From NCBI RefSeq assembly GCF_029961145.1, contig NZ_JASBRG010000007.1, positions 2,770,189 to 2,834,188 on the forward strand: DNA of 64,000 nt. The letters run 5' to 3'. Position numbers and translations under genes: made by a program. Below the pieces are notes generated by a model. That model searched no databases and was not told where the DNA came from. It saw only the letters and a program-made list of their open reading frames with translations. This stretch comes from Pinibacter soli. GTDB lineage: Bacteria; Bacteroidota; Bacteroidia; Chitinophagales; Chitinophagaceae. Below are positions 1 to 64,000 of this stretch, one piece after another. The stretch's first letter is position 1. Each line of letters opens with the position of its first letter.

Positions 1-438
1 CCGCAAATGTATAAGCGTGTACTTATGGAAGGTCATGCCGCGGGTAATCACACGTTTAATCACCTCAATGGATGGAAGGTTGCAGAGAAAGAATATTTTG
101 ACAACATTGCCAAAGCAAAAGAGCTGATCGATTCTAATTTGTTTCGCCCGCCTTATGGACGCACCAGCAATTTTGCAGCAAAGCATTTAAAAGAAAAAGC
201 AGGATTTAACATCATTATGTGGTCAGTACTAAGTGGAGATTTTGATGTGGAGCTAAGTCCGGAACGTTGTCTTGACAATGTGATTAAAAACACAAAAGAG
301 GGAGACATCGTTGTATTTCATGATAGCGAGAAAGCGTTTAAACGATTGCGTTATGCATTGCCAAAAGTGTTGCAGTATTTTTCGCAAAAAGGATATTCAT
401 TTGAAAAAATCAGCATTCCAATTGTAGTTAGTAAATGA
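1..438 (+). CDS. Polysaccharide deacetylase (NodB fold), 5' end outside window
   Basis: The frame is open from base 1, so only the C-terminal part of about 145 residues is present. It would remove N- or O-acetyl groups from a cell-wall or capsular polysaccharide in a metal-dependent reaction. Visible NodB motifs are the metal-binding H-T-F-N-H (motif 2) near the start of the fragment, FRPPYG (motif 3) about 30 residues later, SGDFD, and VVFHDS near the end (the L/F-H of motif 5). The catalytic-base motif TFDD must lie upstream of the window. A strong terminator follows. Family assignment is firm; substrate and signal peptide cannot be judged from this fragment. Confidence 0.88.
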   Translation, partial: PQMYKRVLMEGHAAGNHTFNHLNGWKVAEKEYFDNIAKAKELIDSNLFRPPYGRTSNFAAKHLKEKAGFNIIMWSVLSGDFDVELSPERCLDNVIKNTKEGDIVVFHDSEKAFKRLRYALPKVLQYFSQKGYSFEKISIPIVVSK

Positions 439-477
439 GTTGGCGAGATAAAAAAAATATAGACTTCCCTAAAAAAA

Positions 478-511
478 TTTGGGCCGGGGTAGAAACCCTG
501 GCCCGTTTTTA
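478..511 (+). terminator. Rho-independent terminator after deacetylase gene
   Basis: A nine-pair stem (481-489 with 496-504, one G-U pair, six-base loop) is followed by five T. An A-run on the other side could make it work in both directions. The rest of the 439-740 gap is A+T-rich and shows nothing else except the TatD promoter candidate at its right end. Confidence 0.85.
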
Positions 512-728
512 ATCCGTACCCTATGAAAACTGATTTAAAGGTATAATATATTTTTTATTAATGCAAAGTAATTTCTCTTTCAATCCAATATTAAAAAATC
601 AATAAATCTTTGAAACACCTGATTTTGTTGGCAATTATTATACCGGATGTCCATTTTTTCATCTCATCTTTTCAAAAAATCATTATATACCCTATAAATA
701 ACTTATGTTATAATGACTTATAATTTCT

Positions 729-736
729 CAAATTTG
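729..736 (+). promoter_or_regulatory. Candidate -7 element for tatD, very close to the start codon
   Basis: CAAATTTG differs at one position from the Bacteroidota -7 consensus TAnnTTTG and ends only four bases before the ATG at 741. No convincing TTG -33 element is seen. If it is used, the transcript would start at or beside the start codon (leaderless). Confidence 0.4.
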
Positions 737-740
737 CACC

Positions 741-1505
741 ATGATTATCGATACCCATACACATTTATATAATACAGATTTCAATTCGGATATAGCAGAA
801 GTTATAGAGAGAGCTGAAAAAGAAGGCGTTCAAAAGTTTTACCTTCCCGCTATTGACAGCGAAACGCATGAGGCCATGATTGCCCTTGAAGACAGGTTTC
901 CCGGCAAATGCTATGCTATGATGGGTCTGCATCCATGCTCGATAAAGGAGAACTATAAAGAAGAGCTAGCCATTGCCGCTCAATGGTTTGAGAAAAGAAA
1001 ATTTGTTGCCGTTGGTGAAATCGGACTAGATCATTACTGGGATAAAACGTTCGCAAAAGAACAAGTGGAAGCCTTTCAAACCCAGATAGATTGGGCGTTT
1101 CAGTACAAACTACCCATTGTCATTCATACAAGAGATGCGATGCAGGAAACGATCAATATTGTGAAGGAGCGCCAAAACGGTTCATTGGCGGGCATTTTCC
1201 ATTGCTTCTCAGGAAGTTATGAGTCAGCAAAAGAAATTATCAAAGCAGGTTTCTATCTTGGCATCGGAGGTGTTTTGACTTACAAAAAAGCAAATCTACC
1301 CGAGGTCTTAGAAAAAATAGATCTGCAGCATATGGTGCTGGAAACCGATGCGCCTTATCTGACGCCGGTTCCGTTCCGTGGAAAAAGGAATGAAAGCAGC
1401 TACTTAAAATACATCGTGGAAAAGCTTGCCGAAGTGAAGCATACAACTGTAGAAGAAATTTGTTCGGTGACCACAGCGAACGCTCAAAAAATATTCGGTT
1501 TGTAA
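741..1505 (+). CDS. tatD: TatD family metal-dependent hydrolase / DNase
   Basis: A 254-residue TIM-barrel amidohydrolase of normal TatD length, probably a cytosolic 3'-5' exonuclease or DNase. Metal ligands are visible in order: H-T-H at residues 6-8, GEIGLD near 92, IHTRDA near 129, HCFSG near 154 and the terminal LETDAPYL near 200. The ATG at 741 places the HxH motif at its usual distance from the N-terminus. The gene sits alone upstream of the tRNA-Ser gene, whose promoter overlaps its stop codon. YcfH/TatD paralogues cannot be separated by eye. Confidence 0.93.
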
Positions 1506-1525
1506 AAATTGAAATAGTACTTTTG
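1500..1525 (+). promoter_or_regulatory. Promoter of tRNA-Ser
   Basis: A perfect -7 element TACTTTTG lies at 1518-1525 and a TTG at 1500-1502 is spaced 15 bases upstream, slightly shorter than the usual 17-23. It ends 16 bases before the mature tRNA and overlaps the tatD stop codon. Confidence 0.6.
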
Positions 1526-1541
1526 CAACCCTTGCAAATCC

Positions 1542-1628
1542 GGAGACGTGTCCGAGTGGTTGAAGGAGCACGCCTGGAAAGTGTGTATACGGGAAACTGT
1601 ATCGCGAGTTCGAATCTCGCCGTCTCCG
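1542..1628 (+). tRNA. tRNA-Ser, anticodon GGA
   Basis: An 87-base cloverleaf. The acceptor stem 1542-1548 pairs perfectly with 1621-1627. The anticodon stem 1569-1573/1581-1585 encloses the loop CTGGAAA, giving anticodon GGA at 1576-1578, which reads UCC and UCU. A long variable arm (around 1586-1603), typical of class II tRNAs, and the T-loop TTCGAAT are present. The discriminator is G. CCA is not encoded. An attenuator-like terminator follows at once. Confidence 0.96.
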
Positions 1629-1632
1629 CTGA

Positions 1633-1670
1633 AAAAAGCCCCGCAAATTAAAATTTGCGGGGCTTTTTGT
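1633..1670 (+). terminator. Terminator after tRNA-Ser
   Basis: A perfect 17-base inverted repeat, aaaagccccgcaaatt with its complement, has G+C-rich pairs in the middle and A/T runs at both ends. It can therefore terminate in either direction. A close sequence relative follows the next gene at 3177. Confidence 0.9.
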
Positions 1671-1832
1671 TTTTTACGCCTATTTGGAAATTCACTTTTT
1701 ATAGTGACGGAAGTTTTATGCAATTATGAATTACGGCTGGAATCTACTAAGGCTTCGCTAAATTATCCTCTCTAAAACTTTTATTGAATTAAACACTCTT
1801 ACTATATTCAGGAAATAATTTCAAAGAGCCAT

Positions 1833-3167
1833 ATGAAAAAAGACGAAGAAAAAAATAATTCCGTTTCCCGCAGGGCGTTTATGGGCAATACTGCAAAAGT
1901 GATGGCAGGCTTTTTTATTCTGCCCAGGCATGTATTGGGCGGGAAAAGCAAGGCCGGATTTCTTTATACAGCACCTAGTGATATGATTAATCTCGGGCTG
2001 ATTGGAGGAGGTAAACAAGGTAAAATATTATCATCCTATTTCCTGCGAACAGAACAGATTCGCTTTGTGGCACTCAGTGAGGTGTTCAGTGCTAAATCAG
2101 AGCTTACGCTCAAACAGATTAAAGATACGTACACAAAGATGCCGCAGCTGGGCAACTATTCTGATATAGCGGTGTACAATGATTTTCGGGAATTGCTATC
2201 TCGTAAAGATGTAGATGCGGTAGTAATTGCCACACCTGATCACTGGCATGCAGCCATGGCAGTACGGGCAGCAGAAGCAGGAAAAGATATTTATTGCGAG
2301 AAGCCAATGGCCCTTACCATTAAAGAAGGAAGAGCCATGGTAAATGCTACACGTAAATATGATCGCGTATTTCAGACAGGAAGTATGCAGCGCTCCTGGC
2401 CAGAATTCAGACAAGCGGTGGAGCTTATTCGTAACGGCTACATCGGGGAGATTAAATCAGTAAAAGTGAATGTCGGTCCTCCCCCAAAACCGTATGATCT
2501 TCCTGCTGAACCTGTACCGGAAGGGCTGGACTGGAGCAAGTGGCTGGGGCCGAATGAAAAAGTGTCTGTGTACAATGCAGAGCTGGCGCCGCCTGTAACG
2601 AAAGATGTGTATCCAAATTGGCGCAACTACCTTGAATTTGGAGGTGGCATGGTGACTGACTGGGGCGCACATATGTTTGACATTGTTCAATGGGCTCTTG
2701 ATATGGACGGCAGTGGCCCGGTAGAAGTAATTGCCCCCGATGGTGGAGAACATCCATTCCTTACCTATAAATATGCCAACGGTATCATCATGACACACCA
2801 GAAATGGGAATGGAACAATGCCATTCATTTTATGGGTACTGAAGGAGAGATTAAAGTGCAACGTGGTAAACTGGAAACAAGTCCTGCATCGCTAAAAGAA
2901 AAAGTAATTGGCGATGCAGAGAAACATGTGTATCACAGCACGGATCATTACAAAGATTTCCTGAATGCAATGCGTAATAGAACCAAGCCTATCTGTGATG
3001 TGGAGATTGGTCAACGTACAGCAACTGTATGTAATATCGGCAACATAGCTTATCGTCTTAACCGAAAGTTGACTTGGGATCCCGTGAAGGAGCAATTTAA
3101 GAACGATGCAGAAGCCAATCTGTTAACAGGAAGACAGATGAATAAAACATGGGGAATACGTATTTAG
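1833..3167 (+). CDS. Gfo/Idh/MocA family oxidoreductase with Tat signal
   Basis: This 444-residue protein should be a periplasmic NAD(P)-dependent sugar or polyol dehydrogenase-like enzyme. A twin-arginine signal (SRRAFMG, residues 12-18) precedes a hydrophobic stretch. The Rossmann glycine motif GLIGGGKQG lies near residue 55. The family signature EKPMALT near 156 contains the conserved EKP lysine. The C-terminal part shows the usual WGAH/D segment (GAHMFDIVQW). Tat export is common for such proteins in Bacteroidota, since cofactor-bound proteins are exported folded. The gene is monocistronic, between two terminators. The substrate is unknown. Confidence 0.9.
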   Translation: MKKDEEKNNSVSRRAFMGNTAKVMAGFFILPRHVLGGKSKAGFLYTAPSDMINLGLIGGGKQGKILSSYFLRTEQIRFVALSEVFSAKSELTLKQIKDTYTKMPQLGNYSDIAVYNDFRELLSRKDVDAVVIATPDHWHAAMAVRAAEAGKDIYCEKPMALTIKEGRAMVNATRKYDRVFQTGSMQRSWPEFRQAVELIRNGYIGEIKSVKVNVGPPPKPYDLPAEPVPEGLDWSKWLGPNEKVSVYNAELAPPVTKDVYPNWRNYLEFGGGMVTDWGAHMFDIVQWALDMDGSGPVEVIAPDGGEHPFLTYKYANGIIMTHQKWEWNNAIHFMGTEGEIKVQRGKLETSPASLKEKVIGDAEKHVYHSTDHYKDFLNAMRNRTKPICDVEIGQRTATVCNIGNIAYRLNRKLTWDPVKEQFKNDAEANLLTGRQMNKTWGIRI

Positions 3168-3176
3168 GACACATAG

Positions 3177-3216
3177 AAAAGCCCCCGCAAACATTAATAT
3201 TTGAGGGGCTTTTTTG
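3177..3216 (+). terminator. Terminator after Gfo/Idh gene
   Basis: The nine-base arms aaaagcccc (3177-3185) and ggggctttt (3205-3213) run on into more T. The arms resemble those of the tRNA-Ser terminator. Confidence 0.85.
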
Positions 3217-3234
3217 TTATTGGGCCAAGCGGCA

Positions 3235-3498
3235 CCGTCATTGCGAGCCCTGGCAGAAAAAGGAATATTTGTTAATTGAACCAAAGACAGAAAATCACCA
3301 AGCGGGGCGAAGCAATCTCCGTGAAGTCCGCGGGATTGCTTCGCCACATTCGTTTTAATTGAAGGTTGCCTTTGCTTACTCGAGCATACCGTTAATGCAG
3401 TGGCTCGCAATGACGGCGCGGCTTGCGAGCCCGAAAGAGAAAGAATGTTTACTAATTGAAGCAAAGACAAACAATCAACAAGCGAGGCGAAGCAATCT
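3235..3498. repeat. REP-like palindromic element with imperfect tandem copy
   Basis: A perfect 15-base inverted repeat, ccgtcattgcgagcc at 3235-3249 and its complement at 3402-3416, bounds a 180-base unit. Inside it, ggcgaagcaatc at 3306-3317 pairs perfectly with 3334-3345. A second diverged copy of the left half runs 3422-3498, sharing gcgagccc, ttaattgaa.caaagaca and ggcgaagcaatct with the first. It fills most of the 3168-3541 gap. No coding sequence is supported here. Confidence 0.8.
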
Positions 3499-3541
3499 GC
3501 TCATTTGCGAATACAATCCTTTTGCTGAATGAACAATCTTC

Positions 3542-4243
3542 TCAGTCCACTCCCAAATCGTCGTGAATTTTCTTTTCCGGCGTAACCTCGTCTAACTCGA
3601 GCCCAATCTTGTCAGCAATAATTTGATTTATTACGGATTCAACTTCTTTTCTATTTACTCCATTTTCCTTAGTCAAGCTTGCATAATTAAGAGATAGTAC
3701 TTGCCGTGTAAAATCCCTCACTCGTGTGGGAGCAATAACTATACGCATTGGATTAAGCAGTTTCGAAATTAAAGACGTCCCAACAATACCTGCAACAGGA
3801 ATTAAAAGAGTCCATTTTCCATAATCGAAAAAAAAGATAAGAATAAGTGACAGACAAAGTCCGCCAAGAATAGATACAACACCAAAGGAGTTCAAGAAAA
3901 CTTGCAAGGATTTTGTCAGCACTAGTTTCGGAAATTCTAAATTATTGATAGTTGCAAAACGGAAATAAATTTCCCGCCTGTCATCACCCGGAAAAATGTC
4001 ATCGAGTGATGTATCTAATCTAAATTCTTGTTTCGAAAAATTAAAAGTATCAGCAAAAGATTGTCGCAACTGATAAAAAACAGCTTGAGATTTACATCTG
4101 TCACTGTACTTACCTTCCAGATGCCGCCAAACGGAATTGTGAAAGTCGTGTACCGTTATAATCTTTTCAGCTTCCTGGTCAGGAATATTTATGCCGAATG
4201 TTTTCTCAACTTCCATTAGTATTTCTACACTATCTAGCCCCAT
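3542..4243 (-). CDS. Membrane protein with split, permuted acyl-carrier-protein halves
   Basis: With the ATG at 4243 this is 233 residues. The N-terminus begins M-G-L-D-S-V-E-I and runs through FGINIPDQEAEKIITV, which matches the second half of an acyl carrier protein starting at the phosphopantetheine serine (here Ser5). Two membrane segments follow at about 119-139 and 143-162. The last 34 residues (INQIIADKIGLELDEVTPE then HDDLGVD) match the first half of an acyl carrier protein and stop just before the serine position. The frame stays open upstream to 4390, starting only at a TTG, but that extension has no ACP features. It may be a carrier in lipid or secondary metabolism; function is inferred. 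Confidence 0.7.
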   Translation of the reverse strand: MGLDSVEILMEVEKTFGINIPDQEAEKIITVHDFHNSVWRHLEGKYSDRCKSQAVFYQLRQSFADTFNFSKQEFRLDTSLDDIFPGDDRREIYFRFATINNLEFPKLVLTKSLQVFLNSFGVVSILGGLCLSLILIFFFDYGKWTLLIPVAGIVGTSLISKLLNPMRIVIAPTRVRDFTRQVLSLNYASLTKENGVNRKEVESVINQIIADKIGLELDEVTPEKKIHDDLGVD

Positions 4244-4591
4244 GTTTTTTTGTTTTATCAGAAATATCCAATTGGCAACCAATTCAAAAATACACGAAAC
4301 CGGCATTTCTCCAAACCTTGTGAACATTTGTCTCCATTTCATTTTAACAGGCCAACGCACCAGTTCTTCCAAACCCTGTTGCGACAACAAATACTCTCCT
4401 TCTGTGAACCAATTTGTTCCTTCAATCGTTTCCTTTTGTGCGGACTACATCACGTGGCCCAGTGATTTTTTGTAATCCCCTAACTGCCCCTTTATACAAT
4501 CAATAATTCGGTCATTCTCAATCAGCACAACCATGAAAAAATACACATCACTTTGTAGATACCACTGCATTATTAAATCTAACTCTATGTT
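4244..4591. other. Divergent intergenic region without a recognised gene
   Basis: This 348-base gap separates the ACP-like gene (left, minus) from the DUF2490 gene (right, plus). The left 147 bases are an in-frame upstream extension of the ACP-like frame and could be coding if a TTG start is used. I see no clear terminator, palindrome or -7 element. Confidence 0.5.
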
Positions 4592-5398
4592 ATGAACACA
4601 TACAAAAAGTGTGTACTCCTGTTTGTTAGTATAATCGCCAAACTGTGTGTACTGGCCCAGTCACCACCGCCATACACTATGGGCTTTATTCCAGCTTCTA
4701 TAGGAGAAACGGATATTTCTTTTCCCTTGTATGAGAAATGGCACCTGAGCGGGCAAGCAGATCTCCAGATCGTAACGCAGGGAGCTTATACAAACAAAAA
4801 CCCCTTTGCGTACGTGCAGCGCACGGTGTTCAGGCCATGGATCGTGTACTCTGGATTTAAGAATATGAAGCTATGGCTGGGTTATGCGCACAACAAAAAA
4901 TACGAAATAAAAGAAGCAGGCAATTATGAAACACTTGAGCAGCGCCTTATAATAATGGGAACTTATTCGCAAGTGATGCCGAAAGGAAGTCTCTTTGAGC
5001 AGGTGCGTTTTGAAACAAAATTCTTCGACGACAAGAATGGCGTTCACCAAACCGTACCCAGGCTCAGAGCAAGATTTGGTGTAAATCACTTTCTGGGTCA
5101 GCGTAGTACCACGCCCATTTTCCAGGCACCCAATATTTCTTACTATGCTGAGCTGATGCTCAAGTTTGCCTCGAAAGACTATGCAAAAGAAAACTTCGAC
5201 ATTTTCAGAATGTCTGTTTACTACAGTGCCGGCGTTACAAAGAACCTCCATTTCCTGGCGGGTATAATTGCACAAATGCAGTTGCGCACAAACGGCACCC
5301 AGTTTGATGTATACTACGGCCCTATTGCGTCGCTGCGTTACAGCATCAAACCAAAAGAACGGGAAACATTCGACAACGTTGACGGCGGAGCTGACTAA
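4592..5398 (+). CDS. DUF2490-type outer-membrane beta-barrel protein
   Basis: The protein has 268 residues with a signal peptide (hydrophobic 8-22, cleavage after VLA-Q). The mature part consists of alternating amphipathic strands with many aromatic residues, such as WIVYSGFKNMKLWLGYAH, LEQRLIIMG and FEQVRFETKFF. The pattern of a WxGY strand followed by a Q-R-L strand is typical of DUF2490 proteins, small predicted outer-membrane barrels of unknown function. A second, shorter DUF2490-like gene lies at 42382-43104. The ATG start fits the signal peptide. Confidence 0.75.
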   Translation: MNTYKKCVLLFVSIIAKLCVLAQSPPPYTMGFIPASIGETDISFPLYEKWHLSGQADLQIVTQGAYTNKNPFAYVQRTVFRPWIVYSGFKNMKLWLGYAHNKKYEIKEAGNYETLEQRLIIMGTYSQVMPKGSLFEQVRFETKFFDDKNGVHQTVPRLRARFGVNHFLGQRSTTPIFQAPNISYYAELMLKFASKDYAKENFDIFRMSVYYSAGVTKNLHFLAGIIAQMQLRTNGTQFDVYYGPIASLRYSIKPKERETFDNVDGGAD

Positions 5399-5575
5399 CC
5401 GCCCAAAAAAGATGCATTAACCAACGAACGGTAGTTATTGTAGCTATAAACAGTCTACCAATACAGAGGACTACCTCTTTCTAATTTCACAAAAAATAAA
5501 AACCTATATAACCCTTTGTCAGCAATAGTTTCAGCGTACATCAAAAAAAATATTTCATATTTCTTCGTTCAACAC

Positions 5576-5607
5576 TTGCATAACTCAAAAAAAGATTTCT
5601 ATTTTTG
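5576..5607 (+). promoter_or_regulatory. Bacteroidota-type promoter in front of a tiny unit
   Basis: TTG at 5576-5578, a 21-base spacer and TATTTTTG at 5600-5607 match the -33/-7 consensus for the primary sigma factor in Bacteroidota, making this the best two-element promoter in the window. Initiation would be expected near 5613. Confidence 0.65.
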
Positions 5608-5638
5608 CAGTGTTATAAAAATTAAAAACAGTAGAAAA

Positions 5639-5734
5639 ATGTCACGAATTCATTCAAATATATCATCAAAGCTTTGCTACGGCCAGGTGAAGGTGCTATG
5701 CATGAGCGGGATATTAAATGCTGTAAACAAGTAG
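5639..5734 (+). CDS. Putative 31-residue peptide or small RNA unit
   Basis: An ATG at 5639, about 25 bases after the predicted transcription start, opens a 31-residue frame (MSRIHSNISSKLCYGQ...) ending at 5734. It contains two cysteines and a lysine-rich end and has no recognised family. It lies between a good promoter (5576-5607) and a strong terminator (5755-5788), so the region is probably transcribed. Whether it is translated or a small RNA cannot be decided from one sequence. Confidence 0.35.
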   Translation: MSRIHSNISSKLCYGQVKVLCMSGILNAVNK

Positions 5735-5754
5735 ATAAAAAATACTAAGCATAC

Positions 5755-5788
5755 AAAAGCCCCGCTCAACAACAGCGGGGCTTTTGAT
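5755..5788 (+). terminator. Terminator of the tiny unit
   Basis: A perfect 12-base stem, aaaagccccgct (5755-5766) with agcggggctttt (5774-5785), has a seven-base loop and is followed by more A/T. Confidence 0.88.
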
Positions 5789-5799
5789 TTATAATCAAT

Positions 5800-5913
5800 A
5801 TGATATCACAACAATCGCATATTTCGATTTCGAAGCAGGTAGTGCGCAAGCAGCAGTACTGTTCTGTGCCTGTGTTTGGTAAGATGTGTACATATAATCG
5901 ATCGGGAGATTAA
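5800..5913 (+). CDS. Second putative tiny frame, 37 residues
   Basis: An ATG directly after the preceding terminator opens a 37-residue frame (MISQQSHISISKQVVRK...) that is basic and has two cysteines. It stops 20 bases before another strong terminator (5934-5973). No homologue is recognised and no clear promoter precedes it, so it may depend on read-through or be a non-coding transcript. Confidence 0.22.
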   Translation: MISQQSHISISKQVVRKQQYCSVPVFGKMCTYNRSGD

Positions 5914-5933
5914 TTTCTCTTTTTGCAAAGTGC

Positions 5934-5973
5934 AAAAGCCCGGTCGGTTTCGAAAACTGACCGGGCTTTTTTG
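5934..5973 (+). terminator. Strong hairpin terminator
   Basis: A 17-base stem (5934-5950 with 5954-5970) has one mismatch, a three-base loop and A/T runs at both ends. It lies between the second tiny frame and a repeat region and can act in both directions. Confidence 0.85.
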
Positions 5974-6000
5974 TTGCAGAATGGGTGGGCAAAAACGACA

Positions 6001-6110
6001 AATACGTGAATGGGGGAATGGTGAAACGTGAATGGGGCTGCGGAATAGTGGATGACGTGATTCACGACTAACGATTCACGATTGTCGATTCACAATTCAC
6101 GATCAACAGT
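6001..6110. repeat. Low-complexity word palindrome ('cgtgaatgg' / 'gattcacg')
   Basis: The left half repeats the word cgtgaatggg and its variants (6005-6040). The right half repeats gattcacgatt and its variants (6058-6103), the reverse-complement vocabulary. Related words occur at 34646-34690, 50851-50985 and 58569-58653. It lies directly upstream of the DinB-like gene. Confidence 0.65.
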
Positions 6111-6126
6111 TGAAAAATTAAATTTT

Positions 6127-6759
6127 ATGATAAACAATGTTATGAGCAGAATTAAGACAGAAATGTTCATCACATTCAATGAAGTGATGAAATGGTTCAA
6201 TGCAGATGAGAAGTTGCTGCATTACAAACCCGCAGATGGTGGCTGGAGTATTGCCGAAATACTCGAACATGTTTCCCTGACTAATTTCTATTTGCTGATA
6301 CTTATCCGAAAGGGTTCATTGAGGGCTTTGGAAAATTCAAGAGATAACAGCTATAAATCTCTGTTGGAAACGTATGAATTTGACTGGGACAAAATGCAAC
6401 TGATCGGCATGCCGGATGCTTTTAACTGGAGCCATCCTGAACATATGGAGCCAACAAATAAAACAGCATTGATTGACGTTCGCAGAGCAATCAAACATCA
6501 ATTAACACAATCTCTGTACTATCTGGATGAAATGAAAAACGGCGAAGGCATTATGCACAAAGCTCCGACGAGCGTTATCGGCATTGGAAAAATAGATGTG
6601 TATCACCACATTTACTTCCTGGTGCAACACGCGAAAAGACACTTGCTCCAAATAAAAGCAGCAAAGGAAGAGTTCGAAAGATCAAGGCAGTATAGCATTT
6701 CCAGCGATATTGTGAATGACATCTTGGAGAATAGATATGTCGCAGCAAATTTGAACTAG
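6127..6759 (+). CDS. DinB-like superfamily protein
   Basis: With the ATG at 6127 the protein has 210 residues and forms a predicted four-helix bundle. Recognisable DinB-family features are the segment GGWSIAEILEHV near residue 40 with its histidine, a mid-protein histidine region, and HAKRHLLQI near the C-terminus, which would supply the three metal-binding histidines. Members are often metal-dependent thiol transferases or hydrolases; the exact reaction is unknown. A longer frame from 6082 runs through repeat DNA, so the shorter start is chosen. A second DinB protein is at 16006. Confidence 0.8.
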   Translation: MINNVMSRIKTEMFITFNEVMKWFNADEKLLHYKPADGGWSIAEILEHVSLTNFYLLILIRKGSLRALENSRDNSYKSLLETYEFDWDKMQLIGMPDAFNWSHPEHMEPTNKTALIDVRRAIKHQLTQSLYYLDEMKNGEGIMHKAPTSVIGIGKIDVYHHIYFLVQHAKRHLLQIKAAKEEFERSRQYSISSDIVNDILENRYVAANLN

Positions 6760-6760
6760 G

Positions 6761-6895
6761 TGCTGTTAGTTGATAGCTGTTGGTTGCCACGCTTTATGTA
6801 CAAGCATTTCTGACAACCAGCAACTATCATTTAACAACCATTGATCAACAACTTCCATCTATAACTAATAACAAACAACTAACAACTCACTCCCA
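6761..6895. repeat. Low-complexity word palindrome ('gttagttgatagctgttgg')
   Basis: The left arm at 6765-6788 pairs imperfectly with 6812-6835, and the right side continues with further variants of caactaacaac up to 6890. It starts five bases after the DinB-like stop codon. The remainder of the 268-base gap up to 7027 shows nothing else. Confidence 0.65.
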
Positions 6896-7027
6896 TGCGT
6901 GTTCATGTAATGAAATAGCAACCAGGTGTAACGTCGCAAACGCCTTAGTTCTCCCAAAAGAGAAGGCTTTGTTGCGCGCCTAAAAAGATTATAAAATTTA
7001 TAGAAAGTAGAATTATTTACAAATTAC

Positions 7028-8116
7028 ATGGACAATTTATTCAGTCAGAAAATTATAAACGCTGATAGCGTATTTGCAGACTCATTCCTTGATGCGAAGA
7101 AACTTTTTTTGCATTGCTTCAATGCATTACCAAGCCTCAACTTTATTTCCGGCATTAATGGAGAAAAAGCTTTTAAGCAAATCACTGAGAAGTACAAGCA
7201 TCTTATCAAAGATATTCATCAGTACAAATATTATGCACCGAGAAAAAAGAATTATGAGTTTGATAAAACCATTGTAATTCTTACAAACAACTGCATACTT
7301 GAACTTGACGAAAACTATTCGGAAATCTTCTACGATGGGAAAGAACAAAATTTTGTTGACGAGATTACAGCTTTTATCAGGCAATTCAAAAGACGCCAAC
7401 GAAAACAACCGCTGGAGATCAACCTTGTTGTTCACAACGGCAGAAAGATGGAATTGCAGTCAATGGAAATAAAGAAGACCAATCTTGATCTCGATCTTTT
7501 TTATGAAGACGATTTTAAGCCAATTGATGAAATCATCAGGACAAGGCTCACCAAAAAGGATGATAAAGGCATCGTGCTTTTACATGGTTTGCCCGGCGCC
7601 GGTAAGACAACTTACTTACGTTATCTCGTTGGTAAAATAAAAAAGCCTGTGTTGTTTTTGTCGCCAAATCTTGCAGGCGACCTGATGGATCCGTCTTTCA
7701 TTGAATTGCTGATCGACAATCCCAACTCAGTATTGATTATTGAAGATGCAGAGAACATCATCATGGATAGAAAAACAAATAACAGCTCATCGGTTTCAAA
7801 CCTTTTGAATATCTCCGATGGATTGCTGGCAGATTTTCTAAACGTCCAGATCATTTGCACATTCAACAGTTCACTTACGTTAGTTGACAGTGCATTGATG
7901 CGTAAAGGTAGATTAATTGCCAAATATGAATTTGGCAAATTAAGTGTTGTAAAAGCACAACGCCTTAGCGATCATCTTGGCCACAACAAAACTATAACTG
8001 CACCAATGACTGTTGCAGAAATTTCAAATCCGAACGATCAGCAATTTGAAAGCAAACGTGTAGAGATAGTGGGCTTTCGCAGAAATGCTGCACGGGAGGA
8101 GTTATTGATGTGCTAA
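7028..8116 (+). CDS. AAA family ATPase
   Basis: The protein has 362 residues. The N-terminal 180 or so residues are unassigned. A single AAA module follows: Walker A GLPGAGKTT near 186-194, Walker B VLIIEDAE near 235, a sensor-1-like CTFNSS near 278 and an arginine-finger region MRKGR near 290. The spacing and the FRRNAAREEL-like tail resemble BCS1/katanin-type AAA proteins found singly in Bacteroidota. It has no signal peptide or membrane segment. It could be a remodelling ATPase; the partner is unknown and neighbours give no clue. Confidence 0.8.
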   Translation: MDNLFSQKIINADSVFADSFLDAKKLFLHCFNALPSLNFISGINGEKAFKQITEKYKHLIKDIHQYKYYAPRKKNYEFDKTIVILTNNCILELDENYSEIFYDGKEQNFVDEITAFIRQFKRRQRKQPLEINLVVHNGRKMELQSMEIKKTNLDLDLFYEDDFKPIDEIIRTRLTKKDDKGIVLLHGLPGAGKTTYLRYLVGKIKKPVLFLSPNLAGDLMDPSFIELLIDNPNSVLIIEDAENIIMDRKTNNSSSVSNLLNISDGLLADFLNVQIICTFNSSLTLVDSALMRKGRLIAKYEFGKLSVVKAQRLSDHLGHNKTITAPMTVAEISNPNDQQFESKRVEIVGFRRNAAREELLMC

Positions 8117-8146
8117 GATTCGGCTCAATCAAACTTGACGTAATAC

Positions 8147-8243
8147 CTGAATAACTGATTAACTGAATAACTGAGTGTTTGAATTTCAAAGAGACTTTCT
8201 ATTTTAGAAACATTCAGTTAATTCAGTTAATCAGTTATTCAGT
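8147..8243. repeat. Low-complexity word palindrome ('aataactgatt')
   Basis: The left arm at 8147-8175, built from ctgaataactgatt units, pairs with the right arm at 8211-8242, built from cagttaatcagttattcag units, with only small gaps. The spacer is about 35 bases. It begins 30 bases after the ATPase stop codon and has no T-run. Confidence 0.75.
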
Positions 8244-8361
8244 TGCCTGCTATCCAAAGTTCTCTTGTCTACCATGCGCATATCCTTTAACTTAAGTTTA
8301 GGATGGAGACTCTTTTTTGGCAATAAAAAAAATATTCTTTTTGTCCCCAACAAGACCTTCC

Positions 8362-11136
8362 ATGAAACCCGTATTTGCCGTTATTACTCTATTCATCAGT
8401 GTCACGTGCATTGGACAAAAAGCCTCTATTAAAGGAACAGTAAGGGATACACTTAACAACAGTAATCTTTCAAACGCGGTTATCGCGTTATTACAATCAA
8501 AAGATTCTGTACTCTACAAATTTACTAGAACTAACGAAAGTGGTTCTTTTGAACTACATGATTTACTGAAAGGCGATTATTTGATAATGGTTACTTATCC
8601 AAAATTTGCCGATTACATCACGCCTGTTTTACTTGATAGCATTTCTTTAAAAGATCTTGGTAATATCAGTCTTACTACAAAAGCAAAATTGCTGGAGGAA
8701 GTAATTGTGAAGCAAAAAATAGCGGCCGTACGCATGCATGGCGATACGCTTGAATACAAGGCGGACAGTTTTAAAGTAAAACAAGGTGCCAACGTAGAAG
8801 AGCTGTTGAAACAATTGCCAGGCATTTCAGTAGACAAAGACGGGAAGATCACCGCGCAAGGAAAAACGGTTGAAAAAATATTAGTAGACGGTGATGAATT
8901 TTTCGGCGACGATCCTACAATTGCCACCCAAAATTTACAATCGGATGCTGTTGACAAAGTTCAGGTATTTGATAAAAAAAGCGACCAGGCAGCATTCACA
9001 GGCATTGATGATGGCAACAGCAAGAAGACGATTAATCTGAAGTTAAAAGAGGATAAAAAGAAGGGGTACTTTGGCAAGCTCGATCTTGGCGGCGGACCGG
9101 ATGGAACGTATAATAACAGTGCCATGGCAAATCGTTTCCGTGCAAAACAAAAAATGTCGGCTTATGGCATCATGAGCAACGTAGGAACAACCGGTTTGAA
9201 CTGGGACGAGAGAAATCAATACGGTAGTAGCAATGAAGGCGAATACAATGAAGACTTTGGCGGTATGGTGTTCTATGGCAGCGAGGATAACAGCCCCACG
9301 TTCAATGGCGAAGGACTTCCCAAAAGCTGGGCAGCCGGTGCAAACTATTCCGACAAGTTCAATGCAGACAAACAAACTTTGAATAGCAGTTATCGTTACA
9401 ATAAACTAAACGTAGCATCAGAAAGTAATTCCCTTTCGCAATCAATTTTACCTGACACAACTTTTTTTACCAAAACAACCGAGAACGAGAACAATTCGCG
9501 TCAAAAACATTTTATCAGCGGCATTTACGATTATCAAATAGATTCCCAGCTTTCGGTTAAAGTGAATGTGAACGGCAGTGTCGGAAAATTTCAAAACGTT
9601 TCCAACATGACGAGCCGTACATATGACATACACGACAGCACAATCAATCAAAGCACTCAGGCCAACTCAGCAAATGGGGACAATCAAAAATGGACATCTA
9701 GTTTATTACTGAGAAAAAAGTTTGAGAAAGTTGGCCGCACACTTTCTTTGAATCTAAACGATCAATACAACACAGACAATTCTACAGGCTATCTAAATGC
9801 GCTCATTACCACATACGATCCTATTACAAGGGTACCGAAAGATTCTCTTACAGATCAAATGAAATTAACGGATACCAAAGTGAATGCATTTGGCGGGAAA
9901 CTGAGCTACACCGAGCCTTTGAGTAAAAAAGTATTTGCTGAAATAAGTTATGGTTTAAGAATCAACAACAGTACGTCAGAAAGATTGTCTTACAATAAAT
10001 CACCTAATGGAAAGTACGAGGTGTTGAGCCAGGCATTCAGCAACAGTTACAAATATGACGTCACAACCAACACTGCCGGCCTTTCTTTTAAATACAATTC
10101 AAAGAAAATTGTCGCTGGCATTGGAAGCGATCTCGCTTTTCAAAACTTCAATCAGGAGGATAAGGTAAACCATAGTTCCTTCGAAAGAAACTATGTGAAC
10201 ATGTTTCCCCGTGCAAATCTTAACTACAAATTCAACACTACTTCAAGCTTGAGCATAAACTATAACGGTGCCACCCGCCAGCCTTCCATTTACCAGATAC
10301 AACCCGTTGCAAGCAACGACAACCCGCTGGTCATTTATGTAGGTAATCCGCTTCTAAAGCAACAGTTCACGCATACTATCAACTTTAACTACAACTCTTT
10401 TAAGGTAATGAAAGATTGCGGAATGTATATGTGGGGCAGCATTTCAGCTGTTGCAAATAACATTACCAGTACACAGTACACTGACCTTAGTACAGGTAAA
10501 ACAATCTACCAGTACATCAATACCAATGGCAACATTAACGGTTATATGGGTGGTGCTTACTACAGAAGTTTTAAGAAAGCAAAGATGAATCTGAACTTGT
10601 CAGGGAGCATGAGCTACAACAAATACACAAGCTATATCAATCAGCAGGAAAACGTTACGAGGAGCTATTCGCCAAATGTCAGGATTAATGTTACCAAATA
10701 CAAGGATCAGAAATGGACCGTTAGCTATAGTCCCGGGGTTACTTTCAATGGATCGCACTCTACAGTGAACACCGGTGTTAAGAATAATTACTGGAGCACT
10801 TCACAAAGCATTAGCGGTACAGTATATATAAAAAAGAAAGTGGAAATAGGAACAGATGTAACAGGTGAGTTCCGTCAAAAAACAGCAACATTTGACCAAA
10901 ACAATAACGTCATTCTGTGGAACGGCTACCTCGGTTACAAATTGCTTAAAGAAGATAAAGCAATGATCAAATTTAGCGCCCACGACCTGCTGAATCAAAA
11001 CAGGGGTTATTATCGTTATATCTCCAACTCAAACATTATGGAGAGAAACTACCAAACGATCAGTCGTTACTTCATGCTGAGCTTTGTGTGGAATTTTTCG
11101 AAAAGTGCCATGACAACACCAACCGCAAAACCTTAA
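8362..11136 (+). CDS. TonB-dependent-receptor-like outer-membrane barrel with peptidase-regulatory domain
   Basis: The ATG at 8362 gives 924 residues and a clean signal peptide (MKPVFAV... cleaved after CIGQ region). Domains in order are a carboxypeptidase-regulatory-like domain (about 25-105), a plug-like domain (about 130-230, with LPGISVDKDGKI and KILVDGDEFFGDD), and a long aromatic-rich beta-barrel, as in the 'outer membrane protein beta-barrel' family related to TonB receptors. It is not a SusC: the SusC signature motifs are absent and no SusD follows. The GLPGLI gene lies ten bases downstream, a pairing common in Bacteroidota. The ligand is unknown, possibly a peptide or metal. Confidence 0.85.
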   Translation: MKPVFAVITLFISVTCIGQKASIKGTVRDTLNNSNLSNAVIALLQSKDSVLYKFTRTNESGSFELHDLLKGDYLIMVTYPKFADYITPVLLDSISLKDLGNISLTTKAKLLEEVIVKQKIAAVRMHGDTLEYKADSFKVKQGANVEELLKQLPGISVDKDGKITAQGKTVEKILVDGDEFFGDDPTIATQNLQSDAVDKVQVFDKKSDQAAFTGIDDGNSKKTINLKLKEDKKKGYFGKLDLGGGPDGTYNNSAMANRFRAKQKMSAYGIMSNVGTTGLNWDERNQYGSSNEGEYNEDFGGMVFYGSEDNSPTFNGEGLPKSWAAGANYSDKFNADKQTLNSSYRYNKLNVASESNSLSQSILPDTTFFTKTTENENNSRQKHFISGIYDYQIDSQLSVKVNVNGSVGKFQNVSNMTSRTYDIHDSTINQSTQANSANGDNQKWTSSLLLRKKFEKVGRTLSLNLNDQYNTDNSTGYLNALITTYDPITRVPKDSLTDQMKLTDTKVNAFGGKLSYTEPLSKKVFAEISYGLRINNSTSERLSYNKSPNGKYEVLSQAFSNSYKYDVTTNTAGLSFKYNSKKIVAGIGSDLAFQNFNQEDKVNHSSFERNYVNMFPRANLNYKFNTTSSLSINYNGATRQPSIYQIQPVASNDNPLVIYVGNPLLKQQFTHTINFNYNSFKVMKDCGMYMWGSISAVANNITSTQYTDLSTGKTIYQYINTNGNINGYMGGAYYRSFKKAKMNLNLSGSMSYNKYTSYINQQENVTRSYSPNVRINVTKYKDQKWTVSYSPGVTFNGSHSTVNTGVKNNYWSTSQSISGTVYIKKKVEIGTDVTGEFRQKTATFDQNNNVILWNGYLGYKLLKEDKAMIKFSAHDLLNQNRGYYRYISNSNIMERNYQTISRYFMLSFVWNFSKSAMTTPTAKP

Positions 11137-11146
11137 ACGATTTACT

Positions 11147-11905
11147 ATGAAAATGCTTTTCACTCTTATTGTAATAGTTTCCAGTATAAGTCAAAGTTTC
11201 GCGCAGCAAATATTTGTTACACAGGGAAAAATTGAATTTGAAAAAAGGGTTAATCTTTATAAAATGTTAGATGCGACAGTTGATAACGACGAAGATTCAA
11301 GGTCATGGGTAGACGGATATAAAAAGAGTTTGCCCGATCACAAAAACTTCTATTTTGATCTTTACTTTAATGGCGACAAAACCCTGTACAAACCGGGACG
11401 CGAAGAAGTAAGCATTGGGCACATGCCTGACTGGCTGCTGCTTGCCAATGAAAACACTGTTTTTACGGATCTGGCAAAGAATCAAAGTGTAAGCCAAAAA
11501 AGTATTTATGAAGGCAATTATTTAATACAGGACAGCCTCAGAAAAGTAAATTGGAAAATCACTTCAGACACCAGGAACATTGCCGGGTTTGAGTGCCGCA
11601 AGGCCGTCGGCATAATCATGGATTCAGTGTATGTCATTGCATTTTATACAGACGAAATCATTACGCACGGCGGACCAGAGTCCTTTACTAATCTGCCGGG
11701 AATGATACTGGGCGTTGCCATTCCGCGACTCAATGTAACATGGTTCGCAACAAAACTGGAGCTGGTAGAAGTACCGCCGACGCAGTTGGTCGCACCGAAG
11801 AAGGGTAAAAAAGTTGACAACAAAGCTTTACAAACAATATTGAAGGAACATTTAGGAGAGCCTGGAAGCAAGGGCAATATATTTATTTGGAACGCATTTC
11901 TCTAG
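11147..11905 (+). CDS. GLPGLI family secreted protein
   Basis: The protein has 252 residues with a signal peptide cleaved after SQSFA. Near residue 184 it has the family hallmark in the variant form NLPGMILGV (canonical GLPGLI), followed by a strand ending in WFATKLELV. It is probably periplasmic or outer-membrane associated. It starts ten bases after the barrel gene and is surely co-transcribed. GLPGLI proteins usually accompany TonB-receptor-like barrels of this type; their job is unknown. Confidence 0.85.
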   Translation: MKMLFTLIVIVSSISQSFAQQIFVTQGKIEFEKRVNLYKMLDATVDNDEDSRSWVDGYKKSLPDHKNFYFDLYFNGDKTLYKPGREEVSIGHMPDWLLLANENTVFTDLAKNQSVSQKSIYEGNYLIQDSLRKVNWKITSDTRNIAGFECRKAVGIIMDSVYVIAFYTDEIITHGGPESFTNLPGMILGVAIPRLNVTWFATKLELVEVPPTQLVAPKKGKKVDNKALQTILKEHLGEPGSKGNIFIWNAFL

Positions 11906-11945
11906 AGCCGTAATCCGCTACTGCTTATTCCGTATCAATTAAACC

Positions 11946-12581
11946 TTATCCTTTTTTTAAAACAAAAATGGAAACAAATGTTTTTTCGGGAACACTTATT
12001 TCCATTTCCTGCTGCATGGCTACCCATGGCAATAATTTACCAATAAATGATTTTGCCATTAACCTTTGAGGTGTAGATAAAATAATTGTTGTTCCACTGT
12101 TTATGAATCTTTCAACTACTTTATGAAGAATCGCAAATTCATGTGCATCATAATTTACATCGCTCATCAGCAAAACATCCGGGTGCAGGTCATCCGGTAA
12201 ATGGTGCCAATTCAGTAAACGTGTATGAATGTTGTTGTACTCATTAATAGCAACTGATCTGTCAATTACGTCAATGGCATCCTGCAAATAATCGCTGCAA
12301 CAAACATCGGCAGCATAAGCAGCAGTTAACAGGGAAGGCAAACCTAATCCGGCCGCCAGTTCCAACACCTTTCTGCCTTTCACTAGTAAGGTATGCGCAC
12401 TGATGAAATTGCACATACCAATAGCCGCGGGCCATATTTTTGCCCAATAAGGAAAATGCGGCACTGCCGCATTCAACATACCTGCTTCATATTTCTGCTT
12501 TACATAGTCGTAGCCCGGAACATAAAGTTTGATGGCTACATCGCCAAACTCAATTATTTCTAAAGAAAGTTTACCCACCAT
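11946..12581 (-). CDS. Class I SAM-dependent methyltransferase (METTL/N-methyltransferase-like)
   Basis: The ATG at 12581 gives 211 residues; a TTG three codons upstream is less likely. The SAM-binding motif I reads VLELAAGLGLPSLLTA near 75-90, followed by CCSDYLQDAI (motif II acidic residue) and LMSDVNYD (motif IV) near 140. The layout resembles the Methyltransf_16 family, which methylates protein lysines or small amines. It has no signal peptide. It converges with the GLPGLI gene from the left and is followed upstream by the GH88 gene on the same strand. The substrate is unknown. Confidence 0.78.
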   Translation of the reverse strand: MVGKLSLEIIEFGDVAIKLYVPGYDYVKQKYEAGMLNAAVPHFPYWAKIWPAAIGMCNFISAHTLLVKGRKVLELAAGLGLPSLLTAAYAADVCCSDYLQDAIDVIDRSVAINEYNNIHTRLLNWHHLPDDLHPDVLLMSDVNYDAHEFAILHKVVERFINSGTTIILSTPQRLMAKSFIGKLLPWVAMQQEMEISVPEKTFVSIFVLKKG

Positions 12582-12661
12582 AGCGCCCAATCATTTCGTG
12601 GCCACAAATATCCGCTTTCCTCCGCACAATCCCTGCCCGAATAAAATCAACAGCTGAGATG

Positions 12662-13831
12662 TTATCCGCGTGCCATAAGTTTCTTGTAACGTAGTAGCGC
12701 TTCTATGTAGTAATAGTCAGCGTAAATTATCGGAGTGTCAATTTCGCTTTTAGCAGGCTTGTGCCCGGTGCTGTGTTTAAGTATAAAATGCTGATTACCT
12801 TCTGTTGCGAAATATTCCGGACCGGAAAGGTTTTGCAAAACCTGCTCTGCAAAGTTTATGTAAGATTTGCTTTTGTCTTTCTTCACATATCCGCTTAATT
12901 CAAGTAGTGCAGAGGCAGCAACGGCAGCCGCAGACGCATCACGCACATCATTTGGAATTGACGGTGAATTAAAATCCCAGTAAGGAATTTTATCCGCAGG
13001 CAAAGTTGGATTGTTCATATAGAACGAGGCTATTTTTACCGCCTGGTCCAAATATTTTTTATCCTTTGTTTCCCTGTACATTACTGTGTAGCCGTAAAGC
13101 CCCCAGGCCTGTCCCCTCGCCCATGCTGAGCTATCTGCATAGCCTTGCGCTGTTTTTCTTGCCATCACATTTCCTACGCTGTCATAGCACACTACATGAT
13201 AGCTGCTGTAATCTGGTCTGAAATGATTTTTCAATGTTTTGTCAGCATGTGAAATACAAATGTTATAGAACTTTTTATTGCCAGAAGTTTTTGCTGCCCA
13301 GAATAAAAATTCCAGGTTCATCATGTTATCGATGATCACCGGGTATTTGTAGCCATTGAAGTTGTTCCATGATTTGATAACACCCACTTTAGGATCGAAT
13401 CTTGTCGATAAAGATTGGGCGCCATTCAGCATAACTGTTTTATAAGTTGGGTTATTCGTAAGGCGATAACCATTTCCGAACGGACAATACAGCATGAATC
13501 CTAAGTCGTGGGTTCCTTTGTTATATTGCTCTTTGGCAACCGCCATCGTCCATTTTTCGGCCGCACGTTTTAAGCTGTCATCTTTTGTTGCCTCAAACAA
13601 ATACCACAACGAACCGCCAAAGAAACCACTGCACCACCAATCGCTTTTTCTTTTATACAAAGACCCATCCGGGCTGATTGATTGCGGAAACAGCGTGGTA
13701 TCTGTACAAACAGCAAGCATCCCCTTATATTGATTCACACAAAGCTGGATCTGTTTGTCAACATCAACTTTTGGTTGCGCAATCGCCATTGCAGATACAA
13801 GTAAAAAAAATAAGACAAGCGTTCTTTTCAT
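12662..13831 (-). CDS. Glycoside hydrolase family 88, unsaturated glucuronyl hydrolase
   Basis: The 389-residue secreted protein (signal peptide, cleavage after AMAIA) forms an (alpha/alpha)6 barrel. The two aspartates that define GH88 hydration chemistry are visible: Asp109 in T-H-D-L-G-F and Asp168 in IIDNMMN, with the family's usual spacing. W-A-R-G-Q-A-W-G-L-Y-G near 240 is also characteristic. The enzyme removes the 4,5-unsaturated uronic acid left at the non-reducing end of oligosaccharides by polysaccharide lyases. It stands alone here but fits with the GH105 gene 7 kb away. Length is normal. Confidence 0.93.
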   Translation of the reverse strand: MKRTLVLFFLLVSAMAIAQPKVDVDKQIQLCVNQYKGMLAVCTDTTLFPQSISPDGSLYKRKSDWWCSGFFGGSLWYLFEATKDDSLKRAAEKWTMAVAKEQYNKGTHDLGFMLYCPFGNGYRLTNNPTYKTVMLNGAQSLSTRFDPKVGVIKSWNNFNGYKYPVIIDNMMNLEFLFWAAKTSGNKKFYNICISHADKTLKNHFRPDYSSYHVVCYDSVGNVMARKTAQGYADSSAWARGQAWGLYGYTVMYRETKDKKYLDQAVKIASFYMNNPTLPADKIPYWDFNSPSIPNDVRDASAAAVAASALLELSGYVKKDKSKSYINFAEQVLQNLSGPEYFATEGNQHFILKHSTGHKPAKSEIDTPIIYADYYYIEALLRYKKLMARG

Positions 13832-13928
13832 GAGTCCTGATATTTGGTTGTTTTAATGCCGCATTAAGAGTGGGCCAAGTTAGTATAAACAGTTTGAAAT
13901 TAATGACGTAGCCCACTGTGACGTGGTT

Positions 13929-14390
13929 TTAACGTAGTGCCTCAAAAACATATTTCGCTGAAACCCAGAAGTCATCAAGTGCGAGAATGCGAGGTTTTAA
14001 AAAGGAAATAATTGCAGGCCAGTCTTCTTTTTTGAAAATATTTACCCCTTCGGTAAATGTGTAAATGCGGCATATGTAGCGCCCCGTTTCATCCTGTACA
14101 TCTTTTTGCCAGATCCATTCTTCATTTAATGTTTCGTGAAGAACCGCTTTTAGTTGCTCGAATTGTTCAAAGTATAAGTGTTGAATACCATCGGAAGGAT
14201 GAGCTATTTCAATACCAATAGAAGCCGTTTTATTGCCAGCATTCATCCTGAAGTAAATATTCTTTTCGCCAGTTTTATAGTTGATCCAATTCGCCTTTCC
14301 GCCATCGGCAGAAAGATGCAATGACATGTATTGTCCGAACGCAGTCCAGAATGCTTGTTTCAGTGAGGCGGCTTCTTGTTTGGTGTACAT
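13929..14390 (-). CDS. DUF4268 domain protein
   Basis: The protein has 153 residues and no signal peptide. It resembles DUF4268 proteins, which look related to the PD-(D/E)xK nuclease-like or immune-type small proteins of Bacteroidota. Features are FWTAFGQYM near 15, the central WINYKTGEKNIYFRM strand pair and AHPSDGIQ. The ending FLKPRILALDDFW is typical. Function is unknown. It lies upstream of and on the same strand as GH88, but about 100 bases apart, so co-transcription is uncertain. Confidence 0.75.
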   Translation of the reverse strand: MYTKQEAASLKQAFWTAFGQYMSLHLSADGGKANWINYKTGEKNIYFRMNAGNKTASIGIEIAHPSDGIQHLYFEQFEQLKAVLHETLNEEWIWQKDVQDETGRYICRIYTFTEGVNIFKKEDWPAIISFLKPRILALDDFWVSAKYVFEALR

Positions 14391-14417
14391 ATTTCAAAGA
14401 TAATAACAGGAGAGAAA

Positions 14418-14535
14418 GAACGCAGATTGTCATGATTTAATATGATTAGGATGATTTAAAATGTGAGATTTGAGATTAGGTGCCGCGGTCGAATTTTAAA
14501 TCTCAAATCATATTAAATCATGACAATCTGCGTTC
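14418..14535. repeat. Nested palindrome, perfect 30-base arms
   Basis: The outer arms 14418-14447 and 14506-14535 are perfect reverse complements over 30 bases (gaacgcagattgtcatg...). An inner pair, gagatttgagatta and its complement, surrounds a G+C-richer loop near 14482. The element at 42235-42375 has the same outer 'cgcagat...gattt' and inner 'gatttgagatta' layers. Confidence 0.9.
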
Positions 14536-14540
14536 TATTC

Positions 14541-14666
14541 TTAGTTACATCCCACATGCCCCAAAAGCCAGTAAAGAATGATGAAAACAACGATTGTTCC
14601 CAAACAACCTCCGCCCCACTTATATGCGCCGTAACCGGCGAGTAATGTTCTTAGCCAGTCTCTCAT
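14541..14666 (-). CDS. Small membrane protein, 41 residues
   Basis: An ATG at 14666 opens a 41-residue frame reading MRDWLRTLLAGYGAYKWGGG, then a hydrophobic stretch (GTIVVFIILYWLLGH) and ending at 14541. The soluble Gly/Tyr/Trp-rich start followed by a single membrane span, with no interruption, looks like a real small membrane protein of the kind often left unannotated in Bacteroidota. It ends six bases from the nested palindrome. Function is unknown. Confidence 0.6.
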   Translation of the reverse strand: MRDWLRTLLAGYGAYKWGGGCLGTIVVFIILYWLLGHVGCN

Positions 14667-14893
14667 AAAATTATTTTACGGAACCGTTTAAAAAATCATG
14701 CCATCTTAAACTACTCAATCTGCGTAGATGTTTGGGACGCAGCAGTTCAGCATTTTCAAATTTATATATTTCCATATTCCCAAATTTTCAGTTCATACGC
14801 CAGCTTCAACGATTCATCCCCTCTCTCATTGCATAGCCCTTTTACCATTTCTACTTTGTGGCGTGGTTCTACCAAACCTTACCACTCCTTGTT

Positions 14894-15823
14894 ATGAGAA
14901 AGTTGAAAAAAATTTTAAAATGGACATTCATTGTGCTTCTAGTTATCGTTTCGGGCATTACAGTTACGGTGGCATCAAGACAAGACTTGCGATATGAGGC
15001 GCCTTATCCGGAGATCAAAGCCTCTGCTGATTCGGCAGTTATTGCCAGGGGAAAGCATTTGGTGTTCAGCTCTGCGCATTGTATCAATTGTCACAGCACC
15101 GCGAATGTTGACTCACTTTATGAGCTTGGCCAGGAAGTGCCACTTACAGGTGGCTTTAAGTTTGCCCTGCCATTGGGAACTGTATATTCTAAAAATATTA
15201 CACCAGATAAAGAAACGGGCATAGGTAATTTTACAGATGGTGAAATAGCACGGGTATTGCGTTTTGGCGTGCATCCAAACGGTGCAGCGGTGTACGACTT
15301 CATGCCTTTTCACAATATGAGCGATGAAGATCTTACAGCAGTCATTTCCTATTTACGTGCACAAAAACCTGTAAGAAATCAGGTGCCTGAGAATGAACTG
15401 AATATAATGGGAAACATTGTGAAAGCGTTTTTGGTAAAACCAGTTGGCCCTACCGGTAATGTGCCTAAAACTGTGACAAAAGATACGACTGCTGCCTACG
15501 GAAAATATATTGCACTAAGTGTTGCAGAGTGCAATGGTTGTCACACACAAAGAGACCTTTCCGGAGCGTTCATTGGTGAGCCCTTTGGCGGTGGCGGTGA
15601 GGTGGAGGGCTTTATCACACCTAACCTTACACCCGATTCAACCGGCAGAATATTTAACTGGTCAAAGAAAAATTTTATTGATCGCTTTCGTATGGGCAAA
15701 CTTATTCCTGGTAGCCCAATGCCGTGGAATTCATTTAAGCGCATGGACGATGACGAATTAACAGCGGTGTACAACTACCTTAAAACGCTGAAACCTGTAA
15801 AAACAACAACTATAAAAAAATAG
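14894..15823 (+). CDS. Di-haem cytochrome c, membrane-anchored
   Basis: The ATG at 14894 gives 309 residues with an N-terminal membrane anchor (KWTFIVLLVIVSGITVTV). Two haem-c sites are visible, CINCH near 62 and CNGCH near 212. Each is followed by a cytochrome domain with a downstream methionine region (MPFHNMSD and MPWNSFKRM), and each domain ends in the Y-L motif (AVISYLR and AVYNYLK). The organisation matches periplasmic electron-transfer subunits related to those of alcohol or sorbosone dehydrogenases. No dehydrogenase partner is adjacent. A terminator follows. Confidence 0.88.
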   Translation: MRKLKKILKWTFIVLLVIVSGITVTVASRQDLRYEAPYPEIKASADSAVIARGKHLVFSSAHCINCHSTANVDSLYELGQEVPLTGGFKFALPLGTVYSKNITPDKETGIGNFTDGEIARVLRFGVHPNGAAVYDFMPFHNMSDEDLTAVISYLRAQKPVRNQVPENELNIMGNIVKAFLVKPVGPTGNVPKTVTKDTTAAYGKYIALSVAECNGCHTQRDLSGAFIGEPFGGGGEVEGFITPNLTPDSTGRIFNWSKKNFIDRFRMGKLIPGSPMPWNSFKRMDDDELTAVYNYLKTLKPVKTTTIKK

Positions 15824-15843
15824 GTTTCTCCGACACAGATTGG

Positions 15844-15893
15844 ACTCCCGTTATGCGCATTTAATACCTGCACATAACGGGAGTTCTTTTTGC
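15844..15893 (+). terminator. Terminator after cytochrome c gene
   Basis: A perfect 12-base stem, actcccgttatg (15844-15855) with 15873-15884, has a 17-base loop and is followed by a T-rich run. Confidence 0.85.
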
Positions 15894-16005
15894 TTATTGA
15901 TAAAGAAACGCAATGCTTATCTTTAAACTTGCACCAGGTTACCAACAATTGCTGCTGGTCATTTTTTGACAAAAATAAAACCTTGCAAAAAGCGCTTGCC
16001 ACCTC

Positions 16006-16527
16006 ATGCATATTGACGAGTTTAACCATATTATAGATTACTGGATCACCGAATTGAACCAATATACCTTCGAACAGATCTGTGCGAAACCTTCGGACAA
16101 AAGCTGGTCGCTTGGCCAGTTGTGTATGCACCTAATAGAAAACACAGACTACTACGCAAATCAAATCCTCATTTGTATAACGAACAATGATTTTATGAAT
16201 GAAGAAGCTGCAGCGGCAGCAAAGAATATGTTCGATAACAATGATTTCCCCGATAAATTAATTGAGGGCCCTACAGCAAATGCGCTAACAATGCAACCCG
16301 CAAGTAAGGAGCAATTGCATACGGACATGCTCTCTCTAAGAATTAAAATGAATGAAGCGGCCGCTCTAATGGCGAAAAGCAATTATAAGGGAAAAACAAA
16401 GCATCCGGGATTGAATTACTTTAGTGCAGGAGATTGGCTGCAATTTGCAGAAATGCATTTCCGTCATCACCTCAGGCAGAAGACAAGGATTGATATTTTT
16501 CTAAAACAACTGAGTGCTAAGAGCTAA
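16006..16527 (+). CDS. DinB family protein
   Basis: The protein has 173 residues of four-helix-bundle type. The first metal histidine lies in KSWSLGQLCMHLIENTDYY near residue 45. The last pair lies in FAEMHFRHHLRQ near 148-160. It is shorter and clearer than the DinB-like protein at 6127. It is cytosolic, possibly a thiol-dependent metal hydrolase or transferase. The stop codon overlaps the -7 element of the next gene. Confidence 0.85.
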   Translation: MHIDEFNHIIDYWITELNQYTFEQICAKPSDKSWSLGQLCMHLIENTDYYANQILICITNNDFMNEEAAAAAKNMFDNNDFPDKLIEGPTANALTMQPASKEQLHTDMLSLRIKMNEAAALMAKSNYKGKTKHPGLNYFSAGDWLQFAEMHFRHHLRQKTRIDIFLKQLSAKS

Positions 16528-16532
16528 TTTTG
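16525..16532 (+). promoter_or_regulatory. -7 element of the DapB-like gene
   Basis: TAATTTTG is a perfect match to TAnnTTTG, 35 bases before the ATG at 16567, and its first three bases are the DinB stop codon. No TTG is found at the usual upstream distance. Confidence 0.5.
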
Positions 16533-16566
16533 CAGATTACAACTCGATTCTATTCAAGAAAACAAA

Positions 16567-17244
16567 ATGAAAATATTCATCGCAGGCTCAGGCAAATTGG
16601 CAAGCGCAATACTATCCGCATCAATATCATTTCCTTCATGTGAAGTACAAAAGTGGGAAACTGATTTTGCAACAACAAACGAAAAAGCGATTGTCGTTCA
16701 CGCCGGTTCGGGCAGGCAATTGGACGAGTGCATTGCGTTTTGCAAAAAAACGGGATCCATCTTTGTGGAACTTTCAACGGGTCTTTCAACCGAAAATATG
16801 GAGGCGGACTTTACATTGATCGTCTGTCCAAATACTTCAATTTTATTATTGAAGACAATGAACATGCTGAAACTATATGGGCAGTATTTTTCAAAAGATA
16901 AAATTTCCATTATAGAATCTCATCAATCTGCGAAACAATCTGTTCCTGGTACGGCTTACAACTTTGCTAACTCATTGAACTTTCCTGCAAATGACATCCA
17001 GTCCATTAGAGATGCAGAGACCCAATTAAATGAAGTGGGCATATCTGCAGAATATCTTGGCAAACACGCCTATCACAAAATAATTATTGAAGATGGGCCC
17101 GACCAGGTAATCATTGAAACAAAAGTGCTCGGGCATGATTCATACGTCAATGGTGTCAAAAAAATTATCAATGCTGTTCTTTCAAATTCATTCGAGAAAA
17201 GAAAGTATAATGTATTGGAGCTGATTGATAGAAATATGCTGTAG
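16567..17244 (+). CDS. DapB-like dihydrodipicolinate reductase family protein
   Basis: The protein has 225 residues with an N-terminal Rossmann glycine motif (IFIAGSGKLA) and a central segment reading ESHQSAKQSVPGTA. It lines up with the DapB catalytic motif E-x-H-H-x-x-K-x-D-x-P-S-G-T-A but lacks the second histidine and the aspartate. Length is close to DapB (about 240-270) but short. It may be a diverged reductase, not the lysine-pathway enzyme. No lysine genes are nearby. Confidence 0.68.
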   Translation: MKIFIAGSGKLASAILSASISFPSCEVQKWETDFATTNEKAIVVHAGSGRQLDECIAFCKKTGSIFVELSTGLSTENMEADFTLIVCPNTSILLLKTMNMLKLYGQYFSKDKISIIESHQSAKQSVPGTAYNFANSLNFPANDIQSIRDAETQLNEVGISAEYLGKHAYHKIIIEDGPDQVIIETKVLGHDSYVNGVKKIINAVLSNSFEKRKYNVLELIDRNML

Positions 17245-17262
17245 ATAGTTTCTACAGCATAT
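17234..17262. terminator. Hairpin between convergent genes
   Basis: The perfect 12-base arms atatgctgtaga (17234-17245) and its complement (17251-17262) overlap the stop codon of the DapB-like gene. No T-run follows, so termination is uncertain. Confidence 0.4.
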
Positions 17263-17301
17263 CACAATAAGAACCGATAAAAACTTCTGCTCCATTCATC
17301 T

Positions 17302-19248
17302 TCATCTCGCAGTAATGCTGACCGTATTTTCTGAGAGCACAGCTCCTTGTTTCCATTCGTGTTTGCCTTGTATAGCATTTAAAACAAGCACATCTGTGTA
17401 GCGTGAGGCCTGCAGTTTAGTGGCTGCTTTATAAACAACGTTAGAAGGCGCCCCCATGTCAAAATTCAATTGATCTACTTTCACAGATTTTGCTACGGCC
17501 TGATAAATCTGTCCAGATGCCGCTTTTACATTGGATTCCTGCGAATCCAATTTTAGTGTTCTCGATCCTTTTTCATACACCCAGTTTGGGTTGTTGAGAA
17601 TACCAAAAGACAGTGTCCCTACAGAATTAGTAGAGCAGTCTTTTAATGCCGTAAGTTTTTCACGGATCGTTAATTGTCCATCGGCATCTGATTCACATCT
17701 AATATCTGCTTGAATATATTTCCCATGCTGCACTACCATGTTTACGACGAAGCTGTTTTTTGTTTCTTTTACGTCGACAGATTTTAGTACAACACGCTGC
17801 AGTGTATCATTTACAGATATAGATCCGATGCCGTTTCGCTGATCAGGGGAAATAATATGATCTTTTGCGAGCGGCATTAACTGAATCATTATTTTTTCTC
17901 CCCAGGAAATACTATGGAATGCATTTTTCGTTCTGTTGATAAGAATCTTGCCATCAACAAAATAGTTGATCCCCGTTTTTTGCAAGGCAGGCCGTAATTC
18001 TTTTTGTGCAAACTGTAACTCCAGCCATGCTTGCGCCAACCAATAGCTTAAGTGTCCCTGGGCGGAAGGGAAATAGTTTTCGCCTGGTGCATAAATGGCT
18101 CCGTCTTGATTTCTTTGTTGCATTTTTTCTGCAGCTTCAAGCCCGCTCCTCAGAAAATAAACCGCCTCGGGGTCGTTAAATCTTGCTACGGCTGCTGCGT
18201 GTGCGGGCATCCAGTCGGCATTCCTGAATATTGCCCAATCCTGACCGTTCGGATAGCAGTAGCCGCCATCGGGTAAAAACAATCGCTTTTGATTGTTATA
18301 AATCTGAGGCAGATTGTATAAAAAAGCCTGAAGTGGTTTTCTTCCCGACAATAAATAATAGACGTCATTTTCTGCATTCTGAATCCAGGCACCCATATAA
18401 TCAGGATGAACAATGTCGTGGTTCTCCAAAGTAAAATCGTTGTAAATATTGGCACCGTTAAATTGTTTTGATACAGGTACGTTGTCTACAATGGTGGTTG
18501 CAGTGGAATCGGTTGGACGCTGATAACTGGACATGGCCCATTTTTGCAGCGCTTTTTCCCATCTGGCATATCGTGAATCATTTGGCATTAGCAACAATGC
18601 TGAAGAAATCACCTGGCTGTCCCACGCATTTTCTTCTGATTTGCTATCTAATTTAAGCTGATGTGGAGGATTGTCGGCTGCGATCCTGTCTGCTTCATGT
18701 GCCACAACATTCCTTGCTCCTTTTTGAATATCAGCCGGCAGTTCATCCCATACATACCAGGCGGCATCTCCCATTAGGGAAGCCCAAAGTGCCGATTGCC
18801 AAGCATCTCCCCACGCTTTGCCGTCTTCTGTTTTTAAATCTCCTACTTTATGTGTACGCACCATATACCTGAGCATAGGAATAATTTCTTTCTGCAACAT
18901 TTCTTTTTTTGATATTCCAACAGCGGTTTCATCATATTTTCCAAAACGGTACAGAAAAGACAAACTGGCTGCACAAGCAGCGTTTGGACGAATGAACGCT
19001 TCTGCTGATCCGCTTTTGGTGATTAGCTTCATAGAAGAATCGCCTTTCCAGTTTTGCATTTCGCCACGAAGGTGATGCACTTGCTTTTCAATTAGCAGGT
19101 AGATCCTGTCTCTCTCCTGCTGATACAGTGGATTTTCTTTTAAGTGACAGGGCAATACACCTGCATCGCCACTTAGCTCACTTTGTGCTTTTAGATTATA
19201 GGGCAATATTGTTCCTAAAAAAAGCAGGGTATATAGGAGTGTCTTCAC
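17302..19248 (-). CDS. Secreted protein of unassigned family, possible (alpha/alpha)-toroid polysaccharide enzyme
   Basis: The protein has 648 residues and starts at GTG 19248, with no in-frame ATG nearby; a signal peptide is cleaved after NLKA. The first 400 residues are helix-rich with regularly spaced aromatic and Gly residues (for example WGDAWQSALWASLMGDAAWYVWDEL), then NDFTLENHDIVHPDYMG with Asn, His and Asp residues that could be catalytic. The last 250 residues are beta-rich. This layout resembles polysaccharide lyases of the toroid plus beta-sandwich type (heparinase-like), but I cannot place it in a family. It lies in one transcriptional direction with DUF2264 and GH105. A lyase here would supply the unsaturated products GH105/GH88 need; that is inference. 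Confidence 0.65.
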   Translation of the reverse strand: MKTLLYTLLFLGTILPYNLKAQSELSGDAGVLPCHLKENPLYQQERDRIYLLIEKQVHHLRGEMQNWKGDSSMKLITKSGSAEAFIRPNAACAASLSFLYRFGKYDETAVGISKKEMLQKEIIPMLRYMVRTHKVGDLKTEDGKAWGDAWQSALWASLMGDAAWYVWDELPADIQKGARNVVAHEADRIAADNPPHQLKLDSKSEENAWDSQVISSALLLMPNDSRYARWEKALQKWAMSSYQRPTDSTATTIVDNVPVSKQFNGANIYNDFTLENHDIVHPDYMGAWIQNAENDVYYLLSGRKPLQAFLYNLPQIYNNQKRLFLPDGGYCYPNGQDWAIFRNADWMPAHAAAVARFNDPEAVYFLRSGLEAAEKMQQRNQDGAIYAPGENYFPSAQGHLSYWLAQAWLELQFAQKELRPALQKTGINYFVDGKILINRTKNAFHSISWGEKIMIQLMPLAKDHIISPDQRNGIGSISVNDTLQRVVLKSVDVKETKNSFVVNMVVQHGKYIQADIRCESDADGQLTIREKLTALKDCSTNSVGTLSFGILNNPNWVYEKGSRTLKLDSQESNVKAASGQIYQAVAKSVKVDQLNFDMGAPSNVVYKAATKLQASRYTDVLVLNAIQGKHEWKQGAVLSENTVSITAR

Positions 19249-19357
19249 TTGTATGTTCTTTTATAATGTTGCGTGCGATTAATATTTCATGCAATGGTTC
19301 ACTTTCGAATCAACGATAGCAACTTGCAGTTCCCATAATCGATGAACTGTACGCATG

Positions 19358-20620
19358 CTAATAGTCTACATGATAATCCTTCTTAAAGGATTGACTGTTC
19401 CACGCCTTCTTCGAGGTCCAGTCAGCAGCGGGATCAGTCCAGAACTTATTATCAGCAGGTAAGCCAAGCGGTAAGAATCCTAAAGTAGCCATGTACAAAC
19501 TTCCGGTTGAAGTATAGCTATCAGCAATCATAGGTTGCGAACCGCAGAAGCCCAATACCAGCCAGCCATTGCTGTCAAAGTTATTGCACTGGTCATACAT
19601 GCGGTGCATTACTGCACTCACAGCGCAACGAACCTGTGCAGGCTGAATGTACTCCGGTAATTTTTCCATCAAAGCCACTTGGCCCAGCGCCTGGAACGCC
19701 GCTGTACGATAAGTGCTGGAACGACCAAATGCGGGATAAGTTCCTTCTGGACTGATAATCCGCTCCGAAAATTCTGAATAACGGATCATGCGTTTCAAAG
19801 CAAGGTCGTAGTCTTCTGCTTTAACTCTATTTTTTGCTAACAGCACTTTAAAAAAATCGACAAGCATAGGATGAATAACATAACTATTGTAGTAATCCAT
19901 ACTAAAGGAAGGTCCATCACTATACCATCCATCTCCTACATACCATTCTTTAATTTTATTTTGTGCGTATTGAATACGTACAGGATCAGCCTGCTCACCA
20001 ATAGACATTAAGAAAGCTTCATTAATACCGGCAAATAGTAACCAGTTGTTATAAGCACCAGTCCTGGTACGTAAAGCTTTAAACTCTTCTGCTACTCTTC
20101 TCTTGGTTAGAGAATCCAAAGGCTCCCACAGGGCTTTAGGCGCTCTTAAAAATGCCTGTGCCATGTACGCCGCATCCACGATCGGCTGGCTCTCGGTTCT
20201 AAAATTCAAATAATCAGGGCTTGCCGGATCCACTGCATTAACGATACCTTTCAGTAGTGCTGAACGCAGTTCCTTACGCATCTTTCCTTCCTTTGTATCA
20301 TCATCCGGTAACGCAAGCCAGGGTGCCACTCCAGCCATGGTGCGACCAACGGCTTCCAAATGAGTTACTTTCTTATAAAAATCGGGTTTTGCACCTGGCG
20401 GTACTTCAACAGGCATATTTTTCCTCAATGTATTATTGGCCAGGTTAAATATCACCGGCGAAGCCATTTTATACAACAAATTGCTCCAGTATTCGCGATC
20501 CTGCTGTCCGGTTGTTACGGCCGGCTTAGGTTCCTTATTCTTTTGTGCCGTTACATTAACGTGAAATATTCCACCCCACAAAAACAGGGTACATAAGACT
20601 AGCTTCAATTGTTTGTTCAT
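19358..20620 (-). CDS. DUF2264 domain protein, secreted
   Basis: The protein has 420 residues with a signal peptide cleaved near NVTA. It covers nearly the whole DUF2264 domain: the start REYWSNLLYKMASPV, the segment HLEAVGRTMAGVAPWL near 87, NNWLLFAGINEAFL near 190, and WYVGDGWYSDGP with FSMDYYNSYVIHPM near 230-250. DUF2264 proteins are predicted toroidal polysaccharide-processing enzymes that recur beside GH88/GH105 genes. It starts 17 bases after the GH105 stop codon, so the two are surely one operon. Catalytic residues are not known. Confidence 0.88.
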   Translation of the reverse strand: MNKQLKLVLCTLFLWGGIFHVNVTAQKNKEPKPAVTTGQQDREYWSNLLYKMASPVIFNLANNTLRKNMPVEVPPGAKPDFYKKVTHLEAVGRTMAGVAPWLALPDDDTKEGKMRKELRSALLKGIVNAVDPASPDYLNFRTESQPIVDAAYMAQAFLRAPKALWEPLDSLTKRRVAEEFKALRTRTGAYNNWLLFAGINEAFLMSIGEQADPVRIQYAQNKIKEWYVGDGWYSDGPSFSMDYYNSYVIHPMLVDFFKVLLAKNRVKAEDYDLALKRMIRYSEFSERIISPEGTYPAFGRSSTYRTAAFQALGQVALMEKLPEYIQPAQVRCAVSAVMHRMYDQCNNFDSNGWLVLGFCGSQPMIADSYTSTGSLYMATLGFLPLGLPADNKFWTDPAADWTSKKAWNSQSFKKDYHVDY

Positions 20621-20637
20621 CCTGGTATTGTTTTCAA

Positions 20638-21801
20638 TTAGTGTTTGGCAGTAAGTTGAATCATTTCAGTGCCTGCCATTAAAAAAGCGCCTACTCCGTA
20701 TACTGCGGTCATATCACGAGTAACCTTTCTTGGATCGGCACCAACAGGTTGTACCCAACATAATTTACCATCGGAGTCAACTGCATTTGCCAATGCCTGC
20801 CATCCTTTTTTAACTGCTGGTAAGAACTTCTTTTTATCAAGGTATCCATTGTTTACTCCCCAAGCCAAGGCATAGGTGTAGAGGCCAGTACAACTGGTTT
20901 CAGGATTGGGATAGCTATCAGGATCAAGGAGACTAGCATGCCAGTAACCCTCTTTGCCTTGTAGCGACGCAATTTTTGTTGCCATTTCAACAAACAACTC
21001 TTCATAAAACTTTTTGTTTTTGAAATCAGCAGGTAGTTCCTGGATGATCATCGGCAAACCGGCTAACACCCAGCCATTTCCTCTGCCCCAAAATACCTGT
21101 TGTCCGTTCGCTTCTTTCTTGTTGAAATACTCATCATCCCTGTAAAACAAATGCTCCTTCTTATCGTAGAGGTAATTATAGGTGTAATGGTATTCGCTAT
21201 CGAGGAATTCCATGTATTGCTTTTTACCTGTAATAGTTGCCATTTTGGCCCACACAGGAGGCGCCATAAATAAGGCATCGCACCAGCTCCACCGTTCGGT
21301 GCAAAAACTATGCGGCTCAAAAGTGTGTTTAAGGCTTCGTGTAGAAGGATACATCAATATAAAATCAAAGTAATTCTCCATGGGGCGATACATGGCCTTA
21401 TCGTTGAAGGCGCGATACATTTGCGCATACATCATCCCAACGGCGTAGTCATCTGCGTGATAACGTAAAAACGGATTGACCTCCAGGTTTTGAGCCCAAT
21501 GTAATTTTTTTCCAACGCCTTTCAGCCAGTTAAAAGCTGTACTATCGCTGTTGCATTTTGCGTACTCCACCATACCATTGTATAAAACAGCATCTTCCCA
21601 ATCGGCGGTTGTGTTGCCGGCATTCTTTTGTAACATTTGCCATTCGGCAACTTTCTGCATGATTTTTCTTATCGAGTCTTCCCTTATATATTCGGAAGAC
21701 TGCCCATTCGCAGTTACTATACATGCAAACAAACAAAAAACGGCAGCCATCCTTTTTATGAAACCAGGTGAAGTTAATCTGGGGTTTGATAAACTTGTCA
21801 T
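20638..21801 (-). CDS. Glycoside hydrolase family 105, unsaturated rhamnogalacturonyl/glucuronyl hydrolase
   Basis: The ATG at 21801 gives 387 residues with a long N-terminus, then a hydrophobic signal sequence (AAVFCLFACIVTA). It forms an (alpha/alpha)6 barrel. Family signatures are HADDYAVGMMY near 115, the WCDALFM block near 173-179 (its aspartate corresponds to the YteR general acid), and RGNGWVLAGL near 245 with the conserved R-G-N/Q-G-W. It would remove unsaturated uronic acids from lyase products. It is the first gene of the minus-strand carbohydrate operon and diverges from GH31. Confidence 0.92.
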   Translation of the reverse strand: MTSLSNPRLTSPGFIKRMAAVFCLFACIVTANGQSSEYIREDSIRKIMQKVAEWQMLQKNAGNTTADWEDAVLYNGMVEYAKCNSDSTAFNWLKGVGKKLHWAQNLEVNPFLRYHADDYAVGMMYAQMYRAFNDKAMYRPMENYFDFILMYPSTRSLKHTFEPHSFCTERWSWCDALFMAPPVWAKMATITGKKQYMEFLDSEYHYTYNYLYDKKEHLFYRDDEYFNKKEANGQQVFWGRGNGWVLAGLPMIIQELPADFKNKKFYEELFVEMATKIASLQGKEGYWHASLLDPDSYPNPETSCTGLYTYALAWGVNNGYLDKKKFLPAVKKGWQALANAVDSDGKLCWVQPVGADPRKVTRDMTAVYGVGAFLMAGTEMIQLTAKH

Positions 21802-21895
21802 AGGCAATTTTCTACTCTTTTATTTTGTTGATAGGGCAATTACAACCTTTCGGTTCACGCTTAAAAGTACTTTATAGTGTTAATTAAAGTGCAAA

Positions 21896-21936
21896 CAACC
21901 GTTTGCGTAAATAATTTTAATCAAACGGTTGCGTAA
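21896..21936. promoter_or_regulatory. Operator-like repeats between GH105 and GH31
   Basis: The perfect inverted repeat caaccgtttg (21896-21905) and caaacggttg (21922-21931) has a 16-base spacer. The half-sites also read as near-direct repeats ccgtttgcgtaa and acggttgcgtaa. The 304-base divergent region contains nothing else of note. Sequences of this kind, with a central CG, are typical of LacI-family regulator sites, but no regulator gene is nearby. Confidence 0.5.
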
Positions 21937-22105
21937 CAAATGTGCGCTTTCCTTAACTAAGTTTGGTAAAAATGAGTATACCGTTCATGCGTACAGCGGG
22001 AACAAGGGGACCATTATTTCGTAAAACGTACGTAGTAAAGTATCAATAATGTAAACCAAGCTCTAGTTTGGAGCCTTTTAACCTCAATTAATTAAAACGC
22101 CAATA

Positions 22106-25100
22106 ATGAAAATTGTATTTGGTTTTTCTTTCTTGTTAATCACACTCTCTCTGTCCTGGCACACAGGCTTTACACAGAAAAAGCAGGACGACACAAAAAC
22201 ATTCTGGAAAGAAAATTTTAATTCGGGTGCAAAACCTGAAGGATGGGAATTTCCGGAGGTTGGAAAATGGGACCCCGAATGGATTGTAACCGACCAGCCG
22301 TTTCCGGGATCATATAAATACCAGCAACAGGCACCTCCTATTGCTTCTAAAAGCCGGAAATCGTTCTTAATGTTCCAGGCCGGCTATTTCACAGACGAAG
22401 ATGTAGACAGCTGGGCAAAAAAGAAAAAATATCCCGATGGTTACGTAATCTCTAAAGCCATTAATTGTACAGGGAAAAATTCTGTTATACTAAGGTTCCA
22501 GCAAAAATTTCGCTGGTGGGATTATAAACAAAAAGATTCAGCAGGTTTGTTTGTTGGAATCAGTACAGATAAAAAGCATTGGAAAGATTATGATGTAAGA
22601 AACAATGTTCCTTCTGCAACTGATATGTTCACACCGTTAAGCGAAGAATTGAATATTACAGATATAGCAGCTAATCAGCCTGCAGTTTACATACGTTTTT
22701 ACTGGAAAGGTTTTATGGGCTGGTATTGGATGGTTGATGATGTGGAACTGGCAGAAGCCTATCAAAATGACTTATCGGTATTGCAGCTAACATCTCATAC
22801 CGAAGAAAATAATAAGTTTACCAAGAATGATGTACTGAAAATTAAAATTAAAAACTCAGGAACGGCAACCGTTTCAACGGATTTTGATGTACTGGCCGAT
22901 GTAGATGGTAAAGAGCTAAAAGTAACTGGAGACGCAAAGATCCATCCACTACAGCCCAACGAAGAAAGAGTCGTTAGTTTTCCTGCGATTGATTTGACAA
23001 ATTCTCCTGTTCATAAACTGCATTTCTCTGTAAACCTTAAAGGAGATGAAAACAAGGCCAATGACAACCTATCTGTAAAAATAAATTCCTCCGCATTATC
23101 CATTGGAAATATGACGGGATATAAAGTGTCTGATAATGTTTGTGAAATTATTTCTGGTGTATCCAAATTTAAAGTAGCCTATTATGCTGATGACATTTTC
23201 CGGATATGGTTTAGCCCCGATGGAAATTTTTCTGCTCCGGATGATATTGTAATTAACCTGCCTACGCAAAATTTGCCTTCTATAAAAGCAACAGATAAGG
23301 GAGCCTATGTTTTATTAAATACCAAAACAACGGCACTCAGGATATACAAAAAAGCTATTCGTTTTGCTTTGTATGATGCTTCCAATACAAAGGTCGTTTG
23401 GGAAGAAAGCAAACCGATGGAATTTGGTCCACGCACCACGCAATTTATGTCTCGCAGCAAAAATGAATACTTCTATGGCTGCGGAATGCAGAACGGATAT
23501 TTTTCTCACCGGGATACAGAAATGATGATTGAAAAAGGTGGTGGCTGGGATAACGGAGGAAGACCCAATCCTGTTCCTTTTTACATGAGCTCAAATGGCT
23601 ACGGTGTTTTGAGAAACACCTTTGATGCGGGCATTTACAGCTTTAAACAAAACATGCGATTTACGCACAACGAAAACCGTTTCGACGCCTTTTATTTTAC
23701 AGGCGGATCATTAAAAAATATTTTAGAAGAATATACGCGTATAACCGGCCGGCCGTTTTTAATGCCTCGCTGGGCATTAAGTATGGGCGATGCCAATTGC
23801 TACAACAGAGGCACAAAAGGAGGAACAGGATTTAAGGGAACAACTCCTGATGTAATAACCAAGGTTGCAGATGAATATATCAAACACGATATGCCCCGTG
23901 GTTGGATTTTGCCTAATGATGGTTATGGTTGCGGATACGTACAACTGGATTCTACTATTAACGAACTTCATAAACGCGGCTTCTACACGGGGTTATGGAC
24001 CGAAAACGGCGTAGAAAAAATAGCACGTGAAGTGGGGCAACTAGGCTCAAGATTATGCAAACTGGATGTGGCATGGGTGGGCCCGGGTTACAAATATGCA
24101 TTGGATGGATGCAAGGCTGCTTATAACGGTATTGAGAACAACAGTGATGGCCGTGGTTTTGTGTGGAGCGTGATGGGCTGGGCAGGCACACATCGTTATA
24201 GTGTAGTATGGACCGGAGATCAGTCATCAAGCTGGGAGTACATTCGCTTTCATATACCTACCGTTATCGGCTCAGGACTGTCTGCACAAAACTGTGCTAC
24301 AGGAGATGTTGATGCCATCTTCGGAGGAAGTGATTCAACTTACGTAAGAGATCTGCAATGGAAATGCTTTACGCCTGTACTAATGACCATGAGCGGATGG
24401 GCAAAAAAAGACAAGCAACCATATGTATATGGCGAACCCTATACTTCTATAAACAGAAAGTATTTACAACTGAAATTGCGTCTCACTCCGTATATGTACA
24501 CTTATTGCAATGAAGCCTACGAGAAAGGCACGCCTACAGTAAGAGCAATGGTATTGGAATTTCCAAAAGATTCTATTACCTGGGGCAAGCAAACGCAGTA
24601 CCAATACATGTTAGGCGAATCTTTCCTGGTGGCTCCTGTGTACAAAAAGGAGTGCAAGCGCGACAGCATTTATCTGCCAAAAGGCAAATGGTATGACTAT
24701 TGGGATGGTACGGAGTATACCGGCAACAAATGGATCAACAATTATGATGCGCCTCTTGATAAATTACCGCTGTTCGTAAAAGCAGGCGCCATTATTCCCA
24801 TGTATCCACAAATGAATTATGATGGAGAGCGCCGTGCTGACACATTAACATTGGACATTTTTCCTTCAGGGAAATCGATGTTCAATTTATACGAAGATGA
24901 TGGATTGACAAGAGAACACAGAAATGGTGCATCTGCTAAAACGTTAGTTACTGTTATCGCGGGTAAAGAAACAACTGTTACAGTTAATGCTGCCAAAGGC
25001 GACTACAAAGGCAAATACTTAACGCGCAACTATGTATTGCAAATACACAATATGGCTAAAGTTGCTTCAGTGATGGAAAACACAAAACAGTTGAAACAAT

Positions 25101-25219
25101 GTGCTTCGATGATTGAGTTCAACACAGCCGCATCTGGATTTTATCTGAATGGAAATATACTATTGGTAAAATCAAACAACCTTAGCACAAGTGGGACACA
25201 GCATTTTTTAATTAAATAA
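22106..25219 (+). CDS. Glycoside hydrolase family 31 with N-terminal accessory domain
   Basis: This 1037-residue secreted alpha-glycosidase-type enzyme has a signal peptide cleaved near GFTQ. It then has a MAM-like or jelly-roll accessory region (about 30-220), an Ig-like segment (about 225-330), the GH31 N-terminal sandwich and the catalytic barrel (about 540-830). The nucleophile is Asp654 in KLDVAWVG and the acid/base Asp705 in VVWTGDQSSSWEYIR, both in the GH31 positions. C-terminal sandwiches end with a DUF5110-like block (LFVKAGAIIPM...YEDDG). It is transcribed away from GH105/DUF2264. Specificity could be alpha-glucosidase, xylosidase or galactosidase and cannot be settled by eye. Confidence 0.9.
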   Translation: MKIVFGFSFLLITLSLSWHTGFTQKKQDDTKTFWKENFNSGAKPEGWEFPEVGKWDPEWIVTDQPFPGSYKYQQQAPPIASKSRKSFLMFQAGYFTDEDVDSWAKKKKYPDGYVISKAINCTGKNSVILRFQQKFRWWDYKQKDSAGLFVGISTDKKHWKDYDVRNNVPSATDMFTPLSEELNITDIAANQPAVYIRFYWKGFMGWYWMVDDVELAEAYQNDLSVLQLTSHTEENNKFTKNDVLKIKIKNSGTATVSTDFDVLADVDGKELKVTGDAKIHPLQPNEERVVSFPAIDLTNSPVHKLHFSVNLKGDENKANDNLSVKINSSALSIGNMTGYKVSDNVCEIISGVSKFKVAYYADDIFRIWFSPDGNFSAPDDIVINLPTQNLPSIKATDKGAYVLLNTKTTALRIYKKAIRFALYDASNTKVVWEESKPMEFGPRTTQFMSRSKNEYFYGCGMQNGYFSHRDTEMMIEKGGGWDNGGRPNPVPFYMSSNGYGVLRNTFDAGIYSFKQNMRFTHNENRFDAFYFTGGSLKNILEEYTRITGRPFLMPRWALSMGDANCYNRGTKGGTGFKGTTPDVITKVADEYIKHDMPRGWILPNDGYGCGYVQLDSTINELHKRGFYTGLWTENGVEKIAREVGQLGSRLCKLDVAWVGPGYKYALDGCKAAYNGIENNSDGRGFVWSVMGWAGTHRYSVVWTGDQSSSWEYIRFHIPTVIGSGLSAQNCATGDVDAIFGGSDSTYVRDLQWKCFTPVLMTMSGWAKKDKQPYVYGEPYTSINRKYLQLKLRLTPYMYTYCNEAYEKGTPTVRAMVLEFPKDSITWGKQTQYQYMLGESFLVAPVYKKECKRDSIYLPKGKWYDYWDGTEYTGNKWINNYDAPLDKLPLFVKAGAIIPMYPQMNYDGERRADTLTLDIFPSGKSMFNLYEDDGLTREHRNGASAKTLVTVIAGKETTVTVNAAKGDYKGKYLTRNYVLQIHNMAKVASVMENTKQLKQCASMIEFNTAASGFYLNGNILLVKSNNLSTSGTQHFLIK

Positions 25220-25247
25220 TTATAATTACATGTAGAAGTTAAGATTT

Positions 25248-25463
25248 AATCTGACAGTTGGGGTAACTTTAAGTTACCACACTTTCAATCACCCCAAAAT
25301 GTCAGATTATGAATCAAGAATCTAAGTTAATCAAAACCAAGCTAGGTTTATTGAATTTAGCTGACCACTTGAACAATGTAACGAAGGCATGTAAGCTGAT
25401 GGGTTACAGTCGAGACAGCTTCTACAGGATCAAACAATTGTACGACACAGGCGGCGAAGGACT
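25248..25463 (+). mobile_element. IS481-type insertion sequence remnant (left end and HTH only)
   Basis: The frame from ATG 25309 reads MNQESKLIKTKLGLLNLADH and runs to YSRDSFYRIKQLYDTGGEG. It matches the N-terminal helix-turn-helix of IS481-family transposases and then breaks off near 25463, so the integrase core is missing. Upstream, aatctgaca (25248-25256) pairs with tgtcagatt (25300-25308), with ggtaact/agttacc inside, as at an IS end. The three catalytic acidic residues are gone, so it cannot move by itself. Confidence 0.75.
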
Positions 25464-26647
25464 GGAGTGCCGGCATTGTGGAAAATGCAACCATCAATGA
25501 CTTGTCCAAAGAAGCTATTGAAAAAGCAAGAGCGAATTACGCGGGCAAAAATCAACATTTAGCATCAGAGATCGTACTATGGGATGATGCTACGTTTTTG
25601 AACAAAGCAAAGATCACCATCAAAGGCAAAATCACAAGGACGGCCATATTGCTATTGGGTAAATCAGAATCAGAACATTTTATCAATCCCGCTACCGCTA
25701 AAATATCGTGGATATTGCGGGACAAGGATAATATGGAAAAAGATTACCAGCACTTCACCTGCCCCCTGCTATTGAATACAGAGGAAGTGTATAAGAAGAT
25801 AAGAAATCTGAAATACCGTTACCTGCCCGAGGGCACACTTTTCCCAGAAGAGGTGGATCAGTATGATGCCTACATTATAAGAGAGGCGCTGAACAACTGT
25901 ATTGCTCATCAGGACTATACCTTAAGTGGTAAGATCAATGTGGTGGAGCATGAAGACGGCAAGCTTGTGTTTATCAATTCCGGTAAATTCATTCCATCCA
26001 GTGTAGAAGAAGTTGTTATTTCAGATGCACCGGAACCCACTTACCGAAATCCCTTTTTGGTAGAGGCGATGATCAACCTGAATATGATAGATGCCATTGG
26101 CAGTGGTATAAAACGCATGTTCAATATTCAGCGAAAAAAGTTTTTCCCTTTGCCTGATTATGAGTTTACCGGCAACAAGGTAAAACTTACGATCACTGGT
26201 AAAGTAGTAGACATCAACTATGCAAGGAAGGTCGCAGCCATTCCTGACTTGAGCCTTCTGGACATTATCGCTTTGGATAAAGTTTCAAAATCGAAACCAC
26301 TCGATGATGATGAAATCAGTAAACTTAAAAACAAAGGGCTGATAGAAGGAAGAAAACCTAATTTTCATATATCAGCGACAGTTGCCAAAGCCACCGGCGA
26401 AAAAGAAGACTATATCAAACACCGTGGTATAGACGATGAATATTGTCAGAAAATGATCTTAAATTATCTTAAAAAATTTGGAGAAGGGAGAAGAGAGAAT
26501 TTTGAAAAAATGCTTTTTGATAAACTGCCTGATGTGCTGGATGCGACACAAAAAAGAAATAAGATCAAAAATATTTTGCAAAAAATGAAGCGGGAAAAGT
26601 TGATCAAACCCAACGAGGACAAAGGATGGATTTTAGACGTGACTTAG
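25460..26647 (+). pseudogene. AlbA/RecG-like ATP-binding protein, 5' truncated by the IS remnant
   Basis: The open frame reads back past the GTG at 25478 to KDWSAGIVENATIND right at the IS junction, so the family sequence begins mid-protein. The N-terminal AlbA_2 (Schlafen-like) domain of roughly 150-170 residues is missing. What remains is the GHKL-like ATP-binding C-terminal part (REALNNCIAHQDY near 140 from GTG, INSGKF, NPFLVEAMINLNMIDAIGSGIKRMF) and a winged-helix tail. Proteins of this type often sit in type I restriction-modification operons, as here next to hsdR. A short product from GTG 25478 (389 residues) could still be made. Confidence 0.75.
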
Positions 26648-26683
26648 ACGTGACTTAGACGTGATTTAGACGTGATTTAGACG
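26635..26683. repeat. 11-base tandem repeat over the stop codon of the ATP-binding gene
   Basis: Four units of agacgtgactt/agacgtgattt (26635-26645, 26646-26656, 26657-26667, 26668-26678) are followed by a partial agacg. The stop codon lies in the array. Because 11 is not a multiple of three, gain or loss of a unit would change the C-terminus. Confidence 0.9.
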
Positions 26684-26740
26684 AAAATTAAATCCAATTA
26701 GTTGAATATTAATTGATTAAGCAGCCGTTTTTTGACACAA

Positions 26741-26785
26741 ATAAAGGGACAAAAAGGAACAAAAAGGGACAAAATGGGAACAAAT
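26741..26785. repeat. 10-base tandem repeat at the start of hsdR
   Basis: Four units (ataaagggac, aaaaaggaac, aaaaagggac, aaaatgggaa) run directly into the hsdR start; the ATG at 26774 lies in the last unit. In frame it encodes K-G-Q-K-G-T-K-R-D-K. A change in unit number would shift the upstream frame. Confidence 0.75.
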
Positions 26786-29539
26786 ACTACTGAAAAAGGA
26801 CTTGAAACTTTTATTGCAGACCACTTAGTAAATGAAAACAAATATTTACTTCGCCCAAATACTGCCTATAACAATGTCAGCTGTCTGGATAGCGAGCTGC
26901 TCTTTCAGTTTTTAGAAAGCACCCAACCCAAAGCAGTAGCCAAACTTAAAACACATCATAAGGATCTGTACGAACAAAAGATTATAAAACGCCTCAACGA
27001 TCAGATACAACAGAAAGGCATAATCGAAGTATTGCGCAAAGGCATTACAGATGGGTTTACTGATACAAAATTGCATTTGTTTTACGACAAGCCTGTGTCT
27101 AATTACAATGTGACTGCAAGGGATTTATACCAGTCCAATTTGTTTTCCGTGATGAGGCAGATGTACTACTCTCCCAGCAATAGAAACTCGCTTGATTTGG
27201 TTACGTTCATCAATGGTATCCCCGTAATAACGTTTGAATTAAAAAACGAACTTACCAAACAATCGGTACAACACGCCATAAAACAATACAAGCAAGACCG
27301 CGATCCAAAAGAAGAACTGTTTCGATTGGGACGACTTATTGTCAACTTTGCTGTAGATACCGAAGAAGTATGGATGTGTACAAAACTGGATGGTGATAAA
27401 TCATACTTTCTTCCCTTCAATAAAGGCAATAATAATGGCGCAGGTAATCCGCTTAACAAAGGCATCAAAACAGATTATCTGTGGAAGGAAATATTGACAA
27501 AGAGCAGCGTTACAGACCTTATTCAGAATTTTGTAACACACATCAAAAAAGCAAAAGACGTCCAGGAGAAACTGATTTTCCCGCGTTATCATCAACTTGT
27601 GGCTGTTCGCAATTTGCTGTCGGACGCACAGGTAAATGGTTCGGGGCAAAAATATTTGATTCAGCATTCCGCAGGTTCCGGCAAATCCAATTCCATTTCG
27701 TGGTTGACGCATCAGCTGGTTGGTTTGCATGATAAGCAGGGTAGTAAAAATATTTTTGATAGTGTAGTAGTGATAACCGACCGAAGGGTGCTGGATGCGC
27801 AGATAAGAAACAATATCAAACAATTTGCGCAGGTAAATGGCGTGGTGGAAGCTATTACAGAAGGCAGTAAGCAGCTAAAGCAGGCACTGGAAGAAGGTAA
27901 AAAAATCATTATCACCACCATTCAGAAATTCCCGCATATAGTAGAAGAAATAGGAGAATTGCCTGGCGCGAACTTCGCTATCATCATAGACGAAGCACAC
28001 AGCAGCCTGAGCGGACAAATGGCAAGAAAATTAAATGAGGCTTTGTCTAAAACCGATGAAGATGATGAGATAGAAACAGAGGATCATGATACCATAACGG
28101 GCGAAGACCTGATAACAGACCTGATCATATCGAGAAAGCTGTTGCCCAATGCGAGTTATTTTGCATTCACCGCAACACCCAAAAACAAAACACTCGAATT
28201 GTTTGGCGTGCCATTTCAGGAAGGTGATAAAACGAAATTCAAGGCATTTCATTTATACTCCATGAAGCAGGCCATAGAAGAAGGCTTTATTATGGATGTA
28301 CTGCAAAACTATACGACCTATCAAAGTTACTATGCCTTACTTAAAAAAATAGAAGACGATCCTGAATATGATAAGCTTAAGGCACAAAAGAAATTAAAAG
28401 CTTATGTGGAAAGCCATGAGCACGCCATAAAAAAGAAATCAGCTTTGATGATTGAAAATTTTATGGAGAATGTTATTCGCAAAAAGAGAATGGGCGGTTT
28501 GGCAAAGGCGATGCTGGTAACAGGTACAAGAGCCAATGCTGTAAAATATAAAATAGCCTTTGATGAATATCTGCGAAAAATAAACAGCCCTTATAAAGCC
28601 ATTGTTGCATTTTCAGGCGAGATAGACGGACAAACAGAAGCTAACTTAAATGGTTTTTCAAGTAACGCCATTCCTTCAGAATTTGACAAAAATGAATATC
28701 GATTTTTGCTAGTCGCGAACAAATATCAAACGGGCTTTGATCAACCATTGCTGCATACCATGTATGTAGATAAAAAATTGGGAGGTGTAAATGCTGTGCA
28801 GACCTTGTCCCGCTTAAACAGGAGTCATCCCTTAAAGAAAGACACCTTCGTGTTAGATTTTGCCAACACTGCAGATGACATTAAAAGTGCGTTTGATCCT
28901 TACTTTGAAAGCACCATTTTGGGAGATGCTACAGATCCTAACAAGTTGTTCGATCTGCAGGACGCCTTGGATAATTTTCAGGTATACACCAAAGAACAAG
29001 TTACGGATTTCTCGGATAAAATATTGGGGAAGGTGGCTGTAGATCAACTGCATGCAATACTAGACAGCTCATCTGCCATTTTCAGAAATGACCTGGCAAT
29101 CGAACAACAAGTCGACTTCAGAGCTAAGGTAAAGACCTATGTTCGTTTGTATATTTTTCTTTCTCAGATCGTACCCTTTGAGAACCCTTATTTGGAGAGG
29201 CTCTACATCTTCTTAAGTCATTTGCAAAACAAATTAGGAGGTGAAGCTCCTATCGACATGGCACAAGGTATTTTGGACAATATTGATATGGATAGTTATC
29301 GTTTGCAGTTGGAAGCAACAAACAATATTGCAATGGAACAGGGCGAAGAGTTACAACCCATGCCCACAGATATGAGAAGTGGCATATCTGATTCAGATAT
29401 TGACAATCTTTCAAATATTCTGAAAACTTTTAATGACCGTTACGGGACAAAGTTTGAAGATGTAGACAAAGTAAGAGAAATGGCAGCAAGCGTTGCCAAA
29501 GATGTTGCAATAAAAAACTCAAATCATATAACTGTTTAA
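26774..29539 (+). CDS. hsdR: Type I restriction enzyme R subunit, C-terminus apparently lost
   Basis: The ATG at 26774 gives 921 residues (a TTG at 26732 would add 14). The N-terminal nuclease region has the PD-(D/E)xK-like stretch VTFINGIPVITFELKNE near 150. The translocase has Walker A SAGSGKSNS near 297 and DEAH near 405, then ASYFAFTATPKNKT and the QTLSRLNRSHP motif VI. The end, FNDRYG...VREMAASVAKDVA followed by IKNSNHITV, is about 100 residues shorter than I expect for this subfamily. No HsdM or HsdS is in the window, so restriction as a complete system is not possible here, though translation may be intact. Confidence 0.85.
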   Translation: MGTNTTEKGLETFIADHLVNENKYLLRPNTAYNNVSCLDSELLFQFLESTQPKAVAKLKTHHKDLYEQKIIKRLNDQIQQKGIIEVLRKGITDGFTDTKLHLFYDKPVSNYNVTARDLYQSNLFSVMRQMYYSPSNRNSLDLVTFINGIPVITFELKNELTKQSVQHAIKQYKQDRDPKEELFRLGRLIVNFAVDTEEVWMCTKLDGDKSYFLPFNKGNNNGAGNPLNKGIKTDYLWKEILTKSSVTDLIQNFVTHIKKAKDVQEKLIFPRYHQLVAVRNLLSDAQVNGSGQKYLIQHSAGSGKSNSISWLTHQLVGLHDKQGSKNIFDSVVVITDRRVLDAQIRNNIKQFAQVNGVVEAITEGSKQLKQALEEGKKIIITTIQKFPHIVEEIGELPGANFAIIIDEAHSSLSGQMARKLNEALSKTDEDDEIETEDHDTITGEDLITDLIISRKLLPNASYFAFTATPKNKTLELFGVPFQEGDKTKFKAFHLYSMKQAIEEGFIMDVLQNYTTYQSYYALLKKIEDDPEYDKLKAQKKLKAYVESHEHAIKKKSALMIENFMENVIRKKRMGGLAKAMLVTGTRANAVKYKIAFDEYLRKINSPYKAIVAFSGEIDGQTEANLNGFSSNAIPSEFDKNEYRFLLVANKYQTGFDQPLLHTMYVDKKLGGVNAVQTLSRLNRSHPLKKDTFVLDFANTADDIKSAFDPYFESTILGDATDPNKLFDLQDALDNFQVYTKEQVTDFSDKILGKVAVDQLHAILDSSSAIFRNDLAIEQQVDFRAKVKTYVRLYIFLSQIVPFENPYLERLYIFLSHLQNKLGGEAPIDMAQGILDNIDMDSYRLQLEATNNIAMEQGEELQPMPTDMRSGISDSDIDNLSNILKTFNDRYGTKFEDVDKVREMAASVAKDVAIKNSNHITV

Positions 29540-30131
29540 TAATTTCAACAGGTCTTTCCTTGCTGTATAATATGCCCGTAGTTTTTGGCGCAAAGGCTGT
29601 CAATTTATCGCCGAGTATACAATCGTAAACAGGTACCTTAACGAGCGTTATTTCGCCTTCAGATTCAAGCCACTCATGTTCTATTGGATAGTCAATAACT
29701 TTAGGGTAAGGGTTGGGTGTGTGAAGAACATCTAAAAGAATAGGCTCCTCTCCATAATTTGTGTCGATTTTACTTTCGTAATAAAGCTTATAATGCGTAA
29801 CCGGTGCCTCCATAGCAGCTTTTCGTTCATTGTTCGATTCCCATCTAGTAAACAGCCCGTTACCAATAATTTTATCTAATACTTTAGTTATTTCTTTTTC
29901 GGTGTGCTTGGTAATGATATCTATGTCAATTGAAAATCTTTTAGGGGTTTTTGAAGTGAGCAACAATGACGTACCTCCTTTGAAAATCAAATCAAGATTG
30001 TTTATCCTTAATTGCTCTAAAAGCACTAATGCATTAATGACTTTTTCAATCATTTTGGGGTCAACCTTTTTCCCTAGCTTGGTTCTCAAGCCGGTAATCC
30101 AGTCCAGTGTATATGTTGAGGATTTTATCAT
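29430..30131 (-). pseudogene. AbiEii-type nucleotidyltransferase toxin, 3' truncated
   Basis: The frame has 233 residues. The DNA-polymerase-beta-like motif FKGGTSLLL near 50 and the acidic RFSIDIDI near 65 identify the AbiEii/AbiGii nucleotidyltransferase fold, in which the DxD aspartates bind metal. Conserved features run to KLTAFAPKTTGILY and VEIIKQLYDLSFLL. Beyond about position 29500 the frame reads antisense through the hsdR end (WQRLLPFLLL...), so the native C-terminus has been lost. The upstream partner gene is only 22 bases away. Related systems act by tRNA modification or abortive infection; activity here is doubtful. Confidence 0.8.
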
Positions 30132-30153
30132 TGGCTATTTTTTGGCAAAAAAG

Positions 30154-30879
30154 CTACTTATTTGCCAATGTTTTGTTTAAAAGTGATTCGATTTTGTCAA
30201 GCTGATTTCGCCTTCTCGCGTATCGCTTTATTTTACTTGTGTTTATTGAATATTTTGATCGTGCTGTTTTGAAAATAAAGTCAATTTCACTTTGCTGAGC
30301 AGCGAATAGGTCTTTATCTGCTACACAGTCCACGAGCAACTTCTCCAATGAAGCAATCCTAACTCCCTCTTGTTCTATAATGGGGGACTCCGATATCAAC
30401 GGCTGCACTATAATGACCTCATTGAAGTTTGCTATGTACATATTGAAAATATCTTCAGTAGGATTTAAGAAAACTTTTTTGCTTACATCTGTCATGGAAT
30501 TAAAAACGGCCTCAGCGGAATTCTTTTCTACCTCAATTACCAAGTAGTAGCGGAATAACTGGTGCAACATTAAGTCATTGAACCATCTACTATCCCACAC
30601 GCAGATCTGTACATAGGGAAATTCCTTAGAAATTTTGTTATGAATTCGTTTTAACGAAGAGGATATTGCGGGAGTAAAATTATTTTCAGCAATGATGCTA
30701 TATATCCCTTGACTTGGACTATTGATTAGACCTTGCTTTTTTAATTGATGCAATTTCCATGTAAATGATGACAGATTCACGCCGGAGTCGAAACTATAAA
30801 CATAAGAGAACAGCTCTCTTTTTGACAAGGTTTGCTGAGACTGCAATACATTTAAAATGATCTGTCCATAGTCTTTCAT
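30154..30879 (-). CDS. AbiEi-like antitoxin (DUF6577-type)
   Basis: The ATG at 30879 (MKDYGQIILNVLQSQQTLSK) gives 241 residues. An N-terminal winged-helix region (SSFTWKLHQLKKQGLI near 38-53) is followed by a DNA-binding/antitoxin core with VWDSRWFNDLMLHQLFRYY near 95 and RIASLEKLLVDCVADKDLF near 173. It directly precedes the AbiEii-type gene, as in type IV AbiE systems, where the antitoxin also represses its operon. A 15-base perfect inverted repeat lies just upstream. It seems intact although the toxin has lost its end. Confidence 0.78.
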   Translation of the reverse strand: MKDYGQIILNVLQSQQTLSKRELFSYVYSFDSGVNLSSFTWKLHQLKKQGLINSPSQGIYSIIAENNFTPAISSSLKRIHNKISKEFPYVQICVWDSRWFNDLMLHQLFRYYLVIEVEKNSAEAVFNSMTDVSKKVFLNPTEDIFNMYIANFNEVIIVQPLISESPIIEQEGVRIASLEKLLVDCVADKDLFAAQQSEIDFIFKTARSKYSINTSKIKRYARRRNQLDKIESLLNKTLANK

Positions 30880-30917
30880 TAGTATTTGTAAAGGGTTTAA
30901 AACATCTGAAATAAAAC

Positions 30918-30956
30918 TAAACTTTGGCAAAAGTAGACCGTTTTTGCCAAAGTTTA
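30918..30956 (-). promoter_or_regulatory. Operator of the AbiE-like operon, 15-base perfect inverted repeat
   Basis: taaactttggcaaaa at 30918-30932 is the exact reverse complement of 30942-30956, with a nine-base spacer. On the minus strand TACTTTTG, a -7 match, lies in the repeat, so a bound protein would block the promoter. The ATG is about 39 bases downstream. AbiEi antitoxins repress by binding inverted repeats of this kind. Confidence 0.7.
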
Positions 30957-31068
30957 TAGTATTTTTTAAAAATTATTTTCACAGGTCATTGCCGACAAGC
31001 AATTAAAAAAATATCCAATCCGAACTCCTGTTTAAACAATCTAGTTATCGTCAAAATTAGTAGGCGCT

Positions 31069-31416
31069 CTACCCTTTTAAAACATTTTTCTGCAAATACC
31101 TTTCTACATAATTATCTACCGAAAATTCAGATTCCTCCTTTTGGTCTTTCATCCATTTTAGTATTTCATCCTTTTTGAACCTGTATTGATTGCCAATCTT
31201 GATAAATGGAATTTCACCTTTAGCACATTTTGCATATATAATATTGGCATCAAGACCAATGAACCCAGCGAGTTGCTTTACACTCATAACTTCATTGCTT
31301 TTCGACGCTTCATTGGTCTCGTCCTTTCCAATTAGCAATTCCTTCAAAAGCATTTTGATCTCATCAACATGCTTTTCAATATTCTCAAGTCTTTGCTCCA
31401 GCTTTAATTGTTGCAT
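31069..31416 (-). CDS. Helix-turn-helix (excisionase-type) protein
   Basis: The protein has 115 residues. A coiled-coil-like N-terminus (LEQRLENIEKHVDEIKMLLKE), residues 5-26, is followed by an excisionase-type winged helix (VMSVKQLAGFIGLDANIIY, KIGNQYRFKKDEILKWM), residues 43-90. It overlaps the 3' end of the integrase gene by 13 bases and so belongs to the same operon. Its role is probably excision control or regulation of the mobile element. Confidence 0.82.
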   Translation of the reverse strand: MQQLKLEQRLENIEKHVDEIKMLLKELLIGKDETNEASKSNEVMSVKQLAGFIGLDANIIYAKCAKGEIPFIKIGNQYRFKKDEILKWMKDQKEESEFSVDNYVERYLQKNVLKG

Positions 31417-32519
31417 ATCTTTTGATTTACAGTTAATGAAGGTTTTGATGCAGCTTTCGCTCTATTTGTATCTGGCACCTGGGCGTAGATCTGTGTAGTC
31501 TTAACATGCTTATGGTTAAGCATCTTGCTAACAATGTAAATATCTTCTCCTTTCTCAATAAGATTGGTAGCATATTTATGTCGCCAGTTATGAAACTTTG
31601 CTTTATCCTTCAACCCCACTTTTTCAAACCAGCTAATTAATTTGCTTCGAATTCTTGAGTAAATCAGATCGGGGAAAATGAGCCCGTCGCCTTGCTTGAT
31701 TTCACCGAGTACGTCGACAGCCTCTTGATTTATATAGTGTTTAAAACAACGGTCGGGTTTTGGATCAATAAAATGGATATACCAGGTATTTAGACTAGTG
31801 GAATAATGAAGATCATTCCATCTCAAAATTTTGAGCGCACTAAATCTGCAGCCTGTTAATAGTGCAAATATGGAAGACCTAAATACAAGTTCATCCTCAA
31901 CCGGATTTGCAAGTAAAAGTTGCAATTCATCATCGTCTATAATCTGACGAAATGTATCAACATTACTTATCCGAGGAACACGAAGCGTATAATCTTCCGA
32001 TAGAAATCTATCCAAAAATGCCTGCTGCACGATTAATGAAAACTTATCGTAGTATGATGCCGCCGAATTTTGAGTAAGTTTCGCAAACTTTGATTTCAAC
32101 GATGTGGATGTCAACAAATATTCTTTGAATTTTTGAAGAAGTCGATCATCAACGTCTTTGAACTTACAATTGTTGCCGACAAATCTTTTCAAATATTTTA
32201 TTGCAGTTTCATAATGTGTAGTATCAACTTTATCTCTTTGTTTGTTGCGAATAAAATTCAACGCATAGGCAAAAAAATCAGCGTCCAGTACATCTTTGTT
32301 GTAAAGACCATTTGCATCCAGCATCAAGGCTTTCATTCTCTTGATATAGATTTTTTCGGCAATTTCCTGATACAATAGGTTTTCTTTTTTTTCAATAGCA
32401 GTAACTGGCTTTTCATGTAAATGCAGGTCCAAAAATTCTCGTCTGGTATACACCTGTTTTTGCGGGTTCCAAACTGGCGGATAGTAATCGATGTACAAGC
32501 TGTACTTACCTGACTTCAA
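31404..32519 (-). CDS. Tyrosine recombinase / integrase
   Basis: A 371-residue site-specific recombinase. Catalytic residues are Arg225 (TGCRFSALK), His310 and Arg313 (HNWRHKYATN), His336 (MLNHKHVKTTQ) and the nucleophile Tyr345. An arm-binding N-terminus and a SAM-like core domain precede them. There is no ATG: TTG 32519 is the first usable start, and the reading frame continues upstream (GKLRKKLL) to the UGA that ends the preceding helix-turn-helix gene. Family N-termini normally include that upstream stretch, so read-through, coupling or a non-standard start is likely. It marks this end of the mobile island. Confidence 0.88.
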   Translation of the reverse strand: MKSGKYSLYIDYYPPVWNPQKQVYTRREFLDLHLHEKPVTAIEKKENLLYQEIAEKIYIKRMKALMLDANGLYNKDVLDADFFAYALNFIRNKQRDKVDTTHYETAIKYLKRFVGNNCKFKDVDDRLLQKFKEYLLTSTSLKSKFAKLTQNSAASYYDKFSLIVQQAFLDRFLSEDYTLRVPRISNVDTFRQIIDDDELQLLLANPVEDELVFRSSIFALLTGCRFSALKILRWNDLHYSTSLNTWYIHFIDPKPDRCFKHYINQEAVDVLGEIKQGDGLIFPDLIYSRIRSKLISWFEKVGLKDKAKFHNWRHKYATNLIEKGEDIYIVSKMLNHKHVKTTQIYAQVPDTNRAKAASKPSLTVNQKICNN

Positions 32520-32540
32520 TAATTTTTTTCTTAGTTTACC

Positions 32541-32954
32541 TCATAACTCCTCATTTTTACTCATTAAGTAATCAAGCACACTTGGCTTATTAAACAACAA
32601 TCTCTTTCCAAGTTTTACCTTTGGAAATTCACTCGTTTTGATAGCACGATACAAAGTCCTTTCACTAACACCTAATAGTTCGGAAAGGTCACAGATATTG
32701 ATCCAATCTTTTTCAAGACGCTTATTCTTGACGGTTGCCCTTCCTCTATCCCTTTCTTTTTTTTCGGTGCAATAGGTATTTAATAACTGGTAATTGGTGT
32801 CCAAGATTACCGAGGTTATTTTCTCCTCTTTTTGTCTCTTCTTATAATCACGTTTGGCGCAATTGTCAGAACAGAACTTGGTCACGGTTGTCTTCGCAAT
32901 GAACGTTTCATTACAATGCTGACAGATTTTTTTCAGCCGGATGTTAGAACTCAT
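32541..32954 (-). CDS. Zinc-ribbon helix-turn-helix protein next to the integrase
   Basis: The protein has 137 residues. A zinc ribbon (CQHCNETF...[15 protein letters not shown], residues 11-41) is followed by an excisionase-like winged helix ([35 protein letters not shown]) in the second half. It is immediately upstream of, and in the same frame as, the integrase, separated by one UGA codon. Such proteins regularly accompany integrases in Bacteroidota elements and probably bind the attachment or promoter DNA. Confidence 0.82.
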
Positions 32955-33083
32955 TTACTTACTTTTTTTATGCAATTGACGATCAGCCGCGCTAAACATT
33001 TTAGCTGACTAATACTGTCACCAACTGCCAGTTACTGACTATTACTGACTGTAACTGCCATGTTCTCCCCAATTGTCCAGTTG

Positions 33084-33121
33084 ATTTGTACCTTTCAAAA
33101 AACTTTTGAAAAGGTACAAAT
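33084..33121. promoter_or_regulatory. Inverted repeat upstream of the integrase operon
   Basis: atttgtaccttt (33084-33095) and aaaggtacaaat (33110-33121) are perfect 12-base arms. They lie about 130 bases before the first helix-turn-helix gene and could be an operator or recombinase-related site. The rest of 32955-33240 also holds short repeats of ctgactatta and a 7-base hairpin at 33181-33199, but no gene. Confidence 0.45.
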
Positions 33122-33240
33122 AAGGGAATCCAAGGCAATAAAAAAGGAAATAAAATGTAGTAGATTAAAATGTTATAGCGAGTTGATCTTCAATCAACTA
33201 AGTAAGTTAAAATAACCTGAGTAAAGAGTTGGTTAGCCTA

Positions 33241-34626
33241 CTATTTGCCGATACAGAACTTACTAAAAATGTAATCCAGCTGATCTTCGTTAGTAATCTC
33301 ACCGGTTATCTCACCTAAGAAATGAAGACAGCGGCGGATATCAAGAGCAAGTAAATCTCCTGGCAGTTTGTTATCCATTCCGTTAACAATATCTGCAAGT
33401 GAAGTCGATATTTTTTGCAGCGCTTCGTAGTGGCGGGCATTTGTCACGATGGTTCCTTCCGTTTGAACATTGCCTTGCAACACCATATCAACCAATCTTT
33501 CTTTCAACACTTCTATATAACAATGCTCCTTAGCCGAAATAAATAATACGTTTGGCAAATTGCCAAATGCCAAACGAACTGACTCTTCGTTGGTGTTGTC
33601 AATTTTATTGGCAACCAGAAGTATTTGAGAATTCTCTTTTTTGATTTCCTGCAAGATGCTTTCTATATCTGCCCTTGTGTTTGTGTTCACATCAAACAGA
33701 TACAAGGCAACGTCTGCCTGTTGAATCTTTTCGCGGCTCCTTTCAACACCAATTGATTCAATGATATCGCTTGTGTGTTCGCGAATACCGGCGGTATCTA
33801 TCAGGCGAAATAAAATGCCGTCGATATTCAATACTTCTTCAATCGTATCCCGTGTTGTACCTGCGATATCACTTACAATGGCACGATTCTCATTTAGCAA
33901 AGTATTGAGGAGCGTGGACTTGCCTGCATTAGGCTTTCCAACAATAGCAACCTGCACGCCGTTCTTAATTACGTTTCCCAGCTGAAAAGAATTCAGCAAT
34001 GAGGTTGTTGTCGCGTAGGATCTTTTCACGAGATCATATAAACGCGTGCGATCAGCAAACTCTACATCTTCCTGTGAAAAGTCAAGCTCCAGTTCTATCA
34101 AAGCGGAAAAACTCAACAACTGATCCCGCAATTCTTTTAGATTGCCGGAGAATCCTCCGCGAATATTATGCAGTGCAGATTTTCTTGAAGCTTCAGAATT
34201 ACTTGCTATCAAATCGGCTACCGCTTCGGCCTGCGTGAGATCGAGCTTGCCATTTAAAAACGCTCTTTGCGTAAACTCACCTGCTTTTGCGAGTCTTGCC
34301 CCTTTTTCAATACAAGCAGCAATCACTTGTTGCTGTACATATGGTGAGCCATGGCAAGAAACTTCAATTACATCCTCGCCGGTATAACTTGCCGGCGCCT
34401 TAAATAATGAGAGGACCACTTCGTCAAGAACAACATTGTTATTCTTTAACAATCCAACATGCAATGTATTAGCAGCTTGCTTCGCCAGGTCCTTGGAATG
34501 AAAAAGGTCATTTACTATTTCAATTGACTTTTTACCACTTAATCGGATGACCCCAATTGCTCCAATTCCCGGCGGTGTTGCCAACGCCACTATCGTATCA
34601 TCCCAACCTGCTAATTTTCCAATCAT
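33241..34626 (-). CDS. mnmE: tRNA modification GTPase MnmE
   Basis: The ATG at 34626 (MIGKLAGWDDTIVALATPPG) gives 461 residues, the usual length; an upstream extension is repeat DNA. With MnmG it forms the enzyme that adds the carboxymethylaminomethyl group to U34 of certain tRNAs. The N-terminal tetrahydrofolate-binding domain carries PPGIGAIGVIRLSG. The G domain has Walker A GKPNAGKST near 230, DTAG near 275 and NKID near 335. The C-terminus ends FCIGK with the catalytic cysteine. It sits directly beside the mobile element, with its 3' end facing the integrase side. Confidence 0.97.
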   Translation of the reverse strand: MIGKLAGWDDTIVALATPPGIGAIGVIRLSGKKSIEIVNDLFHSKDLAKQAANTLHVGLLKNNNVVLDEVVLSLFKAPASYTGEDVIEVSCHGSPYVQQQVIAACIEKGARLAKAGEFTQRAFLNGKLDLTQAEAVADLIASNSEASRKSALHNIRGGFSGNLKELRDQLLSFSALIELELDFSQEDVEFADRTRLYDLVKRSYATTTSLLNSFQLGNVIKNGVQVAIVGKPNAGKSTLLNTLLNENRAIVSDIAGTTRDTIEEVLNIDGILFRLIDTAGIREHTSDIIESIGVERSREKIQQADVALYLFDVNTNTRADIESILQEIKKENSQILLVANKIDNTNEESVRLAFGNLPNVLFISAKEHCYIEVLKERLVDMVLQGNVQTEGTIVTNARHYEALQKISTSLADIVNGMDNKLPGDLLALDIRRCLHFLGEITGEITNEDQLDYIFSKFCIGK

Positions 34627-34645
34627 GTAAAAAGATTTATTGACA

Positions 34646-34690
34646 AAAATAACTGAGAATCGTGAATGGTGAACCGGCAATCGTGAATGA
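34646..34690. repeat. Low-complexity word repeat ('aatcgtgaatgg')
   Basis: The word aatcgtgaatg occurs twice, separated by gtgaaccggc, in the 5' region of mnmE. The same word family is at 6001-6110, 50851-50985 and 58569-58653. Only one orientation is seen here, with no clear palindrome. Confidence 0.5.
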
Positions 34691-34713
34691 GGCTGATCTT
34701 CTCGATATCCATA

Positions 34714-34742
34714 AAAAAACCTCTCCAAACTGGAGAGGTTTA
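34714..34742 (-). terminator. Terminator of the tonB operon
   Basis: Read on the minus strand, an 11-base stem (34731-34741 with 34717-34727) with a three-base loop is followed by a run of T. It lies 23 bases after the tonB stop codon. Confidence 0.88.
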
Positions 34743-34764
34743 ATGTATTTCTGAAGTGTAAATA

Positions 34765-35601
34765 TTATTCAGATTCCAAGCGGAAAGTAATCGGCTGTTT
34801 TTTATAGCTTTTTACCTGGCGACCGTTTTGAACGGCTGGAGTCCATTTACCACTTTTCTTAATTACACGAACAGCTTCTGCCTGTAATTCTTTCGGCCCG
34901 CTGATCGCTTCTACCTCGCTCACGATACCTTCTTTGTCCACGATGAACTGTACAACTACAGTACCCTGGATTTCAGCTTCCTGAGCTTCGGTTGGGTAAG
35001 TTAAGCTTTTGTTCAGGTAGCGTGCCCATGCACTTGTTCCACCGGGGTATTCAGACTCGATTTCCACTTTTGTAAAAGTCTTATCCCAGTCTTCCTCTAC
35101 TTTTTTAGGACCTTCAACTACACCTTTACCAGCGTCAGATACAGGAGGGGCTACAACGCCTTCGTCTTTCACACCTTCCTGGTTTTTCGAACCGATTTTT
35201 ACATCTTCAAGTTTTTCAACTTCTGGTGGTTTCTCGTCTTCTTTTACCTCTTCATCTTTTACAATCTTAGGAGGTGTAAATTTTGCCATCTCCACTTTTG
35301 GTGGCTCCACTGGTTTTGGTGGTGGAGGCGGAGGTGGCGGTTCATTCTTTTTCTCTTCTTGTTTTACTTCTTCCAATTGAACATCTTGCACTACCATTTC
35401 TTTGGTATCAGTTTTCTTTGCAAGCGCTTGTGAAACGAAATAACCCAGGAAGATAAGCAGACATAGAGACGCTGTAACAATCAAAGCTGTTACAATGCGC
35501 TTATTGTATGTCTTGCGTAACTCATAAGCACCATACGACTTGTTCCTGCCATCAAAAATGATGTCAAGAATGTCGGAGGTTAATATTTTGTTTACTTCCA
35601 T
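34765..35601 (-). CDS. tonB: TonB energy transducer
   Basis: The protein has 278 residues. A cytosolic start of about 35 residues (RNKSYGAYELRKTYNKR) is typical of Bacteroidota TonB. It is followed by one membrane span (ALIVTASLCLLIFLGYFVSQALA, about 38-60), a Pro/Glu/Lys-rich spacer (eight prolines near 88-95) and the C-terminal TonB domain from about 185 (YPTEAQEAEIQGTVVVQF). It couples the proton motive force via ExbBD to outer-membrane receptors. It is the last gene of the exbB-exbD-exbD-tonB operon. Confidence 0.95.
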   Translation of the reverse strand: MEVNKILTSDILDIIFDGRNKSYGAYELRKTYNKRIVTALIVTASLCLLIFLGYFVSQALAKKTDTKEMVVQDVQLEEVKQEEKKNEPPPPPPPPKPVEPPKVEMAKFTPPKIVKDEEVKEDEKPPEVEKLEDVKIGSKNQEGVKDEGVVAPPVSDAGKGVVEGPKKVEEDWDKTFTKVEIESEYPGGTSAWARYLNKSLTYPTEAQEAEIQGTVVVQFIVDKEGIVSEVEAISGPKELQAEAVRVIKKSGKWTPAVQNGRQVKSYKKQPITFRLESE

Positions 35602-35658
35602 CGTAAAGCTTTTTAAATTAGATTCATTTCATTAGTAATTCCACAAAAACAACCATTA

Positions 35659-36195
35659 TTATTTTGCAGCACTACCTTCTGTAACTTTTATCAGTTGATT
35701 TTCAACATCAAAAATGTCTACCAGAGCGTAACGTTTTACATCGTTAATGGTCATTTCGTCCAATATGTCCACAGTGTTTTTGTAGGTAGCTTCCGGGCTA
35801 GCCTTGATAACCACTACAAAATCATTAGGATTGGTTGATTTCTTTTTATTCAAAATGACATCGCGTATATCTTTAAACGAAGCTGATTTAAAGTTAGAAC
35901 CATCTGGTGCTAAAATACCTTCGTAATAGTATACCACGTCATTTTTTCCCAACAATAAACTAAGCGCTCCGGATTCTTTCGCTTTGTTCTGCTCTTCAGG
36001 CTTATCAGTATCCTTAGGCAGGTTAAGCTTCATAGCCGTGGGCTGGCTCATTGTTGTAGTGAATATAAAGAAAGTGATCAACAGGAATCCCAGATCCACC
36101 ATTGGCGTAAGGTCAACACGTGTAGAAAGCTTTTTACCTTTCTTAACGCCGGGGCCTTTTTTATGGCCACCGCCTGATGTGTCCATTTCTGCCAT
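35659..36195 (-). CDS. exbD: ExbD/TolR-type biopolymer transport protein (first copy from tonB)
   Basis: The protein has 178 residues. A basic, glycine-rich N-terminus is followed by one membrane helix (LTPMVDLGFLLITFFIF, about 29-45) with the conserved proton-path Asp in LTPMVDLGF. A periplasmic domain ends in FDVENQLIKVTEG. It is one of two ExbD-like proteins in the operon, as usual in Bacteroidota, and pairs with ExbB at 36957 to energise TonB. Confidence 0.92.
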   Translation of the reverse strand: MAEMDTSGGGHKKGPGVKKGKKLSTRVDLTPMVDLGFLLITFFIFTTTMSQPTAMKLNLPKDTDKPEEQNKAKESGALSLLLGKNDVVYYYEGILAPDGSNFKSASFKDIRDVILNKKKSTNPNDFVVVIKASPEATYKNTVDILDEMTINDVKRYALVDIFDVENQLIKVTEGSAAK

Positions 36196-36226
36196 ATCGC
36201 AAAAATATTTTGGTTAAAAAAATTAT

Positions 36227-36883
36227 TTACTCTTCTGCTGTTTTGCCTGCCATGTTCTTTTTATACAATTCAGAACCTTCAGGAACACCCTCTGCATTTG
36301 TAACCATTTGGAACTTCATCTGGTCATTTTTCTTAAATGCTTTAATAACTGCATCGAACGCAGGATATTTTGCATCGTTATCTCCTTTCACTTGCAGGCT
36401 CATTTTCTGACCCTGGAAAGCAGACACGGCTCCGCCGACCCATGTTATCAACTCATTATTTGCAGAATCAAGCACCGGAATACCAGGAAACTTCATTCCC
36501 TTGTAATCTTCAGGTGTTTTGGATGCCAAAGACTTTAATTGAGAAAATGGTACCCCTATAAAAGGAGCTTTTGCAAGACTTGCAATCTCAGCACTGCTTA
36601 AACCAAGATTTCTGTTGGTATTAACTGCTTCGAGCACTTCTTTTTTGGGAGCGTCATCAGATAAAGAAAAATAAACTTTTCCTTCTTTATCGATGGTTAT
36701 CAGAACTACATCTTTTGATTCCGCTACTTTGGAAGACACCGAACTAGGTGTTACAACCGCAAGTGCTTCAGAAGGTTTAAATTTAGTTGTCAGGATGAAG
36801 AATGACAACAAAAGAAACGCCACATCACACATCGCAGTCATATCAATAGAGGTGCTCTTTCGCGGTAATTTAACTCTAGGCAT
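36227..36883 (-). CDS. exbD: ExbD/TolR-type biopolymer transport protein (second copy)
   Basis: The protein has 218 residues. An N-terminal membrane helix with the conserved Asp (SIDMTAMCDVAFLLLSFFIL, residues 12-31) is followed by a longer periplasmic domain than in the other copy, including LSSAEIASLAKAPFIG and KYPAFDAVIKAFKKN. It lies between exbB and the other exbD in one direction, 31 bases from the next gene. Different ExbD copies may serve different TonB proteins. Confidence 0.9.
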   Translation of the reverse strand: MPRVKLPRKSTSIDMTAMCDVAFLLLSFFILTTKFKPSEALAVVTPSSVSSKVAESKDVVLITIDKEGKVYFSLSDDAPKKEVLEAVNTNRNLGLSSAEIASLAKAPFIGVPFSQLKSLASKTPEDYKGMKFPGIPVLDSANNELITWVGGAVSAFQGQKMSLQVKGDNDAKYPAFDAVIKAFKKNDQMKFQMVTNAEGVPEGSELYKKNMAGKTAEE

Positions 36884-36956
36884 GACTTAATTATTAATAT
36901 TCACTATTTAGATTCAGTTATCGCCTTTTTCCATAAGGTGTGGCGAAATAATTTAC

Positions 36957-37817
36957 TTATTTGTACAAAGAAGCGAAGCTCTGAGTCAAAGTAAATCCTG
37001 ATTCGTCGATGCCGTAAGTGATACTATCGATTTTTGTAGTAAATACGTTGTACATGATGATAGATACTGCAGAAGTACCGATACCCAATGCTGTGTTGTA
37101 AAGGGCCTCAGAGATACCTTGAGAAAGCTCACGAGCAGCTTCACCTCCACCACTTTCATCACCCAGTTTAGAGAATGAACGGATCATACCCATTACCGTA
37201 CCCAACAGACCCAACAATGTAGCTACAGAAGCGATTGTTGAAAGGAATACCAGGTTTTTCTCAAGCATTGGCAATTCCAAAGATGTAGCTTCTTCTACTT
37301 CTTTTTGGATAGCCAGTACTTTTTGTTCTGTATCCAGTTCTGTAACAGTAATCATTTCTTTGTATTTGCGCAAACCAGCTTTCATTACGTTACCAACAGA
37401 ACCTTTTTGTTTGTCGCACTCAGACAGAGCAGCGTCAACGTTTCTGTTTGCAAGGTGATACTGAACTTTACGGATGAACTCAGCGTTGTTACCAGTACCA
37501 GAAGCTTTTGAAATTGTAAGCAATCTTTCAATTACGAAAGTTATTACAGTCAACAAACAACCGATCAAAATAGGAACGATGATACCACCTTCGTACATTT
37601 TAGTGAATGTTCCGATTGGTCCTTTGTGGTTAGGCCAAAATCCACCATTTGGATCTGGAACTTTAAAATTGCTTGCACTTCCCAGAACAAAGCGCCAGAT
37701 AACGTATCCAGCAATGATACAACATACTGGAGCTAGCCATGAAATTGAATTACTTCTCTTTTGAACCTGAACGGATGTAGCAGCCTTAACTGTCGCTGTA
37801 GGTTTTGTTTCAGCCAT
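36957..37817 (-). CDS. exbB: MotA/TolQ/ExbB proton channel family protein
   Basis: The protein has 286 residues with an N-terminal basic region and membrane spans near 28-46, 78-97, 182-215 and 232-255. The ExbB block SIASVATLLGLLGTVMGMIR near 193 and the helix with the conserved Thr/Gly (EALYNTALGIGTSAVSII) are clear. It is the first gene of the exbB-exbD-exbD-tonB operon. It makes the pentameric channel surrounding the ExbD pair. Confidence 0.93.
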   Translation of the reverse strand: MAETKPTATVKAATSVQVQKRSNSISWLAPVCCIIAGYVIWRFVLGSASNFKVPDPNGGFWPNHKGPIGTFTKMYEGGIIVPILIGCLLTVITFVIERLLTISKASGTGNNAEFIRKVQYHLANRNVDAALSECDKQKGSVGNVMKAGLRKYKEMITVTELDTEQKVLAIQKEVEEATSLELPMLEKNLVFLSTIASVATLLGLLGTVMGMIRSFSKLGDESGGGEAARELSQGISEALYNTALGIGTSAVSIIMYNVFTTKIDSITYGIDESGFTLTQSFASLYK

Positions 37818-38213
37818 GATCGTTTGTTTTTTAGTTTTTAAACAAATTTTTATTTACAAATTTTAATACACAAAATTTAAGGGACACAATTCTACTGAAA
37901 AAACTTTTTCAAAAACCAAATTATGATCAGAAAAATTTAATAAACACCGAAAAAATAATAATTTTTGGTAAATAAAGTTCTAAATAACTTTATCAGGTCT
38001 TGATTTTAGCTAATTCGGGCTAGTCAATGTATGGAAGTCTTAATAAAAACTTCATAGTAAGATACAGTTTTTTAGATAATGTTATAATATATTATATTTC
38101 TCGTATTCGGATCAGCTACTTTGCCGTTTCGTCCCTCGATTTCTTCCGTTGCTGTAATTTATTTTGGGCTGGAGATCGCTTAAACTATTTTCGGCTCTTA
38201 ATTATTTACTGAA
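37818..38213. other. A+T-rich divergent intergenic region
   Basis: This 396-base gap lies between exbB (left, minus) and the metalloprotease (right, plus) and must hold both promoters. I see strong A/T bias and no convincing -7 element, hairpin or gene. A 61-codon frame from 38027 lacks any coding character. Confidence 0.6.
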
Positions 38214-40763
38214 ATGAAAATGACCAGGTTTAGAACCGTATTACTTTCCACAATAGCTTGCTCAGCTCTTACCGGCGCAGCTATTGCCCAGGAAAACCCA
38301 GGGAAAAAGCAGCCCACCCAAGCACCTGCAACGGTGCCGCAAATGCCTCAGGGGATGCCACCAAGACCCCCTAAAGAAGGGCCCAAACCCTACAAAGAGG
38401 TTATTACGTCCAAAGCAATTACCGATGCTGGTTTGTTCAAAGTACATAAGGTAGAAGACAAATTCTATTTTGAAATACCAGATTCTCTATTGGGCAGAGA
38501 TATTTTGATCGTAAACAGGATTACCAAGGCCGCATCCGGCGCCCGTTCGGGTTTCTTAGGATATGCCGGTGACCAGATTGGTGATAATGTTATTCAATTT
38601 TCCAAAGGTCCAAACAATAAAATTTTCATTAAGAGCATTTCGTTCCAGGAAGTTTCCAAGGATACTTCTGCAAACGGGATGTATCGCTCAGTGTTAAACT
38701 CTAACCTGCAGCCGATCGTTGCAGCATTTGATGTTAAAGCATACGCTTACAAAGACAGCACAAGCAAATCTCCCAATGCTTCTGTGATTGATTTTACAGA
38801 CTACATCAGTGGCGATAACGATATCCTGTTTTTTGAATCTGCTGCGAAAAACACTTTCAAACTCGGCATGTATCAGGGAGACAAATCATACATCCAGAAT
38901 GTGCGTTCTTTCCCAATGAATGTTGAGATCAGAACCGTGAAAACATATCTTAAATCCGGCCCTCAATTTCCGGGAGTACCGCCTTCTTCTACCCCGGCTA
39001 CTTATGAGCTGAACAGCTCTATGGTATTATTGCCTGCCGTTCCAATGCAATCGCGTTATTTCGACAGCCGTGTAGGTTATTTCGCTACTGGCTACGTTGA
39101 CTTTGATGCGGATCCACAGGGTGTGAAAAACGTTAGCATGATCACTCGCTGGAGACTGGAGCCAAAACCGGAAGATGTTGAAAAATACAAACGCGGAGAA
39201 TTGGTTGAGCCTAAAAAACCAATCGTTTTTTACATAGATCCTGCAACGCCTAAGAAATGGGTTCCATATCTTATTCAAGGTGTAAATGACTGGCAGGCTG
39301 CATTTGAAAAAGCAGGTTGGAAAAATGCAATTATTGCGAAAGAAGCTCCAACTAACGATCCTCAATGGAGCCTTGAAGACGCGAGCCACTCAGCTATCGT
39401 TTACAAACCTTCTGATATTCCAAACGCAAGTGGCCCTCACGTTCATGATCCACGCAGCGGGGAAATTATTGAAACACACGTTAACTGGTATCACAACGTA
39501 ATGTCGCTTGTTCGCAACTGGTACATGATCCAAACTGCAGCAGTTGATCCTAAAGCAAGAAAAATGCGTTTTGATGATGAATTGATGGGACAACTTATCC
39601 GATTTGTATCTTCTCACGAAGTAGGGCACACATTGGGTCTGCGCCATAACTTTGGCTCATCCTCTACTGTTCCTGTTGAAAAATTAAGAGATAAAAAATG
39701 GGTAGAAGCAAACGGCCACACGCCTTCTATCATGGACTATGCACGTTTTAACTACGTAGCACAGCCGGAAGATAACATTACAGAAAAAGGTTTGTTCCCT
39801 CGCATTGGCGATTACGACATGTGGGCCATTCAGTGGGGTTACAGATGGTTCCCTGAGGCAAAAACATCAGAAGCTGAAGACCCAATTCTGAACAAATGGA
39901 TCATTGACAGCCTTAACGCTAATAAACGTCTTTGGTTCGGTACAGAATCAGATCCTTTGGATCCTCGCTGTCAAAACGAAGACCTTGGTGACGATGCAAT
40001 GAAAGCCGGCGCTTATGGCATTAAAAACCTTCAGCGCATTTTGCCAAATCTTGAAGAGTGGACAAAAGAACCAAATGATGGCTACAACAACCTGGCGACA
40101 ATGTATCGTGAGGTTACCAGTCAATTTGGTCGCTACATGGGCCATGCAGCTAAAAATATCGGTGGTGTTATGACAACGCCTAAAACGATCGAGCAAAGCG
40201 GCGCAGTGTATGAGTTTGTTTCCAAAGCAAAACAAAAAGAAGCAATGGCTTTCTTACAGGCTCAGCTGTTCAAAACACCAACCTGGCTCATAAATAAAAA
40301 GTATTCCGCTGTTACAGGAAGCGATCCTGTGAGCACAATTGGTCTATTGCAGGAAAGTTCATTAAACAGGCTTCTTAATGCCGGCATTTTAAATTCATTG
40401 GTAAAGGCTGAAGCTCAATTGGGCACAGAAGCGTATACTGTAACGGACATGCTCTCTGACCTGAAAAAAGGCATTTGGACAGAAGTGGCCGCGCATCAAA
40501 AAATCGACATCTACAGAAGAAACCTTCAAAAAGTTTATGTAGACAGATTGATCGCGTTGTTTGTTCCTCAGGACAACCCAAGCCCAACGATGATGAGTGC
40601 TCCAATGAAATCAAGCGACGTTACGTCTCTGGCAAAAGCACATGCAAGAACGCTCGCGGCTGAAATACGTGCGGCTGTTGCAACTGCGCCTGACGCTGTT
40701 ACCAAAGCTCATTTGCAGGATATTGCAGATAAGCTTACAACAGCTCTTGATCCAAAGAAGTAG
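38214..40763 (+). CDS. Zinc-dependent metalloprotease (DUF4953/DUF5117 type), secreted
   Basis: The protein has 849 residues with a signal peptide cleaved after GAAIA, then a Pro/Gln-rich stretch. A DUF5118/DUF5117-like N-terminal region (DSLLGRDILIVNRITKAASG near 85) is followed by the catalytic domain with the HExxHxxGxxH zinc site SHEVGHTLGLRHNFG near 467-481, and a C-terminal segment with SIMDYARFNYVAQPED. This large family is common in Bacteroidota and probably degrades proteins outside the cell or in the periplasm. It is monocistronic and ends in a complex palindrome. Confidence 0.92.
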   Translation: MKMTRFRTVLLSTIACSALTGAAIAQENPGKKQPTQAPATVPQMPQGMPPRPPKEGPKPYKEVITSKAITDAGLFKVHKVEDKFYFEIPDSLLGRDILIVNRITKAASGARSGFLGYAGDQIGDNVIQFSKGPNNKIFIKSISFQEVSKDTSANGMYRSVLNSNLQPIVAAFDVKAYAYKDSTSKSPNASVIDFTDYISGDNDILFFESAAKNTFKLGMYQGDKSYIQNVRSFPMNVEIRTVKTYLKSGPQFPGVPPSSTPATYELNSSMVLLPAVPMQSRYFDSRVGYFATGYVDFDADPQGVKNVSMITRWRLEPKPEDVEKYKRGELVEPKKPIVFYIDPATPKKWVPYLIQGVNDWQAAFEKAGWKNAIIAKEAPTNDPQWSLEDASHSAIVYKPSDIPNASGPHVHDPRSGEIIETHVNWYHNVMSLVRNWYMIQTAAVDPKARKMRFDDELMGQLIRFVSSHEVGHTLGLRHNFGSSSTVPVEKLRDKKWVEANGHTPSIMDYARFNYVAQPEDNITEKGLFPRIGDYDMWAIQWGYRWFPEAKTSEAEDPILNKWIIDSLNANKRLWFGTESDPLDPRCQNEDLGDDAMKAGAYGIKNLQRILPNLEEWTKEPNDGYNNLATMYREVTSQFGRYMGHAAKNIGGVMTTPKTIEQSGAVYEFVSKAKQKEAMAFLQAQLFKTPTWLINKKYSAVTGSDPVSTIGLLQESSLNRLLNAGILNSLVKAEAQLGTEAYTVTDMLSDLKKGIWTEVAAHQKIDIYRRNLQKVYVDRLIALFVPQDNPSPTMMSAPMKSSDVTSLAKAHARTLAAEIRAAVATAPDAVTKAHLQDIADKLTTALDPKK

Positions 40764-40767
40764 AGGG

Positions 40768-40945
40768 GAATTGAAAGTTGAAAATTTAAAATTGAAAAAT
40801 AGGGCGTGATAGAATATTAACTTCGCGCCCTATTTATAAAAAGAAAAAAGTCGAACATTATTGAATGTTCGACTTTTTTCTTTTTATAAAGGGCAAATGC
40901 GATTCGCTCTACCATTTTCAATTTTCAACTTTCAATTTTCAATTT
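40768..40945. repeat. Nested palindrome with internal terminator between convergent genes
   Basis: The outer arms are word repeats of the type attgaaaatt/aattttcaa (40771-40800 and 40913-40943). The right arm overlaps the stop codon and last codons of the GGGP synthase gene. Inside lies the long terminator hairpin at 40827-40893. Confidence 0.75.
40827..40893. terminator. Bidirectional terminator between metalloprotease and GGGP synthase
   Basis: A stem of about 30 pairs (gccctatttataaaaag... with its complement) has one small bulge and a four-base loop around 40861. A- and T-runs lie on both sides, so both converging genes can end here. Confidence 0.88.
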
Positions 40946-41693
40946 CTATCTGCACTTTATGTACAGCTTCGCTTATTTCTTTTATGAGAGCAATATCTTT
41001 TTCAATTGCATTACCTACAACAATTACGTCGGCTCCGGCTTTGCAATTAAGATACGCCTTTTCAGGAGTGGTAATACCGCCGCCCACTATTAACGGAACT
41101 TCAATGTTTGACGCCACTTTTTTGATCATTGTTTCTGTAATTGCCCGTTTTGCGCCGCTACCTGCATCCATGTAGATCAATTTCATACCAAGCATTTCAC
41201 CGGCCAATGCAGTACACAATGCAATTTCGTTTTTATCGGCAGGAATAGGCGATGCATTACTGATATAAGAAACAGTGGTAGGCGCTCCGCCGTCAATTAC
41301 CATGTAGCCGGTGCTCATAATTTCAAGGCCACTTTGTTTCACAAATGGCGCAGAAATAACATGCTGACCGATTAATAATTCTGGATTTCTGCCGGATATT
41401 AGTGATAAATACAATAAAGCGTCTGCGTATTTAGAAATCTGGGAAGGGCTGCCGGGAAACAATATCACCGGGATGGAACAATTTTCCTTAATGTGCTGTA
41501 TACATTCATCAAGATGGTTGCTTACGACCAAACTGCCTCCTACTAGCAAATAATCTACCTTAGCTTCAATGGAGAGCGCAATTAACTGATCGAGCAAAGC
41601 GATATCCACTTTATCCGGATCGATTAATACGGCAAAGGATTTTTTCCCCTGTTGTTTCTTTTGAACTAACGATTGATATATACTATTTCGCAT
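40932..41693 (-). CDS. Geranylgeranylglyceryl phosphate synthase family protein
   Basis: The protein has 253 residues in a TIM-barrel fold. It would transfer a prenyl chain from a prenyl diphosphate to sn-glycerol 1-phosphate. Visible motifs are FAVLIDPDKVD near 20, YLLVGGSLV near 48, the phosphate-binding VPLIVGGGITTPEKA near 200, and GADVIVVGNAIE near 222. This group in Bacteroidota is close to the archaeal ether-lipid enzyme. The product's use in this organism is unknown. It overlaps the repeat arm at its 3' end. Confidence 0.9.
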   Translation of the reverse strand: MRNSIYQSLVQKKQQGKKSFAVLIDPDKVDIALLDQLIALSIEAKVDYLLVGGSLVVSNHLDECIQHIKENCSIPVILFPGSPSQISKYADALLYLSLISGRNPELLIGQHVISAPFVKQSGLEIMSTGYMVIDGGAPTTVSYISNASPIPADKNEIALCTALAGEMLGMKLIYMDAGSGAKRAITETMIKKVASNIEVPLIVGGGITTPEKAYLNCKAGADVIVVGNAIEKDIALIKEISEAVHKVQIEIEN

Positions 41694-41856
41694 CTATATA
41701 TTGATTGCCTATTTACAAAAATGCAAAACTTTTTGGGTTTAACAGTTATTAATACTAAAGTTTGTTGCTCCAATGACTTATCAAAAAGGATTAAAATAAC
41801 TTTACAACGAAATCTTACTATACATTAGTCCTTAAATAATCAGGCCTTACACCTGT

Positions 41857-42246
41857 ATGAAGAAAACAATACAATCAAGAAAAGACATCGAAATACTTGT
41901 AAAAAACTTTTACGATAAGGTAATTAACGATGAAACGATCGGTTTTATTTTCAACGATGTGGCAAAAGTAAACTGGGATGCGCATCTTCCGGTCATGTTT
42001 GACTTTTGGGAAAATGTGCTATTGCAAAACAATAAATACTCCGGAAACCCGATGCCTTTACACGTATCGCTTAATGAAAAAGTTCCTTTGACCAAGGCCC
42101 ATTTCGACCGCTGGTTAAAACTGTTTCACGAAACTGTTGACGAATACTTTGAAGGCGATATTGCAATTCTTGCAAAACAAAGATCCCAATCTATAGCAAC
42201 TATCATGCAAATTAAAATTGCGGAGAGTGAGAGAGCACGCAGATGA
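41857..42246 (+). CDS. Group III truncated haemoglobin
   Basis: The protein has 129 residues in a compact globin fold. The N-terminus IEILVKNFYDKVINDETIGFIF is typical. The distal pocket FDFWENVLL (CD/E region) and the proximal histidine in HFDRWLKLFHETVDEYF near 85-105 are present. It could bind O2 or NO or detoxify reactive nitrogen. The last three codons lie in the left arm of the palindrome at 42235, so the C-terminus may vary. Confidence 0.9.
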   Translation: MKKTIQSRKDIEILVKNFYDKVINDETIGFIFNDVAKVNWDAHLPVMFDFWENVLLQNNKYSGNPMPLHVSLNEKVPLTKAHFDRWLKLFHETVDEYFEGDIAILAKQRSQSIATIMQIKIAESERARR

Positions 42247-42375
42247 CGCTGATTTGACTGATTAACGCTGATCTTTTTGATTTGAGATTAAATTGTCGCT
42301 TTAAATCTCAAATTTCAAATCAAATTTTTCGAAAATAATCTGTGTTCATCAGTCAAATCAGTGTCATCTGCGTGC
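42235..42375. repeat. Nested palindrome, same architecture as at 14418
   Basis: The outer arms 42235-42262 and 42348-42375 match at 27 of 28 positions (gcacgcagatgacgctgatt...). An inner layer has gatttgagatta with its complement. The left arm contains the haemoglobin stop codon, and the right arm ends six bases from the DUF2490 stop codon. Confidence 0.9.
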
Positions 42376-42381
42376 TAATTT

Positions 42382-43104
42382 TTACAGCCTCAAATATGTT
42401 GCTAACTGCAGTATGCTATTATTCACATAACTACTTCCCTTACCCGAAACATATTGATTCATGTAGCCAATTTCCGCATCAAAACTTTTTACGAAACGGT
42501 AACCAATAGAAATGTAAGCCCTGTTTTGGTCAAAAAATTTCCCATTCACATTGGACTTGTCTCCCAGGTTAACGAAGATTTCATTCTGTACAGAAGCAAA
42601 TACACCCTTAGTAAATTGTTTTTGTCCGCTGAAAGGAATCACATCGCGGAAGAAATAACGAAGCCTGTTTGCATATATGTGATCATCACTTGTAATTTTT
42701 CCATCTTTAAGTTGAGGCGTTGCTATAAAACGTTGCTCAAGTCTCAGCCTGTGCTGTAATGTGGTAAAAGCAACCGGTTGATTAAAAATAAACTGCTCCC
42801 ATATGCGGTGTTCCGGAGTGTAGCCATTTACACCATCAATAGTCCGTCTGTGGGCAACATAAGCATACCCAACAGTAGCGATCATCTTTTTATTGATGTG
42901 GTAATTTAATCCAGGTCTTACAATATACGTAGCTACGTGTTCCCACTTGTTTGTAGAACGTGCTGCGAGATCTGTGTGCAAGCTGAATTTTGAATTTAAC
43001 TTAACAGTATTAAATGATGCAAACCATCCGGTAAATGTAGACTGGGCAAACCCTGCATAAGAACAAGTAAGGGCAACAAATGCGATCAATAAAATCTTCT
43101 TCAT
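42382..43104 (-). CDS. DUF2490-type outer-membrane beta-barrel protein
   Basis: The ATG at 43104 gives 240 residues with a signal peptide cleaved after YAGFA. Strand-rich sequence with alternating aromatic residues includes FTGWFASFNTVKLNSKFSLH, the segment IVRPGLNYHINKKMIATVGYAY and EQFIFNQP followed by LQHRLRLEQRFI, the DUF2490 hallmark strand. It has the same fold class as the protein at 4592 but limited sequence similarity. Function is unknown. Confidence 0.82.
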   Translation of the reverse strand: MKKILLIAFVALTCSYAGFAQSTFTGWFASFNTVKLNSKFSLHTDLAARSTNKWEHVATYIVRPGLNYHINKKMIATVGYAYVAHRRTIDGVNGYTPEHRIWEQFIFNQPVAFTTLQHRLRLEQRFIATPQLKDGKITSDDHIYANRLRYFFRDVIPFSGQKQFTKGVFASVQNEIFVNLGDKSNVNGKFFDQNRAYISIGYRFVKSFDAEIGYMNQYVSGKGSSYVNNSILQLATYLRL

Positions 43105-43399
43105 CAATAAATTGGTATAGTATTAGTAATAGAGTTAATATCCTTTATAATATAAAAAAGTATGGCAAATTTCAAAATTATTTACATAAAAAATCGTAAT
43201 TTTCTTATTAACAAAAATCATGGTTTTCCTTGAATTTTAAGGAATCCACGACCCGAGGGACTTGTGTAATTTTCCTTTTGTTTTTTCCACAACCTGTTAA
43301 TATTTAGGACTGGATATTGTCAAGGTTAAAAAATACTTTCGTCTTCTCCCTAAAGGATATTGGACTAAAACTTACTTAAACTTCTAAAGACTTTTCATT
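43105..43399. other. Divergent intergenic region before nrdJ
   Basis: The gap of 295 bases is A+T-rich. TACTTTCG at 43334-43341 with a TTG at 43317-43319 (14-base spacer) is a weak promoter candidate for nrdJ. I looked for a cobalamin riboswitch and found none. Confidence 0.45.
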
Positions 43400-46300
43400 A
43401 TGGCAAATAAAAAGCAATCTGTAAAAGGACTGCAGTTCAACCGTCGCTTCACAAAAGAGGAAGTGAACGTGTTTGACCAGTTCGAATACGATTACCGCAC
43501 CTCGGTAATTCGTAACCCAAGCGGCGAAGTAGTGTTTGAAATGACGAATGTTGAAGTACCGAAACAATGGAGCCAGATTGCAACAGATATTCTTGCCCAA
43601 AAATATTTCCGTAAAGCTGGCGTTCCGCAGGCCGACGGTTCCCTTGGCCGTGAAACTTCCGCAAAACAGGTAGCACACCGTATGGCCAATTGCTGGCGCG
43701 TATGGGGCGAACGCTACGGCTATTTCGCTTCTGAAAAAGACGCACAGGTTTTCTACGAAGAGCTTGTATATAGCATTTTGAACCAGGCTTGTGTACCAAA
43801 CAGTCCGCAGTGGTTCAATACCGGCTTGCATGAAAGCTATGGTATCACTGGTAAACCACAGGGCCACTACTTTGTAGATGCAAGAGACGGTGTATTGAAA
43901 AAGTCAACCTCTGCTTATGAGCGTCCTCAACCTCACGCATGTTTTATCTTAAGTGTAGAAGACGATTTAGTAAATGACGGCGGTATCATGGATCTTTGGA
44001 TCCGTGAGGCCCGCATCTTTAAATATGGAAGCGGCGTTGGCACCAACTTCAGCAGCATCCGCGGCGAAGGAGAAAAATTAAGCGGCGGAGGTACGTCCAG
44101 CGGCTTAATGAGCTTCCTGAAAATTGGCGACCGTTCAGCAGGCGCCATTAAAAGCGGTGGCACTACACGTCGTGCGGCGAAAATGGTTTGTCTTGATCTT
44201 GACCACCCTGAAATTATTGATTTCATCGACTGGAAGGTAGAAGAAGAAAAGAAAGTAGGTGCATTGATCGCTGCAGGTTATCCATCAGACTACGAAGGCG
44301 AAGCATATAGAACTGTAAGCGGGCAGAATTCTAATAACTCTGTCCGCATTCCCAACGACTTTTTCGCAAAACTTGAAGCCGAAGAAGATTGGGAACTGAA
44401 AGCAAGAACCGATGGTCGCGTAATGAAGAAAATAAAGGCCCGTGAGCTTTGGAACAAAATTGCATACGCTGCATGGCGCTGTGCAGATCCGGGCACTCAA
44501 TACGACACTACCATCAACGAATGGCACACTTGCCCTGAAGGCGGTCCGATCCGTGCTTCTAACCCTTGTTCAGAATATATGTTCCTGGACAACACGGCTT
44601 GTAACCTTGCTTCTGCCAACCTGATGAAGTTTTACGATATCGATACGAATGTTTTCGATATCGAAGGTTATGCATACTCTTGCCGTTTGTGGACAGTAGT
44701 ATTGGAGGTTTCTGTGTTAATGGCCCAGTTCCCTTCTAAAGAAGTTGCACAACTTTCTTACGACTATAGAACGCTTGGCCTTGGCTACGCAAACCTTGGT
44801 ACCATGCTAATGGTAAAAGGTATTGCTTATGATAGCGAAGAAGCAAGAGCAATCGCCGGTGCAATCACAGCGATCATGACGGGCGTTGCCTATTCAACTT
44901 CTGCTGAAATGGCTGAAGTATTGGGTGCTTTTCCTCGTTACGAAGAAAATAAAGAGCACATGCTTCGCGTAATGCGCAACCACCGTGCTGCTGCATACGA
45001 TGCAAATGGTGCATATGAAGGTTTGAGCCTTGCACCACAAGGTATCAATGCAAAATATTGTCCGGAAGATTTATTGAAAGCCGCTACCAAAGCATGGGAC
45101 GAAGCTGTTCAACTAGGTGAAAAATTTGGATACAGAAACGCTCAAACAACTGTGATCGCTCCTACTGGAACAATCGGTCTGGTTATGGATTGCGACACTA
45201 CCGGTGTTGAACCGGATTTCGCCCTGGTGAAATTTAAAAAATTAAGCGGTGGCGGATATTTCAAAATCATCAACCAAAGCGTTCCTACTGCATTAAGAAA
45301 TCTTGGTTACAACGCCAAAGAAATTGATGCGATAGTGAAATATGCTGTAGGTACAGCAAACTTTGCCGGCGCACCGCATATCAATCACCAATCATTAAGC
45401 GAAAAAGGATTTATTGCAGAAGAAATTAAAAAATTGGATGCAGCTGTAAGTTCAGCTTTTGAAGTTGGTTTTGTATTTAACGTATACAATTTGGGCGAAG
45501 AATGTCTGCAACGTCTTGGCTTCAAACCTGAACAATATTTCAACTTCGAATGGAGCTTACTGGAAGCATTAGGCTTTACAGACGCCCAAATTGAAGAAGC
45601 GAACGATTACGTATGCGGAACAATGACTGTTGAAGGTGCTCCATATTTGCGTACAGAACATCTTTCAGTATTTGATTGTGCAAATAAATGCGGTAAAAAA
45701 GGTGAACGTTATATTCATGCACACGGTCACATCCGTATGATGGGTGCAACGCAACCATTCATCAGCGGTGCAATTTCTAAAACAATCAACCTTCCAAATG
45801 AAGCAACTGTAGAAGAAATTGCAGATGCTTATATGCTTAGCTGGAAGCTTGGTCTTAAAGCAAACGCTTTATACCGTGATGGAAGTAAACTCAGCCAACC
45901 ATTAAGCACAAAGAGCGATAAGAAAGCAAAAACTACAGAAGCAGCAGAGGAAAAAGCGGAAGAAGCTCCTGCTCAGGAATCTGTAATTGTTGATCTTGGT
46001 AAATTAACAGTAGAAGATTTGCTGGAAGAAGTTCAAAAACGTGTTCAGGCTTCTCCTGATACAAAATTGAAGCGTCAGCTTTCACGCATCGTTGAAAGAA
46101 AAACACTTCCGGCAAAACGCAGAGGTTTCACACAAAAAGCTAAAATAAACGGCCAGACTTTGTTTGTACGTACAGGCGAATACGGTGATGGTACAGTAGG
46201 TGAAATCTTCATTGATATGGCGAAAGAAGGAGCTACTATGCGCAGCATGTTAAACTGCTTTGCTATAGCTGTTTCTATCGGTTTACAATATGGTGTTCCC

Positions 46301-46780
46301 TTGGAAGAGTTTGTAGAGAAATTTGTATTCACTCGCTTCGATCCAGCAGGTATGGTAGATCACCCGAATATCAAAACCACTACGTCTATTGTTGACTTCC
46401 TGTTCCGCTCATTGGCTTACGAATACTTAGGCAGAACTGACCTGGTTCACGTACTTGACAGACCGGAAGTGGGCAATTCAGGAACTGATGACTGGGACGA
46501 AATTCCAACTACACTGGAATACGATAAAAAGACACCAAAGCTGAGCGATGTAAGGATCGTGGCGGCGGCAAGCGCACCTGCACCGCAGCCTCATCATTCT
46601 CATTCGCACAAACCACAAAAAGCGGCTATTAAAGTGGAAAGCGGCTTGGACGCAGTAAACGCAGCAGCGAAAAATATGCAGAGCGATGCGCCTTCCTGTA
46701 ATGTGTGCGGACACATTACACTACGCAGCGGCACTTGCTACAAATGCCTGAACTGCGGCAATAGCATGGGTTGCAGCTAA
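43400..46780 (+). CDS. nrdJ: Adenosylcobalamin-dependent class II ribonucleoside-diphosphate reductase
   Basis: The protein has 1126 residues. It makes deoxynucleotides with coenzyme B12 as radical initiator. Visible blocks are the N-terminal [11 protein letters not shown], the finger-loop region [21 protein letters not shown] near 390 with catalytic Cys and Glu, and [22 protein letters not shown] near 590. The cysteine-rich C-terminus ([12 protein letters not shown] then [14 protein letters not shown]) is a zinc-ribbon-like thiol relay tail. It is probably a main dNTP source in this organism; no class I genes are in the window. Confidence 0.95.
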   Translation: [1126 protein letters not shown]

Positions 46781-46820
46781 ATTGATCTATCTTTTTCGAC
46801 AATAAACCAACCAAAAACTC

Positions 46821-46855
46821 ATCCCGGTAGTTTCAACTATCGGGATTTTTGTTTT
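46821..46855 (+). terminator. Terminator after nrdJ
   Basis: The 11-base stem atcccggtagt (46821-46831) with actatcgggat (46836-46846) has one G-U pair, a four-base loop and a following T-run. Confidence 0.88.
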
Positions 46856-46943
46856 TAAAGATTGAATAAATGCGCTGTTCGGTGGTGATTGATCTCCTCC
46901 ATTACCTTCATCCAAAACGTTCCGAAGCGTTTCTCTTCTCGAC

Positions 46944-47135
46944 GTTTAACATGTCGCCCCTACGGGGCTGGCAATGCATTTTAAAACTGTTGTTTTGCTA
47001 CGAACGTGTCGCCCCGCTGGGGCTGTTTAAGCACAGTCAGCGAGTTGCTAATAGCCCCAGCGGGGCGACACGTTCGTAGAGAGCTTGAGACTGGTGGAGG
47101 CCAAATCCCAGCCCCGTAGGGGCGACATGTTAAAC
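46944..47135. repeat. Large G+C-rich nested palindrome
   Basis: The outer arms 46944-46971 and 47108-47135 are perfect over 28 bases (gtttaacatgtcgcccctac...). The inner arms 46998-47024 and 47053-47079 are perfect over 27 bases (ctacgaacgtgtcgccccgc...). Both contain a tgtcgcccc motif. The central loop is 28 bases. It explains most of the 46856-47415 gap, where no gene is supported. Confidence 0.92.
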
Positions 47136-47415
47136 ATCGCGAAGCGATTGACTTGAATCGCCTCATGCATGGACCCACTCCAGAACGAATGTCAACACAT
47201 AATATATATACCCCTCCATTCGTTTCTAATATAATTACGTTACCCAAAACCAATAATTTCTAAATTTTCTTTGTTTAAACCCTAAATTTCAATCCATTGA
47301 AAACCAACGAACTAAATTATCCCATCACTCAATTATTTATTTCTTCGCCTCCGGCAGGCAACCTTTTTTTGTACCTTTCGTATATACTTTCAAATAGCAC
47401 AACACAACAAGAATT

Positions 47416-47991
47416 TTGATAGGCATTACACAAATAATATCGGGTTGCTTAAAGCAAGACGCAAGGTGTCAGAAGGCACTTTATGAGAAGTATTACGGCT
47501 ATGCCTTGAAGATAGTGTTCCGCTATATATATCACTATGACAAAGCGGTAGATGTGGTAAATGATGGGTACGTAAAACTGTTTATGAAGTTCTCAACCTT
47601 CAAATGTGAAAATGAGGAGCATTTAGAAAAGATGTTCATGGGATGGTTGAGACAAATTATGGTGAACACAGCAATTGATGCTTTACGTAAAAATGACCTT
47701 ATGCCGGAAATCGGCGGTATCGCTGATCATGTATGGGAAGAACCCGATAGAAGTGCGAATGCCGATCAGCGGGTGCTCTATAAGGAGCTTATGATTTATG
47801 TAAAAAAGTTACCGCCGGTTTACCGGATTGTGTTCAACATGTTTGTAATAGACGGCTTCACGCACCACGAGATAGCAGAGTCTCTTTGTATTTCTGTTGG
47901 AACCTCTAAATCTAACTTATCGAAAGCAAGGGCATTACTGCAAAAATTTATTAACAAAGACAGTGGGGCAATAGAAATATGCAGTATTTAG
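47416..47991 (+). CDS. ECF-type RNA polymerase sigma factor
   Basis: The protein has 191 residues, starting at TTG 47416; the frame has a stop a few codons upstream and no ATG before region 2. Region 2 contains QKALYEKYYGYALKIVFRYI near 18-38 and DVVNDGYVKLFMKFSTF. Region 4 contains LPPVYRIVFNMFVIDGFTHHEIAESLCISVGTSKSNLSKAR near 130-175, with the helix-turn-helix. It overlaps the next gene by 13 bases, so they form an operon. The partner may be its membrane regulator. Confidence 0.88.
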   Translation: MIGITQIISGCLKQDARCQKALYEKYYGYALKIVFRYIYHYDKAVDVVNDGYVKLFMKFSTFKCENEEHLEKMFMGWLRQIMVNTAIDALRKNDLMPEIGGIADHVWEEPDRSANADQRVLYKELMIYVKKLPPVYRIVFNMFVIDGFTHHEIAESLCISVGTSKSNLSKARALLQKFINKDSGAIEICSI

Positions 47992-49427
47992 ACGACAATA
48001 TGGACGAACTGTTTAGGAAGGCTGCTGAAGAGTATCCCCTAAAATCACCTGAACCAGACTGGAGCAGAATCGAATCTGCCCTGCAAATGGGGAACAACAC
48101 TCCTTTGCCTTCCGGAAGAGATAAAAGAGATAACAGACGACTTCTTTGGTTCCTGTTGCTACTTCCGCTTGGATTTGTTTTTACGCATAATATAAAATCC
48201 GGCAGAGCACTGAACAAAGCAAACACAATCGCAGCGGCCAAAAGCGGAGATGAAAAAACCAATGCTCAGGCAGACAAACAACTAATAACAGCTAATAGCA
48301 ATATCCAATATCCAGAAAAAACAGAAGCTTCGAACCAAAATCCAATTTCCCTGCAAGGGAAAACCAATGACAATCCAATAACCTTGAAAAATGAAAATCA
48401 ATCCGGAAAACTATTTAATCACCCTAAAACAAATGTAAATGACTTAACAACAAATACAAGCAGTTCTAATCTGAGGAACACACAAGATATTACCTATGAT
48501 AACCAAAGATCGAAATCCAAATCCAGGAAAAATCAAAAGTCCGGCAACCTAATATCCATATCCGATCAAGACCAAAAATCCATATCCAGGAACGACCGGC
48601 AATCCATATCCAATAAATCCGTATCCAAGAAGTCCATATCCGATAATGACCAACCATCCATATCCAATAATGATCAACCGTTGACAGCAAGTACTGATCA
48701 ACAAAATGTATCCAATATCCCGTTAAAAAACACAAATCCGCAACCAGATTCTTTAGCATTAAAACATAAAGACTCGATTGCAATCAACAACACCGTTGCT
48801 GCTTCAAAAAACAATGTGATCAAAGTAGACAAAGGCAAACAGCATGGGATTTACATCAGTCTAGTAGGCGCCGCTGATGTAAGTACCATCAAAATGCAAA
48901 CAGTAGAACATATGGGTTTTGGAGCAGGCGTGTTAGTAGGTTATCAGTTCAATAAAAAATGGGCAGTAGAAACAGGGGTGCTTTGGGACAAGAAACAATA
49001 CTACAGCGATGGAGAGTATTTTGACAAAAGCAAAACCAACATCCCCGCTGCCAGCCAGGTTTTGTGGATCGACGGCAACTGTAACATGTTTGAAGTACCT
49101 GTAAATGCTCGTTATAATTTCTCTTTCAAGAAAAAAGGAAACTTTTTCGCAACGGCCGGGCTTACCTCTTATTTTATGAAAAAAGAGGACTATTATTACT
49201 GGGCAAAGCATGGTAGTAATTATTACGGCGCAGAAAGAACATATAATAACTCGGGTAACAGCTTATTTTCGATCATGACGTTGAGCGCAGGTTACGAGCA
49301 CAAACTTGGTAAAATAGGCAGCTTAAGAACAGAGCCATATTTAAGACTTCCGTTAACGGGAGTTGGTATCGGCAACCTTCCTATCTCTAGCATAGGTTTA
49401 CAAGTGGGCATTACACACCACTTCTGA
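47979..49427 (+). CDS. Membrane-anchored protein with Asn/Gln/Ser repeat linker and beta-barrel C-terminus
   Basis: The protein has 482 residues. A short N-terminus (MDELFRKAAEEYPLKSPEPDW) is followed by one membrane span (RRLLWFLLLLPLGFVFTH, about 53-70), a long low-complexity linker (about 90-280) with repeated S-I-S-N/D-N-D-Q units, and a C-terminal small beta-barrel or porin-like domain (from about 285, GIYISLVGAADVSTIKM). It follows a sigma-factor gene, as related proteins do in this order, and may act as a signalling partner. A start at 48000 is equally possible. Function is unproven. Confidence 0.75.
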   Translation: MQYLDDNMDELFRKAAEEYPLKSPEPDWSRIESALQMGNNTPLPSGRDKRDNRRLLWFLLLLPLGFVFTHNIKSGRALNKANTIAAAKSGDEKTNAQADKQLITANSNIQYPEKTEASNQNPISLQGKTNDNPITLKNENQSGKLFNHPKTNVNDLTTNTSSSNLRNTQDITYDNQRSKSKSRKNQKSGNLISISDQDQKSISRNDRQSISNKSVSKKSISDNDQPSISNNDQPLTASTDQQNVSNIPLKNTNPQPDSLALKHKDSIAINNTVAASKNNVIKVDKGKQHGIYISLVGAADVSTIKMQTVEHMGFGAGVLVGYQFNKKWAVETGVLWDKKQYYSDGEYFDKSKTNIPAASQVLWIDGNCNMFEVPVNARYNFSFKKKGNFFATAGLTSYFMKKEDYYYWAKHGSNYYGAERTYNNSGNSLFSIMTLSAGYEHKLGKIGSLRTEPYLRLPLTGVGIGNLPISSIGLQVGITHHF

Positions 49428-49459
49428 TATAATCATTGTTTACAGTAACACTTAAGCAT

Positions 49460-49870
49460 ATGCGAAAAAAAGTGCTTTTTCTCGCAGCGGGCATTGTTTT
49501 GTTATGCGTCGCCGCCTGGGCATACTATGCCTACCAAAAACCGCATACAGATGCAAGAGATATTGCGCCTTCGGCAAATGTTAACGCAGCCGATCTATTC
49601 AACGCTTATCTCTCAAATGAAACAGAAGCTGATAAGAAATACACAGGAAAAGTAATAAGCATCAAAGGAACAGTGAATGCAGTTCAGAAAGACAGCACTA
49701 CCGTAAACATTTTGCTTAGCGCAGGCGACAAAGCACCAGGAGGGATCAACTGTAGCTTTTACAATGCACAATCATTTAAAGTCCCTGCGATTAATTCACC
49801 CATAACCATAAAAGGCAGATGCACCGGGTTTCTGCTCGATGTAAATGTGGTGGATTGTGTTATTGAATAA
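49460..49870 (+). CDS. OB-fold (tRNA_anti-like) membrane-anchored protein
   Basis: The ATG at 49460 (MRKKVLFLAAGIVLLCVAAW) gives 136 residues with an N-terminal membrane anchor or signal. The rest matches the tRNA_anti-like OB-fold seen in small exported proteins: NAADLFNAYLSNETEADKKY, GKVISIKGTVNAV near 72, then CSFYN and ITIKGRCTGFLLDVNVVDCVI. The TTG at 49436 is less likely. It heads a four-gene set with a cytochrome, a YceI protein and a DUF5777 protein. Confidence 0.78.
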   Translation: MRKKVLFLAAGIVLLCVAAWAYYAYQKPHTDARDIAPSANVNAADLFNAYLSNETEADKKYTGKVISIKGTVNAVQKDSTTVNILLSAGDKAPGGINCSFYNAQSFKVPAINSPITIKGRCTGFLLDVNVVDCVIE

Positions 49871-49890
49871 TCAACGAAAAAGAATACTCT

Positions 49891-50271
49891 ATGCGTAAGT
49901 ACATTTCATCCACGTTAATCGTTGCGGCAGTAATAACGTGTTTTGCAATCTCCTGTTCTAAAGCCAATGAAGAAAGCCTGAACGACGGTAACACCTGCGA
50001 CACAACAGCGGTAAGATACAGCACCGACATCGTTAACATTCTGTCCAACAATTGCTATGAATGCCATGGTGCAGGTAGCACCGCCGGCAGCGGAGGCATT
50101 GATCTCAGCACTTATAGCAATCTTAAGGTTCATGCAGACGCCGGACATTTGGTGGCCGTTGTTACACACGCACCGGGGTACCCTGCAATGCCTTATGGCA
50201 GACCCAAGCTGGATAATTGTTCAATCAACAAGATAACAGCCTGGGTAAACCAGGGAGCAAAGAATAATTAA
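49891..50271 (+). CDS. Lipoprotein cytochrome c (single haem)
   Basis: The protein has 126 residues. It starts with a lipoprotein signal (ITCFAISC, Cys22 as acylation site) and carries one haem-c attachment site, CYECHG near 55. The distal ligand may be the methionine in AMPYGRP near 100. The last 25 residues (INKITAWVNQGAKNN) fit the end of cytochrome-c-type domains. It probably transfers electrons in the periplasm together with its neighbours, 20 bases from the OB-fold gene. Confidence 0.85.
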   Translation: MRKYISSTLIVAAVITCFAISCSKANEESLNDGNTCDTTAVRYSTDIVNILSNNCYECHGAGSTAGSGGIDLSTYSNLKVHADAGHLVAVVTHAPGYPAMPYGRPKLDNCSINKITAWVNQGAKNN

Positions 50272-50300
50272 CGATTAAGAATAAGCGAAAAATTACAACG

Positions 50301-50840
50301 ATGAAAAAGATTTTTATCTTCCTTATCCTTCTTATTAACTGCCATTGGGCACACAGTCAGCAATACATGACACGCTCAGGTTTTATAGGTTTTTATGGGA
50401 AAACCCCAATGGAAGATATAAGGGCAGAAAACAAACAAGTGTACGCCATTATTGATGCAGGCCATAAAGAGATGGCTATTACACTGCTGCTCAAAGGATT
50501 TATTTTTACCAAAGAATTGATGCAGGAGCACTTCAACGAAAACTATGTGGAGAGTGATAAGTATCCTAAAGCAAGTTTCACAGGAACTTATACCATTAAC
50601 GTGCCTCCGGGAAGTGACAGCATTTACAAAGTAACCATCAAAGGAAACATGACGCTGCACAACGTAACACGGCCTGTAGAAATACCTGCTACATTGCAAA
50701 TGCAACAAGGGAGATTGATAGGAAATGCAGAATTCAAAATGAAACCCGAAGATTACAACATCTCCATTCCATCTATTGTGCGTGACAAAATAGCCAAAGA
50801 GATGAACGTGGTAGTTAAGTTAGATTGTAACACTAAGTGA
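50301..50840 (+). CDS. YceI-like lipocalin-fold protein
   Basis: The protein has 179 residues with a signal peptide cleaved near AHS-Q. YceI features are FYGKTPMEDIRAENKQVYAI, the block EHFNENYVESDKYPKASFTG near 75-95, KVTIKGNMTLHNVTRPVEIP and the end FKMKPEDYNISIPSIVRDKIA. YceI proteins bind isoprenoids or other hydrophobic ligands in the periplasm. It is third in the four-gene set. Confidence 0.88.
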   Translation: MKKIFIFLILLINCHWAHSQQYMTRSGFIGFYGKTPMEDIRAENKQVYAIIDAGHKEMAITLLLKGFIFTKELMQEHFNENYVESDKYPKASFTGTYTINVPPGSDSIYKVTIKGNMTLHNVTRPVEIPATLQMQQGRLIGNAEFKMKPEDYNISIPSIVRDKIAKEMNVVVKLDCNTK

Positions 50841-50850
50841 AGTCGTAGAT

Positions 50851-50985
50851 GGCGAATCGTCAATCGTAAATAGAACTGCGGGAATGATAATTTACATTCA
50901 CGATTTACGATTCGCCTTCAACGATACATTGTGTGTGTCAGCCACTCCCATTCACGATTGACGATTGACCATTACCATTTCCCTT
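50851..50985. repeat. Low-complexity word palindrome ('gcgaatcgtcaatcg' / 'gattcgcc')
   Basis: The left arm at 50851-50871 (ggcgaatcgtcaatcgtaaat) pairs with 50890-50916 (cgatttacgattcgcc end), with small gaps. It continues rightward with cacgattgacgattgacc. It begins 11 bases after the YceI stop codon. Confidence 0.7.
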
Positions 50986-51005
50986 TCATCATAAATTAAA
51001 CTCTC

Positions 51006-51920
51006 ATGCTTCTAAAGAAAGTTATCTGCTCATTAATAATCATAATAACGATTGGAGAACTTCACGCACAGGATTCTTCTCTTTTAAAATCATTGAATGA
51101 TTCCATGCAGACCAGTGGTGGCGTTAATTACACTACCGGTACGTTTAAGGCTTTGCACATCATCAACATGCAAACGATTGAAGCACCAGGAGCAGGTGTG
51201 TTGAACTTTGTGATACAGCACCGATTTGGTCAAATCAACAGTGGTGCGTACAATTTGTGGGGATTGGATAACGCTACGTTGCGTTTAGGACTTGATTATG
51301 GCATTTCTCCAAGACTCGCCGTTGGCGTTGGCAGAAGCTCTTATGAAAAGACGTTTGACGGCTATGTGAAGTATAAACTGCTGCGACAATCAACAGGAGA
51401 AGTGAACATGCCAATATCTGTGAGCCTGCTTGGTTCCATTACTCACTTCACACAACATTACGACGACAAACCGTACTTAGACGCGACCTATCGAACAGCA
51501 TACACCGCACAATTACTGATTGCAAGAAAATTCAACCGGAATATTTCATTTCAGTTGGCTCCTACTTTTCTTCATTACAACATTGTTCCAACAGCAGATG
51601 ATAAAAATAATGAGTTCGCCATCTCTGCCGGCGGCCGCGTAAAGATCACAAAGAGAATGAGCATTAATGCTGAATACAATTACCTGCTTCCTAACCAGGT
51701 AAATTCAATGGACGTTTACAATTCATTTTCTCTCGGCTGGGACATTGAAACAGGCGGCCACGTTTTTCAACTTGTGTTTACAAACTCACAGGGAATGGTT
51801 GAAACCCAATACATCGGAAGAACAATGGGCAAGTGGGGCGATGGAGCCATTTATTTTGGGTTTAATATTTCCCGAAGCTTCAATATAACGAAGAATGCGA
51901 AGAACAGAGCGTCCTGGTAA
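51006..51920 (+). CDS. DUF5777 beta-barrel protein
   Basis: The protein has 304 residues with a signal peptide cleaved after LHA. A mature barrel follows with DUF5777-type features: NMQTIEAPGAGVLNFVIQHRFG near 56, the segment GLDNATLRLGLDYGISPRLA near 86, and FQLVFTNSQGMVETQYIG near 250. It lies last in the set OB-fold, cytochrome c, YceI, DUF5777, a recurring order in Bacteroidota. A role in the outer membrane with the periplasmic cytochrome is suggested by context only. Confidence 0.85.
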   Translation: MLLKKVICSLIIIITIGELHAQDSSLLKSLNDSMQTSGGVNYTTGTFKALHIINMQTIEAPGAGVLNFVIQHRFGQINSGAYNLWGLDNATLRLGLDYGISPRLAVGVGRSSYEKTFDGYVKYKLLRQSTGEVNMPISVSLLGSITHFTQHYDDKPYLDATYRTAYTAQLLIARKFNRNISFQLAPTFLHYNIVPTADDKNNEFAISAGGRVKITKRMSINAEYNYLLPNQVNSMDVYNSFSLGWDIETGGHVFQLVFTNSQGMVETQYIGRTMGKWGDGAIYFGFNISRSFNITKNAKNRASW

Positions 51921-52056
51921 TTTCTGTGGGGCAAATTTCAGAATGCCTGCAAATATTTGATTAGGTGGCAATTCGGAGTAAACTTTAAAGTTTTCCATAC
52001 TATTTTATGCTAAATTGCGTTAACAGTTACCGTATTCACCATTTAATCCATACAAA

Positions 52057-52173
52057 ATGAAAACAGCCATCACCCTAGCAATTGTAGTCGCTTTTTTATC
52101 GTCGTGTGCCCGCACACTTACAACTTCAGAAGCTGCAAGTGGTCGTTATAAGCGGTGCCACAACGTGAGATAA
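52057..52173 (+). CDS. Small lipoprotein, 38 residues
   Basis: An ATG at 52057 opens a 38-residue frame: a hydrophobic stretch (ITLAIVVAFLSS) followed by a lipobox ending in Cys17, then ARTLTTSEAASGRYKRC. The lipoprotein signal and a terminator 25 bases further on support a real gene. Similar short SCAR-type lipoproteins occur in Bacteroidota genomes. Function is unknown. Confidence 0.6.
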   Translation: MKTAITLAIVVAFLSSCARTLTTSEAASGRYKRCHNVR

Positions 52174-52197
52174 TAACTTTTTTCATTGAGCTTTTAC

Positions 52198-52236
52198 AGC
52201 CATAATCGTAATGTTACGGTTATGGCTTTCTTTTTT
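52198..52236 (+). terminator. Terminator of the small lipoprotein gene
   Basis: The 14-base stem agccataatcgtaa (52198-52211) with 52214-52227 has one G-U pair and a two-base loop and is followed by a T-run. Confidence 0.87.
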
Positions 52237-52300
52237 TATAGTATAAATGCTTGTAAATAAATCATCCACATTACTAGCAAGTCTATTCGTAGTTAATAAC

Positions 52301-52308
52301 TATCTTTG
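52301..52308 (+). promoter_or_regulatory. -7 element of lpxC-fabZ
   Basis: TATCTTTG is a perfect TAnnTTTG match 18 bases before the ATG at 52327. The leader would be about 13 bases. No TTG is found at the normal spacing. Confidence 0.6.
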
Positions 52309-52326
52309 CGGACTTAAGAAAATCGA

Positions 52327-53733
52327 ATGGACTTAAATTTCAATCCCGACAAACAACATACGCTTGGTGCAGAAGTTAGCATTTCAGGTACAGGATTACA
52401 CACAGGAATAAGTGTTGATATGACTTTGAAACCTGCAAATCCAGGTTTTGGCCTTCAGTTTCAACGTGTTGATTTGCCCGGACATCCCATTATTAAAGCA
52501 GATTGCGACTTAGTAACAGATACTTCCAGAGGTACAACCATAGAAGACAATGGCGCAAAAGTGAGTACAGTTGAACACGTTTTGGCAGCCCTCGTAGGCA
52601 TGGGTGTCGACAACTGTCTTATCGAAATCAACGGACCAGAAACTCCGATTATGGACGGTAGTTCTCAGCCATTTGTAGAAATGATTGAAGAAGTTGGTGT
52701 GTTGGAACAAGATGCTACCAAAGTTTGGTACAGCATCGATGAAAATATTCATCATTACGACGAGCAAAAAAGAGTGGAAATGGTAGCCATGCCTTCTGTT
52801 GGTTATCAGATCACTACGTTGATAGATTTTAACTCTCCGGTATTGGGCACACAGCACGCCGGTTTGAAACACATGCGTGATTTCAAACAGGAAATTGCTC
52901 CCTGCCGTACGTTCTGCTTCCTGCATGAACTGGAAACTTTGCTGGCACACAACCTAATTAAAGGTGGCGACATCAATAATGCGATCGTTGTGGTTGACAA
53001 GCCGGTTACAGCGGAAGAAATGGGCAGACTGGCAAAAGTATTCAAGAGAGATAAAATGGAAGTGAAGAGCGAAGGTTACCTTAACAACCTTGAGCTGCGC
53101 TATCCAAACGAGCCGGCCCGCCACAAACTCCTTGACATTGTGGGAGATCTGGCACTGATCGGTTATCCTATCAAAGCAAGAATCATTGCTAACCGTCCCG
53201 GTCACAGCACAAACGTTGAGTTTGCTAAAAAGATCAAACAATACATCAAGAAGAACAAGCACGTAAAGGATATTCCTATTTACGATCCTTCAATGCCTGC
53301 AGTTTACACAACTCAGCAAATTGAAAAAACTTTACCACACAGATATCCGTTCTTACTGGTAGATAAAATTATTGAGCTTACTGACAAACGCATCATCGGT
53401 ATTAAAAACGTAACTTTCAATGAACCGTTCTTTACAGGTCACTTCCCCGGAAACCCTGTAATGCCGGGAGTATTGCAGATCGAGGCGCTGGCACAAACAG
53501 GTGGCATTTTGGCTATCAACGCATTAGGCGGTGGCAGCTATGATACTTACTTTATTAAAATCGACAACTGTAAGTTTAAACAAAAAGTAGTGCCGGGTGA
53601 TACAATGATCCTTAAAATGGAGCTGGCTGCACCGATCCGTCGTGGTATCTGCGAAATGAAAGGAACTGTATATGTGGGAAATAAAGTAGCCACAGAAGCT
53701 GATTTAGTAGCCCAATTAGTAAAGAGAAGTTAA
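52327..53733 (+). CDS. lpxC-fabZ: Bifunctional UDP-3-O-acyl-N-acetylglucosamine deacetylase / 3-hydroxyacyl-ACP dehydratase
   Basis: The protein has 468 residues and is the LpxC-FabZ fusion found in Bacteroidota. LpxC (about 1-310) is the zinc-dependent committed enzyme of lipid A synthesis, with TVEHVLAALVGMGVDNC near 80 (zinc His) and HKLLDIVGDLALIGYPIKA near 262 (zinc His and Asp). FabZ (about 320-465) dehydrates beta-hydroxyacyl-ACP and has LPHRYPFLLVDKI with the catalytic His and FPGNPVMPGVLQIEALAQTG with the catalytic Glu. lpxA follows, as usual. Confidence 0.98.
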   Translation: MDLNFNPDKQHTLGAEVSISGTGLHTGISVDMTLKPANPGFGLQFQRVDLPGHPIIKADCDLVTDTSRGTTIEDNGAKVSTVEHVLAALVGMGVDNCLIEINGPETPIMDGSSQPFVEMIEEVGVLEQDATKVWYSIDENIHHYDEQKRVEMVAMPSVGYQITTLIDFNSPVLGTQHAGLKHMRDFKQEIAPCRTFCFLHELETLLAHNLIKGGDINNAIVVVDKPVTAEEMGRLAKVFKRDKMEVKSEGYLNNLELRYPNEPARHKLLDIVGDLALIGYPIKARIIANRPGHSTNVEFAKKIKQYIKKNKHVKDIPIYDPSMPAVYTTQQIEKTLPHRYPFLLVDKIIELTDKRIIGIKNVTFNEPFFTGHFPGNPVMPGVLQIEALAQTGGILAINALGGGSYDTYFIKIDNCKFKQKVVPGDTMILKMELAAPIRRGICEMKGTVYVGNKVATEADLVAQLVKRS

Positions 53734-53784
53734 CATTAGCAAGCTCTTAATATCAATTAAATAGGTTATATGGTTTGGCCAACC

Positions 53785-53792
53785 TACTTTTG
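53785..53792 (+). promoter_or_regulatory. Candidate internal -7 element upstream of lpxA
   Basis: TACTTTTG is a perfect match to the -7 consensus. It lies before the hairpin at 53809-53833, so a transcript from it would meet that hairpin at once. No -33 TTG is found. It could be an alternative lpxA promoter. Confidence 0.35.
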
Positions 53793-53808
53793 CAAATAAA
53801 TTTTTATT

Positions 53809-53833
53809 GAGCCAGTTCAAACTGGCTCTTTTA
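53809..53833 (+). terminator. Hairpin with T-run between lpxC-fabZ and lpxA
   Basis: gagccagt (53809-53816) and actggctc (53821-53828), with loop tcaa, are followed by tttta. This partial terminator could set the level of read-through into lpxA. Confidence 0.6.
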
Positions 53834-53843
53834 TAATGTCTTT

Positions 53844-54650
53844 ATGATTCACCCGCATACATATATTCATCCTAGTGCGAAACTAGCTCCCAACGTAAAA
53901 GTTGACCCATTTTCCGTTATCCATCCCAATGTTGAAATCGGAGAAGGAACATGGATCGGTTCCAATGTTACCATTATGGAAGGCGCAAGGATCGGAAAAA
54001 ATTGCAGAATTTTTCCTGGTGCCGTTATTTCCGCCATCCCTCAGGATCTGAAATTTGAAGGCGAAGATTCACTCGTTGAAATTGGAGACTTCACAACTAT
54101 CCGCGAATTTGTTACAATCAACCGCGGTACAAAGGAAAGAGGTAAAACTGCAGTAGGCTCTAATTGTCTTATCCAGGCTTACAGCCACATCGCACACGAC
54201 TGTGTAATAGGAAATAATTGCATTCTTACTAACAATACACAAATGGCCGGTCACGTAGTAATGGGCGACTGGGCTATTCTCGCAGGTATGTGCGCCGTTC
54301 ACCAATTCGTTCAGATTGGTCAGCACTCTTACATAGGCGGTGGTTCATTGGTAAGCAAAGATGTTCCTCCATTTATCAAAGCAGCAAGAAATCCGCTTAG
54401 CTATGCAGGTGTAAACTCTGTAGGTTTAAAGCGTCGCGGATTTACAATTGAGCGCATCAATCACATTCTCGATATTTACAGGGTTCTTTATAACAAAGGT
54501 CTCAACACATCTCAGGCGCTTGAGTTCATTGAAGAAGAATATCCGGCAACTGATGAGCGTGATGATATCCTGACATTTGTGAGAGAAAGTGGCCGTGGCA
54601 TTATTAAAAGATATACCAAAGGCAACAATGATGACGATCTCGCTATCTGA
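53844..54650 (+). CDS. lpxA: UDP-N-acetylglucosamine acyltransferase
   Basis: The protein has 268 residues in a left-handed beta-helix of hexapeptide repeats. It transfers a hydroxyacyl chain to UDP-GlcNAc, the first step of lipid A synthesis. The catalytic His118 lies in YSHIAHDCVIG. The segment INRGTKERGKTAVG and the C-terminal helices (GFTIERINHILDIYRVLY) are standard. It follows lpxC-fabZ; the ABC gene starts inside its last codons. Confidence 0.97.
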   Translation: MIHPHTYIHPSAKLAPNVKVDPFSVIHPNVEIGEGTWIGSNVTIMEGARIGKNCRIFPGAVISAIPQDLKFEGEDSLVEIGDFTTIREFVTINRGTKERGKTAVGSNCLIQAYSHIAHDCVIGNNCILTNNTQMAGHVVMGDWAILAGMCAVHQFVQIGQHSYIGGGSLVSKDVPPFIKAARNPLSYAGVNSVGLKRRGFTIERINHILDIYRVLYNKGLNTSQALEFIEEEYPATDERDDILTFVRESGRGIIKRYTKGNNDDDLAI

Positions 54651-55275
54651 TGCAGGAAAGCGGTTTAACCGCGACTGGATCTTTCGTCACGTCAATTACA
54701 CATTCACAGGCGGCAACGCTTATGCTATAGTGGGACCAAACGGTTCCGGCAAATCTACATTACTACAGTGCATTGGAGGCGCAACAGCTTTCAGTGAAGG
54801 GAAAATAGAAGTTTCGGATTTACCAGCAGGTAAATCCGAAACTAAACAACCCGCTTCTATCAGCGATCAAAATCTTTACAAACATCTTTCTATTTGCGCT
54901 CCATACCTCGAATTGATTGAGGAAATGACCGCAATGGAATTTCTTTCTTTCCACCAAACATTCAAGCCTTTACTCGATGGCTGGAACGAAAAGAAAATAC
55001 TTGACTACGTTGGCCTTGAAAAAGCAGCCCACAAGCAGATCCGCTACTACAGCAGCGGTATGAAGCAAAGGGTAAAACTTGCGCAGGCCATTTTTTCCAA
55101 CTCACATTTACTTCTGCTCGATGAGCCTTGCACAAACTTTGATGACGCTGGCTATGAACTATACAAGCGCATGATCAGCGAATTTGGCAATGGCCGCCTG
55201 ATCATCGTGAGCAGCAACGACATTGAAGAGTACGGGTTTTGCACAGAAAAAATTTCCATACAGGATTACAAGTAG
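54628..55275 (+). CDS. ABC transporter ATP-binding protein
   Basis: The ATG at 54628 (a second is at 54631) gives 215 residues. Walker A GPNGSGKST near 36, the signature YSSGMKQRVKLAQA near 140 and Walker B LLLLDEPCTNFD near 165 are complete. Its start overlaps the lpxA end by 23 bases, implying translational coupling, so it is probably linked to envelope biogenesis, but no permease is adjacent. The short length and the CTNFD variant after Walker B are unusual but fine. Confidence 0.85.
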   Translation: MMTISLSDAGKRFNRDWIFRHVNYTFTGGNAYAIVGPNGSGKSTLLQCIGGATAFSEGKIEVSDLPAGKSETKQPASISDQNLYKHLSICAPYLELIEEMTAMEFLSFHQTFKPLLDGWNEKKILDYVGLEKAAHKQIRYYSSGMKQRVKLAQAIFSNSHLLLLDEPCTNFDDAGYELYKRMISEFGNGRLIIVSSNDIEEYGFCTEKISIQDYK

Positions 55276-55446
55276 CAATGTGCAAATTTTAAAATTTGAA
55301 GATTTGAAAATTGACGGGCGTCTCTCTAATTGAATGCTCCACTCCGGCCATGCGAGATGTTCAAACTATTAAGTGAAAACTGCGTCTAAAGCATTTTCAA
55401 ATTCTCAAATTAGCATATTTTCAAATTTTCAAATTCCCACATTACC
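55276..55446. repeat. Word palindrome with 75-base core, copy 1
   Basis: The left arm (aatgtgcaaatttt..., 55277-55312) pairs with the right arm (55395-55445), both built from aaatttgaaaatt words. Between them lies a core (55320-55395, tctctctaattgaatg...ctaaagcatt) that reappears at 55974-56047. It starts directly after the ABC gene stop codon. Confidence 0.8.
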
Positions 55447-55448
55447 TC

Positions 55449-55456
55449 TACTTTTG
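55449..55456 (+). promoter_or_regulatory. -7 element immediately before the YcxB-like gene
   Basis: TACTTTTG is a perfect match, ending four bases before the ATG at 55461. Initiation would fall at or just inside the coding start, so a leaderless transcript is possible. The next in-frame ATG is far downstream. Confidence 0.45.
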
Positions 55457-55460
55457 CGCT

Positions 55461-55937
55461 ATGACCATTCATTTCAACTATAACAAGAAACAGGTAATAC
55501 AAGGCTTGCGGTATCATTTTTTCACAAGACCTGAAATAAAATTTTTGATCATCATCATCAATGTGTTTGCGCTGTTGTCTGCTGGTCTTTTTTATTTTAA
55601 AAAGATACAACCGGTTTCGTTTCTGATCTTCTCGTTGTTATGGCTTGTATTGATGGTAGTGATCTGGAGTGTATTGCCGGCCAGCATTTACAGAAGGGCC
55701 CATACGTTTAAAGATGAATTTTCTGTTGACTTTAAAGATGATGGTCTTACACTTTCAAATGACAGAGGTTCAAAAAAATGGGAATGGAACCTCTTCAGTA
55801 ATTTTTTGGAAACGCCTTATTTCTTCCACCTTTATTTTGACGCCCGCTCCTTCTTCCTCATACCAAAAGATGCGTTCAAGGATCTTCCCGATATGCAAAC
55901 TGCACGTAGCTTGCTCAAGGAACATATAAAAGCATAA
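55461..55937 (+). CDS. YcxB-like membrane protein
   Basis: The protein has 158 residues. An N-terminal strand region (MTIHFNYNKKQVIQGLRYHF) is followed by two membrane helices (about 29-47 and 51-77) and a C-terminal YcxB-type domain (EFSVDFKDDGLTLSNDRGSKKWEWNLFSNFLETPYFFHLYF..., about 88-135), which ends in FFLIPKDAFKD. This domain looks like a pleckstrin-like or PH-like fold. Its role is unknown. It lies between two copies of the repeat at 55276 and 55938. Confidence 0.82.
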   Translation: MTIHFNYNKKQVIQGLRYHFFTRPEIKFLIIIINVFALLSAGLFYFKKIQPVSFLIFSLLWLVLMVVIWSVLPASIYRRAHTFKDEFSVDFKDDGLTLSNDRGSKKWEWNLFSNFLETPYFFHLYFDARSFFLIPKDAFKDLPDMQTARSLLKEHIKA

Positions 55938-56083
55938 TGTGAAAATGTGGCAATGTGAAAATGAGCTGTCCTACTCTCTAATTGAATGTTTCATTCCTGC
56001 CGGGTAAAGTGTTTAAATTATGGAATGAAAATCGCACCTAAAGCATTACCACATTTTCAAATTTTCATATTTCCACATTTTTC
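55938..56083. repeat. Word palindrome with 75-base core, copy 2
   Basis: Arms of gaaaatgtgg and ccacattttc words lie at 55938-55965 and 56047-56080. The same 75-base core is at 55974-56047. The core aligns without gaps to copy 1, with about three quarters of positions identical and mostly C/T or A/G differences. It starts directly at the YcxB-like stop codon. Confidence 0.8.
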
Positions 56084-56095
56084 TTTTTTGCTTAG

Positions 56096-56130
56096 GCAAA
56101 AAAAGAAACGCTGCTTGGAAAAGCAGCGTC
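56096..56130 (-). terminator. Terminator of the small repeat-protein gene
   Basis: On the minus strand, the stem acgctgctt (56121-56129) with 56108-56116 has a four-base loop and is followed by a T-run. Confidence 0.8.
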
Positions 56131-56162
56131 ATTAACCCTAAAAAACCCTCTATTACTATCTT

Positions 56163-56423
56163 TTAATGCTTTTGAGCATCTTTGTTTTCTTTATATCTTT
56201 TGTCTGGAGTACCATCTTTTTTGGCGTGTACTACCGCAGTATCTTTTGCAGTTTTATTTTCTTTATAGCGCTTATCAGGAGTGCCATCTTTCTTAGTATG
56301 AGCAGTGTCCTTTTTAGCTTGTTGTTGGCTCGTCTGCGTTTTCGCAGCCGGAGTCTTTGTTTGTGCAAAACTGAAAGCACTTACAGAGAACAGCATTGCA
56401 GCGGCAAGAACTAATTTTTTCAT
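56163..56423 (-). CDS. Small secreted protein with KKDGTPDKRYKENK repeats
   Basis: The ATG at 56423 (MKKLVLAAAMLFSVSAFSFA) gives 86 residues with a clear signal peptide. The mature part holds two copies of K-K-D-G-T-P-D-K-R-Y-K-E-N-K, separated by TAKDTAVVHA, after an Ala/Gln/Lys-rich linker. Similar short KKDGTPDxRYK repeats occur in several secreted Bacteroidota proteins, but no function is known. It lies on the opposite strand from, and divergent to, the two-component operon. Confidence 0.75.
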   Translation of the reverse strand: MKKLVLAAAMLFSVSAFSFAQTKTPAAKTQTSQQQAKKDTAHTKKDGTPDKRYKENKTAKDTAVVHAKKDGTPDKRYKENKDAQKH

Positions 56424-56490
56424 GTTGTTGGATTCGTTTAACGATGTAAAAATGAACAACTATTTTTAACTCAAAAAATTTTTTTTTTGT

Positions 56491-56545
56491 GTTAACTTCA
56501 GTTTAACCAGTGTTAACAGCTTAACCACGGCTTAACAAGGTCAAC
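56491..56545 (+). promoter_or_regulatory. TTAAC half-site array before the sensor kinase
   Basis: Hexamers gttaac (56491), tttaac (56502), gttaac (56512), cttaac (56520), cttaac (56531) and gtcaac (56540) repeat at about 10-11 base spacing. A -7-like AATATTTG follows at 56558-56565. The 58748 array is closely similar. The arrangement fits OmpR-family response-regulator binding. Confidence 0.6.
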
Positions 56546-56606
56546 ACAGGTTCATTCAATATTTGAAATGAATTTTGCTAATAAACGTTCCAGTACCAAT
56601 TTTCGT

Positions 56607-57872
56607 ATGCGTTCAAAAACTCTAAAATGGATCTTACTACTATCCACCGTAATAATTGTCATCATCATTGGTGTGCAGTTGTATTGGCTGAATAAGGTTT
56701 ACAAGTTTGAAGAACGTGAATTTAATAACAATGTTGTAAAAAGCGTCCGCGGTCTTTTTGAAGATATTGACATTGCGGACTATCCCGGAACCCAGCTGCA
56801 GAAGCTCATTGATCATCCAGACCTCAACACATTCATCATCGAGATAGACAGCATTCCGCCGAAAGATTCTCTCTCCCATTTTCTTATCAGCGAATTTGAA
56901 GACTTTGAGGTGCTGTCGGATTGTAAGATGGCATTGTATGATGTGGGCTCAAAAAAATATTTGTACCAATTATACCTGCCTACTGCCGCTTCACTCAACC
57001 CTCGCGAAACACAAATTGATCTTCCCGAACTGGAGCTTGATCACTCATACATATACCTGTATTTTCCGCACAGAAGACAATACATTGTACAAAAGCTCGG
57101 CTGGTGGATAAGCGCTACCATCCTGCTTTTTCTTGTGCTGCTCGCATTACCGGCCACCTTGTTTTATTTGTACAAACAAAAAACACTTAATGAGCTGCAG
57201 AAGGACTTCGTGAACAACTTTACCCACGAATTTAAAACACCCCTTGCCGTAATGAAGCTTGCATCGGACGTGCTCGTGGGCCCGGCTATACTCAACCAGC
57301 CTGACCGGTTGAAACAGTATAGCCTGATCATCAAGCAGCAAACGGAGCATTTACAATACCAGGTAGAACGGCTTTTGAAAACGGCAACGACCGATGAAAA
57401 CTTTCTGACATTGGAAAAAACCAACTTCGATCCCAATGACATGATCAGCGAAGTGATAACGCAACTGGACCCGCTGATCAAGATGAAAAATGCAAAGATC
57501 GATTTGCAGCTCGACCCGAAATACGTTGTTATATCTGCAGACAAACCCCACATATCGCTTGTTGTAGTGAATCTTGTGGAGAATGCAATCAAATACTCCG
57601 AACAGCCGTTGGTAATAATTTCCACCAGTGCGCAAAACGGGCACTTTACGCTTTCTGTAAAAGATAACGGCGTAGGCATTAAAAAGGAGTATTTAAAACA
57701 TATATTTAGGAAGTTTTACCGGATCCCCACCGGTGATGTGCATAATGTAAAGGGTTTTGGCCTCGGGTTGAACTTCGTAAAAAAAGTAGTCGATGCACAC
57801 CATGGAAAAATCACGGTAAATAGCATCCCGGAGATTGGTACAGAATTTAAAATTGTTTTACCCAAATTATAA
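56607..57872 (+). CDS. Sensor histidine kinase
   Basis: The ATG at 56607 (MRSKTLKWILLL) gives 421 residues. An ATG at 56568 is also in frame, but a -7 element right before it would put initiation after it. Two membrane spans (about 6-30 and 165-188) enclose a periplasmic sensor region. The cytosolic HisKA contains His207 in FTHEFKTPLAVM. The HATPase has NLVENAIKYS (N-box), DNGVGI and GFGLGLNFVKKV. It forms an operon with the response-regulator gene four bases on. Confidence 0.93.
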   Translation: MRSKTLKWILLLSTVIIVIIIGVQLYWLNKVYKFEEREFNNNVVKSVRGLFEDIDIADYPGTQLQKLIDHPDLNTFIIEIDSIPPKDSLSHFLISEFEDFEVLSDCKMALYDVGSKKYLYQLYLPTAASLNPRETQIDLPELELDHSYIYLYFPHRRQYIVQKLGWWISATILLFLVLLALPATLFYLYKQKTLNELQKDFVNNFTHEFKTPLAVMKLASDVLVGPAILNQPDRLKQYSLIIKQQTEHLQYQVERLLKTATTDENFLTLEKTNFDPNDMISEVITQLDPLIKMKNAKIDLQLDPKYVVISADKPHISLVVVNLVENAIKYSEQPLVIISTSAQNGHFTLSVKDNGVGIKKEYLKHIFRKFYRIPTGDVHNVKGFGLGLNFVKKVVDAHHGKITVNSIPEIGTEFKIVLPKL

Positions 57873-57875
57873 TCA

Positions 57876-58574
57876 ATGAGTTACAAGGCAAAAGTTTTAT
57901 TGGCAGAAGATGATGCGGCGTTGGGTTTTGTAATCAAAGACAGTCTCGAAGAGGGCGGCTACGAGGTAATTTTGTGTGCCGATGGACAAACAGCGACTGA
58001 AAGGTTCAACAAAAATGAATTTGACATCTGTTTACTGGATGTGATGATGCCACATAAAGATGGTTTTGAAGTAGCTAAAAAAATAAGACAACAGTCAGAC
58101 GTTGTTCCTATTCTATTCCTCACTGCCAAATCACTGGAGGAAGATAAGATCAAGGGCTTTCAAAGCGGCGCCGATGATTATATTACCAAGCCGTTTAGTA
58201 TGCCGGAACTTTTGCTGCGTATGGATGTCTTTTTACGGAGAACCAAAAAAATGTACTCCGAACAAGTGCAGGACTACCAGATCGGCAAACTCAAATTTTC
58301 ATTTGCCAACCTTACGATAACCTCTCCTGAAGGCAACACTACGCTTACTCAGAAAGAAGCTGAGTTGTTACTGTTCCTTTGCCAGCACCCTAACAAAGTA
58401 TTAAAACGCGAAGAAGTGCTTTTAAACGTCTGGGGAAAAGATGACTATTTCCTCGGGAGAAGCATGGACGTTTTTATTACCAAAGTACGCAAGCATTTTA
58501 AAACCGATCCGGACGTTGTACTGGAAACCATACATGGTGTAGGATTCCGGTTTAATGTGCCAGTAAAATCGTGA
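57876..58574 (+). CDS. OmpR/PhoB-family response regulator
   Basis: The protein has 232 residues. The receiver domain has acidic E11, D12, D13, phospho-acceptor Asp55 in LLDVMMP and Lys near 105 in TKPF. The winged-helix output domain is from about 135 (LTQKEAELLLFL, SMDVFITKVRKHFK, VLETIHGVGFRFN). It is the partner of the kinase just upstream. The stop codon lies inside the repeat word of 58569-58653. The shared TTAAC arrays suggest control of this operon and the efflux genes. Confidence 0.95.
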   Translation: MSYKAKVLLAEDDAALGFVIKDSLEEGGYEVILCADGQTATERFNKNEFDICLLDVMMPHKDGFEVAKKIRQQSDVVPILFLTAKSLEEDKIKGFQSGADDYITKPFSMPELLLRMDVFLRRTKKMYSEQVQDYQIGKLKFSFANLTITSPEGNTTLTQKEAELLLFLCQHPNKVLKREEVLLNVWGKDDYFLGRSMDVFITKVRKHFKTDPDVVLETIHGVGFRFNVPVKS

Positions 58575-58653
58575 ATGGCCAATCGTGAATGCGTCACCTT
58601 GCTACACGTTCGCACATAATCTTGGTGCAACATTCACCATTCCCGATTGACGA
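58569..58653. repeat. Low-complexity word palindrome ('aatcgtgaatgg')
   Basis: aatcgtgaatggcc and aatcgtgaatg at 58568-58592 face cattcaccattcccgattgacg at 58630-58651. The first word includes the response-regulator stop codon. This is the same vocabulary as at 6001, 34646 and 50851. Confidence 0.65.
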
Positions 58654-58747
58654 CACCAGACCTCTCGCTTACCACTCTAACGAGCCTTCATGCCATTTTG
58701 ATCCGGAAATGTTAAACAAATCAGATCAAATAATTGTCAATTCGTTA

Positions 58748-58785
58748 GTTAACCAGCGGTTAACAGATGTTAATCGCGGCTTAAC
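58748..58785 (+). promoter_or_regulatory. TTAAC half-site array before the efflux operon
   Basis: gttaac (58748), gttaac (58759), gttaat (58769) and cttaac (58780) lie at spacings of 11, 10 and 11 bases. CATCTTTG, one mismatch from a -7 element, lies at 58798-58805. The array repeats the sequence style of 56491-56545 (taaccag, ttaacag, gcggcttaac), which points to one shared regulator. Confidence 0.6.
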
Positions 58786-58836
58786 TAAATACGAAAACAT
58801 CTTTGCACTCATTTTGTAAACCAGTATTATTTATAT

Positions 58837-60117
58837 ATGCAGAAGCACTCGTACAGTTTGCTGTTTATCCTATGTTTTGCCACCTCTTTTCTGAGGGCGC
58901 AGAATAAACCTGACAGCATACATCTTTCCCTACCCGATGCGGAGAAAATATTTGTTACGCGGAACCTTTCACTTATTGCACAGAAGTACAACGTTGACAT
59001 CAACAAAGCACTTGTACAACAGGCGAAGTATTGGCAAAATCCAACACTAACGGTTGCGCAGAATCTCGATCTGAAGACGATCAGGCAAGGGCTGGTGAAA
59101 GAGGACAATCTGGGGCACGGCGGCCAGCTTGATGTACAATTACAACAGGTTATTCTTACTGCCGGCAAAAGAAACAAGCTTATACATCTTGCGAACGACC
59201 AGGTTCTTTCAGCTGAACAACAATTTAATGACCTGTTGCGCAACCTGAGTTTTGTTTTGCACACCAGCATGAACACATTGTATCAGCAGCAGTCTACTTT
59301 TCAATTATACCAGGAAGAGCTGACTTCTCTTGAGCAAATGGTTAACGCCATGGATGCCGAGTATAAAGCGGGTAACATTTCGCAAAAAGAAAATATCCGT
59401 GTAAAAGCTTTACTGTATTCCCTGCAAACAGACCAGGCGTCGCTAGAAACGCAAATGGCGGATGTACAAAGAGACTTACGTGTATTGTTGCAAATGAGCG
59501 GAGACTCTACGATCGTAGTAGATATGCCGCAGATGAATGCTGAATTTGGCACTCCTGTGCCGCTTGTAAATCTGCTCGATACTGCCCGCGCTACAAGACC
59601 TGATTATTTGCTAACACAAACAAACGTCCTCAGCCAACAACACAATCTTGCATACCAAAAAGCATTGGTAGCACCTGATGTAACGGTTGGTGTTGAGTAC
59701 GACCATGCTTCCAGCTATCAATTCAATTACTGGGGTTTGGGCGTTGGCCTTCCTTTACCAATCTTAAACCGCAACAAAGGAAATATTACTGCTGCGCAAA
59801 AAAGCATTCAGCAGGCACAGGTGCAGGTAACCCAATACCAATCACAAATTGAGCAGGAAGTACAAGGCGCCTATAACAAGTGGCTCATCTCTCAAAAAAT
59901 TGTAGGCAAGAGCATCGGCGTACTTGATCAGCCATACGACAATTTGCTGCAAAACATGATCAAAAGCTATAAAGAAAGACAGGTGAGCCTGATCGAGTTT
60001 ATCGATTTCTTCGATTCTTACAAGGAAACAAAATCAAACCGCATGGAGCAGGAACTTAATTTACGCAACGCAATAGCGGAATTAAATTACACAGTGGGCA
60101 AAAACATCATTCAATAA
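58837..60117 (+). CDS. TolC-family outer-membrane efflux protein
   Basis: The protein has 426 residues with a signal peptide cleaved near FLRA. It is built of coiled-coil-rich repeats with TolC/CzcC features: LSLPDAEKIFVTRNLSLIAQ near 30, LTTSLEQMVNAMDAEYKAG-like segments near 160, then YQKALVAPDVTVGVEYDH and GLGVGLPLPILNRNKGNI near 300. It forms the outer-membrane exit of a CzcCBA-type complex with the adaptor and pump downstream. The first array gene is 52 bases after the TTAAC array. Confidence 0.93.
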   Translation: MQKHSYSLLFILCFATSFLRAQNKPDSIHLSLPDAEKIFVTRNLSLIAQKYNVDINKALVQQAKYWQNPTLTVAQNLDLKTIRQGLVKEDNLGHGGQLDVQLQQVILTAGKRNKLIHLANDQVLSAEQQFNDLLRNLSFVLHTSMNTLYQQQSTFQLYQEELTSLEQMVNAMDAEYKAGNISQKENIRVKALLYSLQTDQASLETQMADVQRDLRVLLQMSGDSTIVVDMPQMNAEFGTPVPLVNLLDTARATRPDYLLTQTNVLSQQHNLAYQKALVAPDVTVGVEYDHASSYQFNYWGLGVGLPLPILNRNKGNITAAQKSIQQAQVQVTQYQSQIEQEVQGAYNKWLISQKIVGKSIGVLDQPYDNLLQNMIKSYKERQVSLIEFIDFFDSYKETKSNRMEQELNLRNAIAELNYTVGKNIIQ

Positions 60118-60137
60118 GTACTCTTCAACCCGATAAT

Positions 60138-61235
60138 ATGAACAAATTAATAATAGCGACTTTGGGATTCCCGATATTCTTATTTGCTTGTAAAGAAAAG
60201 AAACAACCGGACCCCGTGTCAAAACAGGTATGTGTAAGCGATTCTATGTTGCCCATGATCAGCATAGACTCTGTAAAAATGTCTAACATCGATGACCAGC
60301 TTAAGCTTTCAGGAGAGATCAGTTTTAATGAAAGTAAAGTAGTGAAACTATATCCCTTCAGCAGTGGCCAGGTGGCTGAAGTAAAAGTAAATCTCGGCGA
60401 CAGAATCAAACAAGGGCAAGTATTGGCAGTAATTAAAAGTGCTGAGATCGCGGGGAACTACAGCGACCTTGTAGCAGCAGAATCTGATGTTGCGATTGCT
60501 AAAAGACAATACGAAAACGCTGAAGCTTTGTACAACAACGGCATTAGCAGCCAGCGTGAATTTGAAGAAGCAAAACAAAATTTGCAAAAAGCAACTTCTG
60601 TCGAAACAAAGATCAGGGAAACGCTGCGCATCAATGGTAGCGGCCGCACCGATAAAAACGGAAACTTCACCATCATTGCTCCAAGAAGCGGTTATTTACT
60701 GGAAAGAAAAATCAATCCGGGAAGCTTTATAAGAGCTGACAATACTGAAAACATGTTCACCATTGGTGACATAACTGATGTTTGGGTAATTGCAAACGTG
60801 TATGAGTCGGACATCTCACGTATAAAAGAAGGTTACACTGCTAAAGTAACCACACTTGCTTATCCTGATTCTGTGTTTGTAGGTAAAGTAGATATGATCA
60901 ATCAAATACTTGATCCACAAACCAAAGTAATGAAAGTAAGAATTGATTTGCCTAACAAAGGACTAGCTCTAAAACCTGAAATGTTCGCCAACGTACTGAT
61001 AGAAAATAAAGAAGGAAGAAGAGCGATGAGCATTCCTGCTTCTGCATTGGTAAGCGACGATGGCAAAAGCTACGTTGTTACATACAAAGGTCAGTGCGAT
61101 CTGAAGCTCCACGAAGTAAAAGTGATTAAAGCAACGGAAGGCGGTCCGGCATTTATTAAAGAAGGCGTACAGCTTGGAGATAAAGTAATCTCGAAGAATC
61201 AGGTACTGTTCTTTAGAGCGCTGTCGCAGCAATAG
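60138..61235 (+). CDS. RND efflux periplasmic adaptor subunit
   Basis: The protein has 365 residues and a lipoprotein signal (FPIFLFAC, Cys18). Membrane-fusion-protein features are visible: a barrel-sandwich half (GQVAEVKVNLGDRIKQGQVLAVI near 75-100), a coiled-coil hairpin (about 105-155), and the second half IIAPRSGYLLERKINPGSFIR near 180, followed by the beta-barrel VWVIANVYESDISRIKEGY. It links the pump to the TolC-family protein and starts 20 bases after it. This CzcB-like group exports metal ions. Confidence 0.93.
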   Translation: MNKLIIATLGFPIFLFACKEKKQPDPVSKQVCVSDSMLPMISIDSVKMSNIDDQLKLSGEISFNESKVVKLYPFSSGQVAEVKVNLGDRIKQGQVLAVIKSAEIAGNYSDLVAAESDVAIAKRQYENAEALYNNGISSQREFEEAKQNLQKATSVETKIRETLRINGSGRTDKNGNFTIIAPRSGYLLERKINPGSFIRADNTENMFTIGDITDVWVIANVYESDISRIKEGYTAKVTTLAYPDSVFVGKVDMINQILDPQTKVMKVRIDLPNKGLALKPEMFANVLIENKEGRRAMSIPASALVSDDGKSYVVTYKGQCDLKLHEVKVIKATEGGPAFIKEGVQLGDKVISKNQVLFFRALSQQ

Positions 61236-61238
61236 TGA

Positions 61239-61322
61239 TAAATTCAAAAGTAAAAATTCAAAAGTAAAAACTGCACACTCATCATTTTTTGATTTTTGAT
61301 TTTTGACTTTTGATTTTTTACT
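61239..61322. repeat. Low-complexity word palindrome ('aaaattcaaaag' / 'ttttgatttttga')
   Basis: The left arm of aaattcaaaagtaaa repeats (61240-61270) faces a right arm of ttttgatttttgac repeats (61284-61321), with a 13-base spacer. It starts right after the adaptor stop codon, in the gap before the pump gene. Confidence 0.7.
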
Positions 61323-61359
61323 TAACTCAATTCAATAATTCAGTTATTCAATCATTAGC

Positions 61360-64000
61360 ATGAATAAGTTCATAAAAAGTATTATCCATTTTTCACTGCG
61401 CCACCGCTACTTCGTTTTCTTTATGACAGTAGTGCTTGTGGCAATAGGGATCTGGAGTTATAAAGAAACCCCTATTGAAACATTTCCGGATGTTACCAAT
61501 ACACAGATCGTTATTATTACACAATGGCCGGGAAGAAGTGCGGAGGAGGTAGAAAAGTTTATCACCATTCCTCTCGAAACAGTGTTGAACTCTGTACAAA
61601 AGAAAGCGAATCTCCGTACCAACTCTTCATTTGGTCTTAGTTATATCACACTGATATTTGATGATGGAGTAGACGATGCGTTTGCACGGCAGCAGGTAAT
61701 GAGCCGTATTATTAACGCCGATCTTCCTGATAATATACAACCCGAAGTACAACCGCCTTACGGGCCAACAGGTGAAATTTACCGCTACACTTTGCAAAGC
61801 GCTACCAAATCTGTGCATGAGCTTACAGCTTTGCAGGATTGGGTACTTGATCGCCAGTTCAAATCAGTGTCGGGTGTTGCCGATGTAAACAGTTTTGGTG
61901 GTGAAGAAAAGATATTTGAAGTAAGTGTGAACCCTGAGTTGCTGATCAAATACAACTTAAGCTCACTTGATGTATACGAGGCCGTTTCAAAAAGCAACGT
62001 AAACGTAGGTGGCGATGTAATTGAAAGAAATGGCCAGGCGTATATAGTGCGTGGTATTGGTTTGCTTAATAACATTGATGAAATTGAAAACATTATTATC
62101 ACGAAAATAAACGGTGTGCCGTTGCTGGTAAAGAATGTTGCCAATGTTATGGAAGCCGGTAAACCCCGCCTGGGAACTGTTGCGCTGAATAACAAACGTA
62201 ACCAGATAGAAGGTATTGTGGTAATGCGCAAGGGAGAAAACCCAAGTGAGGTTTTAGATCGCGTACACGAAAAAATAACGGAACTCAACAAAACCATTTT
62301 GCCAAAAGATGTGAAGATCGTTCCTTTCTACGATCGTACCACGCTGATGGATTTTGCACAGGAAACGGTTATTCACAACCTTATTGAAGGTATCGTTCTG
62401 GTAACAGTGATCGTATTTCTTTTCATGGCAGACTGGCGCACAACGGTGATAGTGAGTGTCATCATTCCGCTGTCGCTCTTGTTTGCATTTATTTGTATGC
62501 GTATCAAAGGCATGAACGCCAACCTGCTTTCGATGGGAGCGATTGACTTTGGTATTATCATAGATGGAGCCGTCGTAATGGTGGAAGGCTTGTTTGTGGC
62601 ACTCGACAAGCGGGCACATGAAGTAGGCATGGAGAAGTTCAACAAACTCGCTAAGCTTGGCCTGTTCAAGAATACCGGTGCTGAAATGGGTAAATCCATC
62701 TTCTTCTCTAAGTTGATCATCATCACCTGTTTGATCCCAATCTTCGCGTTCCAGAAAGTAGAAGGTAAAATGTTCTCTCCACTCGCTTACACATTAGGTT
62801 TTGCCTTATTGGGAGCATTGATACTTACACTTACGTTGGTGCCCGCGTTAGCTAGTATTTTGCTGAAAAAAAATGTGCGAGAAAAACACAACCCGATCGT
62901 GATCTTCTTTGAAAGCATTACACTAAAGGGTCTGAAGAAATTGTATGCCAATCAAAAGATGAGTGTGATCATCGCATTCATCATAATGTTCTTGTCCTTC
63001 TTCTCCTTTAAGTTTTTAGGTTCCGAGTTCTTACCACAGTTGGATGAAGGTGCTCTTTGGGTATCTGCAGAGTTACCGCGAAGCGTGTCATTGAACGAAG
63101 CGGACAGTATAGCTGCGGAAATGAATAAAGTGATCCAAACTTTCCCTGACGTTAAAAATACTTTGACTCAGGTGGGCCGTACAAATGATGGTACCGATCC
63201 AAAAGGATTCTTCAATGTACAGATCGCCGTTGATCTTACACCTAAAAAAGAAAGAACAGATAAACTCTCCACTGATGAGATCGTTGATCAAATGGATGCC
63301 AAACTGCAAAAGTTTCCGGGCATTGTGTTCAACTATTCACAGCCAATTCGCGATAACGTGGCAGAAGCTGTTGCCGGCGTGCCTGCCGCGTTGGTGGTGA
63401 AGATCTTTGGCCAGGACTTCAATGTGCTTGATACAAGCGCCACCCATGTCATGAATATTTTGAAAGGCGTGCAGGGCGTTGAAGACTTGGGAGTAATCAG
63501 GAACCTTGGTCAGCCTGAGTTCCGTATAGAATTGGACCAACAGAAAATGGCATTCTACGGTGTTTCTACGGCAGATGCAAATGCTGTAATTGAAATGGCG
63601 ATTGGCGGTAAAGCAGCGACTGAATTATTTGAAGGTGAAAGAAAATTTGATGTGCGTGTTCGTTATCAAAAAGACTATCGTGCAACACGCGAAGCAGTCG
63701 AAAACCTGATGGTGCCTGCAACTGACGGCGCCAAAGTTCCGCTGAAGGAAATTTCCAGCATCAGAACTTTAACTGGTCCGGCATTTATTTACCGCGACAA
63801 CAACATGCGCTATATCACAGTGAAGTTCTCTGTTCGTGGCCGTGACCTTGGAAGCACCATTGCAGAGGCGCAGCAAAAAGTAAACGCGGCAACTCAACTG
63901 CCTGACGGTTATAAAATGTCATGGAACGGTGAGTTCGAAAACCAGCAACGCGCCACTAAAACACTGGCTCGCGTAGTTCCGATTTGTTTACTGGTTATAT
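61360..64000 (+). CDS. CzcA-type heavy-metal efflux RND pump, 3' end outside window
   Basis: About 880 residues are present from ATG 61360; the C-terminal end lies outside. It is a proton-driven inner-membrane pump. Features are the N-terminal FFMTVVLVAIGIWSYKETPI helix, ETFPDVTNTQIVIITQWPG, and the transmembrane helix reading MGAIDFGIIIDGAVVMVEG at about residues 394-412. This DFGxxxDGAV helix is the heavy-metal signature; it resembles Zn/Co/Ni/Cd-type pumps more than CusA. Its VEG replaces the usual VEN. It ends the operon of TolC-family protein, adaptor and pump. Confidence 0.93.
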   Translation, partial: MNKFIKSIIHFSLRHRYFVFFMTVVLVAIGIWSYKETPIETFPDVTNTQIVIITQWPGRSAEEVEKFITIPLETVLNSVQKKANLRTNSSFGLSYITLIFDDGVDDAFARQQVMSRIINADLPDNIQPEVQPPYGPTGEIYRYTLQSATKSVHELTALQDWVLDRQFKSVSGVADVNSFGGEEKIFEVSVNPELLIKYNLSSLDVYEAVSKSNVNVGGDVIERNGQAYIVRGIGLLNNIDEIENIIITKINGVPLLVKNVANVMEAGKPRLGTVALNNKRNQIEGIVVMRKGENPSEVLDRVHEKITELNKTILPKDVKIVPFYDRTTLMDFAQETVIHNLIEGIVLVTVIVFLFMADWRTTVIVSVIIPLSLLFAFICMRIKGMNANLLSMGAIDFGIIIDGAVVMVEGLFVALDKRAHEVGMEKFNKLAKLGLFKNTGAEMGKSIFFSKLIIITCLIPIFAFQKVEGKMFSPLAYTLGFALLGALILTLTLVPALASILLKKNVREKHNPIVIFFESITLKGLKKLYANQKMSVIIAFIIMFLSFFSFKFLGSEFLPQLDEGALWVSAELPRSVSLNEADSIAAEMNKVIQTFPDVKNTLTQVGRTNDGTDPKGFFNVQIAVDLTPKKERTDKLSTDEIVDQMDAKLQKFPGIVFNYSQPIRDNVAEAVAGVPAALVVKIFGQDFNVLDTSATHVMNILKGVQGVEDLGVIRNLGQPEFRIELDQQKMAFYGVSTADANAVIEMAIGGKAATELFEGERKFDVRVRYQKDYRATREAVENLMVPATDGAKVPLKEISSIRTLTGPAFIYRDNNMRYITVKFSVRGRDLGSTIAEAQQKVNAATQLPDGYKMSWNGEFENQQRATKTLARVVPICLLVI

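Follow-up and report, generated by a model that had tools for sequence, protein, structure and literature searches.

The window, a 64,000-nucleotide stretch of the Pinibacter soli genome, encodes on its minus strand, at 3542–4243, a 233-residue protein that a sequence-only reading had taken for a circularly permuted acyl carrier protein (ACP) with a membrane insert. The 233-residue frame was confirmed at these coordinates, on the minus strand; on the plus strand the same frame contains many stops over this interval. The product starts with MGLDSVEI and ends with INQIIADKIGLELDEVTPEKKIHDDLGVD directly before the stop codon. ATG is the start codon in all 24 genes checked; in 17 of these no in-frame start lies upstream of the Met of the MGLD start, the window copy being among the seven that have some. 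Here the frame stays open for 67 codons before M1 (4244–4444, minus strand), a stretch that gave no Pfam match at E 0.01; the remaining 23 genes all reach an in-frame stop sooner, at most 51 codons upstream. Stop codons vary over the 24 genes (TGA 10, TAA 10, TAG 4).

The gene is solitary. On its 5′ side lies a divergent gene for a DUF2490 protein (4592–5398, plus strand), and on its 3′ side, beyond intergenic repeats, a convergent gene for a Gfo/Idh/MocA oxidoreductase (1833–3167, plus strand). The repeats (3226–3498) carry GCGAAGCAATC motifs and include a 59-nt direct repeat at 3260 and 3440 (85%) as well as two inverted repeats, 3226–3249 with 3402–3425 and 3334–3354 with 3477–3497. A tRNA at 1542–1628, away from the gene, is the sole Rfam match of the window at the gathering threshold. 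All-versus-all comparison of 20 regions around permuted genes (17 kb where the contig allowed) retrieved no conserved neighbour; the families common to three or four loci came mainly from the congeners L132, L134, and L135, and were otherwise common genes (pirin-like, aminotransferase, symporter, LysR-type regulator, and MutS, named from sequence starts). PADLOC defence models matched none of the four proteins tested at E 0.01. The features assigned to the gene, all on the minus strand, are as follows.

3542–4243, minus: coding sequence, stop codon included, of a 233-residue putative circularly permuted ACP-like membrane protein
4118–4243, minus: residues 1–42, matching ACP helices II–III–IV, the second half of the outer ACP (PF00550, NCBIfam, PDB profile)
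4238–4240, minus: Gly2 codon, placed by the join test at the position of the phosphopantetheine serine (Ser36 of AcpP)
4229–4231, minus: Ser5 codon, the attachment serine of the sequence-only reading, aligned by the join test with Thr39 of AcpP
3914–4096, minus: residues 50–110, candidate inner degenerate ACP-like domain, equivalent to helices I–III (hhalign; VIA-align on a low-confidence model)
3827–3883, minus: predicted transmembrane helix 1, residues ~121–139 (hydropathy 2.58)
3755–3811, minus: predicted transmembrane helix 2, residues ~145–163 (hydropathy 1.76)
3659–3730, minus: residues 172–195, probable inner-domain helix IV following the hairpin (hhalign of the sister family; soluble-class alignment)
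3545–3652, minus: residues 198–233, matching ACP helix I and the loop to Asp35, the first half of the outer ACP (profiles)

ACP halves in swapped order and the register of their join

The whole protein scores 24.8 bits against PF00550 (PP-binding; cut-off 20.8) over two stretches, the better of which places residues 3–31 on profile positions 32–60, while the last 58 residues alone match positions 3–30 weakly (12.9 bits, E 0.14). In a six-frame search of its own genome the best single PF00550 stretch of the gene reaches 13.7, under the cut-off. Two NCBIfam models divide the protein in the same manner, NF002148 aligning residues 3–37 with positions 39–73 and NF003757 aligning residues 197–233 with positions 3–39. 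PDB profile searches place residues 3–38 on 37–72 of 1acp and, with the A1 profile, positions 198–233 on 5–40 of AcpM (1klp). The N-terminus thus matches the second half of an ACP, as first proposed. Full-length NCBIfam cut-offs are not reached (61.3 versus 71 for NF002148, 54.7 versus 70.45 for TIGR00517); the nearest relative tested against NF002148, L116, scores 70.9 against the same 71. Among relatives with MG starts and DLG ends, six of eight exceed the PF00550 cut-off.

Rejoining the halves in silico, C-half before N-half, gave a single PF00550 match of 29.4 bits over profile positions 3–60, and L023, L036, and L004 likewise each returned a single continuous match. A canonical ACP profile (A7) built from 20 canonical ACPs was then applied to 21 proteins. 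In native order, every one has an N-terminal match beginning at profile position 33 (13.8–42.4 bits) and a C-terminal match ending at 29–31 (0.3–24.2 bits, the lowest being that of L042); after rejoining, all 21 outscore every one of 20 controls with a shuffled C-half. None of the 21 presents helices I-II-III-IV in order in one continuous domain. Two partial matches in native order that fuse into one after rejoining are the mark of a circular permutation. The shuffled-half controls used a join at Ser5, and by these profile comparisons the conclusion of permutation is valid in both the Ser5 and the Gly2 register.

The two registers differ in what they say about the cofactor site. We use E. coli AcpP numbering and take the attachment serines to be Ser36 in AcpP (1acp) and Ser41 in AcpM (1klp). 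In a join test, the C-half was fused to an N-half starting at residue 1 to 8 and scored with the canonical ACP profile for 31 proteins. The best join was at residue 2 in all 31 (means for starts 1–8: 56.4, 62.8, 55.9, 52.3, 51.1, 46.1, 43.0, and 40.7 bits) and was ungapped in 28; the window protein reordered at Gly2 scores 70.7 bits. This register equates Leu3 with Leu37, Asp4 with Asp38, Ser5 with Thr39, Glu7 with Glu41, and Glu13 with Glu47 of AcpP, and the last residue with Asp35, in agreement with the proposal that the C-terminus is the first half of an ACP stopping one residue before the serine. The NCBIfam models and the PDB profile search give the same register. Joining at Ser5 opens a three-residue gap in helix II and lowers the score by 11.8 bits on average, with a lower score in 24 of 24 proteins. 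Among the 20 canonical ACPs of the profile, the serine site is invariably Ser and the Thr39 position varies (T 17, Y 1, A 1, S 1). Ser5 as the cofactor serine was therefore rejected by the join test together with the variation of residue 5 among relatives, and the sequence-only reading erred in assigning it that role.

Because the Gly2 register holds, the phosphopantetheine serine is absent. By alignment, the chain is opened exactly at the equivalent of the Asp35–Ser36 peptide bond, with Met-Gly in place of the serine. Gly2 on Ser36 leads us to regard the protein as a circularly permuted pseudo-ACP that probably carries no phosphopantetheine. The name of the Pfam family whose cut-off the window protein passes, 'phosphopantetheine attachment site', would be misleading should the serine really be missing.

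Conservation and distribution of the permuted family

Among 31 intact proteins, the window protein included, residues 1–5 are M (31), G (31), L (29) or M (2), D (30) or E (1), and S (26), T (3), F (1), or L (1). The helix II acids are Glu7 in 27 and Glu13 in all 31, both present in the window protein. Counting back from the C-terminus, position −5 is Asp in all 31, −4 is L 29, F 1, M 1, −3 is G 30, R 1, and −1 is D 24, N 4, R 1, A 1, G 1. The expectation that all homologues would run from M-G-x-D-S to D-L-G-x-D thus held for the MG[LM][DE] start and for Asp −5; Ser5 is kept in 26 of 31 only, and the end is usually DLGx[DN]. None of the 31 has a complete ACP domain at one of its termini, and none is frameshifted. 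Kept in this many intact proteins from two phyla, the permuted ends are no assembly accident. Since the 31 were gathered mostly with M-G-type queries, the uniformity of their starts is partly a selection effect; the shorter forms were found through N-terminal matches, and their C-terminal ends were read only afterwards. All four Gly codons are used for Gly2 in 24 genes (GGA 17, GGG 3, GGC 2, GGT 2), which suggests that selection and not a recent origin accounts for its invariance. Four of nine gene pairs gave dN/dS of 0.12–0.25, rough ratios given that dS exceeds 1 in these pairs as well, and the other five are saturated at synonymous sites.

The set of 31 leaves out two exceptions (L155, in which the beginning of helix II is missing and a join other than that at Gly2 scores best, and L084, which keeps a DLHID end and has no M-G start), duplicates (L174 and L152, the same genes as L157 and L085; L113 and other duplicate copies), frameshifted or interrupted copies of the 233-residue form (L017, L020, and L043), fragments (L040, of 109 residues, and L118), and a serine-less sister family comprising 15 rows of alignment A6 plus L044, L052, L053, L087–L090, and L158.

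A scan of the same family gave matches at E 0.001 in 277 of 294 genomes, and among the matches listed most short rows span only residues 3 to ~45, as ordinary ACPs do. The full-length form of 218–233 residues occurs in at least 14 of the 294 genomes, the own genome included, the 13 others being 35–63% identical to the window protein; shorter forms comprise at least 12 proteins of 173–198 residues and one of 88 residues. A phylum scan (296 genomes) with the 233-residue profile listed L084 and L085 in addition to the own gene and ordinary ACPs, together with L086–L090, five rows assigned to the serine-less type, of which L086 and L087 were read. With the soluble profile, 26 of 295 genomes of the class matched at E up to 1e-10, 10 over most of the profile length (own included), one of the serine-less type (L158), and the rest partially. 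Four of 199 genomes of Planctomycetota, the phylum of a Schlesneria MAG, matched at 1e-7, three over the full length, the Schlesneria MAG among them, and one partially. One protein from the Planctomycetota sample (L117, 724–1398, minus strand) has Leu5, a DLGAG end, and one hydrophobic segment over threshold, and is among the weakest MG...DLG proteins in the join test. With the 88-residue form as query, the listing from 298 genomes of the order was dominated by ordinary ACPs. The patchy presence of the gene and its broken copies suggest that it is dispensable in some lineages.

The 88-residue relative (L023/L138; 1501–1764 in L023) is a permuted ACP alone, with the inner domain absent and Thr at residue 5, and is the most telling support for the proposed permutation, in which swapped halves are conserved across homologues. 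In two genomes of one genus, a 233-residue form (L127, 8090–8860) and the 88-residue form (L138, 8325–8591) occupy a syntenic locus whose flanks on both sides keep gene order at 79–87% protein identity. Nucleotide alignment of the two permuted genes covers their first 129 bases (73%). The locus is variable, since part of the gene content between the flanks differs. Judged from this comparison, the entire insert was either deleted from one of the lineages or never acquired by it, and both half-ACPs stayed in place, which makes the pair the best evidence for joint action of the two ends. The size of the 88-residue form suits NMR, and the pair at this locus amounts to a natural deletion experiment.

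Similar architecture is seen in the sister family of serine-less membrane proteins (A6: L021, L022, L024–L034, L051, and L086; also L044, L087, and L158). They share an ACP second half, an ACP-like inner domain with one or more hydrophobic segments, and an ACP first half, and in four members (L028, L034, L052, and L086) the canonical ACP profile recognises both halves in swapped order. They differ in that the MG start and DLGxD end are absent, the chain is cut earlier in loop I, and the inner domain is the best conserved part. That inner domain carries the motif C-T-x-Q-Q-A-F-Y-K-x-R ... F-P-R-x-x-R-R. The soluble relatives (173–198 residues) and the 88-residue form share the permutation and the ends, and differ in the absence of a hydrophobic segment in 12 of 13.

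The insert, its membrane hairpin, and structure models

Two membrane helices between the halves had been proposed from the start, and hydrophobic segments do lie at residues ~121–139 and 145–163. Proteins of at least 218 residues have two such segments in 17 of 18 cases (L117 has one); shorter proteins have none in 12 of 13, L153 having one inside its C-half. From a simple count of the basic residues following the second segment, we favour a topology with both termini in the cytoplasm.

With the membrane columns removed, residues 48–112 plus 166–195 of the A1 class align to an ACP profile with an hhalign score of 29.1 (probability 67%), where 40 column shuffles reach at most 13.2. The serine-less sister family treated in the same way scores 28.0 (60%; shuffle maximum 12.5), and its alignment extends through helix IV beyond the hairpin. 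When the hairpin is retained, helices I–III still align to ACP (29.8, 58%). The insert of the soluble class aligns with that of the 233-residue form (hhalign 96.6%), covering the region of residues 172–195 without a hairpin, and matches ACP weakly (19.4, 5%; shuffle maximum 17.1). A sister-family inner domain (L021, residues 71–96) falls on PF00550 positions 2–27 at 17.2 bits, under the cut-off. These alignments provide moderate evidence that the insert is a second, degenerate ACP-like domain bearing a membrane hairpin; the protein is therefore probably made of two nested serine-less ACP-like domains, the hairpin lying within the inner one. Such nesting is what permutation of a tandem ACP-ACP would be expected to give.

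A full-length model computed from two sequences (the window protein and L004) is poor overall (mean pLDDT 58.9, pTM 0.40). It is best in the terminal halves, with block means of 74–84 over residues 1–40 and of 87, 84, and 72 over 201–230, and pLDDT is 35 for the last three residues. Foldseek aligned the whole model with ACP chains over 40–46 columns at rmsd 1.0–2.3, those rows all having E above 1. VIA-align rows for ACPs mostly cover model residues from ~45–54 to 179–194 at Z 5.0–6.2, within the range for which the tool warns of common helical arrangements, and the rows with the best Z for the whole model are unrelated helical proteins. The inner domain alone, itself a poor model, gave ACP rows with Z 4.1 and 3.7 of five chains aligned and Foldseek E of 8.1 and 10. 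In these models the structural likeness of the inner domain to ACP is a hint at most.

Interpretation and competing explanations

ACP is among the most studied small folds in biology. No title or abstract opening among the open-licence PubMed Central papers listed describes a natural circularly permuted ACP, and the family seems to be undescribed. Compared with AcpP (PF00550, TIGR00517, NF002148), the window protein shares the ACP helix sequence, the DLGxD loop, the acidic helix II face, and the IP-D-x-E-A-E-x-I loop, and differs in its II-III-IV-I order, in Gly2 at the serine site, and in the nested domain with its hairpin.

A precedent for an ACP that lacks its serine is the mitochondrial ACP (mACP) of Plasmodium falciparum, which is phosphopantetheine-less and essential as a structural partner, its serine being replaced by Phe (PMC8547962). 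As described there, Glu is kept five and eleven residues after the serine site (+5 and +11), and Isd11 is the partner (PMC8547962). The window protein resembles it in that the modifiable serine is gone and the +5 and +11 acids are kept as Glu7 and Glu13, the sequence pattern of a serine-less structural ACP. The differences are that mACP is mitochondrial and eukaryotic, has a known partner, and is described in the passages on it with no mention of permutation (PMC8547962). The retained helix II face together with this precedent (PMC8547962) leads us to favour a membrane-tethered docking or regulatory pseudo-ACP.

Permutation, register, loss of the serine, conservation, and the membrane hairpin are all shown at the level of sequence. 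Our leading explanation, to which we give somewhat better than even weight, is that the protein is a naturally permuted, serine-less pseudo-ACP with a nested ACP-like domain and hairpin, acting as a membrane-tethered docking module. We infer that the two halves fold into one domain and that it has the topology and docking function given here. Circular permutation of a tandem ACP-ACP would be its simplest origin. The chain would start at ACP helix II and end with helix I, placing the N-terminus of the mature protein (Gly2, should Met be cleaved off) at the phosphopantetheine attachment point. The hairpin would hold the reassembled pseudo-ACP on the cytoplasmic face, and Glu7 and Glu13 preserve the acidic surface of helix II through which ACPs are recognised by their partners. 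Phosphopantetheinylation at the canonical site would be impossible, and the pseudo-ACP might recruit, stabilise, or block an ACP-binding enzyme at the membrane. Because neither a partner nor a conserved neighbour was found, docking is read from surface residues alone. Against this explanation stand the poor two-sequence model (pLDDT 58.9, pTM 0.40), the presence of Glu7 in only 27 of 31 proteins, the weakness of the C-half alone in several proteins, the exceptions L155 and L084, the weak match of the soluble-class inner domain to ACP, and the patchy, sometimes broken occurrence of the gene.

The separation of the matched halves by ~160 residues with a membrane hairpin between them would also suit a domain swap, in which helix I is donated to the bundle of a neighbouring chain and a membrane dimer or polymer with ACP-like joints results. 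We consider this unlikely, given that the 88-residue relative keeps both halves (3–41 and 59–88) with only 17 residues between them, and that the ends to be linked, those of helix IV and helix I, lie close to each other in an ordinary ACP. A working permuted carrier of the kind that the sequence-only reading proposed, in which phosphopantetheine would sit on Ser5 and the hairpin would anchor the acyl or polyketide chain to the membrane, could draw on the GLDS context of Ser5, which resembles many ACP sites, on its presence in 26 of 31 proteins, and on two phosphopantetheinyl transferase matches in the own genome. The gapped Ser5 register, 11.8 bits lower on average, the preference for Gly2 at the attachment position in 31 of 31, and the T, F, or L found at residue 5 in five otherwise conserved proteins, at a position (Thr39 in the better register) that varies in canonical ACPs too, make such a lipid or polyketide carrier quite unlikely. 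Docking leaves the invariance of Gly2 unexplained, which may leave room for an N-terminal modification. In one such proposal, the Gly2 α-amine, freed by Met removal at the site where Ser36 would bear phosphopantetheine, would carry an acyl or other group in an amide linkage, buried in the hydrophobic pocket of the ACP fold at the membrane. This would explain why Gly stands there in 31 of 31, to the exclusion of Ser, Ala, and Thr, and why the DLGxD and GLD loops are conserved without the serine; we nonetheless hold it to be very unlikely. If true, it would describe a carrier free of both serine and phosphopantetheine whose chain ends were moved to the cofactor site for that purpose.

Loss of the serine, patchy presence, and the broken copies L017, L020, and L043 would likewise be expected of a decaying gene, a functionless remnant of a tandem ACP. 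Invariant Gly2, Glu13, and Asp −5 in 31 proteins from distant genomes, dN/dS of 0.12–0.25 in the four unsaturated pairs, and retention of both halves where the entire insert is missing render decay highly improbable. Next to no credence is due to an ordinary ACP misread through a frameshift, an assembly error, or a missed start: the open frame upstream of M1 speaks for it, and against it are the lack of a Pfam match in that frame, the starts and stops of the compared genes, and the identical end pattern of the 31 proteins. An ACP opened at its cofactor bond and given an N-terminal Gly that is invariant in 31 proteins asks what purpose the fold serves when it is unable to carry.

Ordinary carriers are encoded elsewhere in the same genome. 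Besides the two transferases, five other PF00550 matches exceed the cut-off, with the serine in a DS motif in four and in GS in one, and the permuted protein is therefore not the carrier supply of the cell. Viral contigs yielded nothing in a second scan and two loci in a first, both canonical ACPs. On these IMG/VR contigs (L147, 1415–1666; L148, 2875–3132) an ACP of 83–85 residues with its serine lies just before a gene for a 191-residue protein.
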